Shown here piece after piece: positions 1-64,000 of a DNA stretch of 64,000 nt. The position numbers and the translations under genes were made by a program. Below the pieces are notes generated by a model, which was not told the origin of the DNA, made no database searches, and saw nothing but the letters and a program-made list of their open reading frames with translations. The stretch comes from Paramacrobiotus metropolitanus (Eukaryota > Tardigrada > Eutardigrada > Parachela > Macrobiotidae). Positions within the stretch are counted from its first letter, which is position 1, and every line of letters starts with the position of its first letter. Location: NCBI RefSeq assembly GCF_019649055.1, contig NW_026570225.1, forward strand, positions 186,001-250,000, in the 5' to 3' direction.

Positions 1-43
1 ATAAGCGCATGTGGGAATTTTTGTTCGATTGGTTATTCAACAG

Positions 44-1921
44 GACACGTGGACCGGTATAATATACAATCGGGAATTCATCGTCTATCGTATGGTCAAC
101 CAACTGGTTAGTAGTTATAGAATGGGTTCGATAAATTTAAAATAAAAGCAGTTAATAACAATCTGACTACTGCTTTTGTCATTTTCTTTGCAGCATACTA
201 TTTTCTTTGCGTTTGCAATAATGGTTTCCGTATAATATGGCGTTGATAATTCCCTGGCACCGTTCTTTGTCATTGAAGAATAGATTCACGCACACACGTT
301 ACATATTACACTTAGTCATTTGAATTGACGATTAATTCGTTTTATAGCTCACGTTGGCGCAGTTTCCTCCATCGCTCCGGATTCGATGAACTTATTACTT
401 ATTACATGTGGGGATACAACGGTTAAATTTTGGAATTTCAAATCTGGAGCGTTGCTGGATGTATATGATTGCGGAATTCAGCCTAAATTAATGCGAACGT
501 ACCGCGAAAAGTACGTTTATTAAAATCAGCAAAAGTATTGAACTGCTTCTGGATCGCTGAAATTTTAAACTGCATTGCTCTGATATTCACAGCGCGTTCC
601 TTGCCGTTGCTTTGACTAACTTTGCAATCGTGTTGATGGACATCGAAATTCGAAGAGTCATTCGCACATTTGTTGGTCATAAAGGCGGCGTAACTGATAT
701 GACATTCAGTCCGAATTCTCGTTGGCTGGTCAGTGCAGCACGGGATTGTTCCATCCGGGTGTGGGATCTCAGCACGGCCAGGTGAACGTCTCAGGGAACA
801 ATTTTCCGTATTAGATGGATTTTTAAGTTTTATGGTTTGCAGTATGGTGGACTCCTTTCGCGTGCCGGTTGTATGCGTCAGTTTGACGTTTTCTCCAACC
901 GGCGAATATCTGGCCACGGCCCATCAGGATGATGTGGCGATTTCGTTGTGGACCAATAAATCCGTTTATGCGCCGGTGTTGTTGGCTAGTATGGACCCCC
1001 ATGCCGAGCCGGAGTTGTTGCAGCTGCCTGAGACTTCCCTGGCATCTCGTAAGTGTAAAATCATTTTCACAGATCGTTTGTTATTTTCATTCGCGTGCTG
1101 TACTGTATAGTTCTGGTTCATCAGTTTCTTTCTTTATTTTTAAGTGTTACTGTTGCCGCACTGGAGCCAAGAGAAATTACCTTGGTTGGGTAACCATGTT
1201 AAAATTTTGATGTCGATTATTTGTTGTAGCTTCCGCAGATATACCGGTTGAAGACGAACCGATGCCAGCACAGTTTTCGTCACCTGCACAACTTGTTGAC
1301 CATTTTATCACCCTTTCTCTCCTGCCGGAACATCGATGGAAAAATCTGTCGAAACAAGATATTATACGGGAAAGGAATAAGCCAAAAGAAGCTTTAAAAC
1401 TGCCGGAAAAAGCCCCCTTTTTCCTTCCAACTATTCCCGGTCTAGAAACGACTTTTGCAATCACTTCCACTGAGCAGCAAGCAGATAAAGACGCCGGTGC
1501 GAAGTCTCTGCGGATGTTTGCAGCGTTGTCTCCCTTTGCCGAATCTTTGGAAACGGATGAACAAACGAAAGAGAATGCTCAGAGACCTTTCGATATTCTG
1601 GCCCAGCTGCCGATATCGCAGGTAGAAACGGAAATCAGGAGGTTGTCACCCGAAAACGGCGGGTCTCCGAAAATGATGTTGCGATTTCTGCGATGCTTGG
1701 CGGCAGGCGTAGAAGATGGAAAAAAACAGGAATTGCTGCAGTCGTATTTGGAGTTGTTTATAAAACTCCACAGTTTAGAGTTGAGCGACGGCGTTCATCA
1801 GGAGACCCTCGCCACGGTATCGGAATTGAAGAGAAAGCTTTCTGAATGTGTCGAACGAATAGAAAACCTTGTCGATCAGTCATTAAGTGTTGTTTCCTTT
1901 TTAAAACATGTCGCTCTTTGA
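44..1921 (+). CDS. WDR36: WDR36/UTP21, C-terminal part (small-subunit processome WD-repeat protein; 5' end outside window)
   Basis: Exons 44-106, 348-510, 593-781, 843-1048 and 1230-1921 join in frame and give the last ~436 residues; human WDR36 is ~950, so about half the protein lies to the left. Visible WD repeats include GDTTVKFWNF, GHKGGVTDMTFSPNSRWL and DCSIRVWDL. The last exon is the Utp21 C-terminal domain, recognisable by LSLLPEHRWKNL and KAPFFLPTIPGLE. In other eukaryotes the protein is part of the UTP-B module of the nucleolar SSU processome and is needed for 18S rRNA maturation; that role is inferred from the family. The gene converges on Rpt6 with only 200 bp between stop codons. 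The first in-window acceptor (cag at 41-43) is the least certain boundary. No broken frame seen. Confidence 0.93.
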
Positions 1922-2023
1922 GGTTGACTGCGATTTACGTAGAGCACTTTCGATGTTATTTTATTAAATGACCGACACAATACCACAACCGTTTGGTCGG
2001 TGTCAACAGGGTAGGGACTGGGC

Positions 2024-2029
2024 AATAAA
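2024..2029 (+). promoter_or_regulatory. Polyadenylation signal AATAAA of WDR36
   Basis: A canonical AATAAA lies 103 bp after the WDR36 stop codon and only 93 bp before the end of the convergent Rpt6 coding sequence, so the two 3' UTRs probably abut or overlap. Confidence 0.6.
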
Positions 2030-2121
2030 GAACGTACTGTAATAATTAAGCCGAAACATAAAACGCACAGATTATGTGATCCATGCTTTGAATTTTTAGA
2101 TCATTCGATAAAACAGTTTAT

Positions 2122-5147
<3,026 letters not shown>

Positions 5148-6185
5148 TTTCACGGATATCTGATTCAGAATTCACGATTATGTTGTTATACCTGGATGAA
5201 TGCGAAGCAGAAAATCTGAAATATAAGAACGACAATTCTCTTAAGTGATACTGCAAATTACTTCTAAAAAATTGTTCTCGCAACTGACAAATGGAAAGCC
5301 AAAGCTTTTAAAAAATCACGAAAACAAACGCAAACTTGAAGTTGCAAGTCAAGCAGCAAGTGGAAACAGAAATCGCCGAGTAATGCTGTTCGTAGTAGTA
5401 TAGACGACATTTGAGGTTTGCGATACGCTTGCTTGATGTTCCAAGCTACATTTCTATGGCAACCGCTCAGAGACCTCGCTTTTATACTGGCGGTATCTTC
5501 CTTATCTATAAGCTCGTAACGCTACCAAAAAACTGAGCGGTTTAAAGCGGCGTGCATTTTTAAGCATGGGTTGGTGAGCGACATTTACGGGTTTTCACTT
5601 TTCACCGTTGGCAGGTTATCGAGGATCCTGGATTTATAAGATCTTTTCCGCAAGTGAAGTTTTCGATATCATTTCCTGTGAGTTGATACAGTTCCCTCCT
5701 TTCTGTAAGTTTGTGGCGGGAAGATCCACACTTCATCTACAGGCAACGTACGATATTTGTCGAGCTTGACGAGTGCAAGACGCTTGACTGTTTGAACTTA
5801 GAATGCAGTTCTCTTCGGGGTTTTTCTTGGTAGTTGAACGTCAGCGCAGACTTCCCATACCTGTTAATTCAATTTCCTTGTGATTCTGCCAGTCTCAGAC
5901 TTCGTTGGATCGTATATTCTTAATTTTTGTGACAAAACACAGTACTTGTTAGTCTTGCCGAAAGACCAGAATCATGGCGGTAACCGTAACACCGTAAAAT
6001 ATAAATTATAATTATTATTTACAATCTGAATCAGCGCTACAGGCGTTTCCTGTCGCTGCGAGCTTTAGTTTGTACAAAACTTTTTCGTAATTACAGACGG
6101 AACAGTACCTTCCTTAAAGTATTTTATCGCGATACCATTCATACCAATTCACCATCAGTCAAAGCAGATCATTGGTTTCAGAAAA
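5148..6185. promoter_or_regulatory. Divergent intergenic region between PSMC5 and ALYREF
   Basis: This stretch of about 1.04 kb lies between the start codons of two housekeeping genes transcribed away from each other, so it must hold both promoters and 5' UTRs. I see no convincing ORF, TATA box at a useful distance or repeat in it. A bidirectional promoter is an inference from gene orientation only. Confidence 0.4.
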
Positions 6186-7826
6186 ATGGCCGATGTTTCG
6201 TTGGACGATTACATCAAGAGCAAGCACATCGGTCGGGGCGACAAGGGACGTGGTGGCGCCCGCGGCCGAACGTCAGCGCGCGGCTCAACTGGCGGTGGCC
6301 GCGGTGGATTTCGGCGCCAGGGCGGTTTCCATTCCGATATCACGAAGAATATCGCTCCTCGCAAGCAACCAGTCTTTGTAAGTAGGGGAAATCTTATTCG
6401 ACAGCGCTGTTGTGCTGGCAGTTTTGCAGGCTAATTGAATTGCGACTTGTCATAATTTTGTGTCTGGTTTCACTTTGTAGCTAAACCGGAACAATTCGGG
6501 TATCCAGAACCGCTGGCAGCATGATCTTTTTGGATCCGGAGCCCCGGGTATCGCTGGGCTGATGACTGCCTTCAGCAATCCGACGGATGGTGGATACGGC
6601 ACCAAACTGCTCATTTCCAATCTGGATTTTGCAGTAACCGAGACTGATTTGCGGGTACGTGCATTGCTATTAGTCTATTACATCGTTCTGCAAAAACTTC
6701 GATTTTGTGATATGCATTTGTGTTTTGTCAAATAAGTCACTTATTTGTTACGCTTATACTGCCAAAAACCATAATAGTATGATGTGCCGAAAGTCCAAAA
6801 CACTTGTTAAAATTTTTGTTCTTCGATGGCCATTATTCTGCTGGTTACGTTTGAATTATTGCAGCTCCTCCGTGTTACTCTGTGTGGAAGCTGTAATCTA
6901 ACGTGTGCATTCTGTGTTTAGGAATTGTTTGGTGAGTTAGGCACCGTGAAGAAGGTATCCATCCACTGTGACCGAAACGGCGCGTCACTAGGCTCGGCGG
7001 AAGTGATTTATCAGCGAGCAGGCGATGCCGTCAATGCTTTGCAAAAATATAATGGGATTCCGCTTGATGGTTTGTGAATTTTCACTCTGTACCCGGAAAA
7101 TTCTATTTCAATAGTTTATGGGGTAGGATTGGTAGGATTATCGTGTTATCTGTTTCTTTAGGTCGCATAATGGAAATTCAGCTGATTGGTGGGAACCAGC
7201 CAAATGTTCGTGGTGGTAATTTCATGGGTGCACAATCGCGTCTTGGCATACCTGCCAGGCGCGCCTGGGCAGATGCCCCTTATGCTCGCCCTCGCGGTGG
7301 ACGGTAAGGTGAAATATTGTCAGTGATATTAATATTAGTGATGCTCGTAATAACACTTCAGATCCGTTATGAAGCGCATTTGCTTTCAGAAAATTACTGT
7401 AGTGTCGAGGGTGATGATAGAACATAGAACTATGTTGTAGTGGCTTCGCTAGAGGAGGCTTTGCTAGAGGCGGCACGCGAGGCGGATTCCAGAAGCGACC
7501 TGAAAAGCAGCAGCTCACCCAGGAACAGCTTGACATGGAGCTGGATAACTACCAGAATGTAAGGAGACCTTTTTAAAAATTGTTTCAGATTGATTGTGTA
7601 GCTGAATCAAGTGACAACTGACAGCATGTACTCAACGTGGTTGGCAGTTGTTAGCCAACAACATGATGTTAGCCACATGATGCAGCAACAATTTGACAAT
7701 TAAGGTGAAATTGTCAAATTTTTGATTGGCGAGTGCGCATCTGCCTGTATTACGTACGTGTACTGAAAGAACTGATGACAGTCTTGTGAGCTAATGTTTT
7801 TTTTTATTGATTTTCAGGAATCTTAA
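6186..7826 (+). CDS. ALYREF: THO/TREX mRNA export adaptor ALYREF (Aly/REF, THOC4)
   Basis: Exons 6186-6377, 6481-6654, 6922-7069, 7162-7303, 7441-7558 and 7818-7826 join to 783 nt, 260 residues, typical for the family. An N-terminal UAP56-binding-like start (MADVSLDDYIKSK) is followed by an RGG-rich segment (~20-55), one RRM (about 105-180, RNP2-like KLLISNLDF), a second RGG tract and the C-terminal UAP56-binding motif QLDMELDNYQ. ALYREF bridges the helicase UAP56/DDX39B, mRNA and the NXF1 export receptor in the nucleus. The last coding exon is only 9 nt (Glu-Ser-stop) after a 259 bp intron. If that intron were retained, translation would stop soon after NYQN, so the 3' end does little to the protein. 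The frame closes through all five introns. Confidence 0.95.
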
Positions 7827-9009
7827 TTGATCTTCTTCACGGTTAGCGCTGGCATTCGATTGGTATTTAACCTTCTTTCGTCATCGTTACCAGTGGCACG
7901 GGAATCCCAAAAGCCCGCCCGAGAACAATTCGCACCTTTGCTTTTCGGTTGGGGATTGTTGCTGCACCTTTGTGTTATTAGGTTTCATAGTGTTAAGGAC
8001 GTTCCTCGTTTTAGTTAAATAATCATTTCTTTTACGGAATGGTGTATTCACTGTTGCGAAACTTTTGGATCTCTTGTTTTCGTTTGCCAGGTTTTGCGAG
8101 AAGCGTTTTTTCAGGTTTCTGAGTTTGAAATTCGCGCATTCATGGACGGCCCTAACAGTGTATACTTCGGATACTTCGGTTGATGTTGTATTCACTGGTC
8201 AGTGCAAGTTTGTGTTCAGTCGATGAGAAAGTGTCTGTTGGTAATGTAAGTATAACTTGGCACTGCGCAGTGGCAGTTGAAATTTGCGAAAGGATGAAAT
8301 CATGAAGCATCAATGTGTGTTGCATTGTTATTGTTGATGGGAAGCTGGAATAAAACCAACTCGCATACAAATTTGATGTACGCATTATTTTGGAAAACTT
8401 TTTGAGAAGATATCAATCACTCATCTAGTGCCACAGAATTCAAGGGAGGATGAAAAATACTCGTGTACAACTAAAACACAATCGAAGTAATTATTTTCAT
8501 TGTTAAAAACTCGCACAATCATTATGAGTAGTTGATTCGGGGTAGATTTAGAAATTAACATGCTTTCTAATTTTTATTTACGCGCTTTCTATTAACGTGC
8601 TTCCTATTTTCTTCTGCTTTCTATTTCTTTCTTTTTATTTTTTTTGAAACCGGTGCTTTCTATTCCGAGTACGTAAGTATTTATTTACCCCAGTTGATCT
8701 GTGTAGCTTTAGCAGCATATGTCGCTCTTACAACACTTCCTATGCTACTGTACCAGTACCATGGGAAATTAGAAATGCGTTGCCGTGCATCAGCAAATCG
8801 AAATTTCGACTCGCATTTCGTTACGTCTTCATAATTTTGAACAAGCATTTAGTGCCATTTACAAAGCTGTTAAACAGTATATCGACTTATTCTACTGTAA
8901 TCGTTCCTAATGTACTGTGAGATATAAATTTTAGCGCAACCTACGCGCAATTTTAGCGCAACTTAGCGCGCTTAGAGGTTAAAAGCAGGTCGCCGTACAG
9001 GAGTCCACA
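7827..9009. other. Intergenic region ALYREF-RNPS1, no gene seen
   Basis: About 1.2 kb that should contain the ALYREF 3' UTR and the RNPS1 promoter and 5' UTR. Open stretches of 60-100 codons on both strands have no recognisable motif, no supporting splice structure and AT-rich composition. T-rich blocks near 8580-8650 look like ordinary low-complexity DNA. Confidence 0.5.
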
Positions 9010-10778
9010 ATGGTCGAAGTTATCTCGAACGGAGGCGCAGCAGCGCCAGCTCGGAAACGCTCGAGTTCCTCGAGCAGTTCGTCCAGCGACGAGGAGGACA
9101 AACGACGACGGCAGCGTCCAGTTAACAAAAAACGCAGGTTCGTTGTCAAGTAAATATGATGAGAGAGATGATTCGTAGCTAGCTAAACGGATGATTATCA
9201 TGGTATTGGAAGATTAATACGGATGACGGCCACAAATGACATCGCTCAGTGACTGATTCTTCTTGCGGAATTTGCCTTCAGCTTCATGCACTGATTGCAT
9301 TCATCTGTCATGTAACGACTGGCGCTTGGTATTTGATTTGATTTTGTTGTGTTGATTGATTTTCTAAATATCTTCAGATTGTATCATAATTTGTATTTGA
9401 CGAGTAATCCTGAGTACATTTATGAAGAACAGAGTATCTGGCTTGTCAAATATCATTCTCACTGCCATTGCTTGTTTTTCACAGCTATGATATTCTATTC
9501 GATTCTATTGAATTCCCAATTAGATTCTCCTGATCAGGCATTTGGTATGTTATGTTATTTATTTGCGGGTGGTTGTTTGGTGTGTCGGAGAGATCAGTTG
9601 ACCGACCACTTTCGCAACACAGACTGCCAAAATCGACAACTGTCAGTGCGCTTATATTTGCGTTTCCATGTAGTGCTTCGCCGTCTGCGAAACGGAAGGA
9701 TTCAGGCCGACGCTCTCGCTCCTCCTCGTCGTCCTCCTCCAGTTCCGGCTCGTCCTCTTCGTCGTCCAGCAGTTCGAGTTCTAGTGCGCGATCGCGAACG
9801 AAGCGGCGCAAAAGCAGCTCGTCGTCCAGCAGCAGCAGTTCTGAGTCGTCGCGAGCGCCGTCCAAATCCAAGCCAGTCAAGACCAAATCACCGCCGCCCG
9901 CCAAGCGCCGCTCTCCCTCGCCGCCCAAAGCGGAGACTCCGCTGGCGAAGCGGAAGATCTATGTGGCTAAGTTGTCGCAGAATGTGACGCGAGAAGCGCT
10001 GCGCGATGCATTCAGCTCCTATGGCAAGGTAAGCAACACATTTCTCTTCTCTGTTCTTTCGTGATTCGCTGATAACTATTGCCCTTTCCTCTTTCGCTAA
10101 AATGAATATATTGTAGATAAATATGGGTTTTAGCATTCCCCTTAATTACGTACTCTTGAGTTGGACATTTCAAAAAGAATTGTGGTAACGGTGGATGTAT
10201 TTTATTTTTAAATTTGGGAGTATTAATTAAGTATGTAGATGGCTATTGCCTATTAAAGTAAATTGATATATTGCCGGCGTTCGGTATAAACCAGCCTTCG
10301 TGCGCTAACTCACTGGGTTCCTGTAGTTGAAGAGTAAAGTGATGTGAATGATAATAATGGCTGTTGTGTGGTTTTGTAGGTGGTATCGATTGACATTCCT
10401 CCCGATCGTCAGAATCCCGTACTGCACCGCAGTTTCGCTTACGTGGAGTTCGAAACCCCCGATGCGTGCCGTGCCGCTATTGAGGGAATGCACAGGTGCA
10501 CGATGGATGGGAAGGAGATCAGCGTGAGTGAGATGGACGAGAATCTAGCCGGTATGGGAAATAACCGCCGCACCGGTGGCGGTGGAGGTGGTTACCGCGG
10601 CGGAGATCGACGCCGTAGTCCGCTGCGTCGACGAAGTCGCTCACCGCCGCGCAAAATGCGTAGCCGTTCCCGATCACCGCGACGCCGCAGTCCGGTGCGG
10701 GAACGCGAACGCCGGGATCGAAATCCCGTTCCACGGAATCGATATCGTCGAGGCCGGAGTAGCTCGAGCAGTGATTGA
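9010..10778 (+). CDS. RNPS1: RNPS1, serine/arginine-rich RRM protein of the exon junction complex/ASAP
   Basis: Exons 9010-9137, 9674-10028 and 10380-10778 join to 882 nt, 293 residues. After MVEVISNGGA comes a serine tract with an acidic patch (SSDEEDKRRR), then a long poly-Ser/RS region (~45-105), a KSPPPAKRRSPSPP linker and a single RRM at about 136-213. RNP motifs KIYVAKLSQNVT and SFAYVEFE match RNPS1 better than classical SR proteins. The tail is Gly-rich and then RS/RD-rich (RRSPVRERERR). RNPS1 joins Acinus and SAP18 in ASAP and works in splicing regulation and nonsense-mediated decay. The poly-Ser stretch is built of TCG/TCC/AGC/AGT codons and its reverse strand is also open, which is a shadow. 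It sits directly after ALYREF on the same strand. Confidence 0.93.
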
Positions 10779-11851
10779 GCTGGAGTGGAAATGGTATTTA
10801 CGGACGGCAGTTATTTGGTTCATTATTGTATCGTATTTCGACTTGGCTCTCATCCGCTCTCTGTCACTTGCTTCTTTACGTTATGGTTGTGTAATCTTTA
10901 TGCATGTATTTCGTATTTATTTGTTTGCTATTTAAGGTTTGGTGGTTAAAAAGCTTAGTGTCGTCATATATGGTTGCAACCGTTGTGACTTACTTGTCGG
11001 TGCTAATTGTGAGTACAGTACGCTCATTGTGGGCTGACTTGTTAAGGATTGCTTTTGCTTGTCCGACCTGACTAAGTATTATAACGACCTAGAAGTATCA
11101 GACATCACTGGAAGCCCAGAATTAACTATTAAATTACAAGTGACGTGTATACATGACCGTGCGCGTTTCACAGGATCGTTTTATTTATGTTTTACTGTAT
11201 TTGTTTCAAGTATCGACGAATGAATGGAGATGTATATTAGCCGGCAGGTTTTCAGGTTTTTGAGTTTTTTACATGGCTATAATACTGCAGCGGCGTACCA
11301 CTGGGCTGTGTACAGCATACAGCTTTATTGCATACAATATGGCTACGTAACGTGTTTCAGTAACTGTCACAGGCCATCCTATGATCATTCCAATTTCCAA
11401 TTAACTGTCGCTTTCTAGCGGTATTGCTGAATTATTTGTTTTGAACTATCAGTTTTCACACCAAGTATAAAGAAAATCGATCTATAACAGATTGACCGGC
11501 GACCGCCGCGGTGGACCATGGACAGACAAAAATCGAAAAATTGACCACCAGTTTATTACTATCGCCTTCGATATTCTGTCGTTTCTGCGTCACGGGTACA
11601 GTGCTCGTACATCAATTAAGACACACTACTGAATCCCAGGCAACTAACAGTTAACTGTCCGGGAATGAGTATACCGCGGACAGTTTAAATCACACAATAA
11701 TATGAAATAGTGCACGAAAACCAGGAACGAGTAACCGCAAACTGAGAGTCTCCATTCAAACTGGATTTGCAGATTAAAGAAGCACCAAATCACATTCTCC
11801 GCCAAACCAAAACTGCCGTAGGAAACCATAAAAGTTCACTTCCGCTAAGCA
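10779..11851. other. Convergent intergenic region RNPS1-ABCB8, no gene seen
   Basis: About 1.07 kb of 3' flanking DNA between two convergent genes. Short open frames (60-70 codons) show no recognisable motif. I found no RNA gene or clear repeat in it. Confidence 0.5.
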
Positions 11852-14800
11852 CTAGCCATTATTTCGATCACTGTTGTCACCGGTTTCTGATGTGGACTGA
11901 TGTTGCACAAACTGCCAGTACAATCCTTTTTTCTTCATCAAACTGCGATGATCGCCCAATTCCGCGATTTGTCCATTGACGATCAACGCAATGGCATCGG
12001 CGTTCTGGATCGTGCTCAAACGGTGAGCGATGACCAAAACTGTCCGACCTAAACAACCGAAACACGGTGCTAGTTGCGCTATCCTCAAAGTCAGTTCAAG
12101 TGTTAAAGCAACGACAAGGTAAAATCAATTAAGGCGAGTTTGGCACTAAACGCAACAAAGCTGTAGCACATCCCCAGAAATCAGTACGAACCTTTAACTG
12201 CTCTGTCCAAGGCTTCTTGTACGAGCTTTTCGGATTCCGAATCAAGAGCACTGAGAAAACAAATAGCTATGCAATTATCATCAATGTGAAAGACATTTAG
12301 GCACGGCAAACCTGGTAGCTTCATCCAGAATCAATATAGACGGATTTTTCAATAAAGCCCGGGCTATCGCAATCCTCTGCTTCTGTCCCCCAGAAACAGT
12401 AACACCTCTTTCCCCTAAACACAGCAAAGCAATAAGTAATCATAGCTTATAGGGATTCGCTCGGTATTGTGTATGTTCTTACACGTGAAACGTGTCGTTC
12501 AATACCAGCTGTTCAATCATTCTCCCATAAATGCCAATTCAATTAATTTAATTTCTTCAATTAATTTTTGATTTCTACCACCTTAACCACTATTCGAAAT
12601 AGACCTTAAAGTTTTAGCGGTACGATTACATAAGAAAATTTAAGGTCACACATACACACCTAAAATGGTTTGGTAACCTTTCGGAAACTTTGTGATAAAG
12701 CCATCAGCATTTGCTGCTTTGCTGGCTTCGTAAACCTGAAAAAAGTAAGAAACGTAATAAAGCGGTTGTGAATTTTTTTCATGAATTTCGAGCACCTCAG
12801 CATCAGTGGCATCAGGTCGGCCATAACGAATATTCTCAATAATACTGGTGGCGAACAACGTTGGTTCCTGACTGATGTAACCGATAACACGGCCCCGTAA
12901 CCACGATGGATCAAGAAGGCGAATGTCTGTTTCATCCAGTGTAATCTTGCCGTATACCGGGTCATAAAATCGCTCCAATAAGGCTGCTACAGTTGATTTA
13001 CCTACATGAAAACACTGCACGGTCAATCCAAGCCCTTCAGCCTTATTGCGAAATAAACAATTTTGAGAATACAAACTGCGGAAAAAGACACACAAACCGA
13101 ACGAATATACGACGAAAGAACACACCTGATCCGCTAGGTCCGCACAGCGCTACAACTTTTCCAGCGGGAATCCGTAGATTCAGACTCTTCAACACCGGAT
13201 GGTCCGGTCGGGTGGGATAAGCAAAACTGACTCCGTGAAAACTGACAGTGCCGTCTAAGGAATGATAGGGTATTCGCTTCCCTCCCTGGTGTTCCATGAG
13301 AGGCTCAAGCTTGATGAACTGAACCAGATACGAAAAAGTGAAAATCAATCGATCAAAATCAAATAATATTTTAACTTTAGCATTACTTCGAAAACGCGTG
13401 CCCCGGCAGCCATTCCCGCAACCGCTTGTCCAAACAGCATGGAAAATGTTGCCAACGATCTACATGTACACAAGGTTCATTATCAAGTTGACTGCATTTA
13501 CTGATAAATATCACAAGACCAAGATTTTGCCAAGCGCAATTCGCCAGTGCCGATGCTCTTAGAATCTCATGGTTTCTTAGTTTCGGCCCAGATGGAATCA
13601 CTGAGCTTACTTTTGAATAGTTTGTGATGTAACGAGGAAAGACATCAAATCTCCGGCTTGCATTTTGTTTTCGGCCATCAGATTCCCACCAAAATAAATA
13701 ACACCCAGGACTGCAGCATTGAACGCTAGATTGGACAGTCCTTGAAATAACCCAATGCCCATTCCGAGATATTGGTTTAGATATTGCGAGCGTTTCACTT
13801 CGTCATGGTACAAATGCATTTCCGTGTCTTCGGCGGCAAAACTCCGCACGGTTCGAATATTGCTGATTGCTTCATCGGCCACATCCGTGGCATGTGCGAC
13901 CTTTGGTTAAACAAACAATTTACACCATGAAGAAAAGGCCGCTCTCATTAATGTTAACTGTCAGTTACTGGTTAACTAACTGAAATATTTTTTAACCAGG
14001 ATGAGATCTGCAAAAACTGTTTCACAAATTAAAACATTTCACAAATTAATAAATACACCCAAAAGTGTTAGAAATTGCTAATAAATCGATAACAATCGTG
14101 AAAATTTCCTGTAACCTTCAGTTGCTTATTTTGACCAAAATGTCGCTAGTATCAGTAGTACGATTATAAATTACAATCTATTCAGAGCAAAATCAATAAG
14201 TAACTGTCCAAAGTTCCCACAGTAAATACGGATATTTTCTCGGGTTCGCAGGTCTGCTATTGCCGACCTGATGTGAAAAAAGCGAAACTGACGCATCAGA
14301 AGACAGAACCACAAAGTAACGCCTACTTACCTGAGCTTGAGCTTTGCGAGACAGTTGACGCAACTTGGACGCCAACAATGCACCTATTCCAGCCATCGAC
14401 GGCAAACCCAGCATCAGCATGAGCGTCATGTTGGGCGAAATCCAGTACAACGAAATTCCGCAACCAATCGTCTGCACATCAGCATAGGGATGCCGCACAG
14501 TTAAACAATTATGCGAAAGGTAAGAGCGAATTTCGGCTACCTGAACAAGTGTACGAAATCCATTAACAAAACAGTGCTTGAAATTGCTTTTAAAATCCTG
14601 CACATCAATGGCCAGCCGGCTGACTAGTTCTCCTGTTTTGTGGGCATCGAAGAAAGCGATGTCCTGCTTGATGAGACCAGCGAATAATGCCAACCGCAAA
14701 CGAGCTGCTAAACGCTCGCCGGCAGCAGCCAGCAGGGAAATATTCACAAACGTGAGACCTGCCTACAAAACACATATTCAGATTCCTATTTCATAACCGC

Positions 14801-15942
14801 AAACTACAAGCACCCCATAAACGATAAATTAATCATCTGCATCCACATTCGAAAAAATGCGGCTTCTCTAAAAACGCGAGCCAACCTGAACACTCAGGAC
14901 CAAATCAAACCGGCAAAATACATTAAAACATTACACGTACAGAGGTGCTCACATCATTTTTCTTTTCATAGTGAAAATTGCAAAATGGAATCGTGTAAAA
15001 CATCAGCTCACAAATAATTAATATACAGCAAAACAAAAGGCAAATCCATTAAACGGGCCGCGGAAATTCTATGTTACAATTTAGGAACCACAGCTAAAAC
15101 AGATTCAATGATACAAAAATAAGGCAGAAATTGGAGGTGCGTATAAATAAATAAAAAATGCCTAACGCTAACAGCCAAGAATTCTTTGCAAATTCAGGCA
15201 GTTAGAACACGAACTGAAAATAACTGGTTTCGTTACTCACGTGTAGGAAGTATATTAGACACAATTTCGTCACTGGATCTTTAACCAGGCTAAAGTAGTC
15301 CGTTTGCTTGTTGGGTACAACTTGCGCAACCACATTAACCAGTTTCCCTAAAAGAAGCGGAATCTCCGTGTTGATCAGCGCCAAACACACCGAGCACTGC
15401 AAACAGAAAATCCAGCTTTAATAAAAATTTTTAGTGTACTGTAAATTTAAGGAAACACAGCGTACAACAATGGCACCCAGAAGGATGAGCAGATCGGGTT
15501 GCAGAAAACGGAAAAACATTTTCCAGTCGAACTCCGGCTCTGCGTGCTTCGTAATCTGCTGCCGGGCGTCCTTAAAGGCTTGCACGCGATTCTTGGTCCG
15601 CGCTTTAAGGTTCTGACACACAGCCTGCTTCGCGCGAAGCAGAAACAGTACGGGGATTCCCGCGCTGATCTCCAGGAAGCGGGCTGACGGAGCAGTCCTG
15701 ATGTCGCCATTCCGTACGATCACCCGCCGAATACTGCGCCACAGTCCTCCCACAGTGTAAGCCCGCTGCGTTCCTGCGGATAACGTGTGAATGCGTGTCG
15801 CGCAACGTGGGAAAAAGATGCGCAAGGAATTCACACGGATGATTAGCGCGCCGTGATTAAACGGGCGGTGAAAATGTATATGCACTGGAAAAGAGTGAAA
15901 CATCGTTCCGCAATGCTGCGGATATACGGTTGATGCACACAC
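11852..15942 (-). CDS. ABCB8: Mitochondrial ATP-binding cassette half-transporter ABCB8
   Basis: Twelve exons (minus): 15466-15942, 15241-15396, 14541-14762, 14331-14471, 13611-13900, 13387-13459, 13126-13318, 12796-13001, 12660-12735, 12312-12414, 12192-12250, 11852-12048; 2,193 nt, 730 residues (human ~735). A second in-frame ATG at 15903 ([13 protein letters not shown]) may be the true start; what follows is Arg-rich and aromatic as in a mitochondrial targeting peptide. The transmembrane domain carries [20 protein letters not shown] and [17 protein letters not shown], both ABCB8-like. The nucleotide-binding domain has Walker A CGPSGSGKST, Q-loop SQEPTLF, signature VSGGQKQR (Val in place of the usual Leu), Walker B ILILDEAT and H-loop IAHRLST. 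As a half transporter it should dimerise in the inner membrane; ABCB8 is linked to mitochondrial iron handling and the mitoKATP complex. The donor after 12796 (gtgctc) is non-consensus but fits phase and alignment. Confidence 0.93.
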
Positions 15943-16125
15943 AACAAAACTCAGAGGTATGGGAACGAATTAAAAAATATTATAAATAAATTGTAAGAAT
16001 ATTTAAGTTAGTTAAGTATACAAGTCCTGGCAATAACAACCGCAGTACACTCCATACAAAACGTTTGTAACTATTATAAAGTAACAAAAATATTAATATA
16101 ATTATTATTATTATCATTAAGGGAG

Positions 16126-16148
16126 TGCACAATATGTAATATTGTGCA
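16126..16148. repeat. Short perfect hairpin, 10 bp arms
   Basis: TGCACAATAT, then GTA, then ATATTGTGCA. It lies just left of the large foldback element and may be part of its flank or an independent palindrome. Confidence 0.5.
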
Positions 16149-16161
16149 GAAGTGGCGTCTT

Positions 16162-16731
16162 ACTTGATTTTATTCGTGATTTTACAGCCATTGCACCATT
16201 TGTGGACCCTCCAGTTGTCAAGTGACAACGTAACAGAAGCACGCGTGCGGTGGCCCATGCCACAGGCTGTTTTAACGTAAATCTTTGAAAATTCACAACT
16301 TTGTTCATTCCTACATTAAATTTTTATGTATAGTCTTGAAAAATGCAAAATAATACACAGCATTAGAGAAAATAAATGCTTTTCTGTTTCTTTTTCAGAG
16401 TAATGCACTAGGAGCCCCTGCGGTTAACATAGCCGCCTATGACAAATCCTCCATAGGCGGCTATGCTAGCCGTACAGGCTAACAGTGCATAACCCTGAAA
16501 GAAAACCAAAAAAGAATTTATTTTGCCTAATACTGTGTATTATTCTGCATTTTTCAAGACTATACATAAAAATTTAATGCAGGAATGAACAAAGTCATGA
16601 ATTTTCAAAGATTTACGTAAAAACAGCCTGTGGCATGGGCCACCGCACGCGTGCTTCTGTTACGTTGTCACTTGACAACTGGAGGGTCCACAAATGGTGC
16701 AATGGCTGTAAAATCACGAATAAAATCAAGT
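16162..16731. mobile_element. 570 bp foldback (inverted-repeat) element
   Basis: The left arm begins ACTTGATTTTATTCGTGATT and the right arm ends with its exact reverse complement. Each arm is about 280 bp. The outer ~215 bp differ at only a handful of positions (for example gttttaacg against gtttttacg, cctacatt against cctgcatt); similarity falls towards the middle and returns at the loop, where catagccgcctatg faces cataggcggctatg across about 9 bp. There is no transposase and no convincing target-site duplication. This is the architecture of a foldback element or long-TIR MITE. Because arm divergence is low it is either young or kept uniform by gene conversion. The elevated-GC block in each arm (gcacgcgtgcggtggccc) is distinctive and could be used to find copies. 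Confidence 0.85.
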
Positions 16732-18136
16732 GCACTCGTGACGGTTGCCGTAGAGGCGTGAATTGTATGTTTTACAGTGTACATTTAATATATATAGATG
16801 TATAAGTACTATCTTTAGATGTGGTGTAACTCTCTTGTGTTTTTAGTTTCTAACGTTTTATGTAGAATGTGTGAAAAATTTTGTTGCTCATAACGCGTAT
16901 GAAGAAAATAGACCAGTACAGAGTACTGTAGTGTAAGAATGTACAGTATTCGTTCATATACGATAGTAGTATACTCGTACATATCTATAGTGTGTTGTAA
17001 CAGCTCTTTTGGCTTTTGCAAACAAAAAATTAATATGCATTCTTGACTCTGGTGACAAGATTCCGTCAGAGAAAATATTGTATGTACTGAACTGAAATCG
17101 CAATTACAAGAACTAAGAAATCTGATTAAAATTTAACTCTACCGCCGCGCCACGATGAATTGGCATAAATACTTACCACGTACGGAAATGCATCTGTTGT
17201 ACATACAACGTAAGTGTAGTGGGTGACCTTACATGGTCAATATAATTAGTAACTGTTGTGGGCACCGGGCACAAGTATAGATTGTCCCAGAAAGTTTTTA
17301 GAATTACATAAGATTCAGTAGCCTCTGTTTAACGGCAGACTAACAAACTAGTTGTTGGAGACCTAGAAGTTTTTGTGGATAACCCAAAGAATTCGATAAA
17401 TTCCGGCCGTTGCAGGAGTGCGGCTAATTTTTGTCCAGGAAATAATTTTTATTGGTGGGAGAAATGGTTATTGTAAAGACTCTGCTGTATATTCGTGCAA
17501 CAACAACAGACGTTGGAATTTTCATCCCTTGGAATCGTGCTGAAACTGGGTACTGTATTAAATAGTATGCTCTTGGTTGTCTCATTTCGTGTGGTCTGGC
17601 CTGCCGATCACTTAAATCTTAGAACTGTAGCAGGTAACATCATCTTATACTTTCCGGCATAAGAGAAATGGGAACAACATAATTTGCATATTTCATAAAG
17701 TGTGCAAAAATTACCGTTAGGATTTTTTTCATTACAGTTCTGAGCAGTTTAGCGGTGCGACTGGTACAATATATGTTATATTGTACCAGTCGCACCGTAA
17801 ACCGGTAGCCAATATGAGGAAAATTAAGTGTATCGTTATTCGTTATCATTGAGATCTCCAATCACTGAGCGAAATATCATCAACAAATGAGATGAACACA
17901 ACACCAAATCTAAAAATACCGTAATACGCATAAAAATATAAAATGTCCACGCTAGGAACAAGAAAACAGTCAGATCTGGATAAAAAAATGTATGCAGTTT
18001 TACCGAAAGATCAAATCTTAAAAGCTAAAAACTAGGTAAACGGTACAACATAAATTTCTGATAAGCGACATTAAAACATTTCAACGGAAACAAAAGGTTT
18101 CAACAGGAACTAACTGCGGCAAGCACGACATCACTA
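16732..18136. other. Intergenic region right of the foldback element to SHOC2, no gene seen
   Basis: About 1.4 kb AT-rich DNA, containing only the 45 bp hairpin described separately. It should include the SHOC2 3' UTR. Frames of up to 73 codons are present but without motifs. Confidence 0.5.
17753..17797. repeat. Perfect 21 bp inverted repeat with a 3 nt loop
   Basis: CGGTGCGACTGGTACAATATA is followed by TGT and then its exact reverse complement. If transcribed it would form a 21 bp perfect stem, close to the size of a small-RNA duplex but with an unusually tight loop. A TTTTTTT-rich run lies about 20 bp upstream. It may equally be a tiny transposon end pair or a terminator-like hairpin. Confidence 0.85.
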
Positions 18137-21100
18137 TCAAACCGTTGGATATGGAGCCTGGACACGAAGGTACTATAAATAAACATATTTAACCTCAAGA
18201 ACCGCACGAATTAGTTTTCATCACAAAAATTGTCACCTGAATCACTAACGATGGCCCACCGGCAACAATTTCAGGCGGGATTTCCGTCAATGGACAGTTT
18301 TCAATACTCATAATCTGCAGACTGCCGCAGAATGCCAGTTCAAATGGCAGACTATGCAAGTGAGGATTGTCGTTCAGGTACAGCATTTCCAGCTTTTCCA
18401 GCTGACCTACAGCAGGAACCATGCCATTACACGGAGCACAAACAGCGTTATTAATGTTCAAATATTATAAAACAATGCACCAAGCAGAATATTATTATTA
18501 CGGGAAAAGAATAAATGACACAATTACAACGTCAAAAACAACAAAGAAGCAGGTAATTATAGACCTACAAAAAGATGAACACAGCCATTCAATAGGAAAT
18601 CTATTATATATGCAATCCAGCATAACTTAATTTTACCAATTTCAGCAGGAAGAGTTGTCAACAAATTCTCCCCGGCACCGATGTACGTCAAATTCATCAG
18701 GGAGCAAACCGATCGGGGCAAGTTAGTCAGCAGATTGGACTGTACGACTAACTTCTGCAGTTCTCCAAGAAACCCTACAAGAAACGGCTGGTAAAGCAAA
18801 CATTGTTCGCAATTTTTAACTTTCCATTAGAGAGACGCCAGTAAGACGATGGGTGCCAATGAAATGCACGCGTGCGTGCACTTCATACTGAGCCACCCAG
18901 CACCCTATCATTACCGATCTCGCTAGGCAAGTTCTTTAATTTGTTTTCCTCCAGATCCAACACGCGCAGCTTCCGGAGTTTACCGATACTCCCCGGCAGA
19001 TACTGTCAATACAACCCCCGACAGGGAGACATTAAAGGCAACTGCTTATGTAATCCACACTGCTCGTATACAGAGGACACTATAGCCGGAGAACAGATCG
19101 ATTACCGGCAGTTCATTGTTGCTCAAGATCAACACTTCCAAGTTAACCAATAAACCAATGTCGGTGGGAAGACTGCTCAGTTTATTGGTTCCAAAATTTA
19201 GTTCCACCACATTGATCCATGTACCAATGTCTGCAATACAGGCAAATTAATTCTGTTCCACAGCAGTATGTAGATTACACACAAAACACTCGTCTGTACC
19301 AAGGGGTAAACTTCGCAGGAGATTTTCTTTCATATTGACTTTGGCCAAGAAGGGTGCGTGGGAGAATATAAGGAAGGGAATGTTGCTGATCTGATTATGC
19401 TCCATTGTAACTGCCTAAAGAAATGAAGTATCAACATAATCGCCAAGACGGACAACGATCATCAAACAACCACGTTCACCAAAGCAAAACAATGCGTATA
19501 AATTTCATCAATCATTTAACATATTAAGACAGTTCAAATACTTTCCCTCATAAAGCACTGAGCAAAGATCTGGAGACTTAAAAATACTTTTGAATAAAAG
19601 AAGATTGTACAATTGTATATTAATATCCCAAATCTAATCGCAGCCGCGAAAACGAAACAAGTTTTCATGTAGTATCTATCTGCACGATTTTTCAAATCTT
19701 CGGTATGATTTTTTAACATATTTTAACTTCTGGACATATAGAATACAATTCATTTGTCGCTGAAATATTATCTCGTCAGATCCCGCTAGATCTTGCTAGT
19801 GAATACAAAACTAGATGAGAACAGTTATTGCAAGTTACTGTACCTGCACAGAACAAAACTGCGCCGGTCCCCCGGCGGGAAACTCCACGAATTTATTCCT
19901 CGACAACGTCACGGTTTTCATATGCGACAAGTTGGCAAGGAGCATTTGTGGAAGTTGCACGATATTGTTGGCTTCGATATTAAACTAGCAAAATTTAAAA
20001 AAATTATTTTTCCAAAATCCAGAAAGGTCACTCGTTAAAAGATAACCAAGCACGGCACAGTTCCTTGATTTTCCTAATTTTCGCTGGAATAGTTTAGCGA
20101 GACAACTGACTGACAGCTAACCTCATCAAGGTTAGCGCAGTTCTTAATCGATTCCGGGATGGACGTCAAGCGATTATACCTGAAAAGAAGCCCTTCATGT
20201 TCCTACTTCATTTCCTTCTGACCAAACAGGACACAAGGACAAGCGTACCGCAATCCGAGGCGCGCTAATGACTTTAAGTTGCCAATACTGTCCGGGATTT
20301 CCACAATCTCATTATGCTGTAGATCGAGGGTGGTTAGCTGTAGCAAACATCCCACTTCGCTAGGTATGCTCTCCAGCTGATTGTTGGACAAATCCAATGT
20401 GGTGAGCTTCGTTAAGGCGCCAATTCCTTTCGGCAAGACCTTTACTTTATTCTCACGCAGGCTCAACATCGTTAGATGCTGCAACGACAACATGCATGAT
20501 CAAAAAGAAGGGAAAAATCAATAATTATAACACATGCTGCCGGCACTCTCTAACCGGTGAACACGAACAGAGTGCCATTAACTAATAATGCTGCATGTAT
20601 AGCAGAATACATTTCTGCACTTTCTCTTTTTTCATGTTGATTTTTGTCAGACAGCCTAACCGTAATTGGCTAACAGGAAACATGAACAAGTCGATAAAAC
20701 GAAACTACAAAGGCTGAAAGAAATGAAGGAATCTAGCAACAAATGTCCCGAAGTCGCCCAATCCAGAATCTTCTATACAACGGCATATAAAAAATCATTT
20801 GACAAATTTATATCTGGAAAATAATTTTCAATCCGAACTGGGTGATTAGCACACAAAAATACGCCGTTAAACAGAAACTTGATAAACACCTAAGTACTAC
20901 TGAGTTACTAATATAAATAATTCATATTTATAAATTGTGCCAGAAGCCGCTGTGCTGCGCAATTCAGACCGCTGTGCTGTGATGTTTAAAATTTAATATA
21001 AAAAAGCCGACTAGCGGAGCTTTAATCGTAATTATTCAATTTTCAGTCAAGATCAAGTTCACGGAACGACGATCAGCGTATATTTTATAGCTACGAGGAA

Positions 21101-23928
21101 AGAGATATTCTGGAAAATCCCTGAAAATCCATCCATGTCGCACTTGAGTCAATTATGTCGATTTGCATTGCTACATTGGAGTAAAGGAGCTCTTCCCAAC
21201 AGTGCTCAGTCAGGTTGAATACCTACCGAAGCGGAAATGAGAACATACTCATTACTCTGCCCACATTTCTGTGCCTGTAATGCCATGAGATCCGGTGAAG
21301 TTTTTCACTTCAGGCTACCGGTAATAAAATGTTTTACGTCACAATCTGATGACTGGCAGTAAGGAAGCAACCAGAATTAGTGCAGTATATACAAGGACGG
21401 AACTTTTAAAGGCACTGTTCTTACACATAATGGCGGTAATTTGAATGAATGCACGGTAAAAAAATTGTAGACATATCTTTTTCAAATTTTAAGTTCTCAC
21501 ACTGTGAAATTTTTATGACCTGCCACTATTCGGCAGTAAAGGCAGAAGTGTACTTAGTAGTTCACGCAAATGACGGAGCCTAACGTTCCTGCTGGTACGA
21601 CACGCGCGTATGAAAACGATGGGCAGAGCAAGTTTTAAACAGCGCCCCGTCGCATCCACTACTTATCACTAAGCGAAAATCGATAAAAAGCAAAGTGATC
21701 TTCGCGATATCAACATCTACATATAAATAAATTCATCCTGTTATTACCGGCCGGCACCATTAGTATAGTAAGTAAGTGTAGCCACTTTACCGTGAGATTC
21801 TTAATTTCCTCGCTAACCGAACGAATTTTATTGAAGCGCAGATGTAATGTTGTCAATGACGTCAACGAGTAGACAACATCCGGAATCTGGAATACAAGCA
21901 GAATATCTTCCCTTCAGCAAACTAGACGGTAATACAGTCATACTCGTAATGATAACCCACTTCTTGTAGCTTGTTATGCCGTAAATCAAGAATTCGCAGC
22001 GATGCCATTCGATCCATGGATGAGGGCAGCGTGCTGAGGGAATTCTCATGTAACGCAAGAACTTGCAACTGGGTAAGATGGCCCAACTCCGAAGGCAAGA
22101 ACAGCAGCTTGTTGCCGTACAGATACAGTTCCGTCAAATTCGACAGCTGCAAAGTTGGATCATGTAACATTACATATTCATTCGACATTGGAGCGCATTA
22201 AGTGTCCTGATAAATTATGTACGATATAAACAACAAAATAGCCAAGTAGTGCGCTCACCACCCGGATCAGCTTTCATGTGGATGCGAAAATAGCATTTCA
22301 TTACGATAACCAGGAGATGAAAGCACCATGAATGTTCCTAATGAAGCTAATGGTAAAGCCAGACGGCTTCAGAATGCCCAAATTAATCACTTAAGCAGTG
22401 TCTTAGAATATTTTTCATAAACGCAGCAGACGTGTACCAAGTAGTCAATTCCAAAGCATACAAGGAAACTATTCTGATTAATAATCACCAATTGTTTAAG
22501 AACAGTTCTTCGAAAAATAATTCTAATTTGATGAACAGCGTTATCAGGCTTTACGCAGCTATAAATCCACGTTAGAAATTCGTTACATAACCAACTACAT
22601 ACTGTTGATCCACGGAGGCGGAATAAAAGAGGAATTCAATCTACCATAATTAATTATCGACCGCAACTCACCTCCTTTATGCACGCCGGCACAGCGGATA
22701 TCTGCAGCATGTAAAGTCAGTCTAATGTGTGTGAAGTTTTGGGATACGGAACCGATCGAACTGATCATGATTATTTCATTCGAAAAATCTCACATTGGCC
22801 TTGTTCAAGTCCAGCCGCGTGGCTCGGCTTTCTTTGCATTTGCTGATTTCGCGGTTGATATCCTGTAATCAAATATAAGTACCTTGAAAAATGACCTGGC
22901 ATTAGAAAACCATATTTCCTTTCATTCAACTAGTTACACCCATTCCATTGGGGTTCACTTTCAAAAAACTCTAGTTCATAGTTATACCGGTCCCAGAAGC
23001 AAACGCAGCTTTCAGAAGAGGAGTAAAAAATTACTTCAAAAATTTTACCTCTTAATGTCAGTACATAAATTGATCGCAAACTAATTCAGCCATCATTTAC
23101 GAAAGTAAGGTAGTACGAGCATGAACTGCGAAGTCGAGTAATTGCGGACATTACGACACCATCTGCGGCCAGGGCAGGTACCAAAGCTGACAATAAGGTT
23201 GCATAATTTTACCCAATTGAAATCAAAAGGTAATTCACGCCCGATTGAATACAGTAGTGACGACAATTCTGTATTCTAATTCAGTATTTACTGTTAATCG
23301 ATTATTCTTTCTAGCATTGCGGAAAAAACTAAGAACCGACAAGTGATATACAAAAGGCAAGTCGGTCAGTCTGAGAAAATTCACTCACAACGCTGGGCGC
23401 CGCTTGCTTCTTTCCTTTTACACTGGACGGCTTCGGTTTGGAAACATCGGGAAGCGATAGCATAACTTTCCTTGACATGCGGGCGGAAGTTGTTTCTGAT
23501 GTCCCAGACAGAATGCTAGTTGTTTTCTCCTGCGGAAATAAAATTATCGTAATCAAATGTATTCATTCACTTGTATAAAATGACTGACTCAAGACTTGAT
23601 CAACACGAAACAAGACTGCAATTCAGAAATGAAAATGTACAAGAAACACCGAAACAGTGTAAAATATCTTGACAGACAGCATGGCACACCGCCACGTTCA
23701 GCTGCAATGATAACTTCGCAATTAATTAACAAAGCGAGAAAAAATATGGAAGACGCCATCAGTCGTCCCAATAATTTTTTTCTTGTCTCTGACGCCTACC
23801 TTGTTTTCCCGCGGAGTGTCCGGACGTAGAATGGGATCTTCGGATAATGATTTGCTGGTAATGTGCACATTCGATAAATCACACATGTCCGGAACGTATT
23901 CCGTAGTGATACTAGTATGTCTACTCAT
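18137..23928 (-). CDS. SHOC2: SHOC2/SUR-8 leucine-rich repeat scaffold of the RAS-MAPK phosphatase complex
   Basis: Fifteen exons (minus): 23800-23928, 23389-23529, 22794-22862, 22672-22701, 21961-22146, 21791-21886, 20249-20478, 20122-20179, 19844-19984, 19300-19414, 19106-19230, 18915-19002, 18637-18774, 18237-18406, 18137-18172. They join to 1,752 nt, 583 residues (human 582). A disordered N-terminus (~110 residues) precedes about 20 LRRs starting near [18 protein letters not shown]. Diagnostic blocks are [35 protein letters not shown] and [12 protein letters not shown]; the end [11 protein letters not shown] matches the family end. SHOC2 binds MRAS-GTP and PP1 and dephosphorylates RAF. 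An in-frame ATG at 23967 would add 13 residues. One exon is only 30 nt (22672-22701), and the last coding exon only 36 nt. The longest intron, 20479-21790 (1.3 kb), holds nothing I recognise. Confidence 0.95.
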
Positions 23929-25080
23929 CCTTATCACCGATACCATAAAATCATCCCAACGAACCATTTAATCTACAAATGATGCGTAGCTGGCGAAAGG
24001 GGAAACAGTGGAAACCGAAGTAACCATCAATGCATGATGTACTACGTCCAGCAAAGCTAAGCTACTCCCACAGCGCATCAAACCTTGATTCAAGCATGAA
24101 ACCTGCACGCTCAGCTACTTTCCAATGGATACAAAATCACTCTTGTCAAGGCGAATAGAGAAAGGTGATAAAATCATAAAATCATATGGCCGAAAAGACG
24201 ATCAATCATCGAACTGCTTGCCATTTGGTATGATGACACAATATTTTGTGTGTAGCCTTATTGCGATGCACTTCATTAACTCGAAAGCACGCATTCTGCG
24301 GCTCAGGATGACTCGTAACTCGTAAGCACTGCTTAAATAATCTCGTTACAAAAGGTAACTTGGGTAAGCTCTTTTTTAAAGAAATGACCGATGTCTGAAA
24401 CAGAAAGGAGAAATTACAAATACTTTTAAGATTTTGCCTTTTAGAAACAAAGTTACAAACTGCAAGCCTTGTGTGCTGCGTTTGCTTGCTGTTCTCAGTG
24501 TTCTGATCAGCTACCGTAGTCAACACCGAGCGCCGACAGGATGCGCAAGACTGCGGCTCTTATTGGTCCACAAGTGACAAAAGAGGTGTGGTGACAAACA
24601 GTAGCGCAGAGGCTTGCCACCTGGGGAGGCAGGCTACCAAAATTTTTCAGTTTGCCTCGAAGATTGTTTCCTATTTTTATGATTTTGTTTTTGTTTGAGC
24701 ATTTCAAAAATTCAAATAGTATTGCTGCTGTTGCACTTTCTATGTGTTTGTATGAGAGTTTCAGTTCGCTGACTGCTGTCATGAAATGTTTTACATCAGT
24801 ATTTAATTTACAGTTGCAATTTCTCTTTCCATTAATGGTAAGTGCTTGTTTTAAATTGTTTGCCATTCCTAAAGAGTAAAGCCTGTAAAGTCAGTAAAGA
24901 TATCAAAAAAACATCCGTCGAAACGTGTAGTGTCCAAGATCTCCTGAACTATTAGTTTTCCAGGTTTGGATTTCCCGGTCCCTGTACTCCGAAATTTCGT
25001 GAAGCTCTCAGAAACAGTTTATTACGAGCTCGAATGCGCAGAGCACTTTTTCCGTACCATTTTCAATCTAATGTCCAAAA
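23929..25080. promoter_or_regulatory. Divergent intergenic region between SHOC2 and POFUT2
   Basis: 1.15 kb between two start codons pointing away from each other; it should hold both promoters. It also contains a 119-codon minus-strand open frame, listed separately with low confidence. Confidence 0.35.
24507..24866 (-). CDS. Hypothetical 119-residue open frame in the SHOC2-POFUT2 gap
   Basis: An ATG-to-stop frame in otherwise AT-rich DNA encodes a Lys/Ala/Leu-rich, soluble-looking protein beginning MANNLKQALTINGKRNCNCK, with six cysteines (CNC near the start, ATVCHH near residue 90) and no signal peptide or membrane segment. I recognise no family. In favour: length and balanced composition in a region where most frames are shorter. 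Against: no neighbouring exons, it runs through the likely POFUT2 promoter, and it could be a fragment of an old mobile element. Treat as a candidate only. Confidence 0.2.
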   Translation of the reverse strand: MANNLKQALTINGKRNCNCKLNTDVKHFMTAVSELKLSYKHIESATAAILFEFLKCSNKNKIIKIGNNLRGKLKNFGSLPPQVASLCATVCHHTSFVTCGPIRAAVLRILSALGVDYGS

Positions 25081-28000
25081 ATGATGTTCGGCTTGTTCCT
25101 GTGCTTGGCATCCCTTTCCAGTCGTCCAGCGTTATTATACGCAGTGGAAGAATCTTGCACGGCAGACTCATGCATGAAATCGTCGCGGTAAGGATAAAAC
25201 AGCAAGGTTGTATTTGAAAGCAAGGTTGGTAAATTATAACGTACGATTTAAGGACCATAGCCCCGGGCCCACAAAGCAAGACAAGTTCTTACTGCTGATT
25301 TCGGCTTAATTTGCAGATTCATGCTGTACGAAGTCAATCCCGGCGAAGGATTCAATTTACGGCGCGATGTGTTTGTGCGTGCCGCTGTATTTGTGCACAT
25401 GTTGAACGAACTGGATGATCGCAGCTCCTGGGCACTGGTTCTTCCGCCTTGGGGACCGTTGTACCATTGGAAGAGGAAGGATTTACGTCAGGATGCACTG
25501 CATTGGTCCTTGTTTTTCGATATCGACAGTATCCGCCGGTTCGTTCCTGTTATGGAATTCGACGATTATCTGGCTGGTAAAGTTTAGTTGGTTGAAGGTT
25601 ACGACATGTTTTAGTTTAAATTTTGAAACCAGACTGACACAAGTCGTAAAACGAACGTTGACTTGCGCTTACTAAAATTGGGTAGGTGTGTAAAAATTGT
25701 TTAATTATTGTGTAATGTGTACTAAAACTGCTTGATTGTGTAGGTGCGTAAAAGTAAACGCAGGTTAGATTAATATAGGTATAAAATAAACCGCATTGAA
25801 AGCTATGTGCTGTTTTATTGTAGACAGAAAGCTGCCAGTTATTGATGAGGTATTTTATCTGATGAGCCATAATTTTGACGAAGTAGATCTACAGAGTGAA
25901 TGGTTGCTTAACGAAACGAAATGCAGTGATGTGGCCGGATTGCCGTATTTCTTTGAGGCAAAAAATGTTATCCGCGGTTGGTTCTGGGATTATGACGGAA
26001 TTTATACAAAACGGTTACGATGTTTCAAAGCACTGGGACCAGCTGGGAAAATTATTACGCGATTACTAGCCAAAACCGATGTGACAGACAAGTATGCATG
26101 TTCTTACCACTGTTAAGTGCGCATGCGTACATTCTGCAAAATTCAAAGGTTCTGCTTATCAAGTCCAAAAATTAAAATAAGTGAAAAATTTTAATTCGGT
26201 TTGTTTGGCGATGGTAATGCCAGCAGTTTTTATTGATTAACATTTCATGCTTATTCACCACTTATTATTTTTGTAGATAGGGTGGCATCTTCTTATCGTC
26301 ATCTGTAACTGTCGTCGTGTTAATTTGCTAAATCTTCCTCGTTACAGAGCCGTTATGTTTGATCGTTTTGAAACTGTTCTTCATGACCATTACGGAAGCG
26401 AGAACTACTGGAAGGTAAGAATCTTTTCAAGCGACTTGCCCCTATTTATTTTTCGTTATATCTTTTACCTTTATTCAGTCATGGACTTATTTTTGAAGCC
26501 GTAATAAACACTCCCTTCCTTCTAAGTTTGTTGCAGGCACGGCAGCCTTCCATTTTGCACGGCAATTTTAGCGACGGCAATTTTGCTTAGTCTCAGTAAC
26601 TATTTATATTTGATTTCTTAATAATATTAGACAAGAGTACAACGTTTGCTATATCACTAAAGCTGTTTATTTATGAAACTCATTTACGTATCTTTGTTTG
26701 ATTGTGAAATAGTTGCACTAAATGATATCATTAAAATCAGCATTTTACTAAGACTCAAGGTAAAGTCAAGGAAATTATTCTTACCACTCTGTGTACAGTA
26801 TTCATCAGTAATTGCGGCACACATTGATATTAGCATTAATACGGGCATACAGTAACATTGTCAGTTTTTAAAGTACATAAATGGATGGTTTCGTTTCTGA
26901 AAAAAAATTAATAGATACTGGAATTGCTGTAATCTTTCGTCGATGAATCGGTTGTGTAAAAACTGGAGGTGACCATTGACCATAGAGACCATACGCATTG
27001 ACCATACGCATTGTTGGTTGGACTTGTAATAAGAAAATACGTCAGATCCGTGTCAGCAAGGATAGTTTGCCTTCTGCATCGTACTTTCCTGACAGCAACT
27101 TTTTTGTTTTACAGTGGTTTTCAATATTATGTTAATATGCTCGTACATTTATAGATGTGCTTATATAATTACAGAAGTGTTTGTATGCTTAATAAGTTAT
27201 TTAAGTGCAGAAACTTCATATACTTACTATATGCAGTATATAGGCTCGCCGGAGTATGCGTTTCTCCAAACGTTTGATTAATCTGGGCAACGAATTTCGA
27301 GAAAATAATCTGAACTCATCAGATGAGCGCGATATTACGATTACACCTGACAGCTGGGAGATTCAAAAGGTAAGGTTTTCTGCTATGATGTGACAATGCC
27401 ACAGACCACCACGGAAGTGTAAAATGTTCTCTTCTCTTCTCTTTGTTTTCGTTACTTTCTTGAGGTCTTCTTTGCAACTTTTTCTCACAATTAATGCAGA
27501 GTCCAGTAGCATTTGGGGGTCCGTTTGTCTGTGCTCATCTACGAAGACAGGATTATCTACGTGCCCATGCCGATGAAGTTCCATCGGTGAGGGAAGCTGC
27601 TCTGCAGTTGCGAAAGATTCTGCGGATGCAAAACATATCGGTGGTGTTTTTAGCCACTGATGGTACGAAAGATGGTACGGAGGTCATTATTTTCCGGTTG
27701 ATGCCTTTGTTAAATTCTGTCGTTTTGTGAACAGAGGTTAGGGAGCTTAAGCAGAATTTGCCCGGCATTACGGTGTGGACATACAATCCCTCTCAGCAGT
27801 TGCTGAGCACTATAAAGGAAGGTGGAGCTGCTATTGTTGAGCAGTGGATTTGTGCGCATGCCCGGTACAAGCATTTGCGTACAGCACATGGATTTTGTGA
27901 AAATAAGTGAAATATTCAATCAATGGGTTTCTGTTGCGTCAGATCAATAATTCCTACCACAAATATTTTAAAAAGACCTTGTAGGTCTATTCTAATCGGA

Positions 28001-28172
28001 CTTCTATGTTGTATTTAGATTTTTCATTGGTTCTCACGAATCGACGTTTTCCTTTCGGATCCAGGAGGAGCGGGAAATCCTGGGATTTGATCCAGCTACC
28101 ACATTTAACCGCTTCTGCAAAACTTTTGAGTCTTCCTGTGAACAACCGGCTAAATGGCGTGTGATTTACTGA
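25081..28172 (+). CDS. POFUT2: GDP-fucose protein O-fucosyltransferase 2 (POFUT2)
   Basis: Exons 25081-25187, 25317-25576, 25824-26091, 26348-26414, 27244-27369, 27500-27674, 27735-27864 and 28019-28172 give 1,287 nt, 428 residues (human 429). The start is a signal peptide, [20 protein letters not shown]. The first catalytic block is [15 protein letters not shown], then [12 protein letters not shown], the GT68-type HLRRQD motif and, near the end, [23 protein letters not shown]2 adds O-fucose to correctly folded thrombospondin type 1 repeats in the endoplasmic reticulum. The key Glu and Arg blocks are kept, so the enzyme should be active. The 829 bp intron (26415-27243) is the longest and shows nothing recognisable. 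There is no obvious KDEL-like tail, as in the family. The end is ...WRVIY. Confidence 0.95.
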
Positions 28173-28904
28173 CACTAAATGTAGAATATAAGTTTAAATA
28201 AGTTGTAACTGATACACATAATTAAGCCTGGAATCTGGAATATCATCTTAATTATTCGCGACTGTGATAGAAATTTCGATTTGTTTTTGCGGTGCTACGC
28301 ACAGTTGTGATCTGTAGACTGATACGCGTACATACTTCTATTCAAGTATTCAGTTTGACTGTTTTGATCTGCTGACTTTTACTTGTTGTTGGTTGTTATG
28401 TAATCATTTTGTTGCAGTTTTACACTGTTGTCGTTTTAACCTTGCCAAGCGACAGGAAGGTGCAAGTCTAGAATTCGTTATTTACTAAAATTAAAAATGA
28501 ACGGTACTTCAGACCAACCGGCATTTCCAGTCACAGTGCGGTGCAATCAGAGTATTTGCGGCGCTTTACATAAATCCCTGTAACCCACCGGAAGTTGCTT
28601 GCCACGTTCGTGAACGTCAAGTGATCAGAAAGATTTCGAAATCACTTCGGCAAAATGTAAATGCGCGGGCAAAAATTAGAAACTACAAAATTGCGAAAAT
28701 TATGCTCTACTTGCGTCATTGCTTTTGATTGGAATTTTTGGTTGCAAGAAAAATATTTTTGCAATGGATTAGTAAATTGTACAAATGTAAGACTCTCGTT
28801 CCATTGCTGTCCAAGGATATGGTGTGAATCGTTGTGTAACATATTGGAATGCGAGTGTGAGTGAATGATTGAGGCCATTTATCGCCGACAACGGCGTCCA
28901 ACTC
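28173..28904. other. Intergenic region POFUT2-XPO5, no gene seen
   Basis: About 730 bp; POFUT2 3' flank and XPO5 promoter/5' UTR. The open frame of exportin-5 extends upstream of its first ATG for 12 codons without another ATG. Antisense frames of 60-80 codons have no motif. Confidence 0.45.
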
Positions 28905-31900
28905 ATGGAAAGCAGCACCATGAAGCTGTCTAGCATCGAAGAAAGCGACCTGTACCAGATCTTACAGGTCGCCACGTCCATGGTGGATCCGCATGTGGCT
29001 AACGCCACCCGGATGCAGGCCTACCATAATTACGAGGAACTGCGCCGTCGTTTGGCACCCGAGCAGAAACTAGAGCTGGGCGCCGTGCTGGCGCAGAACG
29101 ACGGCGCACGCTGGAGCTCCTCGGTTGTACATATCGGTCTGCAGTTTCTGGAGGATACCGTCAAGTATTCCTGGAATATCCTGAAACCCGAGAGCAAACT
29201 GCTGATGAAGAACATTGTGTTCTCCCTGATTTCCGGCATGGATCCCGGCGGACCCCGCAGCGAGCACTTCATCCTGGACGGGATCGGGAAGATTGTCGTG
29301 GAGATGATTAAGCGCGAGTGGCCGCAGCAGTGGCCCAGTATGTTGCAGGAACTGGACGAGGCTTCGCGGAAGGGTCCGACGCAGCTGCAGATTGTCACCC
29401 TGATTCTGCTGCGTTTCATCGAGGATCTGATGCAATTCCGCTCGTTGACCCTGCTGCCCACCACCCAGCATCGCCACCGGGAATTGTCCGATTCCCTGAT
29501 GACGGTGATGCCGGATTTAATCGCTTTCCTGGTGCAAGCCTTAATAAGGGCGGCGAATTTGAATTTGCGTCCGGTTTCGGTGACGGTTATCCGACTGTGC
29601 TCTGCCATCGGCGAATACACTCAGGTGAAGATTAATTTCAAATAATGATTTTTAAAAAATATTTACTAATGGTAAGGTGATTTTTTTCTTTTATCGACAA
29701 CATGGATGTTTTCGTTTCCACTGTGCTGTACACGAGAATAAATTTTTAGGTATTAAAATTAAATTAATATGTTTTTCCGGGCCGCACTGTGTTTTCACTA
29801 GTCAGAGCATCTTTCGATACTATTTTTTTGCGGACAAGTTATTTAACCCATTATGTATGCTGGTTTATGGCATCTGATTTAATTGATGCTCTATCTTTTA
29901 CAACTTTAGGTTAAGTATTTGTGGTTGAACGATGGCGTCTTTATCGACACGCTGTTGTCGAAAACCCTCACCGACGAAGCGCTGCAGTTGGAAGTGGCCG
30001 ACTTCCTCTGCTGTTTGTTGAGCCGGAAATACTCCAAAAAAGACGACATCCGGATCGTCCTCAAGTTGCTTTCCGAATCAAAATACTTCTCGGTGTTGCA
30101 GAGAATTGTGAATTACGCCGGGCCATTCAGTGAACAGTCTTACACCTCGTTGAAAAAATTTGTAGAAACCTTTGTCGCCATCGCACTACAGCTGCACAGC
30201 CTGGAGGAACTGTCGGAATATCTGGAACTCAACCGGGAGAATTTCGCCAGCTACATTAGCACTTTACTGAAGCTGACGAATCACGAAAGTCCGCAAGTTG
30301 CCAACTTTGCGCTGAATGCCTGGTTGACAATCTGGGGTAACAAGGTTATCCGCGAACGCCCGGAAGTGATGCCTACGGCGATTTCTACGGTGCAAACCTG
30401 TCTGAAATTGTTGCTGATTACGAAATTAACCGATAACCAATTTCTGTCCATGGATTTCATGCAACAGGACAATTCCTTCAAGGAATTCATTGCAACTTTT
30501 CGTCTGAGAATTTCCGAATTGATCAAACGGATTGCGTGTTGTAAGTCAGAAGAGTTGTTGGATTTTTCCTTCAGCGCGCTGCAGAATCTGATGAATACCA
30601 AGGACAAAGATCAGGATCGATGGACGGCGGTCTTGACGGTGTTGGAGAATTCGACGAAGACCGTATCTCCGAGTGTGAAGACCAAGTTTCGACCGTTCGC
30701 CTTTCAGCTAATGGACGCGTTGATGGCCGGCGACAGAGCGGATCCCACGGTGGTTTCTATGGGACTCAGCTGCATTTCACGCCTATCGACAGCATTTATT
30801 TCTAATGCTCCTCCAGAACACCAGGAGCAATGCGCTCAGATGTTGGATAAGGTGGTTAAATACGGGTTTTTCCTTTTGACCAATTCACTCCCATCTGGCG
30901 AAAAAGAGACAGGTACCCTGTGCCATTGGCATAATTTTAAGTTACTGTACACGTTGCACTATAATTACCGAAAATTTCTAACCGTTGCTGTAATGGTTTT
31001 GAATGTTAAGTATGCTGGATTTTCGTTTTTCAAATGCTTTTCTCTTGTTGTTTTGCGTGTGATTTAATGGTAATCTTAATAATTCCGAAGAATCTTAATA
31101 ATAATTTGTTATGATTTCGTTTCTTTTTATCGATTTGGTTTGTTTCCGGATGCTGAGTTCTGCGTAGCTATCCGTTACTGCACTGACGTTGTTAATTCCT
31201 TGCCATTTGTCAGCAGCGTAGTTGGTGAGCGCTAATTTTGCTTTTATTATGCAGATGAGTCAGTCTTGGAGTTGCATCGGCACGCTGTGAATTTCTTCAG
31301 TCATTTCTGTCGTAATCTCACCAAGCCTCTGGTTGACCGCTACGACCAGCTGCTGTTAATGCTCCGCGACGTGTTCCAGTGCAACCTGAGCACATCCGAC
31401 CGGTGCAGCTTATTGGATGGATTAATCACCGTCACCAAGGACTGCAGCGATGTCAACAAGCAAGCCAGTCTGGCCGGCGAAATCATCTCGGCAGTAACGC
31501 CCTTTTGGCAGTCAGCCGACTTCTGTAGTGCTCTGAAATCGGTAGAAAAGTTTGTCAATTTTTTTGGCCTGAATCAGCCATTATCGGTGGGATTTGACGA
31601 CGTTATCATTGGACAGCGCCGGAAGCAGTTATTTTTTTGCTCAAATATTATTGCCTCAACGTTCGTGCATATGAAGTTTTCCAATGCGCCGGTGATATCG
31701 CTGCTTGAGAATGCTGTACTGTTAATCGACTGCTTACTGCAGTTGCGACTGCCAGGGAATTTGACGCTGTTGCATAAGGATAATCAGAAGATTTTGACAA
31801 TGCCCATCGGGGAAAGGAATCGGATGATCCACCCAGTGTTTGGAACTTTCAAACAGGATATGTCAGAGAATTTTCAGACTAGGGAGCGGCTAAAGAACTG

Positions 31901-33130
31901 GCTACATACGAATCTGGAAAGTGCCTGCAAGATCATTGGGTATGCGGGCCGGTGTTTGGGCACGCAGTTCTATCAGATTCCTAATCTGGCGGATTTCTTA
32001 CAACGCGCCGTTTTTCGCTACATAACAATTCCAGGTACATTAAAAGCTACGGTTTTTTACTTTATTCCGAAATGTATTATTTAATTGACTATCGTAATTA
32101 TATTGCATCTGTAGATGTGGTGCCAATCTTTCTGATGCGGACCATCGTGCGGCAACTGGTATCGCAGTTTATTCGCAACTGCCCATTGGACGCCTTTCCA
32201 ACTATCGTCATCCCGGTTCTGCGCGATTTCTGTCCGGCACTGAACAAAATGTTAACCAGCGGTTGGGATTCTCTAGATTTGGAAAGCGATGAACAAGAAG
32301 AGATTCTGCAGGATATTCTGTTGCGGGGATTGACGCGTGACTGTTATGCACTGGTGATGCAGCCGCTGTTGTCCGACCAGCTAAAAGTGCCCTTGGAAGA
32401 CCGGGGCGATGACGTCATGGAAGACGACTCCGAAGCGAGTACACACAGCCCGTCGCCCACCTCCTCCAGCCAGCCGAATAATCCCGCTAAACCTGACGAT
32501 GTGGAAGAGATTTCGCCCATCGGCGAGATGTGCTTACATGATCCGGTGCTGGCCAATGCCATTCTGATGACGGTGTTCACCGGTTTACACTGGCCGGACA
32601 CTAATGCTTCCCAGCAGTTTGCTCGCTTTGCTCAAATGTTGATTCCACGGTTGGCACGGAAGGAGGACTCATCGTTGAATCCCGAAGCGGTGAAGTACAT
32701 TTTTCAGTCCATTTTGGTGGCGCTGAATGTCCACGGTCAGCATGATGCTAGCCAAGCGACGCTGGTCAATCTGGGATTATTTGCTTACTTTCTCATCAAG
32801 CCGTTATTCGGCGATGTTGTGGAAAATGTGCTGAAACCTCTGAACTGTGATATGGAGAAGCATAAAGTGGCGGTGGGTAATCTGGATGGGCTGTTGTTTG
32901 TGCGTATGGAAGGGAAGAACTTGTATGAGAAGCGGAAGCGGATGGCCTTCAAGAAGATTGTACAGGACCGTATTGGACGACCGCTGAGTGAGATGGAGCG
33001 ACTGCAGGTGGTCATTCCCAATCTGCCGCCGTTGCGGATTAATAAGGGACCAAAAAAGCAGGCTGCCATTGGACACGAGAGCGATGAGGGTTTGGGGCTG
33101 GCATCCATGTTTGCTGTCAATGGGCGGTGA
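28905..33130 (+). CDS. XPO5: Exportin-5 (karyopherin for pre-miRNA, tRNA and dsRNA-binding proteins)
   Basis: Only four exons, 28905-29624, 29910-30912, 31255-32034 and 32115-33130, for 3,519 nt, 1,172 residues (human 1,204). HEAT-repeat helices run throughout. The N-terminal block KIVVEMIKREWPQQWPSML is nearly the human sequence, and the C-terminus FKKIVQDRIGRPL...LGLASMF aligns with the human end (CIGKPLGEQ...GLATIFEP). The middle is diverged. Exportin-5 works with RanGTP to carry pre-miRNA hairpins and other structured RNAs out of the nucleus. An acidic, Ser/Pro-rich loop (DDVMEDDSEASTHSPSPTSS) is probably disordered. The gene is much less interrupted than its neighbours. The first ATG (MESSTMKL) was chosen because no upstream in-frame ATG exists; a second ATG lies five codons on. 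Confidence 0.95.
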
Positions 33131-33699
33131 TGGGACTCATGGTGGACGGGGATCATACAAAGGGGTGTTTATAGATTTTATGTGAAGAAAACATCCTACA
33201 GGCTGGTTATCGCTTGTGGACTGTTTTTTCCCAACTGGTGATATGTTTTTGCTGGTATCTGTGTTAATTTGATGGGGAAATAAGTTTAGCTGCTGTTCGG
33301 CTAAATTGCGAGCTTGCTCTAGGTCATTTATAGAATTTTATTACCTCAGAATGTGGGGTGTTTCACCGCGACTACTTGTTAGTTAATTTTTTATGGCGTA
33401 TTTCAGTAAAGTTGGTTCATGCAAGGGATGTGGTTTCGTATCACTAGTGACAACAGATAGCTTCCATGAGTTTTGTGTCACGGTGACCACACTTCGTTGG
33501 CAATTCTGGCAAATATTTATTAACGCTGCATATGCAGTTGGAAAGCGGACACGTTACTGTTCCAGTTTTTGCCGCTTCTAACTATGCACACCATTATTTT
33601 ATCTTAAAATTTGACTACAGTACGAAGTATACATACTGCGCTAATCGACAATATGACCGTATGGACCATGGATGCAAACTGTACTGTAGATCAAGTAAG
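33131..33699. other. XPO5 3' flank, no gene seen
   Basis: About 570 bp of AT-rich sequence between the exportin-5 stop codon and the small TIR element. No additional gene is supported. Confidence 0.45.
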
Positions 33700-33985
33700 T
33701 ACCAGACCTGGGCAGTTATGGAAAATGCACCCACCGTTAGAGTTAGGAGTTACAGCGAGCGTGCGAATTACGCTACGAGTTACGCTATTCATGCAAGTAA
33801 AACTGAGTTTTGAGTTATACCGCGAGTTGCGCTACCATAGACAATCAATACAAAATTTTGGCGAGTTACGTTAGAGTTAGGTTTTTGGATAGCGAGTTAC
33901 GCTTCAGAGTTACGTTAAAACTCGATAACTCGCAAATAACTCGCGTTAAGTTATAGAGTTAAGTTATAACTGCCCAGGTCTGGTA
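33700..33985. mobile_element. 286 bp non-autonomous element with 20 bp terminal inverted repeats
   Basis: The left end TACCAGACCTGGGCAGTTAT is repeated as its exact reverse complement at 33966-33985. Between the ends lie many degenerate copies of a GAGTTACG-like unit (gcgagttacg, cgagttacgct, gagttagg, then the complement aactcgc/taactcg towards the right), so the whole element is itself a loose palindrome. The flanks read AAGT on both sides if the element starts at ACCAGACC, a possible 4 bp target duplication; alternatively TA flanks CCAGACC on both sides. There is no coding capacity. It looks like a MITE. Confidence 0.8.
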
Positions 33986-34333
33986 AGTACTGTACTGTTC
34001 TGTACTCACAACTAATTTCCTACATTGGAGAAGCATCAATTTAATAGTTATTGACCCCTGCTAAAATAAGTACGTACTACGTAGTAATGAAAGCTGAGCC
34101 TTTAACAGTTTTATTTTAGTTTTAGCTTTTTAACGCAGGAAAATTAGAAGTCGGTCCATTCGGTACCATAACTAAATCAAAACAGTAATTATCAAAGTAA
34201 TCTGAATGAATGGACTTATTACCTGTAAATAAAGGCAGAAAACAACAAAAAACACTGGCAAAACAAAAAGATCAAATAAACAATTGTGCATAAAAGAAAA
34301 CGCATAAATTAAAGCGACCTCATACAAACATGT
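33986..34333. other. Intergenic region between the TIR element and the orphan gene
   Basis: About 350 bp with AT-rich sequence that should contain the 3' UTR of the minus-strand orphan gene. No gene seen. Confidence 0.45.
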
Positions 34334-34972
34334 CTAAGAATCGTTAGTTTTTTGTGTAAGCAGCAACACGCGCGGTGTTCCGTCGTCGTACTTGAGTATC
34401 TCATACTTCCGCCACGACTGCACCACATGCATTTGAGCCAAATAATTCGCAAGAAATTCCGGACATCGTCCAGCCAGCTTGTCATGTGGAAGCCAACCTT
34501 CGAGAGCATATTCACGGAGAGAATCCAAACTCCACGTGCAGAAATACTCGTGCTGTGCGCCTCCGTCCGGATCCCGTCGGTAACCTGCAATTCGGTCCGG
34601 AGCGATCTTCTCATCCAGCAGCGCATCCACCAGTTCCATAAAGGCCGTATGCTTTCGGCTGATATCTGCACGGGCTTCGAAATTTTTGTATTTTTGCACT
34701 AACTGGACGATATTTGGGAAATCGTTCAAGTCTCGTTGCAGCTGCGATAGGGACTGGTTTTGATTCCCAGAGTAATTCGGGAGGGCTGAAGGGGATTTGG
34801 TTGCGGTCGGCTTGGCACTGCGGGATTGTCTAGGGGAGTTCGGTTTCTTTATACGGCCTTGTGGGGTTAGTGGCAAGGCAGGAGCGGAATCGGGTCTACT
34901 GCTGGACGACGCTCGGGAACTCGGTGATTCGGTCCGACTGGAACGAGACCCACTTGGCTCCTTTGAGTCCAT
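34334..34972 (-). CDS. Unrecognised single-exon protein, 212 residues, disordered N-terminus plus compact C-terminal domain
   Basis: The frame starts at the first ATG (MDSKEPSGSRSSRTE) and runs 213 codons without an intron, which is unusual in this window. Residues 1-75 are Ser/Pro/Arg/Lys-rich and surely disordered. Residues ~78-212 look folded: alternating hydrophobics, many aromatics and charged helices, e.g. FPNIVQLVQKYKNFEARAD, YFCTWSLDSLREYALEGW and VVQSWRKYEILKYDDG. There is no signal peptide or membrane segment. I do not recognise the family. The gene is head-to-head with RABGGTB, 598 bp between start codons. GC-rich codon use over the full length and a balanced amino-acid composition support it being a real gene. 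It could be a lineage-specific nuclear or cytosolic factor or a retrocopy of an intron-containing parent. Confidence 0.75.
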   Translation of the reverse strand: MDSKEPSGSRSSRTESPSSRASSSSRPDSAPALPLTPQGRIKKPNSPRQSRSAKPTATKSPSALPNYSGNQNQSLSQLQRDLNDFPNIVQLVQKYKNFEARADISRKHTAFMELVDALLDEKIAPDRIAGYRRDPDGGAQHEYFCTWSLDSLREYALEGWLPHDKLAGRCPEFLANYLAQMHVVQSWRKYEILKYDDGTPRVLLLTQKTNDS

Positions 34973-35570
34973 CTTGCACGGTGATGTGACAGACGTTGAA
35001 GAGTGCAATGTGTGCTCAAATTACAGGAAATCTTGCAAGCAGAAATCAAGTGCTAACACTAATCTTGCAAGCACTAACAAGTGCTAACAGCTAACTGTTT
35101 AGATATCAGTGCAGAATTTGAGGATCGATTCGGAGTATCGATGATGCATTTAATTCCGGCGAGAAATTACAGTTGATCAAATACACAGTCAGTCAGTCAG
35201 TAAGTAACAGAATTTAAACAAGCTCATAGCTGCAAAGAGTGCAGATCTGCAAACTGAAAATTTATCTGAAATAGTGAAATTCTCAAAATGTATACAGTAG
35301 CCTTGGAAATCCAAGATGCAATTGCACCCGCCCTTGGCTGGCGTGCGGACTAAGATTGGCTCAAAATCAGAATAAAAAAAACATTCACTTGTGATTTGTA
35401 CTTTTTGACTTTTTCCATCATTTTTTAGATTTTTGTAAATTTTTGTACTTTTGACGATTTGTCTTTCTTATTAGCCAGTTGCGAAATTATCGTGTCAATC
35501 TGAACGTAATACAGAAGAAACTATTCGCAGTAAAGAAGAGGAATTTCCGGAGACCCGCGACACATTCAGA
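34973..35570. promoter_or_regulatory. Short divergent promoter region, orphan gene / RABGGTB
   Basis: 598 bp separate the two start codons on opposite strands; both promoters must lie here. Repeated short units (cagtcagtcagt at about 35190-35200; several aagtgctaacac-like copies around 35047-35090) are present. No TATA box is convincing. Confidence 0.4.
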
Positions 35571-37478
35571 ATGGTATGTTGGGTGGAAATTGGGATGCGT
35601 TTTTGTCACTATCAGTATCACTATCAGCACGTCAAGCCTGAAATATGGCCGATATTCCATTTACGGTTGAACAGTACTTTTTTCAAGTTGTTGCATTTAC
35701 TGGTTATAGGCACATCCTCAACGCGATGCCACGATCCCTGCGGACGCTCCCACTACTTTCGCGATGGATAAGCATACGAACTATCTAGAGCGCTATGGCG
35801 AAGATGTGGACGCGTACGTACGTCGAAAACAACTTTCAAATACTAGTACAGTATTCCCAGTCATCCGCATTGCTGATGTCGCTGAACCCCGGTGCGTTGC
35901 AGGAATTCTCCATGGCCGAGTACCTCCGCATCTCGGGCATGTACTGGACCGTAACTTGTCTGGATCTCCTGCACGCTCTCCACGCCTCGTCGCGTTTCAC
36001 GCGCGACGCCGTCATCCGCTACGTGAAGAGCTGCCAGACGCCCTCGGGGGGCTTCGCGCCCCATCCCGACCACGACGAGCACCTGCTGCACACTCTGTGC
36101 GCCGTCCAGATCCTCGTCACCTTCGACGCCCTGGCGGAGATTGATGTCGACGGTGTCAGCCGCTTCGTGGTGGGTCTGCAGCAGGAGAACGGGAGTTTCG
36201 CGGGCGATCGCTGGGGCGAAGTGGATACGCGCTTTTCCATGTGTGGACTGGCGTGTCTGGCGTTGTTAGGGCGGTTGGAGCAGTGCCAGCGGGAGAAGGC
36301 TGTGGAATATATCCGGCAGTGTCAGAATTTTGACGGCGGTTTCGGGACGTCGCCCGGTGCGGAGTCGCATGCGGGGATGATTTATTGCAGTGTGGGATCG
36401 TTGGCCATTTTGGGCCGGTTGGATATTGTGGATGCGGATAAGCTGGGATTGTGGCTGGCGAAACGGCAGCTGCCTAGCGGTGGTCTTAACGGTATGTCAA
36501 TAATTTTATCGTTCTTTGGATTGGTATGCTTTAGCTTTTTCTTATTTTTAGAGTTTGTATGCTTTAGCAATTTCTTGGAGTTTTGTAGTTTTTGTGATAT
36601 CTAGGCACACTGCAACATTTGCTTGCCGCTGTGAAAATGTTGGTGCTCACAGATTCATCAACGATGTAACGTTATAATTATCGATATTTTTAAGAAAAAT
36701 GCTGCCAATTAACATTGAACTAATTACCGTTCAGCACTGATGAGGCTCCGTTAAAGTTCTAAGAAATCCAGCCATTCATAAAGATAAAAATAGAAACTAA
36801 TGGGAAAGCTAAGTATTTCCACGCTTAAGAAAAAAAGGGGTAAAACGAGAAGCCATTGCAAAAATGCATCGTGCAGTAAGCAAGATTTTTACATCAACAC
36901 GAATGCCATGTGCTGTATTCTTGTATTCTCCCACCTACCAAATATACTTCGGATAGTCGAATTTTCTTCTGTGCTTTTGAATTTTCGTAAAAGTTTCCCC
37001 TGGAACTAATAGTTCCATGTATTATGGTTTTGTTTGTATAATTGCAGGATCAAGTACATCGTTGCGAATTTTGGTAAGAGATTTGTCTAGCTTTCGTTGT
37101 TGCCGTTTTGTAGGACGGCCTGAGAAGCTGCCAGATGTTTGTTATTCGTGGTGGGTGTTGGCATCGTTGGCGATAATCGGCCGGCTGCACTGGATCGACG
37201 AGAAGAAACTTATCTCTTTCATTCTGGCCAGTCAGGATGTGGAGCTGGGCGGCGTCGCCGATCGACCCGGCAACCTGGCTGATCCATTCCATACGCTGTT
37301 CGGTGTGGCCGGATTGTCGCTATTGTCGTCTTCCCTACTCTCAGCTGGCGATTCGAGTCAGACTCACACATTCCTGGGCAATATTAAGACAGTTAATCCA
37401 GTCTTCTGCATGCCGGAAGATGTCCTGGCCAAACACAAGTTGTCCGTGCAGATCTTGCCGGCGAAAAACCCGCGATAA
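35571..37478 (+). CDS. RABGGTB: Rab geranylgeranyltransferase subunit beta (GGTase-II beta)
   Basis: Exons 35571-35573, 35710-35817, 35903-36491 and 37114-37478 give 1,065 nt, 354 residues (human 331). The first coding exon is just the ATG: splicing it to 35710 yields [15 protein letters not shown], which aligns residue by residue with human MGTPQKDVIIKSDAP, so I trust this odd start. Prenyltransferase beta repeats follow: [44 protein letters not shown]. Zinc ligands are visible as Asp and Cys in [10 protein letters not shown] and His in [11 protein letters not shown]. With RABGGTA and REP it adds geranylgeranyl groups to C-terminal cysteines of Rab GTPases. An insertion of about 15 residues ([18 protein letters not shown]) and a longer tail explain the extra length. 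The 622 bp third intron shows nothing else. Confidence 0.95.
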
Positions 37479-37543
37479 ATTTGATTGATGCCATGTGATT
37501 TTTTACTTTTTGTATTGATCATTGTTTTTTCCTTGTCCTGATA

Positions 37544-40004
37544 ATGTCCGATCGCCTGAAATTAGTTCCAACAAGTGTTCGTGTATCTGTCTATCCGGTA
37601 AGATTGTTGCAGTTTTGTTTTTACTAGCAAATGTAAGTTTTGTATTTTGATAGTTTTGCTTGTTTTGACTTTCGCTTGTGAGAGTGGTCACCAGATTTTT
37701 GTTACTCGGACTTGTTGATGTTGGCTGGAAATGAAGGCCCTTGCGTGTATGATTCGTGAATGAACAACAATGAACAACAGGCCTTTTGTTTATTAAGAAT
37801 TTTAACAATAGCGTTGTGACTAAAAAAACGTAAGTTACCAGCTTTTTATAACTTTTGCCGGTGAATTCTGATTTGAAGTTGACATATCTGCTTCTTGAAG
37901 GCTTTGGGTGGCCCTTTTAACTGAACTTAACAACTTGTTGATTTCGGGGATGCCTCAGCTTTCGTAATTAAATACTACAATTCAGTATGTTTTTCACTAG
38001 TCTCCTCCCTATGTGCAATATTTGGAACCGGAGAAGCAATGGAAAGGAATATTGATTGATTTTCTCTATCACATCTGCGGGTATTTACGCCAGACGTAAG
38101 TTAAAGCGAAAATTCTTTGCGAGCGTTCTGTTGTACAAAAACTTTCATAATCAGCAAAGCTTGCAAAATGTCTTATGCTGCAGCTGTATTCTGCAACAGC
38201 CCCCGTTAGTGGGTCTGCGGAATGAAACGCTCGACGGTGTGATGGGCGCCATTGTCAATGACACAGCGGACATGGTCAGTACTGTACACTTAAAGTGTTT
38301 ATACTTTTAATTGGACTTTTATTTGTCGTCTTCACGTTATTAGTTACTTAAATAATTTAGGGTGTGGCCCCGCTGGGAATGTCTTCATCACGCGGTGAGC
38401 ATTTCACCCTGATCGATTCCTTATTTCCGCGGACATACATGGCCGTGGTGCACAAGAATCACCTCCTGTCCGCCCGACAGTCTGATTTCTTCTGGAATAC
38501 ACTGGAAAAGCTGGCGTCGCCCAGTGTGCTGGCGGTGATGGTTGCCGTAGTCATTTCTTTCTCGCTGGTCGGTATCATCTTCGAAGAGTTCCATAAGCGA
38601 TTTCGACAAAGGTCACCAGGACGATTTGGAATAAAACGTTTCTTCTCGTGGACTATAAAGTTGTTGGGCTTGGGTTTAGGCATCGAAGGCATTGGTAAAT
38701 TAAAGTGCTTTATAAATTTTTCCAGAGGAGCCGTAAGCCGGAGCCGGAGAAGCCATTTACAGAATTAATATCATTTACATTTGTCTTGTTGTCTGAAACA
38801 CAAAAGTTTTAAGTACTATAACTGTCAATCGATAAGCAAAGAGTTAGCGTGGCGATATTAAACATAACTATTCTATCCCAAGCGTTTTACTGTATTCTGT
38901 ATGATTGACACATACCTGAAATACTTGCATAAAAGTACTGCACTGCACAGTACTTAAAAAGTGACCACCACTCGCATAATTTTATTGTTTTACTTTAGAG
39001 GATTTTGAATCAGCGCGCGTCACACAGTGGCCGCTGTCGAAAATGCTCTTCTACGGCGTGTGGTGTTTGTATACACTCACTATCTTGTGTACCATATCCG
39101 GACACATGTCATACGTGTTTGCCTTCAGCTCCCCGAAAAAGCTGCCTTTTGAGAACGTTGAATCCCTGTTGAACACAAAGTTCACGGTTTATGGCAGTCC
39201 AACGGCGATTGACATGTTAAATGTAAAGTACATACACCGCTTTAACAAGTTGCCGGTTCGGTTGTAAATTACCGGCAATTTGCATCTGTATGTACCGTAG
39301 GCATCTCGCATTCCCTACCAGAAGGAGTTGGCACAAAAAGTTCTCATCCTCAACTCCACCACGTCCAATGTCAGTTATTCCAATATCTACACACAGTATC
39401 TGGAGTTGGCCATGGGCGACCTTACAGCACTGATACTCAGTCATGAAGCACTGCTGGATTTGTCGGCCGTGAGTTGCGACATGTACATGGCCATCGATAA
39501 ACTGGGAACACTGCGAGTGGCGGCGTTTGTTCTACCGAAAAATTCTTCCTTACGAAAAGGAATCGAAAGAGGGTCAGTAATCCACGCGGCTAATGTACTT
39601 GTATAACAAGGATAAGACCTAAACAGCAAGTGACAACCAAAGGTTACTGTATTGAGATGTACGTTACGGAAGCATGGCGGTGAGCGTTATTTTTGTGTTG
39701 CACGGTTCGTTATTGTTTTGACAGTTTTGCACAGACCACACAGGAAGGACTGTGGGCAGCTGGCATTCAGCAGTATGAGCGGTATATGCGGTTGAAGTCG
39801 CATGCACGAATGGAGACCTGCTACAAGAAAACTTTGAAGGACAGCGCCGGATTGCGCAAGCAAGCTATCAGTCTGGAGAGTTTCGCATTTCTTATTGCAC
39901 TGTGGGGATATGGATGCTGCTTAGGATGCGCTATGTTTATTTACGAATATGCCAAATGGATGCGCCAAAGAGGCAGAATTGTAAAAGTTGCACCGAAAAA
40001 TTAG
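37544..40004 (+). CDS. Divergent ionotropic receptor / ionotropic glutamate receptor-like channel
   Basis: Exons 37544-37597, 38001-38095, 38184-38274, 38361-38694, 38999-39222, 39301-39572 and 39725-40004 join to 1,350 nt, 449 residues. Ligand-binding half S1: VRVSVYPSPPYV, WKGILIDFLYHI and DGVMGAIVNDTADMGVAPLG followed by SSSRGEHF, where the Arg corresponds to the glutamate carboxyl-binding Arg of iGluRs. Then TM1 (SVLAVMVAVVISFSLVGIIF), a pore-loop region, TM3 (GVWCLYTLTILCTISG), S2 and TM4 (LESFAFLIALWGYGCC). The canonical SYTANLAAF motif at the end of TM3 is replaced by SGHMSYVFAF. There is no amino-terminal domain, as in invertebrate IRs, and no clear signal peptide: an upstream exon could be missing. 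Start is only 65 bp after the RABGGTB stop. Family call is by layout and short motifs; ligand unknown. Confidence 0.72.
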
Positions 40005-40667
40005 CATTATGCGCGGACGTTGTCGTGTGGTCCCACAAAATTTTATAATTATGTACATACTAGCTAAAAAACCTGTTCCCGTAGTCGATCTACTGTATGT
40101 AATTGACTTATTTTTTTAATAATTAATACATATGATCTAAGTGATTTCCAGGTGCATAAGGGAATAACTAATGTTTTTCATAGTTATGGTCTGGTAAATA
40201 TTTTTGCAGTACTTCGTATAGTAAGCATCGCGCACAAGACTGAGACAAGAGCCTTAAAATCCTTTATAGACTATACGCACGTTTACATTCTGCACATTTA
40301 CTATACACAGTTGCTAAGAACGGCTCTGCCTTTTTCAACAACAGAAACTGACAAACTAAAAAAACTCCCTTCTGTTGGCAAAAGATTTCGCAGAAAAAGA
40401 ATTCGTACATATTTATAGTGTAATTTTACGCACACGCGACTTTTATGCTCCAGACGAAAAATCAGCTCAAAATGGCTTAGAACCTCGTTTCTTTGCTGCT
40501 TGTTGGTCTGTTTGATTTGTTGATAATTTGTTTTGTGAAACAAGCATCGTGCTTACGGTTAAACTTGTGTTGCACCTTATTTTGTATTGCATTTATCTGG
40601 TTTCTTTCTTGATTAATAATTTTGTTTATATTATCATCTCTTTTCATAATTACACATTCGTATCCAA
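40005..40667. other. Intergenic region between the channel gene and the coiled-coil gene
   Basis: About 660 bp AT-rich DNA; 3' flank of the channel and promoter of the next gene. No gene recognised. Confidence 0.45.
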
Positions 40668-43301
40668 ATGGCTTTCGCTGGCGACGGTCCACCATCGAAG
40701 GAGACCATGTGTGAGCACTGCCATGAGTTCAAAGATGCATATAGGCGGATAATTGACAAATACAATGAACACCTAAAACTGTATTGGGAACAGAAAGAGA
40801 CGCTGAAAAAATCAGAAGCCTCTGTAAAGCTGCTTAACGATATGCTACAGCAGGATAAACTGCACAGGAAGTTCCTGGAGGAACGCTTGGAAACCGCAGA
40901 GGTGGGTGTCCAAATACAGATACTTATATGGCAACGTATTCAAACGGAATTTGTCTGCAGTAGACGTTAACAGTCGATTGTACTTTACGTTTAGCCGTCA
41001 ATTTATTTGAATTTAGTAAAAGTACGATTAATACGCATACGCCCTTTGTCTTATAAATTTGAATAATGTGCGCCATGCAGTACAGAAACCAATTACATTC
41101 AATAAATAATACTTGCAAACTTAACAGTAAACTGGAAGATTAAGCGTTTTCTGGTACGGAAAATGTGGCATATACACTGCATTAACGATTACGAAAGTGT
41201 TTCTGAATTAGAAACATACCGTAGTTCTTACTTACGTTCTGTATGTGTATTCGTATCTAATGCACAGCAAGCGCTATTTTTACGGGACGATGTTCTGGGA
41301 GGGAGAGGTGTGGGCGGGAATGGTGGGAAGGAGAATGAAATGGCCACTGCAGAACAGGTGCAGATAAACAGTCCAGATCGGTGGATCGGAAACGAAACTG
41401 TGCAGGTATGATAAGTGCGCGCGTCTGTACGCCATGCAGATGTCGAATTAAAGCATTAATTTTGATTTTGCTAAAGCAAATTTCACGTGATAGATACCTC
41501 TTAGAGCCGATATCTCGGCTCATATTAATGTTTCGGACGCACCTGGGAATTTTTTGTACGACCCCGATCAGAAGTGCGCAGTGCCGGCAAATACAAGTAA
41601 CTGCCAACCCGCTTTGGCAGAACCGCTTTTGCCACCCAACAACACACATGCTCCCGATGAACGTCCGAAAAAAGTCACCATAGTCGAGACCGCACTCGAG
41701 CGTGAGTCAAAAAGCCGACATGACAGTGCCGAGGATCATCAATCAGCACAACCCGACACAACTGCCACCGATACCATCGGTATGCTGCACTCATCACGCA
41801 TCCCTGAAAACACGCTTTCATCCTGACGCATATTATTATTAATAAGACATGCTACGCACGATTACACTCGTTACACGCTGTCACTTTGCTAATCCCAAGG
41901 TAAACTTCAGTCGTCTACGGAGGGGCTGTTGAAAAAGGTCATCAAACCCGTCACGGCTACGAAATCCGCGTTCCCGCTGCTGCGCCCAGGGAACGTAGTG
42001 GACCGTCCCGGATTGGGACTTGATAATCCGAAACCACCAGCACGCCAGCGAGTACCGCGGAGTATGCCGGCAGAATACAGTATGACAACGAGTGACTCGG
42101 ATGCGACCACGAGCAGTACAGCCAGTAGTGAGTCAGACACACCGCCAGCCAAGGCGGCATCCACGCTGATGAGTCGCCGGGCTCAGCGTGCGTCAGCTGC
42201 CGTGCGGCAACAGCAGCAGGGTGCCGGTGACCGGAAAATTCCCAAGAGTCAGATACATACGCGCAGTGCCAAGGTGGGGACGGCATGTGAATCACCGGAG
42301 GACAGTGGTCAGTATGATGGGTGTTTGTTATATAGGCGGCACCGCCTTCGGCAGCGTCCCTAAATGGACAGCTTGACCTTAGAAAAGTAAGCAAGACTTT
42401 TCTCGGTATTCAGCGCGTCGGGATGATGGCTGATATATGCACGCAATTTAATGCAGGCACTCCTGAAAGGGAAAGGGAAAGAAACCACTCAACGCACCAA
42501 AGAGAGTAATGCCGCAAAGGTGTGCTGTAAAGAGCTATTAATATTTGCTAAACGAGCATGGCTATTAATAATTACTGTTCTCAGCAAAATGAAATGCTTG
42601 AAAAGTTGCAAATATATATTTCGGTGCCATGAACTCTGAATTAACAGTTACCCTTGTATTGCTAACTGACGATTGAGTATCGGTATCCATGAAATAATCG
42701 CTAATACCAGCAATTAACACGTAAATCATTTTTAGGCGCTAAAAACCGCGGAATCCAGTCTGTTTAAAGAATGGAAGAAGCACCAGTCGTTGGCACACGA
42801 CGAAAGCGACCTCATGCACGGAAGCAGTGATACTATGGTGGACAAGACTGTCTTTCACGATACAGAATCGGAGACTTCCATGTCACATCCAGGAAAATCG
42901 TTTCCGGCATTTCGTCCTGTAAGCACGTGTACATACATGTAATATTTACTGAGTAATGCACGCATCATTTTTATTTCTAAGCTAATCCTGCTTAACAGAC
43001 AACATATACAAGTAGAAGTACAGATGTTCCAATAGTTTATTTGTGCAATTAACTGAATAACTTATTTCGTGTCCAACGAGCATTGCACATAATGTGTCTA
43101 CTTTTGAAATGTAATTTTCAAAATCTGGAGTTTACAGTTACTATAGTGGGCTCACTGGGCTGCATGTTGGACTGGGAAAATGCGTTAGTTTTTTAGACAA
43201 AAAGTATGCAGCTGAAAGATGAATACACCAAGCTGAAGTACGAGCACCCAATTCCACAATGGCTACCGCGTGCCGGAACTGGACGGAGTATTTATTACTA
43301 G
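40668..43301 (+). CDS. Unrecognised coiled-coil protein with conserved-looking ends, 413 residues
   Basis: Exons 40668-40901, 41268-41405, 41572-41779, 41900-42273, 42736-42918 and 43197-43301 join to 1,242 nt. The N-terminus has a CEHCHEF knuckle and then a coiled coil (about 20-80: YNEHLKLYWEQKETLKKSE...). The middle (80-310) is low complexity, Ser/Thr/Pro/Ala-rich (TTSDSDATTSSTASSESD) and probably disordered. The C-terminus is a short charged helix and LKYEHPIPQWLPRAGTGRS followed by IYY-stop. No signal peptide or membrane segment. I do not recognise the family; a cytoskeletal or adaptor protein is a guess. Exon 4 has two possible donors: the one at 42274 (aag|gtgggg) keeps the frame, the one at 42308 (gtcagt) would lead to an early stop, so alternative splicing could give a truncated form. 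Polyadenylation signal at 43611. Confidence 0.7.
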
Positions 43302-44402
43302 GCAATTATTACTGCACGTAGGACGAGAATTTGTTTGCATGTAGAGCCAAGCATTTGAGTTTTGCCAAATAATCTCGGCAGCGGAGTGTTTATTTCTTTA
43401 TTTCTTTTTTGGCATGCCGGTGCCGGTGTGCCGGACCACACCTTCGACTGCATTGTTACTGGCACATATATAATCCATAATTAATCCATCTTGCGAAGCG
43501 TATAAATGACAGCGGAAATATACCCATTTTTGTAGATTATCAATCATGTCGAGCGGTAGAAAACGCCGATTATACGATTAAGAAACATTTTGTACCTCGA
43601 TTTGTGCAAGAATAAACTGCGATGACTCGCATCATGTCGAATACAGGTACACATTGTTGACAAGACATGTATAGCATTCACGCGTAAATAAATCAATATA
43701 CAGCCGATCGCAGACAGTAGCCGTTGTTTGTGGACGGGTGATATGAGTAAGCACATGTGCCACCACATGAACAAGCCGCACACACTTGGCGTCGGCGCAA
43801 GTTTCATTACAGATACAGCCGACCTTTTCTCCGATTACCGTGTCCAGATGTTATTTTTAGGGTTACATTATTTACTGTTTAATCACACAAAAATTAAGAG
43901 CGTTTATTACTCATCCTCTTCGGCCGCCGGGAGGCGGAGTATTCAGGCAGCAAGCGTGAGCGGAAACACATTGTGCATTATGTCCAACAGTCCAAGTATC
44001 ACTTTCACAACGTGTCAGATTTATTTCTCGGAGCACAATCTTTTTTGCTTATTTGTTAACGTTGAGAAGACGCTTTTTGTCCTTTAGTCGAAATGTACAT
44101 AAGGATGGTAGCATGTCTGTTGATTTACTAATTGGTGACATCGTTACGCAGGGATTACAATTTGATGACACCACATTTATCTTGGTCCAATTTTGGGGTG
44201 TGTCACCGATGTGAAAACGTTATGCGACGAGCGCGAAGGGTTTTGTTTTACTCAATCATCATGATTCGGCCAAACTTTTGACTAGTTGAAAAAAACGTTC
44301 GTATTTTAACACTATAGCTAGCCAGGAAACATTTGCAACCGCAGTTGGGTCGAATGTCTAGTGGTCAGGCGTTTATGCTTGTAGTTGTTGTAGCCGGCGA
44401 AT
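43302..44402. other. 3' flank of the coiled-coil gene and promoter region of the four-TM gene
   Basis: About 1.1 kb without a supported gene. Frames of ~90-120 codons on both strands overlap one another and show no motif or codon bias. Confidence 0.45.
43611..43616 (+). promoter_or_regulatory. Polyadenylation signal AATAAA of the coiled-coil gene
   Basis: First canonical AATAAA, 310 bp downstream of the coiled-coil gene stop codon. Confidence 0.45.
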
Positions 44403-46695
44403 ATGTTGCGAAAACGATCGAAATCTGTGGGTGACCACCGTGCATTATCGGTCAGTTCATCGTCGATCAACAGTATCGCGCAGAATGCCGCGGAGAAACA
44501 GGGACGTCTTATCAGAATGTTCCGTTCGCTGCAGCGGAAGAAGGACCGATCGGACCGGCGCAGTGTACGGTTGATGTTTGCCCTGAGTGTTATTTCTCTG
44601 ACTGTTGGAATGGCCACCGTGTGCGTGGAAACAACCAGTAAGTTCGGCCTTGCGGACTAAAATATAAAGATACCCGATGGGTCCTTTAATGCGATGTATC
44701 TGACAAGAAGAACATGTTCAAGAAGTTAGAATTTATTAAGTGAGCATTGTGTTCGCAGAATTTAGCAGTCGACACATGTTATTTTTATTAGTACATTTGC
44801 GTGATGGTGAACAATTCGAAAGCCACACTCACAGTTACACACACCCGAAATTCACAATATAATTAGCCATCAACAGATTCGAGTTCTGAATTCGAGTCTC
44901 AATCTGGAAAGCTGGAAACGTATGCATGGTAATCACTCCTTATCTCGTATTCCATGTGAATAATAGTCAGCCCCAACTCTTTGAGAGATCGCTTGATCTT
45001 AGATTCTTAGCCTGCAGTACTTGTACTCTGTACCCATATATACGGTTTGCGTTCAGTACGCTACCATACATTGCTATACTTCTACTTCGAAGCAGTTATA
45101 AAAGTAATAATTATAATCTTTATAAGTTTTACTACGCTTCACAATTCACATACACAAAATACAGGAATTATAAAACAGTACTTACCTATACGAGTATGTG
45201 TTACGTAATTCGCACAACTTATGGCAAAGTACCGTTATCTGTGCTTGATCTTCCGCAAAAAGCTGTTTGTAGTATAAGAATGACCAGTGGCTAACACGAT
45301 TTTCGGTAGTACAGTATTTGTCTTTCCGCAGTTGTCGTCTTCACAGCGGTCTATCAGTTCTTTAAATTATTAATCATCACAAACCTTTCTAGCTATGCTT
45401 CACTGAACCAAATGCTACTGTAATATCTATATGTTGTATACGCGCGCAGAGACATAATTCTGTACACACAAGTTAGTTAATGTAACACTGCTTTTGGCGT
45501 AAGAATGCGAAGCATGGAGATGATTTCTAACACTTATGGTTAGATAAACATTGTACAAGTACATGCAACGCACTTTTAATTTTTACTTTTAATTTGGGCT
45601 TTGGAGACGTAATGGTATTAATTATACTATATATTTTCGTAAAATGATCAAGGGATTTTGAAGTCAAGTACGCATCTCCAATTTCCATAGTCCACGGCAA
45701 CCGGCGATTTCAATCCCATATCATTATAAGACTCTCAACCAAATTTGACATGGGAGCACAGCCAGTCAAATAATTGTTTTACTTCCTTGTTATGGTAATA
45801 AGGTAGCTATACCAGGTTTTTGAGTTGAAGTTCTATTAATTTTTTAGTAAGGTCGTCATATGTAAGACGACTGCAGTAGTGGAGACCAATAACACACATA
45901 GTCTGCCATATTCATGCCCGCTTTAGAAGTAGGGCGCGCCCAAGGGAGGGGGGCGAAATTGACGTACCGGCCTGGAGCTGGTGCACTGGCGCCCGGCGCG
46001 CCAAAAATTTTTACAAAAAAGTGCAGGGCTGTGACGTTTCAAGCCACTTTTCTAAACTTTCTACGCCAGATGTGGCTTTTAAACGGAGGGAGGAAAACGG
46101 AAGTACTCCCCCCGTTCCTAAAACTAAAGACAGGATCTGGACATACACATTACTCATACATACAGTCAATCTGCTTGCAGGCAAACTGAAGTATCCCCGT
46201 GCCAGTGCCGCTTTCCTCTGGCTGGAATCCGTGGGAATCTTTGTGGGTTGTTTTGCTATGGTCAACGGTGCCCTGGGCATCTTCACCTGGAAGATCAGCT
46301 CATCCGGACACAAAAAGTGCCTGATCGGCTGCGTGCAGAGCCTCAGCAAATTCAACGCTATTTCTTCTTTATGTGCATTCGGCCTGACCTTAATTGTGTA
46401 CGGTGTATATAGCACGTTGCGAGACTGGCAAAAGAAATTGCTTCCCTACATTAAGGTCGAACAGAACCTGGCGCACCAGCTAGGAAAGGAGGAGTTAGCC
46501 TGGCCCGAACACGTCCTGGAAGAGTTGGTGGTCATCAAAGTGGTGACCTTTAGCTTTCACGTTGTGATTTTTTTGGTTTCGGTGATTAATTCCGTTTGTT
46601 GTTTGTTTAATCTGTATATTAATACTCTGCCAAATTTTACCGGCTGCGCAGAAATGATCTCCACGGCTGGGAAAATGTTGACCTGGTCCAGATAG
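44403..46695 (+). CDS. Unrecognised four-transmembrane protein, 249 residues
   Basis: Two exons, 44403-44637 and 46181-46695, join in phase 1 to 750 nt. The N-terminal ~57 residues are cytosolic-looking, basic and Ser-rich (MLRKRSKSVGDHRALSVSSS, RSLQRKKDRSDRRSVR). Four hydrophobic segments follow: about 58-78 (LMFALSVISLTVGM), about 88-114 (FLWLESVGIFVGCFAMVNGALGIFTW), about 133-156 (SSLCAFGLTLIVYGVY) and about 197-222 (FHVVIFLVSVINSVCC). The loop between TM3 and TM4 is long and charged (KVEQNLAHQLGKEELAW). Topology resembles MS4A- or tetraspanin-like four-TM proteins, but the tetraspanin CCG motif is absent and I make no family call. Codon use and clean splice sites support a real gene. The single intron is 1.54 kb and holds a GC-rich repeat-like patch. 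Confidence 0.75.
45926..46010. repeat. GC-rich patch inside an AT-rich intron, likely mobile-element relic
   Basis: Two copies of GGCGCGCC (45933-45940 and 45995-46002) sit about 60 bp apart, with a G-run (gggaggggggcg) between them, in an intron that is otherwise AT-rich. The sharp composition change suggests an inserted fragment rather than a regulatory island. Element type cannot be assigned. Confidence 0.3.
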
Positions 46696-49035
46696 GAATC
46701 TGGCTGGATTAACGGTTTCGTAATCTCATATAAGTACATAACTATAATCTTTCTGACAGTATTACAGTGTTGACGGCAGTTTCATGGGATACAATAAAAG
46801 CACAATACCAGCGTAAGCGCTTAGGTAAGCAATATTTCGAGTACTTTTGATGTTACTTTAATAGCAATATCTGGCTTTTGGCTACCTCTATTTTGGCTTT
46901 TACTGATAATAATGCTATGACAATATGCCGCGTATAATGCACTTACTTGCCACCGGTGCCACCGGTACCTGCACCATATGCTTTCGGCACGAAACGTACT
47001 TCTGACTTTTTCTTTCTTTACATTAATTGGATACATATTCATAAATCTACGTACGTACTCTTATTCAAAAATATGAGCAAGTACAAGATAATTTGAATAA
47101 ATTAAAAAATGTTCTTCCTGTAATTTAATCAGAGGTAACAAACTGCAGGTGACCGCTACACTTTGCTTGACCCCCAAAATCTTTTTCCCATGCAGTACTT
47201 AAGCAAGCGAGTTTGTAAGTTTTGCTTTGAAGAATTTGAAAAAAAAACTATTGCAAGCTGCGAAATTGGAGTTAAATGTGGCATAGCTGCGCAGTGTACA
47301 TTATACAGGTTTACGAAAACATGAAACATTAAACTAATAAATTATACTTTAATTGTAAGGCGTGCCAATGGAGATTTTATCCACATATACAAGTATATAC
47401 GAGTGAGTGTACTCCTGTGCAATACGCGCGTGCTCCCATCATGCTTCGAATGCGTTGCCGACTCTTTACAAAAGCAGACCAACATCTGTATCTCGTCAAA
47501 AAACAACGGGAACAATGTTTTCAACAACTGCAGCGAGACCGACGAGTGTTACAATAATTTTCGATGCCATCATGTTGTCGACACTAATCATAACGCTTTG
47601 ATATACGGTTACGGCACTGGAGTGGCGGATCAGCGGGGATAATATGGCAGCTTAAACAAGCAATGTAACCGATTTGGCCGCATTAATCCGGATCATGCTC
47701 AGCCATCACACTGGCCGCGGCGGGCTATCGAAACAGTTCGTCGATCGCGGCCAAACGTCCACACGTACATTCGCATACACAACGATGGACAGTGTGGAGC
47801 TTTGTACCCGAGAGGAGAAACACATGGCTTCATCTTTCCATCCACACAGTGCAGCACTCAGTACCGGCCACTTCGTCCCCGTCCAGTGGCACATTACAAC
47901 TGAGCAGCTTAACGTTCTTGCCTTGACCTTGCCTGACACTCAGAGCTATTGGACATGAAACAATGACATTTTGTTGCATGGCCCGTGGTGTGTTGATTTA
48001 ATACGCAAACACCAAACACCAAATCAACATCCATCAATATCACATCACATCAAGCAGTTGCGATCCAATTGTGCTCTGACTGACTTCACTGTACGCGCGG
48101 CTAGCGAAACACGTACAATGCCCAGCTTCTGGCCAATGGCGACCGGACACTCTGTACGTCAAATAGGTCGCTGTGTATGTGCACAGATTTCTGCACTATC
48201 ATTATTTTTAGAGAATGTATTGATTTGATAACATTAAATTTTATCGTTGCATGTCTGTACACGGCAAAGTCATTCCGTACGCCAACGGTCAGTGTGTACA
48301 CTGTACAACAAAGACCAGAGTGTCAGTACGCGTCGAAAGGGCAACGTGGATTGTTTAACAGTACTACAATACGTTAAAAGGGCACGGCGTACAATGTACA
48401 CAGCTTGTACGTTTCCCGGCGCAGTGCACGCGGCAGGCGCCGTCGTAAAGGACCCTTTTCAACACATCCAAGACAGCGTCCGCGAACATTACATTGCTCG
48501 CTAACAACTTAACACTGTGATCGTTGAACGATTTCTGTTGTGATATTGTGGTTAAACAAACCGAGAGCATTTTAATAGATTGAAGAGACTAAAAAGAAAT
48601 CATCGAATGTGTACCAATAATGCACTTGACGCAGCACAGCTACCGCGTGGCCAGCCGCAGACTGATCCATATGCACTGATGCACTAATCAGATTGCGCCA
48701 TGCGGCAGTTTTATTATTAGCCGGCCGACGATCGGGAAATAAATTTTTATATGTCTTTTGGCACTTAAACGACAGTATCCGAACGTGACATTGCGTTTGC
48801 TGGCACTGTAGGATGCTTTGTGCTGGCGATCGACACTTCTCACTTTACATTTCTGTTCTTTTTTATACAAAATCATCGCTCGTGTACCAACAGGAAGCGA
48901 CACTGTTGTGTGTGAACGTCCGCACACGGTGATACATCACTTTCCTATCAGCGGCGATGTATCCTTTATCGGGCATTATTTATATCTTCCGCTGCTAACG
49001 TCCGGTTGGACGCTATGTTTCTTTTGTGTGGCAGC
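46696..49035. other. 2.3 kb between the four-TM gene and the carboxypeptidase, no gene supported
   Basis: An AATAAA at 46793-46798 probably ends the four-TM transcript. The right half (47400-48900) is richer in GC than other intergenic DNA here and contains several ATG or near-ATG frames of 60-95 codons on both strands (for example 47403-47642 and 47674-47958 on +). None has a recognisable domain and they do not join through obvious splice sites. It may hold the carboxypeptidase promoter/5' UTR exons or a lineage-specific gene I cannot resolve. Confidence 0.35.
46793..46798 (+). promoter_or_regulatory. Polyadenylation signal AATAAA of the four-TM gene
   Basis: Canonical AATAAA 98 bp after the stop codon. 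Confidence 0.6.
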
Positions 49036-52000
49036 ATGTATCACATACGACTGACCCGACTCCTCAATGTCCTGCGGACCTCGCCGACGCGCCGGAAATG
49101 GCCAGCAGCGCTGTATACTCATCTGCTCACAATGTATATACTCTCCTTATGCACTACTGTGCGGGCGACTTTACTTGCCAATCCTGCCACTCCTGCATTT
49201 CAGTATAATAATTACATGGAATTAACAGAGGAACTACATAATATTCAGAGAACCTTTCCCAATTTCACGCGCTTGTATTCATTGGGCAAATCGGAACGGG
49301 GACGGGAATTATGGGCGCTCTGCATCAGTTCTGACCCGTGGGACCGACCGTTGGGTAAACCGTCGGTCAAGCTAGTTGGAAACATGCACGGAAATGAGGT
49401 AACATTTTGCGTTTAGACTGACGCAAAGGGCACGGAAAATTTGTACTAGGGGTTGTTGTGGCTGCATGGTGTTTTGCCCCAAAACCGCCATATTAATCTG
49501 GTGCCCTTCAGTTCAGAAGGTTCGGAGTTTTAAAAGGTCTAAAGAACATGCCATAGTAGCAAGATCAAAAATATGAGCTTTCTAAAATTCAGCAGTTTTC
49601 CAAGAAACCATCACTGGGTGGGAGTTGAGCAAAAGTGATATGCAGCAACAAAGTGATGTTCGAATTTTTCTGTAGCCGATTGTCATCGAACTGACGGCAA
49701 TGCAGTTATTCTGCTACATTTGAATGCAAATACAGTATGTTATGAAATTGTTCCACGTACCTTGCTGAGCATCAACCTAGTTAACAATCCGCGGAAGCTT
49801 GTAATCTTCCCCCTTTTTGGTTATTGTTTTTGTAAGTAGTTTACATAAAAGCCTCACAAATACTTTTTGTAACAGTTCTTTTTGTTTCCCAAAACGTTTT
49901 CTCATTCAGCGATTCAGTATCGGTATAAAGTACTGTAAAGCCATTAATTTTCGCAATACTGAGCTTTAAATATTTGTGAGCGCTTCAACATATTTTTTGT
50001 TGGTATTTGGTTTGGTGCTGTAGTGCTGTTGCTTATATTAACACTTGATCGAAATGAACCGGGTACTACTACTTACCGCTACAATTTATTTTAGGTTAAT
50101 GGCAGCATTCTCAGTAAATCTCATTGACTATATGGTTTTATCCTTGTTGTACCGTATATCAGATTGCAGTCTGTAGTGGAAGAGCCTAATTAACGAGCTT
50201 ATTGGTTTTGTAAAGCAAACTGGATTGTCTCAAAGTGGAAGCCGCAAAGCAGCAGAACGTGTTCATTTACGGTAAATGGATTATAAGCTGGTTTTGCAGT
50301 CCGTTTTGTTATTAAGCTAGATGATCATGAATGTACAGTGTTGTTGCAATACCATAACAATCTTTTTCAGTCAAAGTTTCAGATCGAAACACCATTTCGT
50401 CAGTGATAAACACAATGATTACCTTGACAAAAATTATTGATATCGACGCGTCGGTACATGAAACGACTTGTGCACCGATCGCGATGCTAATCGTAATTGT
50501 AAGCGTCACGCTACATATGTTACGATGCCTGATCGTGATAACATGGATGATCGGCAACTTTTGATACGCCACTTGTTGTGTCTTGATTTTTGCATCAGAA
50601 ACAGGTATTCTTGTAGGCATCCTGAGAGATTTCCTGTTTGAATCTCTTTTGCACATCTCATATTTGTGCAATACTGTGCTAAATTTGTTTCCTATATATT
50701 TATTATGTAAGTTGCGGGACAACAATACACGAAATTTATTGAGAAAAATGTTTACAATGGCATCATTCATTCTCCTTTTCGTACTACATAGATGTACGTG
50801 TTCGCGGAATATCGTCTTTTTGGGTCTTCCAACTTAGCGGATATGTTGTTCATGAAAAGATTGAAGTGGTTTTAGTTTTAGTACCAGTATCCGTTGCACA
50901 TTTTTAAGCAGCTACTATTCTAGTTTTTGGATAAATTCGAAATAGCAATGATGTGAAGGTCATCGCAAACTGTACACAGAGAGTATGACAAAAATATGCA
51001 AAACTAAACCTGGCGCACGAATTATGGATAGATAATAAAATTTACTGCCGCATTCGGCATCTTTCTGTTTATAGTGGCTATTTCGACAAAGCACTTTCGG
51101 TTTCCTTACGCTAAAATTGTATAACAGCCATACGGTTTCTTTGCAGCCGGTCGGTCGGTCGCTGCTGATACATTTTGCTTATCACGTCTTGCGTAATCCC
51201 GACAATGACAGCGCCATAACAAAACTGTTGACCAACACCGAAATCCATCTACTACCAAGCATGAATCCGGATGGATTTGAATTGGCCGAAGAAGGTGTTT
51301 GTAGTGGTACTAAAGGCAGGTTAGTTGCCATTTCGTCTGCCATGCATGGCTGACCATGTGATGGGCGTCCGCCCAGCACGTTAATTACAGGCACAAAAAC
51401 TGATTGGATTATGCAATGCGAATTGTAATGCAGTGTACGCTGAACAGGTATAATACACGGGGAGCGGATTTAAATCGGAATTTTCCTGATTTTATGCGGA
51501 AGAACTTTGTCCGGCGCGAGAAGGAAACCAAGCACATTATCAAATGGCTAAAGAACAACAAATTTGTGTTATCCGCCAATTTTCACGGCGGTGCCGTGGT
51601 GGCGTCGTATCCTTGGGACAATTACGCAGGATTCTCTCAAGTGCCGAAACTCACGCTAACCGAAGACCATGACATTTTTTATCATCTGGGTAATGCGAAC
51701 AGTACTACACACGTCAGTGGTAGCGTCTGCAACAATTATTGTAAACTGATATTATGTTAATGCACAGTGTAAACTGATATGTGAAGCATGAAGGGTTGTT
51801 TTGCACTGCCAAGTAAATACTCCTAAACCAACTAAAACCTAAATGAAACAGTATATATGCGTAAAATGCTAAGTTTTCTTATCGCACTGGATACAGTAAT
51901 TTTTTAACTGACGTATTGCTGATTTACAGCCACTACGTATGCTCAGCGTCATTTGCACATGCACACCGGTCTCAGTTGCGGAGATTACTTCGAAGGTGGC

Positions 52001-54864
52001 GTTACAAATGGAGCAGCCTGGTTTCCTTTGACAGGTGATTATTCGGCTGCTATAACACTCACTATTAACCTTTTCTTGCTTGATTTCTTACTTCCAGAAA
52101 TTAAAAATAAGTTTTAGCTGAGGTCGGGAGTGCGCATGTCAGTCAAATGATTAAATGGAATAATGTCTTATTTTTCAGGCGGAATGCAAGATTTTAATTA
52201 CGTCGTGGCTGGCGTAATGGAGGTCACTTTAGAAGTGTCATGCTGCAAATTTCCCCCAAGGTCTATGTTGCGCCATTTCTGGGAAGAAAACAAAAGCGCT
52301 ATGATCGGTTTCGTCCAACAAGCTCAACTCGGTAGGTCTAACGAAATTAGTAAATTACGAGTTTTTAAAATATTCAGTGGGCTGGGAGAAGCCTGCCTTT
52401 GTGATTTATTTCTCAATATGTATAAGGCGAGCTTCGCTCAATAAATATGATCAAATGAAGAATTTGTGCCAGTTAACATGAGAAGGGACTGTGCACAAGG
52501 GACGCTTGCCTTTATAGAATTTGCTTGAAATATTGCTTACTGAGCAACACATGGTCTGTTTTTAAAAATAGCCACTCAAAAAAGCGCCAGTTTACGGAAT
52601 TAAGCACAAATTGTAACATTATACACTCCCGATAAAAGTGTTGTTGTTGACTGTTTGTAGCAGCGAACACAATCGTAGACGTAAAAATGGTACTAAGTTT
52701 CAGTACTAAGTGTGTACTAGCGTGTGATACTTATTAAAGGTACTATATACTATAAAAATGGATATGAACGAAAAATAATTTTCCACCTTCGTAACTGTTA
52801 GCATTTTGGCTTGACGGGCTTGACGTTACAATGTACAACTAACTGATAAAAACTTCAAAATACAGTACATTAAAAATTTAATTGGCTTTTTTCATGATAT
52901 AAATACAGATTTGAAAATAATAGCTTGTGCCTGTGTTTTGCTGGGTAAAATGAGATTCGTTAATATGTACTTTAATGTAGTCGCCACTGATCAGGGCAAG
53001 AACTACAAAAGATGATTTCTAAAAAGGTATATTATGACTGTGCTAAGAATAATTGCGTAGCTTTACATAAGATCATAAAAAATGATAATGATAAACTACT
53101 TATTGAAAATGTATGTTTAAGCAATGCATTAAAGTGGTAGGTAGTAAAAGTATTTCCATCATTAAATTGATTCGCTGGCATTAGTAATTCTGCGCTTTGA
53201 CTGCGCGGCTGCCATAACGATGATCTTGTTGCTGCGTGGTCAGGGGTGAAAGGACTTGTCCTGGACGAGCGCAATCAACCCATTCCACATGCATTCGTCG
53301 CCGTGCAAGGTCGCAGTATGGAATATGAGACGAGTGATCGGGGTGAATTTTGGCGTCTACTACTTCCCGGTAATTACACAATCCGTGCGTTCGCCAGCGG
53401 TTATTATGAAGAGACCCAACGTGTCTCGCTGGGCGAATCAGATGTACCGGTCTGGTTGGAATTTCGTCTGAAAAAGAAAAATCAGCGCGGCGAATTCATG
53501 CCACCACAAGTGTTCAACGACATGCCCTTTGAATTCAAGACGACGACGACGGTAACGACCACGACGCTGCAGATGACGTATGCTCCGGCGACGCCCGCCG
53601 CCGTCACCATCACCAGTGTGTACATCGAACCACAGGTTAGACCCATGTGGTTCAGTGTCATGCCACCCTTGACTCCTGGAGCACTTATTTTTATGAATAA
53701 GTTTACTTTTGTTGTTAGTTACCGATACGTCAACGTTTCAGTTACCACATTATACAGATACAATGTGCACAATGTGCACTTCGTTATTCAGTGTCATAGC
53801 AGGTAACTTGATGAATAGTACAGATACTGTAAACTACTGTATCTGAGATGTGAATAAATTTTTGAAAAAATGCTACAGATACACGTACATAAATTTGACT
53901 TGCGATTTTAATTTGCGATTTTGTTAGTTTTTTATTGCCAATTAAATTTTAATGTACATAAATCAAAGTGTCAAATCATGATGACTTTTTTGGTAAATCG
54001 CCATGATTTTTGTAAGATATCTCGATTGTTGAAATATTAGACCTGAAAACGTTTTGATTTCTTTAATCTGAAACTGGTTTTTAAAAACTAAAGCCTTTTG
54101 TACATGCATTTCCGCGTTCATACAGGCGACAACAATATTAATGATTCAACGATTGATCACAACAGGCGATTTTGTAGATAATAACCGGCAGTGCATCAGT
54201 CCCAGCGGAAGTGCACGTCGACGGTCACGGCGTGTCCAATGATTCCACTGTAGTCAAGGGAATGTCCGAAACATCATCTCCTGGGATGGAACAGAACAAT
54301 ATTATTTCAATCGGTATGAGAAAATTCGACTTCACGTTTCCGATTTCTTAATGTACGAGTGCCACATAATACCGTAAGTGCCATCCTTAAAATCCGAATG
54401 CAGGAAGAACATCAGTTCTTCGAAATTAGAATATCGTAATAAGTTTTGTTTGTTTGTCAGTTAGCAGTTGCGTCTCGAATTCTGAGTAGTTACTTCTTGG
54501 TTAATAACTGACTAAATGTAAACTGATTTAAACTGATTTAACCCGATGACCTTTAGGGATCAAGATGATGAGCGATTTTGTTAGTTTTATTGTCAAATTT
54601 TAATGCGCTTTCTCCACAGGGCCGACTACTGGGCTGACATCCGGATTGCTAGCCGACAGTGGCGATTCATCAATAAGAAGGATACTCCCAGAGAACCTGT
54701 CGAATATCCAAGCCAATTCCGTGCCGATGTCCCGGTCCATCAAGCAAGGTTCCTTTTTCGAGCAGTTTTCTGCTGGATTGGCTCCTCGAACCAAATATCA
54801 TCGCAGAGTGCTAGAATCACTTTTCCCCTTTGCGGCCACCAATTTCCGGCAAATTAAAGCTTGA
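49036..54864 (+). CDS. M14 metallocarboxypeptidase, N/E (CPD/CPE/CPM) subfamily, with novel C-terminal extension
   Basis: Exons 49036-49398, 51147-51319, 51448-51701, 51930-52034, 52179-52331, 53244-53635, 54178-54313 and 54620-54864 join to 1,821 nt, 606 residues. ATGs at 49015 and 49132 are alternative starts; all lead into a hydrophobic segment (LLTMYILSLCTTVRA) that should be a signal peptide. Catalytic set complete: zinc ligands His and Glu in NMHGNE, His in ANFHGGAVVASYPW, substrate Arg in ADLNRNFPD, catalytic Glu in VTLEVSCCKFPP. A transthyretin-like beta domain follows (GVKGLVLDERNQPIPHAF, LLLPGNYTIRAFASGYY). N/E enzymes remove C-terminal Lys/Arg from peptides in the secretory path or at the surface. 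The tail of about 190 residues is new: Thr-rich (KTTTTVTTTTLQ), then Ser-rich, ending FRQIKA, with no membrane segment or GPI-like end. The exon-3 donor (51702) is one of two in-phase choices. Confidence 0.88.
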
Positions 54865-55734
54865 ATTTGGTTTTTCCGATTGAAACTGGGATGGTGCTGA
54901 AAAATGGGCAGGAAGTTGTTATAACAATGCTTCGACGTTGAGCACAGTTTGTCGTTATCTGTTATGTTTTGTTGTATATAGTAATAATCTACGGCAATTT
55001 TGCAAAGCACTTGTTAAAAACAGACGTTTCCGGTTTCTCGTGTGATAAAACTGGTATATATCTCTCACTTGGATAAACGCCCCGAAGGTGTTTGATGTGA
55101 AGGTCTAGGACAACTAAAAAAATGAAGCTCGTGCAAGTCAGATTGATATTTTTTATCATTTGTTCATGTATTTTCATTGATATTCTTCCTGCAGTGCCAT
55201 ATAATTGTCTTATTTTTATTCTACTCAATCCATGAACGTAATTTTAAGGAAAGACCAACACCGAAGTGACAAATTTACGGAGTCTGGTTCATCCGGATCC
55301 CGGCCTACAACGTAATATATTTATACAGTGAACTTACATATGTACAGCGTGTGAACCAATGTTCCATCGCACATCATTTTGTACGCGCCTACTACCGGCG
55401 GTCACAATGTGGAAGAACGTGACTGTGTTTTTTTTGTCTCAGAATTGTTGACGGTGAACCTTCGTGATTCTGCTAATTCCCAGACACGCTACTAAGTCGA
55501 CAACCATAATTTGGTATAGTGCCAGCAGAATCTTATGCGTTTTCCGAATACCAGAACGACATTTACATCTGGTCTCGAAATTTGTAACCATTAATCTTTA
55601 TTAACAATTTTTGAAGTAAGTATACAAATCCTGATGAACGAATGCTCCCATGATCAATATCCCGTTGATTAATGCTTTTTTTTATTAAGTACTTACCATA
55701 TCAGAATACAGGTGTCTTGCAATTACACGTACAT
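54865..55734. other. Carboxypeptidase 3' flank and promoter of LFGW gene A, no gene seen
   Basis: About 870 bp AT-rich. Antisense frames of 70-80 codons carry no motif. Confidence 0.45.
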
Positions 55735-57067
55735 ATGATCCTCAGCCGGCTGATTTTTTTATCGTGGATGACCATAAATTATACTTCCTTTGTGAATGGA
55801 ATTACTAACATACCCTCTCGTTCTTCCCCCTCGAAGAGGAAGTCTTCGAAAGGTTAGTTTTTCTGTACAGAACGGCAATGATCTACCTAGCTATCTGCTA
55901 CTAGTACTTGAAATATGAACTTGTGCATAACACGTAGAAATAAGTAGAATCATGGATTACCAATGCGCTGGTAACATTATCTAAGTAGGCTGTAGTGGAA
56001 CCTCCGTTTGGAAAACGGCCGAACCGTGAACAACCCGGGACTGCGCACAAGAAAATGCATACCGAGGGTGTTCGAGGTCGGGAGGTTCCGTCGTTGTGTG
56101 TGACTCTGCTAAAGTTGTAACTCTACTCTAATTTCGTAACTCTGCTAAAGTATCATCCAGCTAATTTTTCATTCGAGTAATTTTACACCTTCAGAAAACA
56201 AGTTAATGATAATTTTAGAGCGCGCGCAGGTACCTACTACAGATACAGTTACAATAAGCGATATTTCCCGCTATTTTCATTGTTTAGGCATATGCACGAC
56301 TGAACATTTAAATTTTCACAGATTTGAACAGAGCCGCTCTGCAACAAGCACCCCCTTCATGGAATCGCGATTTGGACGGGATTTATCGCCCTAATGGAGC
56401 TTCCCTACATTTCGCCCCACCTGAAGGCAGAATGTTTGCTCCCATTCCACCGGAAGTGAAAATTGTCTGCTCAGAATCCGGGATTTGTGGTTAGTCGTTA
56501 AGACTAATCTGAATGATCTTATTGTTAACGCTCATCTGATTCGAACCAGAAACCTAGAATAACAATAACTGGATCGAGCCAATAACTTAGAAGCCTCGAA
56601 ATTCTTCGGATTTATAAATTTTAGAACTTAAATTTAATAGCGTTAGTTTGATTGCTGTAAAGGATACCAAAAATGCATCCACTATACCTGGTACAATACA
56701 GCATTCTTACATTGAAGGCCCGCCTCGCACGCCCGCCGCCATTAGCCGCGGACCAGTTTCGACTGGAAGCAGCGCGAATCCCCGTTTCGCTAGCTACTCC
56801 TCCAGTCTGCCGTATAGCCAGAAGGGTGGCACATTATTCATTAGAAATATTGGAAACCGATTTATTCCAACACCTGCACCGACGGCAGCGTCGACTGCTT
56901 CTACGTACTCGACGCTAATTGCAAGTGCCGCGACGGTTACAAAGGTCATTACTACCGCTTCCATGGTAGACAGGTTCCCGCTATCGCATCATTCGACAGA
57001 AAAGATGGCACCTCCAAAAACAGCTCCCGATCTCGAGATTATGCTGCGTACTCTGTTTGGATGGTAA
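55735..57067 (+). CDS. LFGW-family secreted protein A (tandem paralogue 1, most diverged)
   Basis: Exons 55735-55852, 56322-56489 and 56718-57067 give 636 nt, 211 residues. A signal peptide (MILSRLIFLSWMTINYTSFV) is followed by a basic stretch (RSSPSKRKSS). Exon 2 carries SWNRDLDGIYRPNGASLHF and APPEGR, matching gene C. Exon 3 carries NPRFASYSSSLPYS, a Thr/Ala/Pro-rich spacer and ends LEIMLRTLFGW. Both introns are phase 1, as in B and C. Two cysteines occur in exon 2 (VCSESGIC) and none match B or C. The acceptor for exon 3 is uncertain: gaag at 56714-56717 keeps phase and alignment but has a weak pyrimidine tract, and an upstream acceptor at about 56667 paired with another donor (ccg gaa|gtgaaa) is possible. 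Function unknown; predicted secreted. I recognise no described family. Confidence 0.7.
55994..56092. mobile_element. Possible pogo/Tigger-like miniature element in intron 1 of LFGW gene A
   Basis: About 100 bp of GC-rich DNA inside an AT-rich intron begins TGGAACCTCCGTTTGG and ends with the complement GGAGGTTCC. Ends of the form CAGTGGAACCTCCGTTT are typical of pogo-like elements, which is the basis for the guess. The inverted repeat is short (9 bp exact) and a TA duplication is not clear. Confidence 0.35.
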
Positions 57068-58795
57068 ATCCGGCTAAGAAATAATTATGATTGTATCGAT
57101 ATCATAGCACTGTGCTATAATATTATACGAGACTGGTCAATAGTTGTACCAGTGCGATTACAGTATGGCTATAGTGTGCCAGATTAAACAGCGAAATTTC
57201 GTGCTTTTATGATTGAGCGGCCCCATGATTCACTGGAACACTGCATGGCAGGTGTGGAAAACTAGACCCGGTTCAATATAGGAAATTAGAGTCTTGCAAC
57301 ACCCTGGAATCTGTTTCGCCGGGTTTTGCATCACGTGATACGATATTCGGCTTGTGAACGATCCGGGTCTAAACTCGTACGAGTTGCAGTACTTAAGATT
57401 TTCAGCATTGACTTCTATGGGAAAATTCACTATCACCTGAATACATTCTGGTTGTACTGAAGTATTGCTGGTAACATTACTTATACAGAAAGCGCTTGTA
57501 CGTACAGTGCGTGGATTAGTAATAATCTTGACTGACCGAATTACCACCTAACGTGACAATGATCTACTTAAAAGTTAAGGTTATTATCAATCGTACAAAG
57601 TAAATGCGAGCACACAAGTTCTACAGTAATTAAGTCAAATATGGCTGAGTAATATCATGCTATAAATTGCGCGAACAATACTATAATATATAGATATGTA
57701 ATGTACAAGTGGAATGTACAGTAAATACTGCATAGCACATATCGTACATACAGGAGGTACTGTCACATCTTTATTAACAAAATTACGAAAGATACAGCAT
57801 ACTGTATTGTAAGCGCGCAACAGGTCAGAGATCTCGGACTAGTCTGGTTTGGAATCTTGCCTACGTAGTGCGAAAATTGGATTTCAGGCTTGATTAATCC
57901 TTATAGTCAACTTTTGGTGAATTGTCACTATTGCGTATTTCTTATTTAATTAAGACACATAACGAAGACCACACTCCCATAGCGAAAACCTTACTCTTAT
58001 ATCCGTTAAGAGTATCGGAAGAGAATATCACTCATCGGAGCTGTCGACAAGAGTAACCGTTTGGGACCATTTCCCTTCTTGTTGTCATTATCCCAAATAG
58101 CAACTAATGTAGCAACTAATGCACTTTAAGCATTTTCAACTTAACAACAAACTCGAACAGCTGGGGCCAGGAGCCCGGGAGCTAGGTTGATAGCGCCCCT
58201 TCATTAATGACCATCTGTTCAAGAAAATTAAGTATGAGATAAGTCAGTGAACTACGTCTAAACCTACTCGTACCGCTTTCCACTTATACTTGAAGTATAT
58301 ATATAATGGCGGTTGATCCCGCTCACTCAGTATCTGGGGTACATGGTCATGAGCACGGCCGGGTATCGATAGGCAATCTTTCTATATTATCGATTAGTGA
58401 TTTACCTTCCCTCTGACATTTATTCATACTCATGCTCATAGTAATATATTAACACGAGCATAATAGGTGACGTTACTTAGTTCAGGAGAAAAATACATAC
58501 CTATATGACTGCTTATAACCTGATAAGCCCTACAAACCGGTGGTAACAATTTTTAAGTTTAATAATGTGCGAATCTTTGGAAACAGGATAATATACGTAA
58601 ATACAACGTTCAAGAAAGAGCAGAAAGCATCATTAATTTTTATGGCGCAATATTCGCTGCAAGCTCTGCTTAGGTTCAGAGCCGGCTGTAAATTGTAATC
58701 ACCTTGAATTTCCCAAATGTTGTGTGATCTGGTAGTGCCGAAGGGAATAAAACATTTTTATTCCAATCCGTACTCTAGTTTCCGTGTAGTCGGAC
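57068..58795. other. Intergenic region between LFGW genes A and B, no gene seen
   Basis: 1.73 kb AT-rich DNA. No remnant of a further LFGW copy is visible: I looked for the PNGRSVQF and LLRTLFGW blocks on both strands and found none here. Confidence 0.45.
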
Positions 58796-59947
58796 ATGCA
58801 TCATTTTGATCGGCATCATGTTTACGGCAATGCTTTGCTTCAGCAGCTATGTGTAGCCGATTTTTTAACGAGATGCCTTAGCTCTGTTTTTTTCTTGATT
58901 TGGGTAATAGCAACTTTTAACAACAGCGCAAGTGCTTTCGTAAATGTATTTCCGCAAGTTCGCAGTTCGACGTTTGCTATCTGGCCCGCACCGAGAAGGC
59001 TGTCATTGAGAGAAACCCACCGCCAAAGCGAAAATGCGCCAAATTCACCTTCATTGTCCTGTAAGTTGAAATTAGGTGTCTTATCTCGGACAATTTAAGG
59101 ATCTTATAAACAGCAAGCATGTGCAATTGTTTCCTGTGATTCTCACGATTGTATAGACTGCAATGTGAAATAATTTTTTACTGGAGGGAAGCATAATAAG
59201 TATCAACGACAACGCAGTAACTCCTGTATAGAGGTGTAAAGGACTCGAAAGTAAAATGCTCCATGCCCAAATTTTTCAAATTTTTAGCCCACTTTGACCA
59301 TCCAAATGTAGGCGTACTGTACCATCCTAACGGTCGATCCGTGCAGTTCGGCCCGGTGCAACTTCAGTCCCAATTACTCATTCCGTCGTCGCCAGCCAAC
59401 GCTTTTGGCTTGCGTCAGCAGAAGCCGGTTACGGGAATTGTAGCACCCGCTGCAGCGATCGCTGTGGACGAGCCAAATTCAGGTGCGCCAGGAATATTTG
59501 TGGTCATTTCATGCGATTCCATTTAAGCGGTCTGGTTAGCCAGTGTCGCTTTTAGCTAATCTACTTGTAAGTTGCGCCCTAAGCAACCTTTCTCCTGTAG
59601 ATGACAAATGGCTCATCTCCTCGGCACTGCGCGGATCAGCTTTCACCGGTTCTAGCGGCAATGCGCGTTATGCCGCATTCTCTGTCAGTAATCCTTACCA
59701 ACCAACAGGCACACTGAATTTGTTAGTACCCAAGAATTTTGTACGTACCAAGAAGAAAGATGCGTACACAGTTGTCTATCCAGTAACATCTACAACTCTG
59801 CCCTCGGAAGTGGAGCCCATTACTGTCGCAACTGCAGATGTCCGAAACTTCTTATCAGTAACGGTATCAGACGTACTTACTGGAGCGACACCAGTGCCAT
59901 CCCAGGAAGATCTGCAAACATTACTGCAAACACTTTTCGGATGGTAG
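58796..59947 (+). CDS. LFGW-family secreted protein B (tandem paralogue 2)
   Basis: Exons 58796-59060, 59288-59482 and 59601-59947 give 807 nt, 268 residues, both introns in phase 1. The first ATG gives a ~35-residue hydrophilic lead before the hydrophobic stretch CLSSVFFLIWVIATFNNSASA, so the start may be wrong or the segment may act as a signal anchor. Exon 1 ends with LRETHRQSENAP, shared with C (LRATHRQNVNAP). Exon 2 carries LYHPNGRSVQF; the APPEGR block seen in A and C is altered to GPVQLQ, and an Ala/Pro/Gln-rich segment follows. Exon 3 has NARYAAFSVSNPYQPTGT, a Thr/Val-rich spacer and the end SQEDLQTLLQTLFGW. The mature part has almost no cysteine, so no disulfide scaffold. Function unknown. 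Confidence 0.75.
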
Positions 59948-60441
59948 CAAATATCGGTTGTAATTAGTTAAATGATGTACTTGTGTGTATGGCGGTTATG
60001 TAAGCCACACCCGGCCGTATAGGTACTTGCCGTTCTTTTATCTTGGAAGTTCTTAAATATGTATATATATATATATAGTACACCATGTGCTTGGTGACAT
60101 AACTGTTAAGAAACCTGTAAGAACTAACTAATCGTATCAGGTCTTCAAACCATGCGAATTAAGCATGCTTTTCTAGCTGTGTCTGTATTGTTCAAACTCG
60201 CGCAACTTCCTCATAAATACTTGTATGAGTACAACGATAAAACAGGCTAGCTAATTTGTGTTGCATGAAGTACCGGTATATTTTTGTGTACCATAAAATA
60301 TTGTACCAATGCCAAAAGTACCTACTAATTTAGTTCCTCCTTCAAGTAAACATGGCTTGGTGTGCACTGTGTAGTTTTTTACTTGAAGTTGCCTGTACCG
60401 GTGGTAATAATGCGACGCTGCACCTCGACAAGAAGCGGTTG
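59948..60441. other. Short intergenic region between LFGW genes B and C, with a TA microsatellite
   Basis: About 490 bp (405 bp to the earliest possible ATG of gene C at 60352). It contains a (TA)n run at about 60059-60077. No gene is supported apart from the possible N-terminal extension of gene C. Confidence 0.45.
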
Positions 60442-62108
60442 ATGGTGGTCAGGTTATTTGTTCTGCTGTTTAGCTCACAGTGCCTCGCAATCCAGAATAG
60501 CCAAGCAAACCGTAATACAAACGGTGGGCTTCGGCCTAGAGCAAATGCAGGCCAACTCCGTTCCCTGCAGGACAAAGGACTTCCACTGCGAGCCACACAT
60601 CGTCAGAATGTAAATGCGCCAGCTGCGAATTCAGGTAGCTACGCCCCATGGTTAACAATGAGTTCAGGAACAATTTGGTCCCGGTATTGTAGACTGTGTC
60701 AATATAAATATAATATAAGAAGAGTTAATACTCGTAAACAGAGAACAGCAGACGATCTTGCATAGTGCAGGGGAAAGGAAAATTTTTGTTATACCGGTAA
60801 TGAAAGCAAAACAAGAGCATAACATATGGGACTACACGTACGTAGTGCCGTACGAGTATGTACGGAACTGTTAATGTAAATAATTTTAATGGTTAGCCAA
60901 TGCAATATGTTTGGTATCTAATGGCAAATGCTATCATGTTTGGTGTTCATTCGTAACTTCCGTTTGCTAATGAATAATTACCGGCACTAGAAGTATACCA
61001 AATTTGAGCCGCATAGTCGAATGAATGAATTCATGCACCTAATGCGCGGCTCCGTTTAGGCCAGCTAATTACGTTTAGATCAGATAATTTCGTTGACATA
61101 TCAGCATGTTTTGGTAAGACAATATCACTGCCAACAGAACGACGTTTTTCTCTAAGGTGACAATTGGGGAAGGGTTCTGGACGATCTCTTACATCCAAAT
61201 GGACGGTCCGTGCAGTTTGCGCCACCTGAAGGCCGACTGATTGGTGCCCCAGCTGGGCAAATTATAAATGCCGTAGCTGCCATGCCATCTTCATCTGTAC
61301 CGGCTCCGGCGGCGGCATTAGCTAGCCCGGCTGCGATTACAGTTCCTGGACAAAGTGCAACCTCACCAGGTCAGTGTCTGGCATGGATACGAATAATCTA
61401 TGCGTTGGTTTCCTTGTAATTAACTTCACTCACCCTGCGTTCGCGAGCGTGCATGGCTGACGAAATCCTCAGAAAAAATGCAAATTCATCGCTTCCCTCT
61501 ACGTTAAAAGTATACTGTACACGTGTATTTTGATGTGCATGCAACGGAATAAACAGACAGTTTTGACGTGCATGCAAAGGGAACCAACATGCAGTTGTGT
61601 ATTTTCGTGATTTGTGTTTTCAATGTGTATTAGCGTTAATCCTGCGCATTATTAATTTAATGGTAGGCTGCACGTTTGTTACCTCGTATCATTGAGAAAA
61701 GCGGCTTTTACACATTTCTACGGTGCTCTTTTCAATCAACTATTTTACTAATTAGGAGCAAATCCACCAGCCCCTGCCGCCATAGAACGTGCACCGACGT
61801 CCAATTTCGCCAGTTCAAATCCACGTTATGCCGCGTTTTCAGTCAGCCAACCGTATCAGCAAACAGCTACGTTTAGTCTAATGATCCAGCGGAATTCTGG
61901 AAATATCCTCAGTAGATATAATCTAAACAACCGAATTACAACAATCGCACCGGCTCTTTCGAGTTCCACAACTTCCGCACCCGAAACACCACCGGCAAAG
62001 GTCACAACGGCCTGGTCCTTCGTGGACGACGGAATAGTGTCGACGCCTGCAAGTCCCCGATCCCAAGAAGATTTGCAAACATTACTCCGCACTCTTTTTG
62101 GTTGGTGA
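60442..62108 (+). CDS. LFGW-family secreted protein C (tandem paralogue 3)
   Basis: Exons 60442-60634, 61157-61369 and 61756-62108 give 759 nt, 252 residues; an in-frame ATG at 60352 would add 30 residues (MAWCALCSFLLEV). I chose 60442 because MVVRLFVLLFSSQCLA is a textbook signal peptide with an Ala-x-Ala-like end. Exon 1 has LRATHRQNVNAP; exon 2 has NWGRVLDDLLHPNGRSVQF and APPEGR, then an Ala/Pro/Ser-rich stretch; exon 3 has NPRYAAFSVSQPYQQTATF, a Thr/Ser/Pro spacer and SQEDLQTLLRTLFGW at the end. Both introns are phase 1. Protein C is the link between A (shared exon 2) and B (shared exon 1 and 3 blocks). Nucleotide similarity with B over the last 16 codons is high, so B and C are the younger pair. 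Polyadenylation signal at 62270. Function unknown. Confidence 0.8.
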
Positions 62109-62757
62109 AACGTTGAAGGGAGCAAGCAGATTGTACATGTGCGTAGTAACGATCATATATAGTGCAGTGCAACCGGTATCAGTACTCGTACCAGAATTAT
62201 AAATTGATGTTAGTATTAACAAAAAATCCACCCACTGCCACTGCTCTACAGTAGTATTATTGAACTGTATAATAAATAAAAATAAGACATTTTAAGAATC
62301 AATACTATGCAGTATGCACTTTACTATGCACAGCTTAACACCGACGCACGCCGCGAGTAAGAAAGGTAAGGTGATGTCCTTTCCGCCGTGCTCGGCAGTC
62401 GGGACTATCAGTAGCCATTCCAGCAGTTATCTGTGACGAACGGTACTGTCTAAGTGAAAATTTTTCTCCGTTCATAAGGAGCCACGATTACCGCTAAAGG
62501 GTGGATGGAGTTTTGTATAGCTTTACCACCCGATTTCCCTGTTTGGCTATTTTTTACAAGCTATGTAGCACCATGTCACGCCGCCAAAAAAATTCCGAAA
62601 CGATATTTCACATAAGGAATTTGCATCAAAAAAATTGATCCAATTTTACTGATAAACATTAAACATTTCAAACAACACGAGCCACGTAGTCAATAGTAAA
62701 ACAGCAAAAAAGGAATAACAAACCATCAGTAAGCTCCATAGTTCCATATGAACAAAA
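62109..62757. other. Convergent 3' region of LFGW gene C and the ENT gene
   Basis: About 650 bp. An AATAAA at 62270-62275, inside ATAATAAATAAAAATAA, is the likely end of the gene C transcript. No gene seen. Confidence 0.5.
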
Positions 62758-64000
62758 TCACAAAGCGGCAATGAAGCCGAAAGACAACGCCGAGCCCAAC
62801 AGCGCACCACTGCTCAGACACACCCCCATTAACGATCCGGTAGTTTCCGCAAACTGCGGCGGAACCATTTTTGGTCCGTACATGATCACCAGGTTCCCAA
62901 GATATCCGCTGGTAAACAACATCAGCGCAATACACGCCACCAGCACCGCATCTCCGAACACCACTGGCAAATGCGTCCGGGGCTGTGCGTTGCACAACAG
63001 CATCACCGGGATGAATCCGAAGCGCAACAGTGCAATGAGCAGTGTCACGAATCGCTGTTGAGGATCCGGCCAACGAAGGAATCCATGGGCCAGACGTCCG
63101 GCCAGATCGGCCGTGTTGGCCACGAGGAAGCAGCTGAGCGGGGTGAACAGGCCGTTTGTTAGGAGGGATCCACTGGCAGCGGAAACGGACCGCACCGCTG
63201 TCGCCACGGCGGGATACAGGGATAATGTTACGAAGAAATTGGAGAAGGCCACAAGGGCGTGAGTCCAAATGCAGGAAAACACGATGCGGAAGCTGAATTT
63301 TTCCTTTATGGTAACAGTAATTGCTGGGTGGGCATCATCCGGTTTTGATTCTTCCTGAACATGCAACGAAGACACATGAACTCAGTAAATAAAAAAAATA
63401 ACGAAAGACTGCAATTTCTAACAGCGAAGCGTGCGAATTCCATTAACAGAAAAAACTGAAAACGAGATAATAATCCAGTAGCGCCACAACGCAGCGGAAG
63501 TATGTGTGTTTTTGGTGGGTGGGTTTATACGAAAAATTACTAAGACAAGACGAAACAATAACCGCTAAACACGTTAGAAAACCGCTAATCTGAGGTCGAA
63601 GCACGTACTTTGATCACAACATTGGTGGACGAAGGGAATAAATAAAACTGAATAACTGGCAGCCGGAGCAGTATCAGAAATCCAATTACCGCCAGGAACG
63701 ACATTCCCACCGCCGAGGCAAAATAACCGCAAGCCTCCGTTTTAATGGCATCTTTTCCAGCCACTCCATTACCCGCCACCACGGAAACGATTTCAGCTAA
63801 TGCAGCAAATATTCCCGCAGTGGCTTGTCCCACCATGAGAGCCGTGGCGAATCGGAACGGTAAGCAGCCTTGAATGCCATACAAGCCGCCCAATGTCAGA
63901 TTGCTGGAGAATCGAATCAAGACAATATTCAGGATGGTCACTCCAAAAAACCCATGCTGCCATGTGTCCGTGTCTACTTTGGCCAACACGGCAGTGGCGA
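62758..64000 (-). CDS. Equilibrative nucleoside transporter (SLC29 family), C-terminal part; 5' end outside window
   Basis: Exons (minus) 63609-64000, cut by the window edge, and 62758-63354 (last, 199 codons). They join in phase 0 after NVVIK. About 330 residues are visible, against ~450-530 for the family. The first visible exon holds TM4-6-like segments with GLYGIQGCLPFRFATALMVGQATAGIFAAL, of which the GLxGLxGxLP and SGQ-like GQATAGIFAA blocks are diagnostic of ENTs. The last exon has VANTADLAGRLAHGFLRWP, FIPVMLLCNAQPRTHLPVVF and YGPKMVPPQFAETTGSLMG, matching the last five membrane helices. ENTs carry nucleosides and nucleobases down their gradient across plasma or lysosomal membranes. The intracellular loop between TM6 and TM7 is short (PSSTNVVIKEESKPDDAHP). 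The orthology group (ENT1-3 rather than ENT4) is likely but not certain. Confidence 0.92.

What the first reader, a model, noticed from the sequence alone, without database searches (positions are those of the whole stretch)
55735..62108. Tandem cluster of an apparently undescribed secreted protein family ending in LFGW
Three consecutive same-strand genes each have three exons, two phase-1 introns, a hydrophobic N-terminus and no recognisable domain, yet share ordered motif blocks: THRQ..NAP at the end of exon 1 (B, C), W.R.LD..xHPNGRSVQF and APPEGR in exon 2, N(P/A)RYAAFSVSxPYQ at the start of exon 3, and a C-terminal amphipathic LQTLLRTLFGW. The spacers are Thr/Ala/Pro/Ser-rich and very variable. 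I know of no family with this plan. Few cysteines and disordered spacers suggest an extracellular matrix, cuticle or stress-related secreted protein, but that is a guess.
Basis: partly seen in the sequence, partly recalled or inferred. Interest (0 to 1): 0.85.

Follow-up and report, generated by a model that had tools for sequence, protein, structure and literature searches.

The report
Tardigrade secreted LFGW-tailed protein family
Three neighbouring genes in what is almost certainly a tardigrade genome make unfamiliar, probably secreted proteins with the same Leu-Phe-Gly-Trp tail, and they belong to a larger family scattered over the genome whose job is unknown.

Summary
Genes A, B and C (55735-62108, + strand) each have three exons and two phase-1 GT-AG introns. 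Their third exons are clearly homologous (whole-genome E 1.2e-12 and 5.9e-10), though several listed motifs occur in only two genes. The genome fits the tardigrade Paramacrobiotus sp. TYO by assembly size, longest scaffold and three TPS loci. The cluster is part of a family of 14 supported genes or remnants at seven loci, with one more probable and one doubtful. Exon-3 profiles built without a locus recover it, one member only weakly. dN/dS in exons 2 and 3 is 0.15-0.27. Exon 2 failed the cross-locus test. No Pfam, NCBIfam or PDB relative was found. My best reading is a lineage-restricted, disordered, secreted structural protein whose aromatic block and LFGW tail are sticky ends around a variable Ser/Thr/Ala/Pro spacer. 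The family is well supported; the function is inference. Other tardigrades, expression and structure could not be tested.

The parts
55735..55852 (+). Gene A exon 1: hydrophobic N-terminus (probable signal peptide), phase-1 donor
   Evidence: max mean hydropathy over 15 residues 1.35
56322..56489 (+). Gene A exon 2: SWNRDLDGIYRPNGASLHFAPPEGR block
   Evidence: match of C exon 2, E 3.6e-4
56718..57067 (+). Gene A exon 3: NPRFASYSSSLPY block, Ser/Thr/Ala/Pro-rich spacer, tail LFGW, stop TAA
   Evidence: the acceptor has a poor pyrimidine tract
58796..59060 (+). Gene B exon 1 (start codon uncertain): hydrophobic stretch, THRQSENAP near its end
59288..59482 (+). Gene B exon 2: YHPNGRSVQF block; lacks APPEGR
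   Evidence: (E 0.107)
59601..59947 (+). Gene B exon 3: NARYAAFSVSNPYQ block, spacer, LQTLLQTLFGW, stop TAG
   Evidence: (E 1.2e-12)
60442..60634 (+). Gene C exon 1: signal-peptide-like MVVRLFVLLFSSQCLA, THRQNVNAP near its end
61157..61369 (+). Gene C exon 2: NWGRVLDDLLHPNGRSVQFAPPEGR block, Ala/Pro-rich spacer
61756..62108 (+). Gene C exon 3: NPRYAAFSVSQPYQ block, spacer, LQTLLRTLFGW, stop TGA; AATAAA 162 bases after the stop

Best explanation
A, B and C are three tandem members of a rapidly diverging, lineage-restricted family of small secreted proteins in a tardigrade, very probably Paramacrobiotus sp. TYO. Shown: the gene plan by sequence, purifying selection on the coding sequence, dispersal over the genome, the conserved exon-3 N-terminal block, and the tail that ends exactly at LFGW. 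Inferred: a signal peptide sends the protein out of the cell. The Ser/Thr/Ala/Pro-rich middle, which lacks cysteine in exon 3, stays disordered. The aromatic, strand-prone block (RGP..N.RY..FS...PY....TFS..I.R) and the hydrophobic C-terminal LxxLFGW tail act as two sticky ends that join copies to each other or to a matrix. The family would thus be structural material of an extracellular layer such as cuticle, pharyngeal lining or eggshell.
For: Gene models, all six introns phase 1; good phase-1 donors at matching places in copies on C48 and C56. Copies on C66, C2 (two places), C48, C56 and C260. Leave-one-locus-out exon-3 profiles recover held-out members: C5 1.1e-8, 8.1e-5 and 1e-8; C66 5.2e-19 and 7.3e-7; C2a 3.5e-20; C48b 4e-17; C56a 4.3e-4, C56c 4.6e-4; C2b 7.1e-5, C2c 0.049; C260 7.3e-7; best reversed decoy 0.31. 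dN/dS 0.15-0.47 in the 7 of 11 comparisons where dS was not saturated. In 12 of 12 aligned exon 3s the R of N.RY and the F and W of the tail are invariant; none has a cysteine; S+T+A+P make up 33-50%. Repeated local duplication: three genes on C5, three on C56, pairs on C66 and C2, and two 42 kb apart on C48. Functional analogy: secreted disordered protein families are thought to flood the C. elegans pharyngeal cuticle (PMC9629831; passages seen).
Against: No expression, localisation or structure data. Disorder is judged from composition only; the structure predictor was switched off. The tail is weakly amphipathic. Charge is not a uniform family property: exon-3 pI runs from 4.6 to 12.0. Exon 2 homology across loci failed its test. 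The C2a exon-2 frame has no phase-1 donor after its block. Some copies are linked only weakly by single queries: C260 finds no other member below E 0.58, and C2b finds only its neighbour C2c. By eye, no glycine-, tyrosine- or histidine-rich repeats typical of many cuticle proteins.
Confidence: 0.35

Rival explanations
1. Secreted soluble effectors or signals, for example immune, reproductive or salivary proteins. The conserved C-terminal LxxLFGW is the active or receptor-binding end, and fast divergence of the rest reflects conflict or sexual selection.
For: The strictest conservation is at the very C-terminus, with the stop right after W in 11 of 12 aligned members. Divergence elsewhere, and local birth of copies.
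Against: Pairwise dN/dS in exons 2 and 3 is 0.15-0.27, so no overall positive selection; single sites under positive selection are not excluded, and exon 1 of C56a and C56c is less constrained (0.47). No cysteine in exon 3; no relation to a known effector family.
Confidence: 0.27
2. Precursors of secreted peptides, cut at basic sites between the aromatic block and the tail.
For: 10 of 12 exon 3s have a dibasic pair somewhere, most of them just after the block, and C48b has a furin-like RQRR.
Against: Two of 12 (C5A, C5C) have no dibasic pair; in C66a and C2c the pairs are not just after the block. Only one of 12 has a furin-type site. No repeated peptide units were seen, and the tail ends in W with no amidation glycine.
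Confidence: 0.12
3. Very diverged members of a known secreted family (for example an arthropod cuticle, mucin or tardigrade heat-soluble family) that sequence profiles cannot see.
For: Composition and size resemble many low-complexity secreted proteins (recalled).
Against: No meaningful Pfam, NCBIfam or PDB match. The PDB is recalled to include a tardigrade SAHS structure; no chain was hit.
Confidence: 0.18
4. Not genes: chance open frames, decayed repeats or one long transcript.
For: Some splice sites are weak. Two other copies, C48a and C56b, have exon 3 in two frames. B has no polyadenylation hexamer within 600 bases of its stop.
Against: Homology over many loci and a strong excess of silent changes. 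No transposon domain in the family proteins tested against Pfam. A and C each have a polyadenylation-like hexamer after the stop.
Confidence: 0.05

Closest known systems
Secreted intrinsically disordered families of the C. elegans pharyngeal cuticle (IDPA, IDPB, IDPC, APPG; PMC9629831, passages seen)
   Same: Ecdysozoan multigene families of probably secreted proteins with biased composition and likely disorder.
   Different: Sequence relation was not tested, because the worm sequences were not at hand. The APPGs are described there as low-complexity and prion-like; the present family has short conserved blocks and a fixed LFGW end.
Tardigrade SAHS proteins (secretory abundant heat soluble)
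   Same: Secreted, tardigrade-specific multigene family (PMC11191345, passage).
   Different: SAHS proteins have a fatty-acid-binding-protein fold (recalled). No PDB chain matched full-length C at E <= 10, and the exon-3 profile's best match was E 0.49, unrelated.
Mucin-like or generic arthropod cuticle proteins
   Same: Ser/Thr/Ala/Pro-rich extracellular spacers (general knowledge).
   Different: No chitin-binding or other Pfam domain found.

Membership tests
LFGW-tail family defined here | Exon 3 with N.R[YF] block and C-terminal LFGW at the stop | tested here: met
   A, B and C recovered by a profile built from the other loci at E 1.1e-8, 8.1e-5 and 1e-8
LFGW-tail family defined here | Exon 2 block conserved across loci | tested here: not met
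   11 exon-2 segments from five groups; held-out groups not recovered in any of 5 leave-outs at the printed cut-off of E 3. Exon 2 of C66 and C260 was not identified and not included
LFGW-tail family defined here | Three exons, two phase-1 introns | tested here: inconclusive
   Met in A, B, C by sequence. Good phase-1 donors for exons 1 and 2 in C48a, C48b, C56a and C56c and for exon 2 in C56b; candidate exon-2 donors in C2b and C2c; none in the C2a exon-2 frame; not worked out for C66a, C66b and C260. No RNA
Pfam or NCBIfam family | Score above curated cut-off | tested here: not met
SAHS (FABP-like fold) | Sequence match to a solved relative | tested here: not met
   no chain at E <= 10; that a SAHS chain is in the set is recalled
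SAHS (FABP-like fold) | Beta-barrel fold | not testable with these tools
   Structure prediction switched off
Secreted disordered cuticle proteins | N-terminal signal peptide | tested here: inconclusive
   Hydropathy only; clear for C, moderate for A, start uncertain for B
Secreted disordered cuticle proteins | Expression in a cuticle-secreting tissue at moult | not testable with these tools
   no RNA data

The most novel reading that the evidence does not exclude
A tardigrade-specific (perhaps macrobiotid-specific) extracellular polymer system: a family in which an arginine-tyrosine block and an LxxLFGW C-terminus are complementary assembly modules. Each paralogue would contribute a different disordered spacer to a layered secreted material such as the ornamented eggshell or the cuticle that folds in tun formation.
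Probability: 0.12. Interest if true: 0.7.

Novelty: new member of a known kind. Interest (0 to 1): 0.4.

Why it matters
Tardigrade-unique proteins have repeatedly been of interest (CAHS, SAHS, Dsup), while the secreted structural set is, to my knowledge, poorly described. This gives a defined family of about 15 genes, with coordinates, a diagnostic motif and evidence of selection, that can be looked up in Paramacrobiotus RNA-seq and in other tardigrade genomes. If it turned out to be eggshell or cuticle material, it would open the molecular make-up of structures known mainly from microscopy. If it is only another fast-evolving orphan family, it is ordinary.

Tried and rejected
Exon 2 as a family-wide domain: rejected. 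Held-out groups were not recovered in 5 of 5 leave-outs, and one reversed decoy scored 0.002.

C91:114957 (E 0.91): rejected. The matching frame lies opposite a 256-aa frame with a Vps62 match.

Tail pattern alone as a finder: the loose pattern gave 187 hits against 210 for its control, and only the first 100 places were listed. The strict one gave 31 against 14. Of the 31, 11 are family members. I read 12 of the other 20 and none belonged to the family (none was hit by the profiles). Eight were not read. The strict pattern misses members with a shifted leucine, such as C260.

Average-sequence query: 18 matches. 14 rows belong to 13 of the 14 members; C2b and C204 were not found. C192:74361 (one stop inside; profile E 0.023 in a small database) is doubtful and not counted. 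C97, C12 and C96 (E 2.3 to 9) and C134 (E 4) were not read.

C204: probable but weak (E 4e-5 to 0.13 in the seven profiles, none of which was built with it; tail LFGF), counted apart.

Looking for more copies next to C66 and C48a: L025 (9,000 bases) and L029 (2,500 bases) gave none (L029 only).

Peptide precursor with a conserved cleavage site: rejected as a general rule.

Prokaryotic relatives: a single-protein scan found none. It finds close relatives only, so it says little.

Literature searches on Paramacrobiotus and on tardigrade secreted, eggshell, cuticle, orphan and lineage-specific genes listed nothing that I could see describes this family. Only listings were read, except passages of PMC8277472, PMC11191345 and PMC9629831. 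Supplements, preprints and closed papers were not seen.
Full report
What is there. Three genes lie head to tail on the + strand. Upstream are frames with a zinc carboxypeptidase domain and a carboxypeptidase-regulatory domain, probably one gene; downstream, on the minus strand, is a nucleoside transporter (Pfam). Gene A has exons 55735-55852, 56322-56489 and 56718-57067 (211 aa). Gene B has 58796-59060, 59288-59482 and 59601-59947 (268 aa, start uncertain). Gene C has 60442-60634, 61157-61369 and 61756-62108 (252 aa). All six introns are GT-AG and phase 1, 118 to 522 bases long. No RNA evidence was available, and several splice sites are weak.

Is it more than chance? Yes. The third exon of C, searched against the whole genome in six frames, finds B at E 1.2e-12 and A at 5.9e-10. 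Exon 2 of C finds A at 3.6e-4 and B at only 0.107.

Which organism? The window lies in G000, 169,799,020 bases in 533 contigs. The draft genome of the tardigrade Paramacrobiotus sp. TYO is 170,483,395 bases in 684 scaffolds, longest 4,484,941, with three TPS-TPP genes (PMC8277472, passages). G000 has TPS matches at three loci, and its contig C1 is 4,484,719 bases. The contig number differs; C533 is 10,170 bases long, so the shortest contigs may have been left out (inference). I take the window to be from this species, now called P. metropolitanus (recalled; the link between the two names comes from no call). This rests on assembly figures, not on a sequence comparison.

The family is much larger than the cluster. 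Walking from exon to exon with single-protein queries and a tail pattern gave further copies. C66 has two, 120426-120770 and 121819-122208, minus strand. C2 has one at 2,620,466 and a pair at 2,828,954 and 2,831,411. C48 has two at 889,205 and 931,116, 42 kb apart. C56 has three at 824,070, 826,586 and 833,143. C260 has one at 59,387 (E 0.64, then read). With the window this makes 14 genes or gene remnants at seven loci. C204 is a probable 15th and C192 is doubtful. Two copies look damaged or misassembled: C48a and C56b have exon 3 in two frames, and C48a has no ATG in the exon-1 frame listed. The links are uneven: C260 as a query finds no other member below E 0.58, and C2b finds only C2c (E 4.5e-4). 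An average sequence of the family found 13 of the 14 members, missing C2b, and did not find C204.

Test of the family. I built exon-3 profiles from 12 members (C48a and C56b left aside), leaving out one locus at a time, and searched 4,251 frames of the fetched DNA and the window plus the same number reversed. Held-out members were recovered as follows: C5A 1.1e-8, C5B 8.1e-5, C5C 1e-8; C66 5.2e-19 and 7.3e-7; C2a 3.5e-20; C48b 4e-17; C56a 4.3e-4, C56c 4.6e-4; C2b 7.1e-5, C2c 0.049; C260 7.3e-7. The best reversed sequence in the seven runs scored 0.31, so C2c on its own is only modestly above the noise. The limits are that the DNA searched was mostly fetched because it resembled the family, and that the E-values are for this small set. 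The same test for exon 2, with 11 segments and five leave-outs, recovered none of the held-out groups, and a reversed frame reached 0.002. So homology across loci is established for exon 3 only. The exon 2 'P.GR...[YF]' likeness between loci is by eye.

Coding status. In 11 pairwise codon comparisons, dS was saturated in four. In the other seven dN/dS was 0.15, 0.21, 0.26, 0.18, 0.47 (exon 1 of C56a and C56c), 0.22 and 0.27. These proteins are under purifying selection while silent sites are heavily changed. The segments were chosen within open frames, which biases this slightly.

Anatomy. Across 12 aligned exon 3s, three columns are invariant: R of N.R[YF], and F and W of the tail. R of RGP, and L and G of the tail, are kept in 11 of 12. 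Eleven of 12 end exactly in LFGW; C66b ends in IFNWS. Outside the C5 cluster the tail is preceded by a recurring [ND]-L-[ST]-x-S-x-P-x-T-A-x-S-L pattern in C66a, C2a, C48b, C56a and C56c (alignment), but not in C66b, C2b, C2c or C260. None of the 12 exon 3s has a cysteine. Ser, Thr, Ala and Pro make up 33 to 50%. pI runs from 4.6 to 12.0, 8.6 or higher in 10 of 12. N-glycosylation sites occur in 7 of 12 and dibasic pairs in 10 of 12, not at one fixed place. The tail is weakly amphipathic at best. Hydropathy supports a signal peptide in C clearly, in A moderately, and in B only if the start is as modelled. Good phase-1 donors at matching places exist at the ends of exons 1 and 2 in C48a, C48b, C56a and C56c, and of exon 2 in C56b. 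The C2a exon-2 frame has none, and C66 and C260 were not worked out. So the 1-1 exon plan may be ancestral but is not shown for every copy.

Known relatives. None found: no meaningful Pfam match for the three proteins and the C66a exon 3 (best E 1.7), none for 12 exon 3s (best E 0.22, one member), no NCBIfam match, no convincing PDB match (best 0.49; none for full-length C). A prokaryote scan with C gave none. No eukaryotic genome other than G000 could be searched, so whether the family exists in other tardigrades or other animals is unknown. That is the largest gap. The word LFGW occurs in one paper of the library, on sea cucumber peptides (listing).

How it most likely works. Shown: gene plan by sequence, selection, a fixed tail, a conserved aromatic block, a variable low-complexity spacer without cysteine, and repeated local duplication. 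Inferred: secretion, disorder, and use as extracellular structural material in which block and tail are the contact points. The nearest functional analogy is the secreted disordered families of the C. elegans pharyngeal cuticle (PMC9629831, passages); this is an analogy of kind, not homology. A soluble effector or signal with an active C-terminus is the main rival. My confidence is about 0.9 that the family is real and coding, 0.75 that it is secreted, and 0.35 for the structural role.

Verdict. The finding is real and the family appears undescribed in what could be searched, but lineage-specific secreted families are common in animals (general knowledge). It is a useful lead rather than a surprise.

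Noticed in passing
L006 (G000:C56:822501-832500), about 6041-7875, minus strand: A retroelement with a reverse transcriptase (Pfam RVT_1, E 1e-14) and a weak tyrosine-recombinase-like frame (E 0.003, below Pfam's cut-off) sits between the second and third C56 family copies; it looks DIRS-like (label recalled).
   Followed up: partly
G000 C67, C84, C208: Three trehalose-6-phosphate synthase loci; those on C67 and C208 carry stop codons inside one matched stretch each, which may be introns or decay.
   Followed up: no
L002 (G000:C91:112500-117500), 2358-3125, minus strand: A 256-aa frame with a Vps62 Pfam match (E 4.3e-13) and, by eye, a hydrophobic leader-like stretch ahead of it.
   Followed up: partly
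L022 (G000:C2:2824500-2834499), frame 2 to about 652: A 217-aa frame, open at the locus edge, rich in Thr/Asn/Gln and ending KVRQIFRDLLGITI, lies upstream of the C2 pair; it has no LFGW tail, but its ending is of a similar hydrophobic type.
   Followed up: no
L024 (G000:C204:20500-28500), minus strand, 4850-5910 in reverse coordinates: The probable C204 member seems built of internal repeats (TASSRTVTTALSK and an RLSN..SAPAQ-like block) in several frames and ends in LFGF.
   Followed up: partly
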